A stretch of 24,455 nucleotides of DNA, from positions 1 through 24,455 of the IMG/VR virus record IMGVR_UViG_3300000230_000008. One strand, written 5' to 3'. Under the pieces are notes generated by a model. It searched no databases and had not been told where the DNA came from. It was given only the letters and a program-made list of their open reading frames with translations. The translations under genes were made by a program, and so were the position numbers. Below, one piece after another: positions 1-24,455 of the stretch (positions are counted from its first letter, which is position 1; each line of letters begins with the position of its first letter). The DNA comes from a virus.

Positions 1-644
1 ATAATGCCATTGTCTGCCCTAAAAACATATCTTGCAACACAAATCCCAACATCATAACCACTTATTCTTCGGATAGTTTTTTCGCCTTCAATCTCTCTGT
101 ATTCCGCCCCATTATCCTCAATAAGCATATTGTCAAGCGGGTCTTTGCCGGCCGCCCTCGAAGGGAATACAAGTTTATCCTTGGTGCCATCAAAACCTAT
201 AAAACATTCACAAGCTGTCATTGGCATTATAGAATGTTTCTCGTATAATTTTTTGAGCAAAGATTTGTCATTAAGCAGTCTTTGATTGCATTTAAAGTAG
301 TATTCTGCTAAATTTTCTCTTGCAATTTCTTTTTCTTTTGCAGGTTTGACAATATCCTCTATAGGTTCTTGCCTTTGAAACTCATAAGATTGCTGCCGTG
401 GTTGATTGCCCTTTTTGGCTTCAAATCTTCTTCTGGCTATTATTCCTGTTATTTCTTCGGCAAAATCACAAGCAAAGCAGTGAAGCACGTTTTTGGTGCG
501 ATTAAATTTAAGATTATCACCTTTTTTATCGCCTCCAGGGCATGCTGGACATCGCCATACCATCTCATGTCCTTGCACTTTATAGCTACTACCGAGAATG
601 GCTATAACTTCTTCTTCAGTTATTGGGTAATCTTCAAAATCCAT
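1..644 (-). CDS. DNA primase, zinc-finger N-terminal part (partial)
   Basis: The protein probably makes RNA primers for phage DNA replication. The first 214 residues are visible; the rest lies beyond the window edge at base 1. Residues about 29-62 form a CHC2-type zinc finger: CPAC, a GGDKKGDN stretch, then CFAC after VLH. This pattern is typical of DnaG-like and phage primase-helicase proteins. The start ATG at 644 has AAGGG about 7 bases upstream. A basic linker follows (about residues 75-110), and the TOPRIM core is expected after the visible part or near its end. It is the last visible gene of the leftmost minus-strand unit, downstream of the 665-1336 gene. I cannot tell whether a helicase domain is fused at the C-terminus. 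Confidence 0.8.
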   Translation of the reverse strand, partial: MDFEDYPITEEEVIAILGSSYKVQGHEMVWRCPACPGGDKKGDNLKFNRTKNVLHCFACDFAEEITGIIARRRFEAKKGNQPRQQSYEFQRQEPIEDIVKPAKEKEIARENLAEYYFKCNQRLLNDKSLLKKLYEKHSIMPMTACECFIGFDGTKDKLVFPSRAAGKDPLDNMLIEDNGAEYREIEGEKTIRRISGYDVGICVARYVFRADNGI

Positions 645-664
645 TGTCCAGCCCTTTCAAAATA

Positions 665-1336
665 TTAAATATACTTATAAAACTTTCTCAGTTTTTCTAT
701 CATGAACCTTGAACAAACACCTCTTGATAAGGCATTGTTTATCGAAGCTACACTTATCCCCGTGCTTTTTGATAATCCAGATCGGGAGATACCCTCTTTT
801 TCGCAAATCATATCTATCGGATTTTTTGGCTTGATTAAAAAAGCTGTGCTTAAATTGCCCATCTTAGCCGTTCCTAAGGCGGTATCTGCCATTTGCTGAG
901 GGCTTGGTGCAAAATCACCTACAAAAGCTTTGTATATCTTTAAAAACAATTCTGGCTTGCTCTCGATGTTGCTCACGTCAACATAATCTACATCAGGAAT
1001 AATATTCAAGGCTTTAGCCATATTTTCGAGAGTGCCTTTTCTCACAAAATTAAAGTTTTTGTCGTAAATAGCACAAGTTTTGATGACTTCTTCCTCGCAA
1101 TCAGAGAAGTTGATGCCTGCTACTTCCTCGCACCCTGCTGATTGTAGGGGCTTCAATTTAGCGTAGATCGCAAAATAATGCTTCCCTTTTACAAGGTAGT
1201 CGTTCTTTGCTTCAATGTTCATATTTTTAAAGAAAACTTCAATGTTTTTTGACTCTATTATTTCAAACTCATCTATTATAGAAGTTCTATCTAAAAGACT
1301 TAAAACTTCTCTTTGGCTGGCTAATGTTATTCTCAT
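665..1336 (-). CDS. Unknown protein with C-terminal HTH-like segment
   Basis: The protein has 223 residues. I do not recognise the N-terminal 160. The last 50 residues contain an arrangement typical of a helix-turn-helix: a Gly-Ile-Ser-Arg turn, then SGLSKSTGISVASINNALSR. This suggests DNA binding and perhaps a regulatory role. The start is chosen at the ATG at 1336 because GGAG lies 6 bases upstream; the earlier in-frame ATG at 1348 has no ribosome site and itself contains that GGAG. It is the first gene after promoter P1 (1358-1391) and lies 20 bases before the primase gene, so the two are probably co-transcribed. The function is inferred only from the HTH-like segment. Confidence 0.7.
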   Translation of the reverse strand: MRITLASQREVLSLLDRTSIIDEFEIIESKNIEVFFKNMNIEAKNDYLVKGKHYFAIYAKLKPLQSAGCEEVAGINFSDCEEEVIKTCAIYDKNFNFVRKGTLENMAKALNIIPDVDYVDVSNIESKPELFLKIYKAFVGDFAPSPQQMADTALGTAKMGNLSTAFLIKPKNPIDMICEKEGISRSGLSKSTGISVASINNALSRGVCSRFMIEKLRKFYKYI

Positions 1337-1357
1337 TTTTGTCTCCATTTCTTATAT

Positions 1358-1391
1358 TATTATAACTTATATTTAACTATTCTCGTGGACT
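1358..1391 (-). promoter_or_regulatory. Minus-strand promoter P1, TCCACGAGA type
   Basis: Read on the minus strand, the box AGTCCACGAGA (1391-1381) lies 20 bases before TATAAT (1364-1359), within GTTATAATA. The same arrangement recurs at 3971-4003, 9069-9101 and 13138-13170. The box overlaps the last codons of the GIY-YIG gene (Ser-Pro-Arg-Glu-stop). It should drive the HTH protein and the primase. The -35 region does not resemble TTGACA. Confidence 0.65.
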
Positions 1392-1727
1392 CTTAAATCC
1401 ATTTTTATAGTTATGCTTTCCAATCCTTTTTTCGGTACTAGCGTCGTGTCTCACTTGTGTATTATAGCCATATTTTATGCTTTGGTGTTGGTTAATTAGT
1501 TCGTTTTCTCTTTTGCTTAAATTTTTATAATTATTTGCCTTAGCTATAATCTGCCATATAAATTGTCTAAGTCCAAACTCCCTTAGGGCTGAATGAAATT
1601 TATCTTTCCTATTTCGCTTAAATGCCTCGTAGACATGATCTCGCCTTCTCTCACAAAGAAATTTCTTAGTTTGTCCGATATAAACTTCTCCAGTTATCAA
1701 ATTTTCAACTTTATAGATTTTGTACAT
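1377..1727 (-). CDS. GIY-YIG homing endonuclease
   Basis: This 116-residue protein is a free-standing GIY-YIG nuclease, a family that cuts DNA to spread its own gene. The motif is at the very N-terminus: YKIYKVEN, then GEVYIGQT. Next come the catalytic-type arginine stretch CERRRDHV and, further on, KRENELIN with the expected glutamate, and YGYNTQ. The start ATG at 1727 shares one base with the stop of the upstream exonuclease gene (TAATG) and has AAGGG 8 bases upstream; a longer reading frame exists but is not needed. The gene is wedged between the exonuclease gene and promoter P1, as expected of a mobile insertion. It has no recognisable C-terminal DNA-binding domain beyond a basic tail. 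Confidence 0.85.
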   Translation of the reverse strand: MYKIYKVENLITGEVYIGQTKKFLCERRRDHVYEAFKRNRKDKFHSALREFGLRQFIWQIIAKANNYKNLSKRENELINQHQSIKYGYNTQVRHDASTEKRIGKHNYKNGFKSPRE

Positions 1728-2311
1728 TAAAGTAACCCTTGTTCTAAGATATAGGAATGCCACCCTTGCAGATTGGTTATTCTGTCCATTAGACTCTCTC
1801 TGGAAATTCTAATCCAGTCTATTCTTGCTCCGCCATTCCCCCATTTTGGATAGTCGCAAACGACTAAATAGCAGAACTGCAAATCGTCATCCAAGCAAAA
1901 GTAGTGGATTATCTGCAACCAGGTCGTATCGGGAATAATCATATTTTGCAAATCATAAAGCCCTGAACTGGTCGACTTGCACTCACAAAAACCGCTCATG
2001 CCTTCCTCGAAAACCAAGGCATCAAAACTTCCTGCAATTCTCTCATCTTTGCTAGAGTACCATAGAGCATACCCCTTTGTCGGGCAAACTAAGGTTTGCT
2101 TTGAAATAGCAGGCAAGTGTCTAAAAATTGTCAAAATACTTTCTTCGCAGCTTACTCCAAAATTCACAGCAGGGTTTTTGTCCATTTGCTCTTGAGTTTT
2201 TAGGGCATAATTGCTTTCAATACCTACATACTTGCCAACAGTAGTGCCAGTGAGACACGACTTGCGTGCCTCTAGCCACTCTTCTTTCGTAAGGAACTCT
2301 GCTTTACGCAT
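1727..2311 (-). CDS. YqaJ/lambda-type recombination exonuclease
   Basis: This is a likely 5'-3' double-strand DNA exonuclease of the YqaJ viral recombinase family (PD-(D/E)XK fold), 194 residues. The N-terminus has EEWLEARKSCLTGTTVGKYVG, matching the family's start, where a Trp and a nearby Arg precede a Gly-Thr/Ser loop. Residues GVSCEESIL follow. The catalytic core is GSFDALV (Asp) followed by GFCECKS (Glu-x-Lys), then WLQIIHYF with the conserved Gln. It starts one base inside the stop of the annealing-protein gene (TAATG), so translation is probably coupled. With the ERF-type protein and the DUF1351-like protein it forms a classic exonuclease plus annealase recombination pair. Confidence 0.85.
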   Translation of the reverse strand: MRKAEFLTKEEWLEARKSCLTGTTVGKYVGIESNYALKTQEQMDKNPAVNFGVSCEESILTIFRHLPAISKQTLVCPTKGYALWYSSKDERIAGSFDALVFEEGMSGFCECKSTSSGLYDLQNMIIPDTTWLQIIHYFCLDDDLQFCYLVVCDYPKWGNGGARIDWIRISRESLMDRITNLQGWHSYILEQGLL

Positions 2312-3147
2312 TAGTCGTACAAAGCCTCAATGCTTTGCTTCCCTACTTTTTGCGGTGTTGGTTCTTCAATCTTCAATGCTTCTTGCACCACTTCTTTAGC
2401 TGTAACCTTGGGAGGTTCAACCGCAGGCGGAGGTGTGATTTTTGGCGGAGAAGGAGGCAATGGTGGTGGAGTTGCGACAGGCTCTTTAGGTGCCTCAACT
2501 ATATCGGTATCACCTTCAGGTGGCAAATTAAATGCTACCTCGACCTCCTTGATTATCTCCTCAGTCGTCATTTTATCTTCTTCCCTGTCGTCCTTGATAG
2601 CTTCCGCTTGAACAGGAGGGGCGACAGGCGGTGGTGGAACAATAACTTTTTCTGTCATAGGTGGTGCAGGAATTGACGGAGCAGGAATTCCCCTTGCAGT
2701 GGTATAGTCAGCATCGCCAACTACTGAAACGCTTTCCTTGCTATTATCTTCTATCTTGTACAACATCATGGCTAAACGTCTGTTGAAATAAGTCATGGCG
2801 GCTCCAACTTGTTGGGCTTCACTCGCAGCCATTTTTCTTGGGACTTCAAAAGGGCATTCAGTACCTTTGATTTCTCCAGTAGGGATGTCTATTACGTTAT
2901 AGAAACACATGCCTCTTTGTTCATCAATTTTAAATTCTGAAAAAAGCTCGTGCAGTAATTCCTGCTCAAGGCAAAAGTCAATAATCTGTTGAGGCTTATA
3001 ATAGTCGTATTTAGCCCCTCCTCCAGCCTTGCCAGCCCCTTCTTTTGAAAGCTGAGTTTCGCCCCATGCTTTTCTTATACAGTTAATTTTTTGAAGCAAA
3101 TTCAAGTCTCGCTCATTTTCTTCAATTTTTTCAACTTTTTTGGTCAT
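2311..3147 (-). CDS. ERF-family single-strand annealing protein
   Basis: This 278-residue protein probably anneals complementary single strands produced by the neighbouring exonuclease. Residues 1-130 fit the ERF family: a leading helix (LLQKINCIRKAW), GGGAKYDYYKPQQIIDFC, then SEAQQVGAAMTYFNRRLAMM, the family's Gly-Ala-x-x-Thr-Tyr signature near the end of the core. From about residue 150 the protein is Pro-rich and acidic, with repeated PPP/PPL runs, and probably disordered; such tails often bind SSB or partner proteins. The start ATG at 3147 has AAAGGAG upstream. It lies 18 bases after the DUF1351-like gene and overlaps the exonuclease start by one base. Confidence 0.8.
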   Translation of the reverse strand: MTKKVEKIEENERDLNLLQKINCIRKAWGETQLSKEGAGKAGGGAKYDYYKPQQIIDFCLEQELLHELFSEFKIDEQRGMCFYNVIDIPTGEIKGTECPFEVPRKMAASEAQQVGAAMTYFNRRLAMMLYKIEDNSKESVSVVGDADYTTARGIPAPSIPAPPMTEKVIVPPPPVAPPVQAEAIKDDREEDKMTTEEIIKEVEVAFNLPPEGDTDIVEAPKEPVATPPPLPPSPPKITPPPAVEPPKVTAKEVVQEALKIEEPTPQKVGKQSIEALYD

Positions 3148-3165
3148 TTTATTCTCCTTTTAGTT

Positions 3166-3939
3166 CTAAACTATTTCCCAATCAACTACAAGTCCATCAA
3201 GGAAAGCTTGCAAAGCTTTAACTTTGGACCGAGGTAATTGGTTTATCTTTATAGTCAAATCGACTTTTTTCTCAAATGTGGTGGCTGGCTGTATAGCTTC
3301 TGTTGCCATCATGGCTTTTATTTCCGACTCGCTTTTATATCTTTGCTGATGTTCATCTATTGCCGCAGTCAGCTTTAAACCGTTGCTGAAATATATTGCG
3401 ATAATAGCTTCACTATCGTCAGCATTTCTATTGATAAAATTTAAGTCAGAGGTTTTTGCTTCAGCCCAATCTTTGAGTTGCTTCTCTATAATAGTAAGTG
3501 TCGTAGTTTTATTTGCCATACTTGGCTCAAAAAACATTTCGAATTTTAATAAATTTTTGAAAGGACATGCCTCTAATGTGAAGTTGAAGAGTTGGGTTAT
3601 TATAGAGATTTTTTGCTCTCTTTCCTGCTCCTCGAGAGTCTTGACCTTGGCTTTTATGTCAGATATACCGCTTACGCAAAGTTGCTCTAATTCCTTACAT
3701 TGCTCAATGCAGGGGTTAATATATTCGAGAAATCTCGCAGTTTCATCAATTCTAAATCTACCTATACGGTCTTTAACCTTATTGATTTCAGCTATGCCTG
3801 TTTTGACATCTTTTTCGTTGTCCTTGTTGAGTTCAGTTATAGCATTTAACTTATTAATTCTGGTCAATAGCTCATCTTTAACCAAACTATATTCACTCAA
3901 GACTGGGACTTGTGGCAATAGTTTTTTAGTTTCTTCCAA
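3166..3939 (-). CDS. DUF1351-like coiled-coil recombination-associated protein
   Basis: This 257-residue, charged, mainly helical protein has a predicted coiled coil at about residues 40-120 (Lys/Glu-rich heptads), a middle domain, and a C-terminus ending in TIKINQLPRSKVKALQAFL. Length, helix pattern and position just upstream of an ERF annealase fit DUF1351 proteins, which lie next to RecT/ERF genes in many phages; their activity is unknown. The start is TTG at 3939 with AAGGAC 8 bases upstream; no ATG fits. It is the first gene after promoter P4 (3971-4003), so it heads the recombination transcription unit. The family assignment is by pattern and moderate only. Confidence 0.6.
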   Translation of the reverse strand: MEETKKLLPQVPVLSEYSLVKDELLTRINKLNAITELNKDNEKDVKTGIAEINKVKDRIGRFRIDETARFLEYINPCIEQCKELEQLCVSGISDIKAKVKTLEEQEREQKISIITQLFNFTLEACPFKNLLKFEMFFEPSMANKTTTLTIIEKQLKDWAEAKTSDLNFINRNADDSEAIIAIYFSNGLKLTAAIDEHQQRYKSESEIKAMMATEAIQPATTFEKKVDLTIKINQLPRSKVKALQAFLDGLVVDWEIV

Positions 3940-3970
3940 TTTATTATGTCCTTATTTTTGTATCTTAATG

Positions 3971-4003
3971 TATTATAACATAAAATATTTAATTTAGTGG
4001 ACT
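3971..4003 (-). promoter_or_regulatory. Minus-strand promoter P4, TCCAC type
   Basis: On the minus strand AGTCCACTAAA is followed after 19 bases by TATAAT (3977-3972), again within GTTATAATA. The box overlaps the stop codon of the 78-aa gene. The leader carries AAGATACAAAAAT, which is also present after promoter P5 and nearly so after P2. It should drive the DUF1351-like, annealase, exonuclease and GIY-YIG genes. Confidence 0.65.
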
Positions 4004-4238
4004 AATTGTTTTTAAGATTGTCCATTTGGGAGTTTATGCTTGAGAGTTTGACATCAATAGCCTTTACTTTGAGCATTAGGTCATATTTTTGGTCAAGAAG
4101 TTCATGTTTCTCCTTGTTTAAAAGCTTCATTTTCCCTACTCGATATGCGATAGGGTCGATTTCTTGCTTCATTTCAGCAGAATAGTAATCGGCAAGATCG
4201 CCATTTCTCATAGCTTTCCATCTTAGTTCTTCAGTCAT
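4002..4238 (-). CDS. Unknown small coiled-coil protein
   Basis: This 78-residue protein is not recognised. The C-terminal half (from LLNKEKHELL to the end) is a Leu/Lys-rich helix consistent with a short coiled coil, suggesting self-association or binding to a partner. The start ATG at 4238 has AAGGAG 7 bases upstream; this ribosome site overlaps the stop of the upstream 61-aa gene, so the two are in one operon. The gene ends exactly where promoter P4 begins. Confidence 0.6.
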   Translation of the reverse strand: MTEELRWKAMRNGDLADYYSAEMKQEIDPIAYRVGKMKLLNKEKHELLDQKYDLMLKVKAIDVKLSSINSQMDNLKNN

Positions 4239-4250
4239 CGAATTTCTCCT

Positions 4251-4436
4251 TTATTTGCTTACCCTTTCAAAAACATCAGCACACAGCTTGCCTATTTTAC
4301 TGTCGATTAAATTAATTTCAGGCAGAAGCTTTTCAACTTCCTTATTGCCTTCCATTAAATTAGACATAAATCCTATGGCTATATTTTGCTTGTCTATTTT
4401 ATGTAATCTTTCGCTATTTAGTTTATATACTTTCAT
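4251..4436 (-). CDS. Unknown 61-aa protein
   Basis: This small protein is not recognised. It is mostly helical by composition, with one Cys and alternating charged residues. Its ATG at 4436 overlaps the TAA stop of the upstream membrane-protein gene by one base (TAATG), which points to translational coupling. It belongs to the run from the SF2 helicase to the 78-aa coiled-coil protein. Confidence 0.55.
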   Translation of the reverse strand: MKVYKLNSERLHKIDKQNIAIGFMSNLMEGNKEVEKLLPEINLIDSKIGKLCADVFERVSK

Positions 4437-4597
4437 TATATCTTCCTCGTTTTAATTAATGCGCCTATGCTTAAACAGCATAACCCAAAAGCTAAAACAA
4501 AAACAGTTTTAATCTCGTTATTCTTATTTTGTTTCCTCTTTCCAAAAGTCGTAGAATCAGACTTCGGGGGATAACTCACTATTGGTCTTATTTTCAT
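4436..4597 (-). CDS. Small single-pass membrane protein
   Basis: This is a 53-residue reading frame. A polar, basic N-terminus of about 30 residues is followed by one hydrophobic segment (TVFVLAFGLCCLSIGALI) and a short basic tail ending KTRKI, so the C-terminal Lys/Arg probably face the cytoplasm. The ATG at 4597 has AAAGGAG 8 bases upstream, overlapping the stop of the helicase gene, and the stop overlaps the next start by one base. This tight fit on both sides is the main reason to call it a gene. The function is unknown. Confidence 0.6.
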   Translation of the reverse strand: MKIRPIVSYPPKSDSTTFGKRKQNKNNEIKTVFVLAFGLCCLSIGALIKTRKI

Positions 4598-4607
4598 AAA
4601 TTCTCCT

Positions 4608-6245
4608 TTAGCTCATTAGATTATAAAGGTTCACGAAGGCTCTGTTGTATGGATCTTTCAGTTGGCCTAAGAAAGCTTTTGCCTTCCGTAGCTTCTTGCT
4701 GTAGTACCTTAAGGCTCCCAACTTTGGGTCATATTTTGTACAAATGGTATGAAAAACATACCAGCAATTTGCCTTTTTAGCGGTAGTAGTTAGAGGGTAT
4801 GGATATCTAGCAGAAGAATAGTCTTTGTCAGTTTTAAACATAGGGCTTCCATCTTCTCTGAGTCCATAGCACCATTTCTTTTCAGGTCGACCTGAAACCA
4901 TTTTGCCTGTTGGTTCTGTTCTTATGATACATGGTAATCCTGCAAACTCGTGGACTAAATCATGTAATTCTCTTTGTACGGACTTTAATTTTATCAATTT
5001 CTCGAAATCTTTTTTAGCTTTAGCCGTTCCGCCTCCGCTTCCCCCATCATCTTGAACCTTTAAAATATATCCACATTCAGGACATTCATTCTCTGCAATA
5101 TCAAAAACAGTTCCGCATGCTGGGCATTCTATTTGGTCAAATTCTTCTTGAGAAGCTTTTTCTGGAGCATGGACGTAAGACTGAATAGCATCGACCTCAA
5201 GATGGCGAAAGCTGTTCCCAACAAAATCAATAAACAAGCATTCAGTTTTACCGATTTCAGGGCACAGCCTTAACCCTCTACCGAGGCATTGTATGTGCCT
5301 TCTGAGTATTTTAGTAGGATTAAGCGACATTATGCACTCAATGCTCGGCTCGTCAAACCCTGCGACATAAAGCCCGACGTTAAATAACACCTCTATATCG
5401 CCGTTCTTGTAGTCAATAAGAGTTCGCTCTCTCTCCGCTTCCGATATTTCAGCAGAAACAGCCTTTGCCCTTACTCCGTTCATTCGGAAAAATCTTGCAT
5501 AATGCTCGGCAGATTTAACAGTAGAACAAAAAGCAAGCGTTTTCTTGTTTCTTGCATGCTCTGCCCAAAGGCTGAAAACTTTATCAACTTTCTCTGTATC
5601 AACCACAATGTCGTCGATAGCTCCAGAGTCATAGTCACCAGTGCTTGTTACTTTTACCTTCGAGAAGTCAAACAAATCAATCGTCAAATGCCTTGGTCTA
5701 GCCAAATAACCTTGCTCTATAAGTTCTCTTATATCTGTACCGAGAATAAATTCTTCAAAACCTTCTAACAAATACCCTTTCATGCACCATGGAGTGGCAG
5801 TGACCCCAACCAAAACACAATCATCGCTGCTTAGGTCTTTTATCTTCTGTAATGAAGCTCCTGAGGCATATTGATGGACTTCATCGCAATAAATTACATT
5901 AAATTGCTCAAGCCATTTTTGGTAATTTTCAGACTTTAGTCTTGATCTCAAAGTCTGAAGCATAGCGACTGTCACATTTTCTGGGCGGAAAATATTTGGA
6001 GACAAGACTCCAAAAGGCACTTGACTAGTTCCCCATCTAGCTGTTTGTTTCAAAAGTTCAACCCTGTCGACGACAATCAAAGTTTTATAACCTATTTTCG
6101 AGGACTTTATGGCGAAATCCGCCATGCAAACCGTCTTACCGGCTCCTGTCGGAAGTGAATATAGGACTGTCTTTTTGCCTACCCCGATAGCCTTTGCAAG
6201 TTTTTTATTTGCATTTGTCTGATAATCCCTAAGTTGCAGAGTCAA
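4608..6245 (-). CDS. Superfamily 2 DNA/RNA helicase with zinc ribbon
   Basis: This is an ATP-dependent helicase or translocase, 545 residues. Motifs in order are RDYQ (6-9), motif I PTGAGKT (32-38), motif II DEVH (121-124), motif III TATP (about 150), and motif VI QCLGRGLR (about 340), all intact. A four-Cys zinc ribbon (CPAC then CPECG) follows at about 389-407, then a Gly-rich linker and a roughly 120-residue C-terminal domain ending near the stop. The start is TTG at 6245 with GAGG 9 bases upstream; no suitable ATG exists before the Q motif, so this rare start is likely real. The gene begins 17 bases inside the MT-A70 gene. Such helicases in phages act in replication initiation or recombination. 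Confidence 0.85.
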   Translation of the reverse strand: MTLQLRDYQTNANKKLAKAIGVGKKTVLYSLPTGAGKTVCMADFAIKSSKIGYKTLIVVDRVELLKQTARWGTSQVPFGVLSPNIFRPENVTVAMLQTLRSRLKSENYQKWLEQFNVIYCDEVHQYASGASLQKIKDLSSDDCVLVGVTATPWCMKGYLLEGFEEFILGTDIRELIEQGYLARPRHLTIDLFDFSKVKVTSTGDYDSGAIDDIVVDTEKVDKVFSLWAEHARNKKTLAFCSTVKSAEHYARFFRMNGVRAKAVSAEISEAERERTLIDYKNGDIEVLFNVGLYVAGFDEPSIECIMSLNPTKILRRHIQCLGRGLRLCPEIGKTECLFIDFVGNSFRHLEVDAIQSYVHAPEKASQEEFDQIECPACGTVFDIAENECPECGYILKVQDDGGSGGGTAKAKKDFEKLIKLKSVQRELHDLVHEFAGLPCIIRTEPTGKMVSGRPEKKWCYGLREDGSPMFKTDKDYSSARYPYPLTTTAKKANCWYVFHTICTKYDPKLGALRYYSKKLRKAKAFLGQLKDPYNRAFVNLYNLMS

Positions 6246-6810
6246 ATTTATTTACCTCGTTGCCAAAACTATCAAATCCTGTCCTGCCCTCCCTAGCAAA
6301 TACGCTTATTTTTTTCAATTCAGGGTACATAAGGCCAATTCTTCTGTAAACCTCGTCAGGTTTCCTGCTATGTTCCCTAATAGGCTCTGCTATAATTTGG
6401 CTTATTAACTTTTGGCTTGGTTTGAACTTTCCGCCATTCTTGCCTTTAATGCCGAGCAAAACTATTTCTGAATTACTGCCCGAATAGTAGCCTGGGTTAA
6501 TCCTATAACTTCCGTCTTTATTTATTTTAATCCATACAAAAGCCGTAGTCTTGCACTTAAAGCCCCATGATTTCATTAATTCGATGGCGAAATCTAGCCG
6601 AGGCATGGTAGCCCACATAAACATGATGCAGTTATCAGAGGCAAGTTCATTAATAGTATCTTTAAAATCTAAAAGCTCCTTGTCCTTCATCAACGGGTAA
6701 TGCTTTGCAGCTCCACCACCGGATTTTGTCTGCCCTTTAGAAAAGCCGCAAGCCCCTTCTCTTGGATTGTAGAACCATGGTGGGTCTATCTCAATCAAGT
6801 CATATTTCAT
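6229..6810 (-). CDS. MT-A70-family adenine N6 methyltransferase
   Basis: This 193-residue S-adenosylmethionine-dependent methyltransferase of the MT-A70 family probably modifies adenine in DNA. The catalytic DPPW is at residues 9-12, just after the start, as usual for this family. Further family features are HYPLM at about 37-41, FMWATMPRLDFAIELMKSWGF, VWIKINKDG, the GYYSGSNSEIVLLGIKG stretch, and the C-terminal HSRKPDEVYRRI, the classic MT-A70 motif. The start ATG at 6810 overlaps the stop of the DUF5664-type gene (ATGA). No restriction enzyme is nearby, so the role is probably protection of phage DNA from host restriction, or marking DNA. Confidence 0.9.
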   Translation of the reverse strand: MKYDLIEIDPPWFYNPREGACGFSKGQTKSGGGAAKHYPLMKDKELLDFKDTINELASDNCIMFMWATMPRLDFAIELMKSWGFKCKTTAFVWIKINKDGSYRINPGYYSGSNSEIVLLGIKGKNGGKFKPSQKLISQIIAEPIREHSRKPDEVYRRIGLMYPELKKISVFAREGRTGFDSFGNEVNKFDSAT

Positions 6811-7325
6811 GGCTTGAACGGCTCCGTATAACTGAAACCTTCTGTTTCCTTAGTAGCTATTGCCATGTGCATCCTGCAAAGAGCATGCTCAAGGTGGTCA
6901 TCTTGCGTATCGCCAGCAAGCAATGCCAAAAGGTGAATTAAGGCATGATTAATGTGCTGCTCTCTTGGTATTAACCTCCAATTATTTACAGGATAGCCTT
7001 TCCCACCGTTACTTTGAGTTACTCCATATTGCAGGACTTTGCCGATTAAAATTAATCGCTTGACTGCCTCAGGTTCTAAGCAGTTCATGGAGTTATATAA
7101 AGATTGAACTTTATAGCCTCTCATATAATCGCAAATAAACTTTATAGACATTTCAACGTTCCCATGGTACTCGTCCCCAGAATCTATTACGTTTTTCAAG
7201 ACATCAGGGTCAATAAGATACAAATATGCAGGGCTTTTGCTCTGTAATCCGCCTTGAGCGTTTTGCTCAATTTCAGCATCTTTGCCAATACCGTCAATGA
7301 AAGTTGCGTTTAATTTTTTGTTCAT
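6807..7325 (-). CDS. DUF5664-type (dATP/dGTP diphosphohydrolase N-terminal-like) protein
   Basis: This 172-residue protein shows the pattern of the phage DUF5664 family, also named dATP/dGTP diphosphohydrolase N-terminal domain: GGLQSKSPAYLYLIDPDVL near residue 25, then YPVNNWRLIP, HALIHLLALLAGDTQDD and HLEHALCRMHMAI toward the C-terminus. The paired His/Asp positions may bind metal. The start ATG at 7325 has AAAGGAG upstream. It lies 13 bases after the sliding-clamp gene. In context it may trim the nucleotide pool during phage DNA synthesis, together with the MazG-like and deoxyribosyltransferase-like genes further upstream. The catalytic role of this domain alone is not established, so the activity is inference. 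Confidence 0.6.
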   Translation of the reverse strand: MNKKLNATFIDGIGKDAEIEQNAQGGLQSKSPAYLYLIDPDVLKNVIDSGDEYHGNVEMSIKFICDYMRGYKVQSLYNSMNCLEPEAVKRLILIGKVLQYGVTQSNGGKGYPVNNWRLIPREQHINHALIHLLALLAGDTQDDHLEHALCRMHMAIATKETEGFSYTEPFKP

Positions 7326-7338
7326 GTTCTCTCCTTTG

Positions 7339-8352
7339 TTATGCAGGTCCTATACCCATAGCGAAAATTATATATTTTTCACACTCCGCTTTAAGCATGT
7401 GCTGTCCCTCGTTATCATCAAAAAATATTTTAATATTTCCCTCTTTATCTGCACACTTGCAAAACATGGAAATATATTTGACCATAAACTTTATGCTTTT
7501 CCTTATAGTATTTTGTGTATATTTTACAGGGATAGAGGTTTTAAATTTATTTTGGCTCGAACCTTCTGATTGAATAGTCAATTCATCTTTGCCAAATCCT
7601 AGCTCCATTTTATCAAAAATCAAAGAGCATTGCTTAAATTTCTCCTCCAATTCTTTAGCGTTACAAGTGAAACTATTGCTCAAAAACTGCTTTGACAGCA
7701 TTAGCAATGTATTGGCAGGGTAAGTGCCTTCAAGAAGTCTTTTCGTTGCTAAAGTTCTCTTATCTTTACTGACTATTGACTGGCTGTTTTTACCAATATA
7801 CCAGTTACCGTCTGGGAACTTGTCGGGATATTTCAAGATGTTATCCCCAAAGTTTTCACTTAAATTATTGACTATGCAAATACATCCATCACAACTCAGC
7901 AATTTATCTTGAGTTATTGCAAATCCATTCATAGGCAAATGAGAATCTAATATAAATAAATCCTTTGTTTCAAGCAATAACGCTTCTTTGAAGTCAAATT
8001 TAAAGTCGCATGCCGAGTTGAAGGTATGGGCAAATTCTGTACAAGTTAAATTTGTTTTATCTTCAGAAATTTTTATCCTGTTGTCCTTTTTAGTAATTGT
8101 TATTTCCTTTTGGAAAAGTTCACAAACTTTCAAAAAGTCTTTCCAATTCAAGCACACTCCGGGCACTGCCAAAGCTTTGTGGTTGTCTAAAACAACTCGA
8201 GCATAATCATTGCCATTCGACATCATAACTTGGGTTAATTCAAGCCCTAATGGTCTTATGCTAACAGCAAGTCCGTCTTTTTGCAGGGCTTCTTTGGCTA
8301 ATTTGTCAAAGCAATTCTTTTTTATCTTTTTTAAGTCTGAAATCTTTATCAT
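7339..8352 (-). CDS. Divergent sliding clamp (DNA polymerase III beta-like)
   Basis: This 337-residue protein has the length and general pattern of a beta sliding clamp, a ring that tethers DNA polymerase to DNA. Supporting signs are a first module with alternating strands (DGLAVSIRPLGLELTQV), central LEGTYPANTLLMLSK, matching the clamp's Phe/Tyr-Pro segment in the second domain, and a C-terminus built like clamp domain 3 (KFMVKYISMFCKCAD, IKIFFDDNEGQHML, then YIIFAMGIGPA, where bacterial clamps end in VMPM). The start is ATG at 8352 with AAAGGTG upstream. A longer frame would run back through the tRNA-like element and is rejected. It is strongly diverged, so the call rests on overall pattern. 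Confidence 0.6.
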   Translation of the reverse strand: MIKISDLKKIKKNCFDKLAKEALQKDGLAVSIRPLGLELTQVMMSNGNDYARVVLDNHKALAVPGVCLNWKDFLKVCELFQKEITITKKDNRIKISEDKTNLTCTEFAHTFNSACDFKFDFKEALLLETKDLFILDSHLPMNGFAITQDKLLSCDGCICIVNNLSENFGDNILKYPDKFPDGNWYIGKNSQSIVSKDKRTLATKRLLEGTYPANTLLMLSKQFLSNSFTCNAKELEEKFKQCSLIFDKMELGFGKDELTIQSEGSSQNKFKTSIPVKYTQNTIRKSIKFMVKYISMFCKCADKEGNIKIFFDDNEGQHMLKAECEKYIIFAMGIGPA

Positions 8353-8391
8353 TTTTGCACCTTTAGATTTATTATTTTTATTAAGTTTTAA

Positions 8392-8473
8392 GAGATGAGG
8401 CCGAACTCGAACCGGCAACCTATGTGTTTATATTATCGCATGCTCACTGCTCTAACCGTTGAGCTACTCATCT
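8392..8473 (-). tRNA. tRNA-like element with aberrant anticodon arm (possible tRNA pseudogene)
   Basis: Read on the minus strand, this 82-base element has three canonical tRNA parts: a 7-bp acceptor (AGATGAG with CTCATCT), bases TA, a D arm (GCTC, loop AACGGTTA, GAGC), and a T arm (GCCGG, TTCGAGT, TCGGC) preceded by a normal AGGTT variable loop. The CCA end is not encoded. Between D arm and variable loop there are 26 bases instead of 17, and they do not form a 5-bp stem with a 7-base loop, so no anticodon can be assigned. The best partial pairing is GTG with CAC. It may be a decayed tRNA, a tRNA with a short insertion, or a tRNA mimic. It lies in the leader of the sliding-clamp gene. Confidence 0.55.
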
Positions 8474-8495
8474 CCTAAATCTTAAATCTTATTAA

Positions 8496-9029
8496 CTATT
8501 TAGGGGTTTTATATCTAGCTACTATTGTCTTAAACCAATCCTTCAATTCATCCTCATTATAGCCTTCGGGAAGGCCAGTTGCAGCAAACTCGACTTGACT
8601 GTTCTCACGGAGTGGAGCATAACTGAATAAACCTGTACCCATTTGAGCTATGGTTCTGGCTTCTCCATCTCTACTTTCATAATGACGGTTTATCATGCCT
8701 ATCATCAAAGTTTTGGCTTCAAAATCATTAGAGTCTTGGAAATTAGGAATGCCTGAAGCTCTTGCTATGCCATTTACTGCATTCATGTGGAAGCTAGTAT
8801 CAAAATAATATTCTTGCTCAACAACTATTTTGCCTTGAGTTTTATCGGGAAATGGAACTTCCTGTAAGGTTTTGAATGTTAACGCTAAAGTTTGCCTTAC
8901 CGTTACTACTCCATCTTTTTCCATTTTTTTGTCAAAAAGTTTGCTCATTGCTATTACGACAGGATAAAATCCATCATAAATTTCTTTTGTTGTAACTTCG
9001 GGCTGCACCCAATTTTTCATGTTAGCCAT
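8496..9029 (-). CDS. Unknown 177-aa protein, first gene of the P2 unit
   Basis: This protein is not recognised. It is acidic to neutral, with no signal peptide or membrane segment, and contains a likely beta-rich central part (QGKIVVEQEYYFDTSF) and an acidic region before the C-terminus (EGYNEDELKDWF). The start ATG at 9029 has a strong AAGGAGG 5 bases upstream, and promoter P2 lies 40-70 bases upstream, so it is likely well expressed. It precedes the tRNA-like element and the sliding-clamp gene. Its place suggests a replication accessory or single-strand-binding role, but nothing in the sequence shows this. Confidence 0.6.
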   Translation of the reverse strand: MANMKNWVQPEVTTKEIYDGFYPVVIAMSKLFDKKMEKDGVVTVRQTLALTFKTLQEVPFPDKTQGKIVVEQEYYFDTSFHMNAVNGIARASGIPNFQDSNDFEAKTLMIGMINRHYESRDGEARTIAQMGTGLFSYAPLRENSQVEFAATGLPEGYNEDELKDWFKTIVARYKTPK

Positions 9030-9068
9030 ATTGGCCTCCTTCTTTTTTGCATCTTTACTATGTAATAC

Positions 9069-9101
9069 TATTATAACGCAAAATAATTAATCTCGTGGAC
9101 T
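9069..9101 (-). promoter_or_regulatory. Minus-strand promoter P2, TCCACGAGA type
   Basis: On the minus strand AGTCCACGAGA (9101-9091) is followed after TCCAC by 19 bases and TATAAT (9075-9070), within GTTATAATA. The box starts immediately after the TAA stop of the deoxyribosyltransferase-like gene. The leader contains TAAAGATGCAAAAAAG, close to the leaders after P4 and P5. It should drive the 8496-9029 gene, the tRNA-like element, the clamp, the DUF5664-type gene, the MT-A70 methyltransferase and the helicase. Confidence 0.7.
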
Positions 9102-9102
9102 T

Positions 9103-9459
9103 TTAATTATTCAAACACAATTCTCCGATAATCAATGCCTCAAGTCCATAATAAACAGGAATATCTCTCTCTCTGGCAAATTTTATTTCCGCTAAAACTC
9201 CTTTGCTTTTCTGATAGTCAGGCAATACGACCATGCAGTCGCAAACCGCTAACCATTGCAAGTCATGCTCATAATAGGTTTCTGCGTCTATATGGAGGGT
9301 ATCTTGAACCATATTGTATTGGTAATCAAGATGTGGGACGTACGGTGAAAATCCCAAGTTAAGCAATTTCGCCCCCATGACTATTCCATTTCTTAAGTTC
9401 CTTAAGGACTGCTCAGTCTTGCCTGAACTAATAGGCCCTGCTACATAAACTTTTTTCAT
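9103..9459 (-). CDS. Nucleoside 2-deoxyribosyltransferase-like protein (DUF4406-like)
   Basis: This 118-residue protein has the small Rossmann-like fold of nucleoside 2-deoxyribosyltransferases and DUF4406 proteins. Features are KVYVAGPISSG at residues 3-13, NLRNGIVMGAKLLNLGFSPY, VPHLDY, a YYEHDLQWLAVCDCMVVLPD stretch with the acidic residue expected at the active site, and SKGVLAEIKFARERDIPVYY. These enzymes swap bases on deoxynucleosides or cut the glycosidic bond. The start ATG at 9459 overlaps the MazG-like stop (ATGA). Position after MazG and two genes from VRR-NUC suggests nucleotide salvage or supply of a modified base; the exact substrate is unknown. Confidence 0.75.
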   Translation of the reverse strand: MKKVYVAGPISSGKTEQSLRNLRNGIVMGAKLLNLGFSPYVPHLDYQYNMVQDTLHIDAETYYEHDLQWLAVCDCMVVLPDYQKSKGVLAEIKFARERDIPVYYGLEALIIGELCLNN

Positions 9460-9767
9460 TCTGCACCTTCTTTCTTCGTTTTCTCTAATTGGTTTAATCT
9501 TAATTTAAGTCTTGTCATTTTGTTGTGAATATTCTTTTTTGTCTCTCCGCCCTGCGGGTCGAACATCATCTCTAATTGGCTAAGCATAATGAACACATCC
9601 GCAACCTCTTCACAAATATGTCTTTCGTTATTACCACCTCGAGCGTTTTTTATTAGTTCTTTTATCAGCTCCGCCATCTCCTCGATAGCGATAGCAACCT
9701 GCATACCTTGTCCACATGTCCCGACTGCTCTCTTTAGTATTGGCTTTTGCTCATTCGTTATTTTCAT
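9456..9767 (-). CDS. MazG-like nucleotide pyrophosphohydrolase
   Basis: This 103-residue protein is a likely member of the all-alpha NTP pyrophosphohydrolase superfamily, which hydrolyses (d)NTPs to monophosphates. The metal-binding pattern is EEMAELIKEL (Glu-Glu-x-x-Glu, residues about 28-37) followed by CEEVADVFIML (Glu-x-x-Asp, about 52-62), as in MazG and dUTPase-like members. A basic C-terminal helix follows. The start ATG at 9767 lies 17 bases inside the VRR-NUC gene, and the stop overlaps the next start. In phages such enzymes balance nucleotide pools or lower (p)ppGpp-type signals; the substrate here is not determinable. Confidence 0.8.
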   Translation of the reverse strand: MKITNEQKPILKRAVGTCGQGMQVAIAIEEMAELIKELIKNARGGNNERHICEEVADVFIMLSQLEMMFDPQGGETKKNIHNKMTRLKLRLNQLEKTKKEGAE

Positions 9768-10257
9768 TTTCTATCTCTTTTTTTCTATTTAAAATAAATT
9801 TTCTGACAGAGATGTAATCTCTATTTTCTTTTTGTTCTGAACCTTCAAAAAAAGCTCTTATTTTAGCTATGGCATCAATACTATTTTTACTCACTTCAAC
9901 CGTAAACCCCAAGCTTCTGAGCCAATCATGACAAGCAAGTTGTAAATCGCTCGGCTTATTGCCTTTAACTTTATTTTCCATAAATAGGATTTTTTCTCTC
10001 GAGGAGGTATTCCCGACGATAAGTAAATCTGGGAATCCCGAATGTAAACCTTCTTTCTTCAGCAATGCAATTTGTTTTGCGTTCATTGCTTTTAGCCTTG
10101 CCAACGAAAGCCCATTTTCTTTAAAAATTGACATGGCAGCGTTTAGATTTATGCCATTAACTACCGCCACAGGAATTAGTCCATTTTGCAAGCACCAAGA
10201 GCAAATATGAGCTTGAGCCTCATCTTCATTGGCTTTTTTTATTGCTTTAATTGCCAT
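9751..10257 (-). CDS. VRR-NUC domain nuclease
   Basis: This 168-residue protein carries a VRR-NUC (PD-(D/E)XK) nuclease domain in its second half: GLHSGFPDLLIVG (the catalytic Asp), KILFMENKVKG (Glu-x-Lys), then SDLQLACHDWLRSLGFTVEV with the conserved Gln. The N-terminal 70 residues are helical with a Cys pair (ICSWC). VRR-NUC proteins act as structure-specific or junction nucleases in phages. The start ATG at 10257 has GAGGGG upstream and lies inside the end of the 77-aa gene. The domain normally occurs alone in phages at this size, so the protein is probably complete. Confidence 0.85.
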   Translation of the reverse strand: MAIKAIKKANEDEAQAHICSWCLQNGLIPVAVVNGINLNAAMSIFKENGLSLARLKAMNAKQIALLKKEGLHSGFPDLLIVGNTSSREKILFMENKVKGNKPSDLQLACHDWLRSLGFTVEVSKNSIDAIAKIRAFFEGSEQKENRDYISVRKFILNRKKEIENENNE

Positions 10258-10480
10258 CTTCCAACCCCTCGATTTCTTTCAAAAACTCCTCAAGCCTTTT
10301 GGCTTGACATGTTTTACAATCGACATGTCCTTTTATTCCGCAATCCCCATTGGGGTCGTCGTCCCCTTCTGTCTTTAAGCAATAAAGCATGTTCTCCATA
10401 ATTAATTTAGCAAGCTCTAATTGCTTTTTTAGTTTTTTATTCTCAGACTCAAGCCTGTTTACATCGTCTATTGATAACAT
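10247..10480 (-). CDS. Unknown coiled-coil/Cys-pair protein
   Basis: This 77-residue protein is not recognised. An N-terminal Leu-heptad helix (residues 1-35) is followed by a segment with CLK, CGIKGHVDCKTC, where three to four Cys and one His could bind zinc, and then an acidic tail. The start ATG at 10480 has AGGAGG 7 bases upstream. It overlaps the VRR-NUC start by 11 bases, so the two are co-translated. Confidence 0.6.
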   Translation of the reverse strand: MLSIDDVNRLESENKKLKKQLELAKLIMENMLYCLKTEGDDDPNGDCGIKGHVDCKTCQAKRLEEFLKEIEGLEDGN

Positions 10481-10491
10481 TTTTAATCCTC

Positions 10492-11088
10492 CTAATTAAA
10501 CCATTTCAAAATAGTATCACCTTTATATCCTTTTTCCCACACAAACCATGCGTAAGCTGCGGCACTAGCTTTGGCACAGGCTTCAAAATCTCCGCTCTTT
10601 GCACAATTAAGCCTCGAGCTAGTAACATAAACCAACTTGGGAGGGATTTTTTCAAACATTTTTTTTCTAGCCTTCCCCTCTAAAAACGTCAGCTTTAAGA
10701 ACATGCAAACTTTTCTGCCTTCTGGAATTATATCTAAAGCCTTGGCTACAAACTCTCGAGCATATTTATATGGCGGGGTCGTCACGATGTCGCCTTCCCA
10801 ACTCCACTCTTGTTCTAAAAAATCACAGTCCCCAACTCCATAACCCCTGTAAATCAGGTCGGTAGCAGAGCCAAGTTTGCCATTTTTTGCAAAAACATCT
10901 GCTAAATGTCCACCGCCACAAGCACATTCCCAAATATTACCTAGACTTGGCTCAAGCTTTAAAAGCTCTTCCCCCGCTAGAGGCTCTGTTGCATAATAGT
11001 CATTCTCTTCCCTTTCTCCATCTGAGTGGTTGCTAGCTCCTAAGGCTATGAATGGTGATGTTTTATTTCCTGTCCAATCTTTGCTCAT
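10492..11088 (-). CDS. DNA adenine methyltransferase-like protein
   Basis: This 198-residue protein is probably an S-adenosylmethionine-dependent DNA methyltransferase. DYYATEPLAGEELL is the usual leader of this phage family, followed by the cofactor motif WECACGGGHLADVF (about residues 53-66) and the catalytic motif TTPPYKYA (about 107-114), an NPPY-type site in which Asn is replaced by Thr. LKLTFLEG and SSRLNC follow. The start is ATG at 11088, since GGAGG lies 7 bases upstream; the in-frame TTG at 11094 is too close to that site. It is one of three different methyltransferases in the window. The Thr at motif IV is unusual and may change activity. Confidence 0.75.
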   Translation of the reverse strand: MSKDWTGNKTSPFIALGASNHSDGEREENDYYATEPLAGEELLKLEPSLGNIWECACGGGHLADVFAKNGKLGSATDLIYRGYGVGDCDFLEQEWSWEGDIVTTPPYKYAREFVAKALDIIPEGRKVCMFLKLTFLEGKARKKMFEKIPPKLVYVTSSRLNCAKSGDFEACAKASAAAYAWFVWEKGYKGDTILKWFN

Positions 11089-11090
11089 TT

Positions 11091-12449
11091 TCAATCCTCC
11101 CCAAATGCAAAATTTTCAGCTATCCAAACGTAAAATTGATTTTTTTCTAAAATATACTTACTGGAATTAGCTTCGCCAAAATCGTTACGCAACTCTCTAA
11201 ACCAAGCGTTAAACTTACTGCCAAAGCACATTTTATTCCGCCAGCAAAAATCTTTAACAAGAGCAATGGGTACCTTTTTCTTGGTTTTATTTTTTTCTAA
11301 ATATTCCCGAACAAAAACGCAAATTCTATCGTAATTTGTAGTATCCTCTTTGATTACATCCATGCTCAATGCTTTTATGTCTTTATACACTTGCATCATG
11401 TAATCCCAATGCTTTACTTGTATTTGACTATCTCCTGTCCAAGCTGCTAAAGCGGTACAAAACGTTAAGAGCAAAAACTCCGTAGGTATGTCAATATTTG
11501 TTCCCCATATACCTTCTTTTTCCAATATGTCTTTGACCTCTTGTGTAAAAGTCATTTCTAATCCTCTCGGCAAGTTGTCCACCATGCTAGTTGCTATCTT
11601 CTTAAAATTGGTTATGTCAGGCTTATAAAATTTCCTGCTCGTCTTAAGCGGGTCAATGGGTGGGCAATTAACAAAAAGCAATCTACGAGCAAATCCCCCC
11701 TCGAAACTGCTTTCATACCTTTGCTGAACATGGTAATCTTTTAAGAACTCAGCAGTAGAAGCAAAGATGAAATTAGCACCAACTCCTGATTGACTTGAAA
11801 TGCCTTCGTTTTTTGAAGCCTTAGACTGCCCCATTCCGCAATAGCCATCAAAAAGCTGATTAATAGCCCCTACAAACTCCTTTGAGCTTACAGAAGGGTT
11901 TTTACTGAAAGCTTCTTTAAAAATTCTATCCCCCGCCTCGTCGATGTTAAACAAAATATTATTTACTGAATATTTTTTTGACTTAGCATAAGCATCGCAA
12001 AGATTTTTTGCGGTAGTGGTATCTTCAAAAATTTCTACAACAGAATTGCCATGCTCAAGGTAGAAATCGTCAATTTCTTTTTTTTGTTCATTAGTTAAAG
12101 GAATCATGGCTCTTTCGTATCTGCCAATTTTCATTTCCCTTGATTCTTCAAATCTCCGGCTTCTCTCTTCTTCGACTTTGGAGAAAATTTCTCGAAAAAT
12201 CTTTAAAGACAAACTTTTTCCTGTTCCTTTTTGGCAAAGTATTATACACCCGCTATTGAGCCTCATGGTCATCCCTAAAAACTCATTATGATATTTTACA
12301 TCATAAGTATTAACGCAATACATCCAATAGGTCAAAAGCAATATTTTTAAGCAAACAGGAGGTAAGTCAATTCCTCTTACCTTCGAAACCTCATTCACTA
12401 TTTCATCAATCAGCTCTAAATTAGCGATGGAACACCTCCCATACTTCAT
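11091..12449 (-). CDS. P-loop replication ATPase, DUF3987-like
   Basis: This is an ATPase of about 452 residues. Walker A is CQKGTGKSLSL (about residues 72-82) and Walker B is ILFNIDEAGD (about 165). A sensor-like segment FIFASTAEF and the arginine-bearing FEGGFARRLLFV follow, the arrangement found in DUF3987 proteins and related phage helicase ATPases. The C-terminal 120 residues look like a winged-helix module. It may unwind DNA at the origin. Start choice is uncertain: ATG at 12449 or TTG at 12461 both lack a good ribosome site and both lie inside the end of the homing-endonuclease-like gene, so translation is probably coupled to it or the N-terminus was altered by that insertion. Confidence 0.65.
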   Translation of the reverse strand: MKYGRCSIANLELIDEIVNEVSKVRGIDLPPVCLKILLLTYWMYCVNTYDVKYHNEFLGMTMRLNSGCIILCQKGTGKSLSLKIFREIFSKVEEERSRRFEESREMKIGRYERAMIPLTNEQKKEIDDFYLEHGNSVVEIFEDTTTAKNLCDAYAKSKKYSVNNILFNIDEAGDRIFKEAFSKNPSVSSKEFVGAINQLFDGYCGMGQSKASKNEGISSQSGVGANFIFASTAEFLKDYHVQQRYESSFEGGFARRLLFVNCPPIDPLKTSRKFYKPDITNFKKIATSMVDNLPRGLEMTFTQEVKDILEKEGIWGTNIDIPTEFLLLTFCTALAAWTGDSQIQVKHWDYMMQVYKDIKALSMDVIKEDTTNYDRICVFVREYLEKNKTKKKVPIALVKDFCWRNKMCFGSKFNAWFRELRNDFGEANSSKYILEKNQFYVWIAENFAFGED

Positions 12450-13053
12450 CAATGCGTTCAAAAACTTTTTCTTTGGCTATATTTTTTATCATGCAATATT
12501 CGACAAGATTTTTTAGCAAAAAGCTGAATTTATCTTTCATATTATTAGTCCTGTTGTTTGTTTGAGTTTTTTTATCTGTCCAACGACAATTCTCTGGGCA
12601 ATAATTCCCGTTCACGTTAATTCTATCAATGCTTAACTTGTTTATCCCCTTCTCATCTAAATCTTCCTTGTAGCCATTTGATAAAGCCCACTTCTTGAAA
12701 TTTAAAAACCCGTCAGATTTATTTTTCCATTCATCGCAAATTGTTATTCCTCTGCCTCCGTATTGCTCATAATTGATAGCCTTTTTGCTATAACACCTCA
12801 TATTCATGCTTCGCAGAACATTGTACAACCTAGTGCCTGATGAATAATGCCTTCTGAGTCCATCAGTCCCATAGCAGCCACAACTTATCATAGGTCGCCT
12901 TGACCTTGTTAAGTTGGTGCCAGAAGTTATAATTACGTTCCCGCATTCGCAAATACATTCCCAGCTTGAAGTCTTATTTGTTGCTATGTGCGAAAACTTC
13001 AGGACTAATAATTTTCCATATTTTTTGCCGACTAAATCTAATATTTTTGACAC
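12421..13053 (-). CDS. Homing-endonuclease-like protein (zinc motif plus SIDRI/NCRW domain)
   Basis: This protein of 210 residues belongs to a widespread phage family often labelled HNH-like or AP2-domain. The N-terminal part has GKKYGKLLVL and CECG followed by SCGC, a zinc-binding module. The second half has YNVLRSMNMRCY, YGGRGI, CDEW, then KLSIDRINVNGNYCPENCRW, a site with the Asp, Asn and His-like residues of such nucleases, and TNNRTNN. Start: GTG at 13053 is preferred because GGAG lies 6 bases upstream, while the ATG at 13104 has AAGGG only one base away. It overlaps the start of the ATPase gene by about 29 bases, as expected of an inserted mobile gene. Confidence 0.75.
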   Translation of the reverse strand: MSKILDLVGKKYGKLLVLKFSHIATNKTSSWECICECGNVIITSGTNLTRSRRPMISCGCYGTDGLRRHYSSGTRLYNVLRSMNMRCYSKKAINYEQYGGRGITICDEWKNKSDGFLNFKKWALSNGYKEDLDEKGINKLSIDRINVNGNYCPENCRWTDKKTQTNNRTNNMKDKFSFLLKNLVEYCMIKNIAKEKVFERIDEVWEVFHR

Positions 13054-13061
13054 TTTTCGCT

Positions 13062-13082
13062 CCGTCTTTCCCCGAAGGGCGG
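13062..13082 (-). promoter_or_regulatory. UUCG-capped hairpin overlapping the ribosome site
   Basis: In the minus-strand leader, CCC-UUCG-GGG forms a stable tetraloop hairpin, with an outer CCG/CGG pairing across an AAAGA bulge. Its 3' side overlaps the first bases of the GGAG ribosome site used by the GTG start at 13053. It could restrain translation of the homing-endonuclease-like gene. No run of T follows, so it is not a simple terminator. Confidence 0.4.
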
Positions 13083-13137
13083 GCATGGATTGGTGCAAAC
13101 CCATACCCTTATTTTTTTCTGCACCGAAATTATTTTT

Positions 13138-13170
13138 TATTATAACACTATTTTTTTGTTCTCGTGGATT
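13138..13170 (-). promoter_or_regulatory. Minus-strand promoter P3, TCCACGAGA type
   Basis: On the minus strand AATCCACGAGA lies 19 bases (from TCCAC) before TATAAT (13144-13139), within GTTATAATA. It begins directly after the stop of the secreted-protein gene. The leader of about 85 bases contains GGTGCAGAAAAAAATAAGG and the UUCG hairpin. It should drive the homing-endonuclease-like gene, the ATPase, the second methyltransferase, VRR-NUC, MazG and the deoxyribosyltransferase-like gene. Confidence 0.7.
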
Positions 13171-13479
13171 TTAGTTCTCGTAAAATTTCACGGTAGCTTC
13201 CATGTTTATCCTATTAACCTCTTCTATCATTTCTTTTTTATTGTACTTTATGTTGAATGGATAAAAAAGCAAATCCAGCCAAATAAGTTTATATTGCTTA
13301 GTGTAGATACATCCTAAGGGTAAGTTTGCAAACCTTTTAGCTTTTTGAACGCTTTTAACTTCGACAGGAGTTAGCCCTGACTTAATCAAGGCTTGGTATT
13401 TTTCTTCGATACTATCCAAGGCATAAGCTTGGCTCATAGCCATAAAAAATAGTATAAGACATAAAGATATTTTTTTCAT
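13171..13479 (-). CDS. Small secreted protein with signal peptide
   Basis: This 102-residue protein has a clear signal peptide: MKK, a hydrophobic core (LCLILFFMAM), then SQAYA with probable cleavage before LDS at about residue 20. The mature part of about 80 residues has one Cys and a basic, Tyr-rich middle, ending in ATVKFYEN. The start is ATG at 13479 because AGAGGT lies 7 bases upstream; the ATG at 13497 precedes that site. An exported protein is out of place among replication genes and may alter the host envelope, for example in superinfection exclusion, but this is inference. It lies just before promoter P3. Confidence 0.65.
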   Translation of the reverse strand: MKKISLCLILFFMAMSQAYALDSIEEKYQALIKSGLTPVEVKSVQKAKRFANLPLGCIYTKQYKLIWLDLLFYPFNIKYNKKEMIEEVNRINMEATVKFYEN

Positions 13480-13493
13480 TTTTTGAACCTCTT

Positions 13494-13805
13494 TCATTTT
13501 TTTCTTTTTTTCATAAATTTATAGTCGTTACTTGTTTTTTCTTCTTGGGTTTTATGCCAGCTTTCACGTTTGCCAATAGGGTTGAAGGTTACTATTTTGT
13601 CCTCAATCACTACTGCTTGAATAAGCTTGCCATAGTATCTTAAATTGTACTGCTTACCAGGTCCTTCAAGCCCTAAAATATTTTTTGGTTTTTTAATTTC
13701 TTTGGCTTCACCTTCAAAAATTTTATTGAGAATTATTCTCAAATCTTCAAAGTCTAAAGCCATCTTATAACGGTCCCATGCTTGCTCGATAGCATGTCTT
13801 GTCAT
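13494..13805 (-). CDS. Unknown protein, possibly DUF4258-like
   Basis: This 103-residue basic protein has a helix RHAIEQAWDRYKM at the N-terminus followed by a beta pattern with YNLRYYGKLIQAVVIEDKIVTFNP. A His-rich first helix, then a strand with VVIEDKIVTF, resembles the small DUF4258/BrnT-type RNase-like fold, but the match is weak. The tail is Lys-rich. The start ATG at 13805 has GGAGGG 6 bases upstream, overlapping the stop of the HTH gene. The stop overlaps the region before the secreted-protein start, so these genes form one unit. Confidence 0.55.
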   Translation of the reverse strand: MTRHAIEQAWDRYKMALDFEDLRIILNKIFEGEAKEIKKPKNILGLEGPGKQYNLRYYGKLIQAVVIEDKIVTFNPIGKRESWHKTQEEKTSNDYKFMKKRKK

Positions 13806-13808
13806 GTT

Positions 13809-14210
13809 TTACCCTCCTACATACTCCAAATTTACTCGTAAGCTAGTAGCCTCAAGAATATTTACGACCTTGCTTATTTTTTCTTTTTTTATAATAGATT
13901 GTATCCTTTTTGATATTACTATTTTTTCAGGATTTTGTAAAATAATTTCTGCGGCAAGCCTTTTAGCAAGGATAACCACGTCCTCACAAAAGTAAAACAA
14001 TCTCAAAGAAATTAGTTCATTTAGATTTTTTATTTTTTTTTGTTTTTTCTCTTCGATCTCAGGCACTCTGTTCAGCTTTAAATACTTATAAACCACCGAC
14101 TTACTTAATCCCATTCGTTCGCCTATCTGCCTGCCTGTTAAGCCTTCCTGTCTCAGGTTTAGTATCTCTTGCTCGGTGCTTATAACTATTTTTATTCTTT
14201 TTTTTTGCAT
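13809..14210 (-). CDS. Helix-turn-helix DNA-binding protein
   Basis: This 133-residue basic protein has a clear helix-turn-helix at about residues 14-45: QEILNLRQEGLTGRQIGERM then GLSKSVVYKYLKL, the pattern of resolvase-type or sigma-like HTH domains. A helical, Lys-rich C-terminal region follows. The start is ATG at 14210, with GAGG 6 bases upstream; the earlier ATG at 14252 belongs to the overlapping upstream gene region. It is a candidate regulator of the early promoters in this window, since it is the clearest small DNA-binding protein in the minus-strand arm. That role is inference. Confidence 0.75.
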   Translation of the reverse strand: MQKKRIKIVISTEQEILNLRQEGLTGRQIGERMGLSKSVVYKYLKLNRVPEIEEKKQKKIKNLNELISLRLFYFCEDVVILAKRLAAEIILQNPEKIVISKRIQSIIKKEKISKVVNILEATSLRVNLEYVGG

Positions 14211-14211
14211 G

Positions 14212-14346
14212 TCAATCCTCACTTTCATTTTCGTAATATATGCAACTTTCATTTTGGCATTTTTGGCAGTTCCCTACCTCTGGAGTGCATTCCTGCAACC
14301 AGACGAACTCTGCATTGGTATCTATCTCATTAGGCAGTTCAAGCAT
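14212..14346 (-). CDS. Tiny Cys-rich protein
   Basis: This 44-residue acidic protein contains CTPEVGNCQKCQNESC, four Cys that could bind one zinc ion. The ATG at 14346 overlaps the end of the 57-aa zinc-ribbon gene, and AAGGTGG lies 6 bases upstream. The TGA stop comes one base before the ATG of the HTH gene. The tight junctions on both sides support it as a real gene. The function is unknown. Confidence 0.5.
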   Translation of the reverse strand: MLELPNEIDTNAEFVWLQECTPEVGNCQKCQNESCIYYENESED

Positions 14347-14512
14347 CCTCTACCACCTTGTTAATGGCTCCACATGAGCATTGTAGTTCAACCCCGCAAG
14401 GCACATGTTCGTAGGTATGGAATGCAAGCCCTTTTTTTTCTGCAAGTTCTTTGCAAGCCTGATTATATGCCTCTGGCTCATTTATTTTTTTTCTACAATA
14501 TTTGCAAATCAT
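14339..14512 (-). CDS. Small zinc-ribbon protein
   Basis: This 57-residue protein begins MICKYC and ends with CGVELQCSCG; two Cys pairs about 40 residues apart form a likely zinc ribbon. The middle is a Lys/Ala/Glu-rich helix. The start ATG at 14512 has GAGGG about 8 bases upstream, overlapping the end of the 114-aa gene. It overlaps the next small gene by 8 bases. It is one of several mini zinc proteins in this stretch. The function is unknown. Confidence 0.55.
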   Translation of the reverse strand: MICKYCRKKINEPEAYNQACKELAEKKGLAFHTYEHVPCGVELQCSCGAINKVVEDA

Positions 14513-14515
14513 TTT

Positions 14516-14860
14516 TCAACCCTCGCATTCTTCTTTTATCACTACTAGAGCCAATAAAATTTCATCCAATTTTTCGTTGCCTTTTTCAAAATCATCGTCG
14601 TACTTATCAAATATTTTTTGCAATTCCTCGCTGTAAGATTGGTTTTTGTATTCTAAGCTTTCGTTTATTCTTTCAAAATCATCCTTTTCATTTTCTAAAG
14701 CAGCATAATCCTCTTTCAGCTTAACAAGGAAGTCAAGTTCACTATGATCGAAATACTTTGAATCAACAAAGCAATTAATAGAGCAAAAAGTCATGTCTTG
14801 GTAAACTACTTTTTTTAATTCGTCAATATTCGGGGTATAGCATTGCTCACATGTATTCAT
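14516..14860 (-). CDS. Unknown zinc-motif plus coiled-coil acidic protein
   Basis: This 114-residue protein has an N-terminal Cys module (CEQC, then CSINC, residues about 4-30) followed by a long acidic Glu/Asp/Lys-rich helix likely to form a coiled coil, and ends VVIKEECEG. The start ATG at 14860 has AAAGGAG within a leader almost identical to that of the frameshifted gene at 14876-15120. The function is unknown; the strong negative charge could suit a decoy or inhibitor, which is speculation. Confidence 0.6.
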   Translation of the reverse strand: MNTCEQCYTPNIDELKKVVYQDMTFCSINCFVDSKYFDHSELDFLVKLKEDYAALENEKDDFERINESLEYKNQSYSEELQKIFDKYDDDFEKGNEKLDEILLALVVIKEECEG

Positions 14861-14875
14861 TTTTTTCTCCTTTTT

Positions 14876-15120
14876 TTAAAATGTAAAATTAGTTCTTATC
14901 GTATGGACATAAAGGTCATGGTGATTTTGCAAAAAGCTTACGCACTCCTGCATTGTTCCGACTGTCCTTATATCTATGGCGCAGTCGTCAGGTGCTGAGC
15001 CATTAAACAGCATAACTTGGTTTGCGACGAATGCCTTGAAATCTGCCACAGCATCAAAACAATCTTCAACCGCCTTTTTTCGGCTACTTCCCTTATTTTT
15101 TCTCTTGATACTACTATCAT
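14876..15120 (-). pseudogene. Small gene broken or frameshifted in an A-run
   Basis: The ATG at 15120 has AAAGGAG 7 bases upstream and opens well, but its frame drifts into an unlikely sequence after about 16 codons. The next frame from an A6 run (15075-15080) to a TAA at 14878-14876 encodes a normal-looking stretch with AVEDCFDAVADFKAFVANQV and ends HTIRTNFTF. Adding one A in the run, or a -1 slip at GAA AAA AGG, would give an 81-residue protein. The stop abuts the ribosome site of the next gene, as in an intact operon. It may be programmed frameshifting, a decayed gene or a sequence error. The function is unknown. Confidence 0.5.
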
Positions 15121-15155
15121 GTTTTTTCTCCTTTTTTTAAAATGGTAATACGTTT

Positions 15156-15181
15156 ATAATATCATTTATTTTTTTATCTCG
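15156..15181 (-). promoter_or_regulatory. Weak relative of the TCCACGAGA promoters (P6)
   Basis: On the minus strand CGAGA lies 15 bases before TATTAT, the same spacing as CGAGA to TATAAT in P2. The TCCA part is not kept. It lies just after the stop of the third methyltransferase gene, in the same relative place as P1-P4, and precedes the frameshifted gene at 15120. This is a tentative call. Confidence 0.35.
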
Positions 15182-15187
15182 ATTCTC

Positions 15188-16015
15188 CTAGATGAATTTT
15201 CCAAAAATCATATATGAATTATTATGACTTTCTGGAGTAATCAAAATTTCACCGTTTTTTATTTCTATTTTTGCAGTAAATTCCATGTTTTTCTCCTGTT
15301 TTCTCACTACTACTATGCAAGCTCCGACCATGGTGCCTGATTCTTTAAATGTTCCCGCTGGTAGGTCATGAATTTCAGCCCCAGCACCCTCTAAAAATTC
15401 TCTAAAGGCTGTTTCTTTTTTATTTTGACTGTTTCTCCAATGGTTCGACATTATAGAAATAATTATTTTTCTTGCGTGTATATCCATTTTCATAAAATGC
15501 TCTATGTCTTGATTTTTAGAGAATGGAGGATTCGCAACAATTGCATCAAATTTTAAATGCTCAGGCAATGCCAAAAAGTCATCCATCAAAAGTTCGGCAT
15601 CGCCTTTAAATTGCTTACGGTTTAGCTCCATTAACTCGCAGTAAAACAACCTTCTTGGGGGACATATTTTATTTATAGCCTTACAGACTGCCCCACGTCC
15701 TGCCGACGGCTCAAGAATTGTATCAATCTCCATGCCTTCCAAAATTTTTGCCATTTTTTCTGCAACTTCTTTTGGGGTTTCAAAAAATTGATATTCTTTT
15801 TTCAAGTCTTTTTTTTCTCCGTTTTTTATTGCCTCGAACAATTCGGATGGGTTTTCTTGAAAAACAAAACCTTTGTTTTTTCTGCACCACTTGCCGCCAA
15901 TTAATTCGATTTTTTTTGCGACCTCTTGATATAGTTTTCTATCTAGTTTTACATAGGGAAGCGTTACAACTTGCCCGCTGATTTTGCATTGGCTTAAAAC
16001 TTCATTTACTTGCAT
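15188..16015 (-). CDS. N6-adenine DNA methyltransferase
   Basis: This 275-residue S-adenosylmethionine-dependent methyltransferase has cofactor motif ILEPSAGRGAV (about residues 99-109) and catalytic motif FDAIVANPPF (about 153-162), the NPPF signature of adenine or amino-methyltransferases of the type I and TaqI kind. The region just before, QFFETPKEVAEKM, matches the usual lead-in of phage members. A roughly 70-residue N-terminal part (KLDRKLYQEVAKKIELIGGKW) resembles a small substrate-contact module. The start ATG at 16015 has AAGGAGG upstream, inside the end of the upstream gene. It probably protects phage DNA; the target site is unknown. Confidence 0.85.
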   Translation of the reverse strand: MQVNEVLSQCKISGQVVTLPYVKLDRKLYQEVAKKIELIGGKWCRKNKGFVFQENPSELFEAIKNGEKKDLKKEYQFFETPKEVAEKMAKILEGMEIDTILEPSAGRGAVCKAINKICPPRRLFYCELMELNRKQFKGDAELLMDDFLALPEHLKFDAIVANPPFSKNQDIEHFMKMDIHARKIIISIMSNHWRNSQNKKETAFREFLEGAGAEIHDLPAGTFKESGTMVGACIVVVRKQEKNMEFTAKIEIKNGEILITPESHNNSYMIFGKFI

Positions 16016-16286
16016 GGTTTTCCCCTCCTTTTCTTTTATTATAAGATTTTTCTATAAAAATTAAATCTTCACTATTTATGAAATATTCTAGGCACTCTTT
16101 ACATGGCAAGTGATGAAATCCTCCGTTTCTTTGCCTTATTCTTTCTATCGGATTGTTAAATTTTAAACAATTATTTTTAAATGGCTGTCTATAATCGCAA
16201 TTTCCGCAAATATTATTACCAATAAAGGTAGCTTGGTACAAAGTTCCGCTTTCCTTTTTTCTCTGTAGAAAGTCTTTGAAGCTCAT
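16002..16286 (-). CDS. Unknown Cys-rich protein
   Basis: This 94-residue basic protein has Cys at CGNC, NNC and PCKEC, plus a His pair (FHHLPC), a set that could bind one or two zinc ions. The N-terminal helix and Lys-rich C-terminus flank this core. The start ATG at 16286 has AAAGGAA upstream, overlapping the stop of the previous gene. It overlaps the methyltransferase start by 14 bases. The function is unknown. Confidence 0.6.
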   Translation of the reverse strand: MSFKDFLQRKKESGTLYQATFIGNNICGNCDYRQPFKNNCLKFNNPIERIRQRNGGFHHLPCKECLEYFINSEDLIFIEKSYNKRKGGENHASK

Positions 16287-16291
16287 TTTTT

Positions 16292-16657
16292 TTATTTCCT
16301 TTCCGTTAAAACTATTTTTAAATCTTTTCTAAGTGTTCCGCCTGATGGTTCACATCCAAAATACTCCCCAAGATAACTAATATTTGCAATCATCTGCGGA
16401 TTTTGCTTGTAAAATTCTAATACCTGAAAGCTGCTTGCATCGTACGCAAATAAATTGCAAGTATCTCCATAAAATTTTTTATTTCTTTCAAAAATTGGGC
16501 GATTCCATGAGTCTACTCCTCTGAAATTTAAAACAAAATCCTTTGACGTATCTATTATATTTTTTTTAATATAGCAAGCATGACAGATAGAAACTTCATC
16601 AAGTTGCGTGAATACCTTTCCGCATTCTGTGCATTTTTGGTCGTTAATAAACTGCAT
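16292..16657 (-). CDS. Unknown protein with N-terminal zinc ribbon
   Basis: This 121-residue protein starts with a zinc ribbon (CTEC then CHAC, residues 9-30), followed by an unrecognised domain of about 85 residues with FVLNFRGVDSWNRPIF and GCEPSGGTLRKDLKIVL. The start ATG at 16657 has AAGGAGG upstream, with the same leader bases (AAAACC before ATGCA) as the methyltransferase gene at 16015. It overlaps the upstream gene by 14 bases. The function is unknown. Confidence 0.6.
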   Translation of the reverse strand: MQFINDQKCTECGKVFTQLDEVSICHACYIKKNIIDTSKDFVLNFRGVDSWNRPIFERNKKFYGDTCNLFAYDASSFQVLEFYKQNPQMIANISYLGEYFGCEPSGGTLRKDLKIVLTERK

Positions 16658-16916
16658 GGTTTTCCTCCTTTAATTTTTTTATTATCTCGTTTAAAAATCC
16701 TTCGCTTATCATCCTATTAATAGATTTTTTTAGCTTCTCAAGCTCCTTAATTACTTCTATCGCATTTTCTGCTGATATGTGAAGCCTATTTTTTTCATGA
16801 ATAATTCCAAAGAATTTTTCGCCATTCCTCCAAGCAAACCCATTAATAATACCAGCAAAATAATAGCGATTGCCAAAAAATTCATTTTTTCTAACATCAA
16901 GCGTTAATAACATCAT
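16644..16916 (-). CDS. Unknown 90-aa protein
   Basis: This protein is not recognised. The first half is a beta-type pattern (LLTLDVRKNEFFGNRYYFAG, then FAWRNGEKFFGI), and the second half is a helix rich in Lys, Glu and Leu. The start is placed at ATG 16916, which overlaps the TGA stop of the upstream gene (ATGA) and follows GGCGGTG; an ATG at 16928 is possible. It could be a small DNA- or protein-binding factor, but nothing in it shows this. Confidence 0.55.
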   Translation of the reverse strand: MMLLTLDVRKNEFFGNRYYFAGIINGFAWRNGEKFFGIIHEKNRLHISAENAIEVIKELEKLKKSINRMISEGFLNEIIKKLKEENHAVY

Positions 16917-17413
16917 AGCACCGCCCATGTATCTTGATTTTTATAATCAATCATTTGCGTATAATACTTTTTATTTTTTTTAAAAAACTGTCTTGTATAG
17001 CTGTCCGTAAAAAATTCAGACATTATAAAATAGTTTTTCCCCATTTTTAGAGGCGGCAAGCATTCCAGCATCTCCCAATAGATATCTTCTGTTATTTCTT
17101 GAGGTCCAGTCAGAAGTAATTTTGCCTGCTCTTTTTCAAAACCCTCAATGTCAATAACTCGGACGGTTAAAAATTCTTTTGTATACTGTTCGACATAAGC
17201 AGCAGCAAAAGCCATGCCCTCCTCATTATTCTCGTTTTTACAATCTTGATAGCGTTTTTTCCATGTTTCAATACTTTGTTTGATACTTTTTTCGCATTCG
17301 TCTTTTTTGTCAGCATAGCCCCATGGTCTTAAACTTCTAGTAGGCTCAAACCTATTATTGCTTATTGACTCATAAACAGTTACTAAAGTTTTTTCTTTTA
17401 CGTTTGTATTCAT
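16913..17413 (-). CDS. Unknown phage protein, DUF1419-like pattern
   Basis: This 166-residue protein has FEPTRSLRPWGYA near the N-terminus, a helical middle (SIETWKKRYQDCKNENNEEG), and a C-terminal half with YWEMLECLPPLKMGKNYFIM and SEFFTDS, resembling DUF1419 proteins of phages and plasmids, whose role is unknown. The match is weak. The start is ATG at 17413 because AAGGTG lies about 7 bases upstream; the GTG at 17422 lies within that site. Confidence 0.6.
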   Translation of the reverse strand: MNTNVKEKTLVTVYESISNNRFEPTRSLRPWGYADKKDECEKSIKQSIETWKKRYQDCKNENNEEGMAFAAAYVEQYTKEFLTVRVIDIEGFEKEQAKLLLTGPQEITEDIYWEMLECLPPLKMGKNYFIMSEFFTDSYTRQFFKKNKKYYTQMIDYKNQDTWAVL

Positions 17414-17441
17414 TTTTTGCACCTTCTTTCTTTTTTAGTAA

Positions 17442-17660
17442 TTAATTTTGTTTAGCAATTTCCATAAGAGCTACTTTGTAAGCAATATCAAGCGGCAGAG
17501 GGGGGATTTTTCGGCTTGGACAATCAAACTCACGTCCAAAAACTTTTTTGTATGTTTCACGTTTAATTTTTTCGCTCATTCTGTCAAAAAATCCATTGAC
17601 CGCCTGAATATCTCCGTTTTGAAAATCGCTCTCAAAGTCATCTAGTAGATATTTTTCCAT
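17442..17660 (-). CDS. Unknown 72-aa protein
   Basis: This short acidic-to-neutral helical protein contains a Pro-rich turn (SRKIPPLPLDIAYKVAL). The start ATG at 17660 has GAGGAG 7 bases upstream, and the gene begins two bases after the stop of the upstream gene. No family is recognised. Confidence 0.55.
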   Translation of the reverse strand: MEKYLLDDFESDFQNGDIQAVNGFFDRMSEKIKRETYKKVFGREFDCPSRKIPPLPLDIAYKVALMEIAKQN

Positions 17661-17662
17661 TT

Positions 17663-17965
17663 TTACGCTCCTCTTTTTTGATTCTGTTCTTTGACTGCCT
17701 TTAAATACTTAGAATGGTTGACCCTCTGAATTATTTTTAAATCATCATAACCCACTCTGTTGATCAATTCATCAAGCAAACGTCCGTACTCACTTTTATC
17801 CTTGCATGGACTTGTAAACTTTGAAAAAAATCTGTCACTGCTCCCATGTTGACCTAAATACTCATAGCATGTTATGTCATATCCGCTATGTATCTCATAA
17901 GGGAACATGGCTATAATTTCATGCGGTTTTTTCTTGTATTTTCTAAAAATAACTTCAGTGACCAT
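17663..17965 (-). CDS. Conserved protein of unknown function (FRKYK/CYEYLGQHGS family)
   Basis: This 100-residue protein belongs to a pattern I know from many plasmids and phages: VIFRKYKKKPHEIIAMFPYE near the start, then CYEYLGQHGSSD, and SEYGRLLDELINRVGYDDLK toward the end. The function is unknown. The start is ATG at 17965, with GGTG about 8 bases upstream; the GTG at 17974 lies in that site. It is the first gene after promoter P5. Confidence 0.65.
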   Translation of the reverse strand: MVTEVIFRKYKKKPHEIIAMFPYEIHSGYDITCYEYLGQHGSSDRFFSKFTSPCKDKSEYGRLLDELINRVGYDDLKIIQRVNHSKYLKAVKEQNQKRGA

Positions 17966-18001
17966 TTTTTGCACCTGCTTTCATTTTTGTATCTTTATTG
18001 T

Positions 18002-18030
18002 ATTGTAATCGAAAAATTTTAATAATGCAA
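18002..18030 (-). promoter_or_regulatory. Minus-strand sigma70-like promoter P5
   Basis: On the minus strand TTGCAT (18030-18025) is followed by 17 bases and TACAAT (18007-18002). The leader contains TAAAGATACAAAAATG, shared with the leaders after P4 and P2. It lacks the TCCAC box. It should drive the genes from 17965 leftward. Confidence 0.55.
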
Positions 18031-18052
18031 GTTATTTAATAAAACTTAATAT

Positions 18053-18439
18053 TTATTTTTCCAAGTACGGCAAAATCAAGTTATAAGCAAAATCCGCATT
18101 TAATCGGTTATGCTCCTCCAATTCTGTACCAAATTCTGCAACTACAAAATATTTATTTTCTTTTTTTTGTAAACTTATTTCCCCATGAGACTTCAAAACT
18201 ACTGTATCGAGTTTTAAGGCATTCAAAAGCATATAGGGGATATAATACCCATTTTTTGCAATTAACCGCCTTAAATGGTCATCCTTGACCGCCTCATAAT
18301 ATAAACCGCATAAGATTGAATTAGTATTATTGTGTCCATTCTCAAAAAGATTATCCCATTCCCTTGAATTATCCTCCGACAATCCGCATGCTAGTAGGCT
18401 TTTAGCTTTTTGTAGATTTTTTTGTTGTGTTTTATTCAT
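18053..18439 (-). CDS. Unknown 128-aa protein
   Basis: This protein is not recognised. It has a basic N-terminal helix, a middle with GHNNTNSILCGLYYEAVKDD, and a beta-rich C-terminal half (TVVLKSHGEISL, KYFVVAEFGTELEEH). The start ATG at 18439 has AGAGGT 7 bases upstream, at the end of the broken small gene upstream. Confidence 0.55.
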   Translation of the reverse strand: MNKTQQKNLQKAKSLLACGLSEDNSREWDNLFENGHNNTNSILCGLYYEAVKDDHLRRLIAKNGYYIPYMLLNALKLDTVVLKSHGEISLQKKENKYFVVAEFGTELEEHNRLNADFAYNLILPYLEK

Positions 18440-18444
18440 GTTTC

Positions 18445-18562
18445 TTACCTCTTAAATAAATAATTTCGTACTACTCCCGCAGGTGTAAAAACTTCAACCA
18501 GACTATAAGCATCAGTTAAAATAACTGTTTTTGCCCGTCTTTGCTGGCCTCAACTCGGGCAT
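18445..18562 (-). pseudogene. Small gene with two apparent frame breaks
   Basis: The ATG at 18562 has AAGGAC 7 bases upstream but stops after 16 codons. Consecutive pieces in the other two frames read like one protein: RVEASKDGQ, then TVILTDAYSLVEVFTPAGVV and RNYLFKR, ending at TAA 18447-18445. One extra G after the ATG and one extra A in the A5 run would join them into about 39 residues. The length (118 bases) is two short of whole codons, in line with two lost bases. It may be a decayed gene or contain sequence errors. Confidence 0.35.
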
Positions 18563-18578
18563 AGTTTTTGTCCTTCTT

Positions 18579-18893
18579 TTAAAATAGTAACATCGTAGGA
18601 CATTCGGCATGCTTTTTTACATTTTCGGCATACTCTTTTAGAATGTCCACGCATTCGTTTAGTATCTTTTTTGGCATGTCGGTTTTTTTGAAATAGTAGC
18701 AACATGCATTTGTAAAAACATCGCTATTACATTTGTAGTCTTTGCTTATCCATTTTATGCCCTTAATGCCTGAACCACCAAAGGCAATAAAAATCAAAGT
18801 TGCTTTATGTAGATTATAAAAATAATCACTTTCTTTAAGTTCTTCCAATTCATTCGATATTTTATTGAAAATCTCTAGTTCTTTTTTATTCAT
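18579..18893 (-). CDS. Unknown 104-aa protein
   Basis: This mainly helical protein is not recognised. It has a Cys cluster (CNSDVFTNACCYYF), a small hydrophobic stretch (LIFIAFGGSGIKGI) and a Lys-rich C-terminal helix. The start ATG at 18893 lies just inside the end of the upstream gene (overlap 8 bases), so translation is likely coupled; no strong ribosome site is seen. Confidence 0.5.
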   Translation of the reverse strand: MNKKELEIFNKISNELEELKESDYFYNLHKATLIFIAFGGSGIKGIKWISKDYKCNSDVFTNACCYYFKKTDMPKKILNECVDILKEYAENVKKHAECPTMLLF

Positions 18894-19080
18894 AGCTTAC
18901 ATGCCCGCCTTCCTTCAAAGTTATTGCCCTTAATTGGTTTATATCGTCTTGGATGTTTTTATAATCATTAGAGCATATTAATTTAACATTTTCAGCTTGT
19001 CCCTTCGCTCGTACGTCTAAAGTGTAAATACTATAAACGTCAACATATGGGGATTTTTTCAAACAATGAGTTAAGTCCAT
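18886..19080 (-). CDS. Unknown 64-aa protein
   Basis: This small protein with two Cys is not recognised. Its ATG at 19080 overlaps the TAA of the upstream membrane protein by one base, and GGAGGG lies 8 bases upstream, inside that gene's last codons. It is co-translated with its neighbours on both sides. Confidence 0.55.
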   Translation of the reverse strand: MDLTHCLKKSPYVDVYSIYTLDVRAKGQAENVKLICSNDYKNIQDDINQLRAITLKEGGHVSYE

Positions 19081-19277
19081 TACACATGCCCTCCAAAAAT
19101 CATAAAGACAATAACCGCCATCGCTGCGAATTTAAAAAATGCAAGTAATGTTTTTGTAATTTTAATTTTCAGCGATAAAATGATTTTATCGAGGTTTTTA
19201 ATTTTGCGGTTAGTCTCTATCAAGTCCGCCTTCGCTCTTTGGTCGTTAATAATAAAATTGGGAATATTTACGCTCAT
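19080..19277 (-). CDS. Small single-pass membrane protein, near the start of the minus arm
   Basis: This is a 65-residue protein. A basic helix (residues 13-42) is followed by one hydrophobic segment (LLAFFKFAAMAVIVFMIF) near the C-terminus, so it is probably anchored in the inner membrane with its N-terminus in the cytoplasm. The start ATG at 19277 has GGAAGGG 7 bases upstream. The position close to the divergent region suggests early expression. Such proteins can affect host membrane processes, but no function is recognised. Confidence 0.55.
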   Translation of the reverse strand: MSVNIPNFIINDQRAKADLIETNRKIKNLDKIILSLKIKITKTLLAFFKFAAMAVIVFMIFGGHV

Positions 19278-19459
19278 ATTTTTGCCCTTCCTTTTAATTG
19301 CTACGGCTTGCCAATGCGTTTTTTAGTTATTGCCTACATATATATAATACCCGATTATGACCAATTATTGCTATCCTTTCGAGCTATATTTTAAGCAATA
19401 CATGTTAGCCTCGGGAGCTATCTTTTTACCCCCTCAAAAGTATAACATCAGCCAATAAA

Positions 19460-19564
19460 TCAATCATAGCAAGCATTTACCACTGTGTCATACATTGTAA
19501 AGCACCATGCCCGCATGCCGATTGACATGCTCATTTTATATGCTCTCTCAACTATATCAGGCAT
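19460..19564 (-). CDS. Possible 34-aa protein
   Basis: This minus-strand frame from ATG 19564 to TGA 19460 encodes a 34-residue peptide (begins MPDIVERAYKM, ends VVNACYD). AGAGG and AAAGG lie just upstream. A 14-base palindrome (19598-19611) lies about 35 bases before the ATG, where an operator would be expected. It is probably the first gene of the minus arm if real. The short length keeps confidence low. Confidence 0.35.
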   Translation of the reverse strand: MPDIVERAYKMSMSIGMRAWCFTMYDTVVNACYD

Positions 19565-20585
19565 GCCCGCCTTTTCCTCTCTTTTAATTTGTCTATATGT
19601 TTAATTAAACAGGGGAATGTTTTATATTGTTATATAAACAAAATTACCTTTTTATATAAAATTATATAAAAATATAGTAACTTCTTTACAATTGCATAAT
19701 ACTGATTTTATTGACTTTGAGACATATTTTGTTACGATTTATGTATTTATGTAAAGCCTTATAAACCCTTGTCTTACAACCTTCTTCAGCTTTACAATCT
19801 CTGTAATGGTATGTTTTACAGTTAGGGAGGTTCATTTAATAGTTGCTTAAGCCTTGTACAGCTTGGCTTTAGGAATGTTTTATATAGTTTTTAATACGTT
19901 ACTACAATATATATTAAAAAGTAAACATATAAAATATATTTATATATATATATATATATAGTAGTTATACTCTATAAGAGTAAAATAATATAAACACAAG
20001 AAAAGACAGTCAGGCGGGGGCTTCTGGCGGTATAAAACCTGCTTCAACGTGTAAAATGTACCCTTTTCAGGTTTTTATATGCCTCAAGCTCAATAACGAC
20101 ACGCTATAATTGACATATTAAAGGGCTGTAACTCGATGAAATAAAGAGGCTTGAACGTAACCAAAAACAACAGCTCAATCATATCAATATAAAGAGGTAT
20201 ATAAAAGCAGGGGGAAGAGAGAAATATCATCAAGGTATAAACACATAGGGCGGTAGTTTTAAGCCTTGTCTATACATAATATTTATTATAGGTATATATC
20301 GAACCGATATAAAATAAGCCTCAAAGTCAGTCAGGGCAAGCAATAGCCCCCCCCCCACCCCCTAAAAAAGTGAGATTATCCGCTCAAAAATAGGGATAGC
20401 ACCACCACAAAAATTTTTAAATTTTCCAAATTTTAGCCAGACTATACAACAAATATCACCCATAATATTCCAACGCATTTAATAATTATCACTCCAAATC
20501 TGTTCAAAAAAGATAAAATATTATAAATATCACTATACAAAAAATAGTAAAAATGAATGAATTTTAACGAAAAAAGATAAAATTG
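19565..20585. other. AT-rich divergent noncoding region, candidate origin and control region
   Basis: About 1 kb has no convincing gene on either strand. It contains a TTTACA-type repeat (CTTTACAAT at 19684-19692 and 19790-19798; reverse ATTGTAAAG at 19494-19502 just outside; TGTAAAG at 19750-19756), a (TA)10 tract (19941-19960), the palindrome TACTCT-ATA-AGAGTA (19968-19982), an inverted repeat AAAACCTG/CAGGTTTT (20034-20041 and 20068-20075), and C10-A-C5 (20347-20362). It separates the two divergent gene arms. High AT, repeats and the lack of genes fit a replication origin or a transcription switch; which one is inference. Confidence 0.5.
19598..19611. promoter_or_regulatory. Perfect 14-bp palindrome, possible operator
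   Basis: TGTTTAATTAAACA is an exact 14-base palindrome at the upstream edge of the leftward arm, about 35 bases before the 34-aa frame. It is a typical size and symmetry for a dimeric repressor site. AT-rich sequence makes chance palindromes more likely, so support is moderate. Confidence 0.4.
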
Positions 20586-20606
20586 TTGACTTTTGATTAA
20601 TATCAC
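20454..20606 (+). repeat. Four TATCAC repeats upstream of the rightward promoter
   Basis: TATCAC occurs at 20454-20459, 20487-20492, 20528-20533 and 20601-20606, the last within the promoter spacer. The last two are followed by TATA and preceded by AAAAAAGATAAAAT at 20508 and 20571, forming a larger imperfect direct repeat of about 30-40 bases. Binding of a phage regulator here could control the terminase operon. Confidence 0.5.
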
Positions 20607-20614
20607 TATATAAT
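20586..20614 (+). promoter_or_regulatory. Strong sigma70-type promoter of the rightward operon
   Basis: TTGACT (20586-20591), a 17-base spacer, then TATAAT (20609-20614) is nearly a consensus host promoter. It lies 37 bases before the ATG at 20651, which has AGAGGG upstream. It is unlike the TCCACGAGA promoters of the other arm. Confidence 0.8.
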
Positions 20615-20650
20615 TAAACATACAAATTTAGACAATGAAAAGAGGGCTTT

Positions 20651-21655
20651 ATGAGCATTACCAAAGGGATTAAGGGCAAAGCACCCAATAAAAAAACCAC
20701 AGTGAATAAAATAATGACTTTAAAGGATTATATTACTTTAGGGTGGAGATTTGAGTGTGAAAATGAGCCACTGCCTGACTTTGGTCAATTTTGCCCTGAG
20801 ATGTTGGCTGAGAAACAAAAGTATTCATTTAGGCTTACTGATGAGCAAAAAGAGTATTTTGACAAGTATTTTGAGCAATTCACTGTTCCTGGTGGTATTA
20901 AATTGCTTGTGGCTGGCTTACCAAGAATAAGTGGTGGTTTGGTTGTAACCCCTCACCAAACTGTAAAGGTAAATCCTACTCCTGCTGTTGTATCTGCTGA
21001 GCCTGCTGTTGATAAAATGCCTGCAAGTATTGACCAGATAGATATTAAAGGTATGGTTGAGAGCCTTGAGAGAGGGGAAATGAAGGTAAAGAAGCTTGTT
21101 GTTATGCTTGAGGAGCAATATGGTTCGGCAAATAAGATTATGTCAGCACTTGTTCCTGGGGAGATTAAAAGGATGAGGAGGCAGTACAAAGACTGTCCCG
21201 ACATTTTGAATGTATTTATTATCGCTGAGGAGATTGTTTGTCCTAAGGTTAAGGATATTTTGAGCGAGCCTGAGCCACCTATTGAAGAAACTATGCAAAG
21301 ATTCCAAAAACATACCCTGTACTCTAAAAAAGAGAGCAAAAACAGTAAAGTGATAGAGTATGCTGCTTCATGTGATAAGATTGACTCGATTGAGGGCAAG
21401 CGGATAACTTTTGACCTTGATTTTGAGAAGTTTGTTGACTATGCCAACGCTGAGGACATGAAAGAGGATGTTTTGTATCTGGTTAATGCGGGCAAAATAA
21501 AAATAGACCAAGAGGTTGATATTTTTGGCAAAAGCACCTCTGGGGCTAAAACAATAGCTAAAATTTACAAAAAATACCCTAACGGAGCGCCTGGCGCTGG
21601 ACTGTTCTTCTCGTCAAGAAAAGAAGCATTCCTGGCTGGTCAATTGGAGATATAG
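20651..21655 (+). CDS. Unknown 334-aa protein, first gene of the terminase operon
   Basis: This protein is not recognised. The first 90 residues include LKDYITLGWRFECENEPLPD and a segment rich in Phe and Tyr; residues about 95-125 are a Pro/Ala/Val linker; residues 130-210 form a helical domain (GEMKVKKLVVMLEEQYGSA); the last 120 residues have KRITFDLDFEKFVDYANAED and end with NGAPGAGLFFSSRKEAFLAG. It has no signal peptide or membrane segment. The start ATG at 20651 has AGAGGG 8 bases upstream. Being directly before the HTH and terminase genes, it may take part in packaging or control, but there is no direct evidence. Confidence 0.7.
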   Translation: MSITKGIKGKAPNKKTTVNKIMTLKDYITLGWRFECENEPLPDFGQFCPEMLAEKQKYSFRLTDEQKEYFDKYFEQFTVPGGIKLLVAGLPRISGGLVVTPHQTVKVNPTPAVVSAEPAVDKMPASIDQIDIKGMVESLERGEMKVKKLVVMLEEQYGSANKIMSALVPGEIKRMRRQYKDCPDILNVFIIAEEIVCPKVKDILSEPEPPIEETMQRFQKHTLYSKKESKNSKVIEYAASCDKIDSIEGKRITFDLDFEKFVDYANAEDMKEDVLYLVNAGKIKIDQEVDIFGKSTSGAKTIAKIYKKYPNGAPGAGLFFSSRKEAFLAGQLEI

Positions 21656-21657
21656 AG

Positions 21658-21855
21658 ATGACAAAATTGGATATAAAAAACGCAGCTTTAAAATTTAAAG
21701 GTTGGCCTTTGTATAAATTGGCCATAGAGATGGATATATCCAATAACCCCCTCTATAGCTATCAAAACGGAAAAACAAAACCCAATACATCTACCTTGAT
21801 CAGAATAGCCCATGTGCTAGATTGCACTGTTGGCGACCTGTTTGTGGAGGTGTAA
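21658..21855 (+). CDS. Cro/C1-type helix-turn-helix protein
   Basis: This 65-residue protein is a complete XRE-family DNA-binding domain: GWPLYKLAIEMDISNNPLYS covers helices 2 and 3, then YQNGKTKPNTSTLIRIAHVL and DCTVGDLFVEV, the typical ending. It is a small dimeric repressor, or a detached DNA-binding domain for the small terminase that follows with no spacing (TAA then ATG). The start ATG at 21658 has GGAG 8 bases upstream. The TATCAC repeats before the operon would be a natural target if it autoregulates. Confidence 0.85.
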   Translation: MTKLDIKNAALKFKGWPLYKLAIEMDISNNPLYSYQNGKTKPNTSTLIRIAHVLDCTVGDLFVEV

Positions 21856-22257
21856 ATGAGTTACGACGACGATATTCCATACAGCGAACAGCTTAAAGGT
21901 AAAGACTGGACAAAACAGGCGGAAGCTAACTTATGGGAAATTGCTAATGGGGCAAGAGGTGAGCAAGAAAAACTTGACAAAGAGGGCAATGTTCATTTGC
22001 TTCGGTTTAAAAAAGCTCCTGATCTTGATGCCAATAAATTTATCTTAAAAAATATGTCTAATGGCAAATGGGCTGATAAGATTGAAACTGTGTCAACCCA
22101 GGTTAATGTAAACTTGACAGCAAGTTATAATGAAGTTACTGCTTTGATTGAAAAGCAAAAACAGAAGATTTTGGAAAAGCGTAGACAAGAAGAACTTAAT
22201 GAGATTATTATAGACGTAGAGGATACGCAAAATGACAATGGTAAATCCAACGACTGA
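21856..22257 (+). CDS. Terminase small subunit-like protein
   Basis: This 133-residue acidic protein resembles the C-terminal two thirds of phage small terminases, which recognise packaging sites and regulate the large subunit. The key segment is PDLDANKFILKNMSNGKWADKI, the family's pattern of Leu-Lys-Asn followed by Trp-x-Asp-Lys, then VSTQVNVNLTASYNEV and a charged helix. It lacks an N-terminal HTH; that role may be taken by the separate HTH gene just before. The start ATG immediately follows the upstream stop and has GGAGG. It overlaps the large terminase gene by 26 bases. Confidence 0.7.
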   Translation: MSYDDDIPYSEQLKGKDWTKQAEANLWEIANGARGEQEKLDKEGNVHLLRFKKAPDLDANKFILKNMSNGKWADKIETVSTQVNVNLTASYNEVTALIEKQKQKILEKRRQEELNEIIIDVEDTQNDNGKSND

Positions 22258-24455
22258 GCAAAAAAACCTTTATTCAAGGTTTGCCTATTATCTTAACTGC
22301 CATGGGGGCAGCATGGAGGCAAACGATGCGGTCTATTATGATTTTCTTGATGATGAATTGCTTAGGCATGAAGAGCTTGTGGTGGCGGTAAGCCTATGTA
22401 AGACACTCTACAAGGGTATTGCCTATGTTCTCCATAGAGGCGGACGAGAAGTCGGAGTAAGTGGTGGCGGATTTTATCTAACCAAGAATAGTTTTGATAT
22501 TCTGCACTCGTTGCCTCATGAAATGCTTCCGCAGCCAATGCCTATTGAACTGCCACCTATAATGCCTCTTAAATATGAGCCTTTTAGGCTTGAAGATATT
22601 GACTTAGAACAATTTACTAATTACTTCCCTGAAAAAAACAAGAGAAAAGAGGGGGACGAGTGGACCAAGGATGAACTTGTTGATTTATTGACCAATGAGG
22701 CACATAAGGTTGGTAAAATGTTAGGACCTGGTTATGATTTGCTTGAGGAAATTCATGGCGAGTGGATGCAAGAATGGCTTGTTAATCCTGAAAGCTTTAG
22801 GGTAGTGGTCCATCAGGCGCATCGAGATAGTTACAAGAGCTCGAGCCTTAGGCTCTGCTTGGCTATTTGGCTGATATTGCAACCTCAAAAGACGTTTATT
22901 TTGATTAGAAAGTCGGAAGATGCTGTAAAAGAGCTTATTAATGGTGTCAGTAAAATCCTCGACACTCCATTGTTCCAGAATTTTATAAATATTTTACATC
23001 CTGATGTAGCAAAAAGGGGTGGATTTAAGAAAACTACCGATACAGCTTTGGCTATTGATACAAATTTGAACGTGAGCTTATCGGGGGAATATCAATTAAG
23101 AGCATTGGGGCTTGGTTCTCCTCTGACAGGTAAGCACTCTAGCATAATAGTTACGGACGATATATGCTTCATTGCTGGGACTAAGATAGCGACTCCGTTC
23201 GGTAAAGTAGATATAGAAAAGTTAAAAATAAATGATTTAGTAGTAACTCCTTTTGGTTGCAAAAAAATAAAAAAAGTGATGAACAGAGAAGCTGAAGTCA
23301 TAACAAATGTTGGGTTAACTGGCACTGCCGATCATCCTGTATATAATAAAAATAAAAATCGGTTTGACTTATTGGACATCTCGTGTGATAATGATTTAAG
23401 TAGATTCAATTTGAAGGAGCTGGTCGAATGGAAAATTGCGGAAAAACTATTGAGTGGGATGACAGGGAATGGCAGCGCACTGGAGGAAAGTATTATATCT
23501 TGCGGGCACCTCATGGATCGAGGACTGGAGAGATGCTTCATAGAGCAATATGGAAAAAACATAATGGTGAAATACCTGCCAACCATGTCATACATCATGT
23601 TGACCATAATCCAAGCAATAACAGTATTGAAAATCTTGAGTGCTTACCACTTTATGAACATCAAAAAATGCACATGCTCGAGCGTGTCGAATGGTGTAAG
23701 AAAAATCTTGAAGAAAAAGCTAGGCCAAAACAACTCGAATGGTTGCGCTCTAAGGCAGGGTTGGCAGTATCAATGCAAAATTCTAAAAAAATGCATGAAT
23801 ATTGTAGAAAAAACTTTTACAAAGAAGCAGAATGCTCAAAGTGTGGGGCAATATATAGTACCGACATCAGAAGATCTTCAGGGATGTGCAGAAAGTGTGG
23901 GAAGCAAGAAAACAGTCGGAAGCATTGGCAGAAAAAGAAACTCGAAAACAAAGCAAATACTTGCTATATTGATGTTGAGTGCGTGGAATGTAAAAAGATT
24001 TATAAGACAAATACGGCCACAAGAAATAAAGACGGACTTTGCAAAAACTGTGCAGCACGAAAAAGATATAGAGAAAAAAATCTTTCAAAGGGTTTATAAT
24101 ATCGAGGTCGATGATTGCCATGTCTACTACGCAAACGATGTTTTAGTCCATAATTGTACGACCGCTGATAGGGAGTCAGATGCTGAGCGGAGGGCCACTA
24201 TTTCTAAGTATCAGGAGATGATGAACCTCTTGTCTAACAATAAGGGCTTTAGTGATACTAGAATTATCAACATCGGGACACCTTGGCACGAGGAGGATGT
24301 TTTCTCCTTGATGGAGCGAGGTCTTAAAGAAAAAACTGAAGAACAGAAAAAGCTTGAAGATATTCCAATAAAAGAGAGAAGCCCAGAACAGCATAAAAGG
24401 CTTAGGAAGTTAGATAAAAAAAGAGGTAAATTTGTCTACAACTGCTATGAGACAT
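22232..24455 (+). CDS. terL: Terminase large subunit, intein-containing (partial)
   Basis: This is the ATPase/nuclease motor that packages phage DNA, cut by the window end. The reading frame is open from ATG 22232 (GAGG 9 bases upstream) to base 24455. The N-extein has 311 residues. A degenerate Walker A, AHRDSYKSSSL (about 195-205), matches the HRDSYK-S/T variant of some phage terminases, and Walker B is SIIVTDDI (about 304-311). An intein of 330 residues (23165-24154) follows directly. The C-extein resumes CTTADRESDAERRATI, then IINIGTPWHEEDVF, the coupling motif. The nuclease domain lies beyond the window. Functional terminase requires splicing between Ile311 and the Cys encoded at 24155. 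Confidence 0.9.
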   Translation, partial: MTMVNPTTEQKNLYSRFAYYLNCHGGSMEANDAVYYDFLDDELLRHEELVVAVSLCKTLYKGIAYVLHRGGREVGVSGGGFYLTKNSFDILHSLPHEMLPQPMPIELPPIMPLKYEPFRLEDIDLEQFTNYFPEKNKRKEGDEWTKDELVDLLTNEAHKVGKMLGPGYDLLEEIHGEWMQEWLVNPESFRVVVHQAHRDSYKSSSLRLCLAIWLILQPQKTFILIRKSEDAVKELINGVSKILDTPLFQNFINILHPDVAKRGGFKKTTDTALAIDTNLNVSLSGEYQLRALGLGSPLTGKHSSIIVTDDICFIAGTKIATPFGKVDIEKLKINDLVVTPFGCKKIKKVMNREAEVITNVGLTGTADHPVYNKNKNRFDLLDISCDNDLSRFNLKELVEWKIAEKLLSGMTGNGSALEESIISCGHLMDRGLERCFIEQYGKNIMVKYLPTMSYIMLTIIQAITVLKILSAYHFMNIKKCTCSSVSNGVRKILKKKLGQNNSNGCALRQGWQYQCKILKKCMNIVEKTFTKKQNAQSVGQYIVPTSEDLQGCAESVGSKKTVGSIGRKRNSKTKQILAILMLSAWNVKRFIRQIRPQEIKTDFAKTVQHEKDIEKKIFQRVYNIEVDDCHVYYANDVLVHNCTTADRESDAERRATISKYQEMMNLLSNNKGFSDTRIINIGTPWHEEDVFSLMERGLKEKTEEQKKLEDIPIKERSPEQHKRLRKLDKKRGKFVYNCYET
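23165..24154 (+). mobile_element. Intein in the large terminase, inserted after Walker B
   Basis: This protein-splicing element is 330 residues long. Block A starts with the nucleophile Cys: CFIAGTKIATPFGKVDIEKL. Block B is GLTGTADHP, with Thr54 and His57. Block F is VYNIEVDDCHVYYANDVLV, and the end is His329-Asn330 before the extein Cys. All residues needed for splicing are present. The first 87 and last 21 residues resemble Hint splicing domains; residues 88-312 do not look like any endonuclease in this frame. Instead that stretch is the alternate-frame shadow of an HNH gene (23428-24099), and includes a hydrophobic run around SYIMLTIIQAITVL. No stop codon interrupts the frame. Confidence 0.9.
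23428..24099 (+). CDS. HNH homing endonuclease nested out of frame inside the intein
   Basis: This complete 223-residue gene lies in a frame different from the terminase and intein. Its frame is closed by TAG at 23401-23403, and the first ATG (23428) has AAGGAG 8 bases upstream, so it starts independently. The HNH core is LHRAIWKKHNGEIP, then HVIHHVDHNPSNNSIENL and EHQKMH (His57, Asn65 or Asn69, His78), as in free-standing phage HNH endonucleases. The WCKKNLEEKARPKQLEWL stretch and two Cys4 zinc ribbons (136/139/154/157 and 185/188/205/208) complete the domain order seen in that family. The stop TAA (24097-24099) coincides with the start of intein block F. It probably cuts intein-free terminase genes. 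Confidence 0.9.
   Translation: MENCGKTIEWDDREWQRTGGKYYILRAPHGSRTGEMLHRAIWKKHNGEIPANHVIHHVDHNPSNNSIENLECLPLYEHQKMHMLERVEWCKKNLEEKARPKQLEWLRSKAGLAVSMQNSKKMHEYCRKNFYKEAECSKCGAIYSTDIRRSSGMCRKCGKQENSRKHWQKKKLENKANTCYIDVECVECKKIYKTNTATRNKDGLCKNCAARKRYREKNLSKGL

What the first reader, a model, noticed from the sequence alone, without database searches (positions are those of the whole stretch)
23428..24099. Complete HNH homing endonuclease gene nested in another frame inside a splicing intein
In known inteins the endonuclease is fused in frame between the splicing blocks. Here the splicing blocks are in frame 2 and a complete 223-aa HNH gene is in frame 1, with its own SD (AAGGAG at 23414-23419), ATG, and TAA lying exactly where block F begins. 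The terminase/intein frame is stop-free across all 224 overlapping codons; in DNA this AT-rich, random sequence would be expected to contain many stops. So one segment appears to be under two constraints: encode an active nuclease in one frame and stay readable as an intein linker in the other. This gives a free endonuclease made independently of splicing, with a dual-coding mobile element inside an essential gene.
Basis: partly seen in the sequence, partly recalled or inferred. Interest (0 to 1): 0.96.

Follow-up and report, generated by a model that had tools for sequence, protein, structure and literature searches.

The report
Nuclease gene overprinted in phage intein
A phage's DNA-packaging gene carries a self-removing protein insert whose middle also spells, in a shifted reading frame, a complete DNA-cutting enzyme; dozens of unrelated phages share the layout, which looks like a common but almost undescribed way for a selfish DNA-cutting gene to live inside an essential gene.

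Summary
TerL (22232 onward) contains a 330-codon intein (23165-24154; Cys1, terminal Asn, +1 Cys). A complete 223-aa HNH gene (23428-24099, with AAGGAG) lies inside it in another frame. The intein frame is stop-free across the overlap: 4.0 stops expected, P=0.0014 under synonymous-codon shuffling.
It is neither an artefact nor unique. In 80 IMG/VR loci found with the HNH family, 55 show the same nesting, 15 are split-intein/HNH loci, 10 are free-standing and none is fused in frame. In 80 loci found with one intein's C-terminus, 68 are nested, 6 are mini-inteins, 6 are incomplete or split, and none is in frame. Across 87 non-redundant nested copies the intein frame holds 0 stops (187 expected); free and split homologues match expectation.
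Substitutions show strong constraint on the HNH frame (omega about 0.14). In the intein frame the linker is almost free except for stops (about 0.64). AlphaFold agrees: HNH confident, Hint halves confident, linker disordered.
Most likely it is a splicing mini-intein whose linker is overprinted by an internally initiated HNH homing endonuclease. Splicing, expression and cleavage are inferred. Precedents exist: a brucellaphage TerL remark (2015) and the ShiLan element (2025, no splicing domain).

The parts
22232..23164 (+). TerL N-extein (terminase large subunit, N-terminal part), ending in the Walker-B-like motif IIVTDDI at the insertion site
   Evidence: TerL hits in Lactococcus/Enterococcus phages; inteinless relatives contiguous through this site
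23165..23427 (+). Intein N-terminal splicing half (blocks A and B; Cys1, T54/H57) plus start of linker
   Evidence: Hint_2, Intein_splicing, weak; IntN profile 65.5 bits; Cys1, Thr54, His57 invariant; pLDDT 93-97 for residues 1-70
23414..23419 (+). Shine-Dalgarno-like AAGGAG, 8 nt upstream of the HNH ATG
   Evidence: 30/56 nested homologues have an SD of 4 or more bases vs 7.7 expected
23428..24099 (+). Complete HNH endonuclease gene (223 aa; HNH_3 plus two Cys4 zinc-ribbon-like motifs) in the frame two bases off the intein frame
   Evidence: pLDDT 92.6; purifying selection in relatives
23428..24096 (+). Same DNA read in TerL/intein frame: about 220-codon stop-free linker in the usual endonuclease position, predicted disordered
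   Evidence: pLDDT about 40-68; stop exclusion; little conservation beyond that implied by HNH
24088..24154 (+). Intein C-terminal splicing half (blocks F and G, VYNIEVDDCHVYYANDVLVHN); its Tyr-Asn codons supply the TAA that ends the HNH gene
   Evidence: IntC profile 56.6 bits; TIGR01443; pLDDT 96-97
24155..24455 (+). TerL C-extein (begins with +1 Cys; continues beyond the window)

Best explanation
A terminase intein with a nested, out-of-frame homing endonuclease gene. TerL is translated through the whole insert. The two Hint halves (about 85 N-terminal and 28 C-terminal residues) fold together, splice by the standard Cys1/Asn/+1Cys pathway and release a mini-intein carrying a disordered, functionally passive linker of about 220 residues (inferred from sequence and fold). 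On the same mRNA, ribosomes initiate internally at ATG 23428 behind AAGGAG and make a free HNH zinc-ribbon endonuclease (inferred). The enzyme presumably cuts inteinless TerL alleles at the Walker-B codons during co-infection, and repair copies the whole insert (inferred). Selection keeps the HNH protein intact and keeps stops out of the intein frame, because one stop would kill an essential gene (stop exclusion and HNH constraint shown by comparison; the reason inferred). If the intein frame is broken, the lineage can survive as a split-intein/HNH locus with separate IntN and IntC ORFs, or as a HEN-less mini-intein (all states observed; direction of change not resolved).
For: Layout and motifs: (77 of 77 relatives whose ends lie in the contig start Cys and end Asn, followed by Cys or Ser). 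Same layout across divergent phages. 0 stops vs 187 expected in 87 non-redundant nested copies, controls free 295/289 and split 193/200. Substitutions in 7 independent pairs: HNH omega 0.14 (0.09-0.20), linker omega 0.64 (0.38-1.10), no stop gained. Structures: HNH 92.6 pLDDT, Hint halves 93-97 and linker about 40-68, Hint-fold hits incl. gp41-1 and Prp8. SD enrichment. Inteinless TerL relatives at 73-82% identity. HEN-less mini-inteins of 126-147 aa show the linker is dispensable.
Against: No direct evidence of splicing, of HNH translation or of cleavage. About half of nested relatives lack a recognisable SD. The intein profile match in the window itself is weak in Pfam, below the curated cut-off; the support comes from the family profile and the fold. 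No close relative of the window (HNH above 50%) was found, so selection was measured in relatives, not in this very locus.
Confidence: 0.85

Rival explanations
1. The HNH is a DNA-packaging partner of TerL (as described for HNH proteins next to terminase genes), not a homing endonuclease; it is nested in TerL for co-expression.
For: HNH homologues also stand free beside TerL, and packaging-associated HNH proteins are widespread (Kala et al. 2014, cited in PMC4422536 and PMC12613952).
Against: Inteinless TerL relatives exist at 73-82% identity with no HNH at the site; the HNH sits exactly in the intein's endonuclease position at different TerL sites; its only nuclease relative found among solved structures is the homing enzyme I-HmuI (weak hits); HEN-less mini-inteins occur.
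Confidence: 0.07
2. The HNH is made by programmed frameshifting from the intein frame, as a TerL-N/IntN/HNH fusion, rather than by internal initiation.
For: The HNH frame is open back to 23404, so a shift between 23404 and 23428 is possible in principle.
Against: The window has ATG plus AAGGAG at ideal spacing, and SDs are about fourfold enriched in nested relatives. I did not scan for slippery sites.
Confidence: 0.07
3. The HNH is a decaying relic and the open intein frame is chance.
For: Some nested loci show only a partial HNH match (L061, L098).
Against: 0 vs 187 stops and omega_HNH 0.14 in relatives; catalytic and zinc residues conserved in the window.
Confidence: 0.01
4. Sequencing or assembly indels split an in-frame HNH intein into two frames.
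For: None found.
Against: Same relative frame in 194 retrieved loci (some fetched twice) and a different one in 5, in independent assemblies including named GenBank phage genomes; no in-frame member among all loci retrieved.
Confidence: 0.005

Closest known systems
Putative intein-encoded HNH out of frame inside brucellaphage TerL (PMC4422536, Virol J 2015)
   Same: HNH gene in a different frame within the TerL gene, called intein-encoded by the authors
   Different: A remark without splicing-block, stop-codon or selection analysis in the passages read; those records are not held here, so I could not compare sequences
[quoted passage not shown]
   Same: Insertion open in the host frame that hides an HNH gene in another frame
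   Different: No intein splicing domains, host gene not essential, GTG start and no SD; here Hint halves are present and the host gene is TerL
Fractured genes / split inteins with an endonuclease gene between the halves (Dassa et al. 2009, cited in PMC8228797; not held; description from own knowledge)
   Same: The split relatives found here (IntN / HNH / IntC as separate ORFs) have that organisation; the profile's best solved match is the gp41-1 intein
   Different: Here the intein remains contiguous and the endonuclease overlaps it in another frame
Classical bifunctional inteins with an in-frame endonuclease (PI-SceI type; own knowledge)
   Same: Endonuclease sits between blocks B and F of a Hint fold
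   Different: Endonuclease is in another frame and would be a separate polypeptide

Membership tests
Class 1 intein (Hint protein-splicing element) | N-terminal Cys/Ser, block B Thr/His, C-terminal Asn, +1 Cys/Ser/Thr | tested here: met
   Cys1, T54, H57, Asn330, +1 Cys in the window; Cys1/Asn in 77 of 77 relatives
Class 1 intein (Hint protein-splicing element) | Hint fold | tested here: met
   Confident Hint halves in the AlphaFold model, Foldseek and profile matches to solved inteins
Class 1 intein (Hint protein-splicing element) | Inserted in a host protein of which inteinless homologues exist | tested here: met
   L010-L012 contiguous at TDDI|V
Class 1 intein (Hint protein-splicing element) | Actual splicing | not testable with these tools
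   needs expression
Classical bifunctional intein with in-frame endonuclease | Endonuclease in frame with the splicing blocks | tested here: not met
   HNH frame offset by 2; no in-frame case in the survey
HNH homing endonuclease | HNH motif with conserved catalytic and zinc residues, kept by selection | tested here: met
   HNH_3 1.3e-16; invariant H56/H57, N65, H78, Cys; omega 0.14 in relatives
HNH homing endonuclease | Cuts the empty allele and promotes its own copying | not testable with these tools
   empty alleles exist; cleavage not assayed
Split intein / fractured gene | IntN and IntC on separate ORFs | tested here: not met
   window frame is continuous; some relatives (e.g. L018, L088, L115) do meet it
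Group I/II intron carrying an HNH ORF | Intron RNA structure | tested here: not met
   no Rfam match up to E=1 in 23000-24400; host frame open through the insert
Out-of-frame HNH insertion (ShiLan type) | Host-frame-open insertion with HNH in another frame and no splicing domain | tested here: not met
   splicing domain present; the overlap layout itself is the same

The most novel reading that the evidence does not exclude
A large, so far essentially unrecognised class of phage terminase inteins in which the homing endonuclease is overprinted two bases out of frame as the rule. The stop codon of the nuclease is usually supplied by conserved block-F codons, and the class interconverts with split-intein/HNH loci and HEN-less mini-inteins. 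It would be a de-coupled form of intein in which nuclease and splicing element are made as separate proteins from one sequence.
Probability: 0.6. Interest if true: 0.87.

Novelty: new variant of a known kind. Interest (0 to 1): 0.8.

Why it matters
It changes the picture of how endonucleases live in inteins: in this family the nuclease is not a domain of the intein but a separate gene hidden in the intein's linker, missed by ordinary gene calling (in Acinetobacter phage Highwayman, Rhodobacteraceae phage LS06-2018-MD07 and Tetrasphaera phage TJE1 only the terminase is annotated there). It gives a natural system for overlapping-gene evolution with clear controls, since the same nuclease family also exists free and in split loci. 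It offers a testable route between intact and split inteins, and it supplies compact TerL mini-inteins and candidate split inteins for protein engineering.

Tried and rejected
Direct HNH search of IMG/VR with the window protein alone found no relative; the alignment-based search worked. Window-only dN/dS was impossible because the closest HNH, L027, is 45-47% identical; that pair gave linker-frame identity 0.32 vs 0.28 expected from HNH coding alone (z 1.9), and 14 other pairs gave mean z about 1 against about 0.1-0.3 in controls, so extra linker conservation is small and may be residual synonymous similarity. Intron hypothesis: no Rfam match. Brucellaphage records are not held. Dassa 2009 and the Gosselin 2025 preprint on actinobacteriophage inteins ('non-canonical architecture') are not held, so priority could not be fully checked. 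The tree of the HNH family is poorly resolved with long branches; only the interleaving of classes was used. An earlier count gave 216 for the loci classified; the categories sum to 221.

Full report
1. The observation. The TerL frame opens at 22232, runs without a stop to the window's end and on through the 50,059-base virus record to a 960-aa product, with a few masked bases just past the window edge. It contains an intein from Cys 23165 to Asn 24154 followed by Cys. An HNH gene (23428-24099, 223 aa, HNH_3 E=1.3e-16) lies inside it, two bases out of frame, with AAGGAG 8 nt upstream of ATG. Its TAA overlaps the Tyr-Asn codons of block F. This is generally how such genes end: in nested relatives the stop usually falls in conserved block-F pairs (TAA in Tyr-Asn; TGA in Tyr-Asp, Phe-Asp, Val-Glu or Val-Asp).

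2. Chance. A plain base shuffle predicts 16.7 stops in the intein frame; a shuffle that keeps the HNH protein and its codon set predicts 4.0, P(0)=0.0014. The window alone is therefore suggestive, not overwhelming. The relatives decide it.

3. Relatives. GenBank phages already show the layout: a human-gut phage contig (MT838676), Acinetobacter phage Highwayman, Rhodobacteraceae phage LS06-2018-MD07 and Tetrasphaera phage TJE1, all with the HNH two bases off the intein frame. An alignment of five such HNH proteins was then used to scan IMG/VR. Profiles for the HNH and the two intein halves sorted the 80 loci: 55 nested out of frame, 15 with IntN and IntC on separate ORFs and the HNH between them, 10 free-standing, 0 in frame. 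One of the 55 (L091) has a stop inside block A. A GTDB genome scan added nested cases on contigs of a Glycomyces isolate, Bacteroides and Parabacteroides bins, Gemmatimonadales and one Thermoplasmatales MAG. The HNH query could bias this, so I also searched with the C-terminus of one nested intein (L082): of 80 loci, 74 had a contiguous intein, of which 68 carry the nested HNH, 6 are 126-147-aa mini-inteins without endonuclease, and none has it in frame. That query still limits the sample to relatives of a nested intein. Over all retrieved loci, counting some contigs more than once: 194 nested in this frame, 5 in the other frame, 34 split, 52 free, 10 partial, 0 in frame.

4. Selection on two frames. 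In 87 non-redundant nested copies the intein frame has 0 stops where 187 are expected from synonymous shuffles; split (193 vs 200) and free homologues (295 vs 289) match expectation, which calibrates the null. Nested copies also have a lower expected stop density (1.2 vs about 4 per 100 codons), so composition has shifted too. The preference for this frame has a simple reason: in free HNH genes it holds about a third as many stops as the other shifted frame. In seven independent close pairs (169 differences) the HNH frame has omega 0.14 (0.09-0.20), the intein-frame linker 0.64 (0.38-1.10), and no stop arose (about 6 expected). Linker similarity between distant copies is nearly what HNH coding alone produces. 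So the nuclease frame is the protein under selection; the other frame mainly has to stay open.

5. Structure. AlphaFold on the window intein gives the two Hint halves at pLDDT 93-97 and the overlapped linker mostly at 40-68; the same DNA read in the HNH frame gives 92.6 overall. The intein model and profile match solved inteins, gp41-1 among the best. The HNH relates weakly to I-HmuI. In 77 of 77 nested relatives with complete ends the intein begins Cys, ends Asn and is followed by Cys or Ser. Exteins are terminases: Terminase_6N in 36 and Terminase_3 in 23 of 57 scanned, with overlap possible. Most inserts lie at the TerL motif ..DH|CDALRY; the window's lies at the Walker-B-like VTDDI|C, a site shared with its nearest sibling L027. 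TerL relatives at 73-82% identity are uninterrupted there, with Val at +1.

6. Mechanism. Shown: layout, family-wide conservation of splicing residues, exclusion of stops, selection on the HNH in relatives, empty alleles. Inferred: splicing, internal initiation (supported by SD enrichment, 30 of 56 vs 7.7 expected), cleavage and homing. Separate polypeptides would let the nuclease act without being tied to splicing and let the linker be junk. The HNH tree interleaves nested, split and free forms (19 changes, at least 4 per group forced by well-supported branches, direction unknown), so a broken intein frame appears to be survivable by splitting, or by loss of the nuclease.

7. Known or new. 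In the library searched the closest statements are a 2015 remark on brucellaphage TerL and the 2025 ShiLan element, which lacks splicing domains. A 2025 preprint on actinobacteriophage inteins with 'non-canonical architecture' is cited there but not held and might describe similar cases. I therefore file this as a new variant of a known kind: an intein by every feature tested, but not a classical bifunctional one, since the in-frame endonuclease criterion fails.

Noticed in passing
L018, L026, L019, L008, L030, L041, L052, L088, L115 and others: TerL genes split in two, with IntN ending the first ORF, an HNH gene between or overlapping, and IntC opening the second ORF: likely naturally split (trans-splicing) terminase inteins, 28 non-redundant.
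   Followed up: partly
L238, L240, L241, L252, L291: 126-147-aa HEN-less TerL mini-inteins with clean splicing blocks, close to the predicted Hint core of the window's intein.
   Followed up: no
L078, L085, L091, L104, L134: HNH nested in the other shifted frame (normally rich in stops), yet with no stop in the intein frame across the HNH (L091 has one stop in block A): possibly independent origins of the same trick.
   Followed up: partly
L157, L147: The nested layout also occurs on contigs of a Thermoplasmatales archaeon MAG and of an isolate, Glycomyces amatae, presumably prophages.
   Followed up: no
L003, L004, L005: GenBank records of phages Highwayman, LS06-2018-MD07 and TJE1 annotate only the terminase; the nested HNH gene is missed.
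   Followed up: yes
L019 (Brochothrix phage BL3): Shrunken HNH remnant (about 74 aa) between IntN and IntC with the intein frame interrupted: a possible decay intermediate.
   Followed up: partly
window 24455 / L107 about 4457-4500: A few masked or ambiguous bases in TerL immediately beyond the window edge.
   Followed up: no
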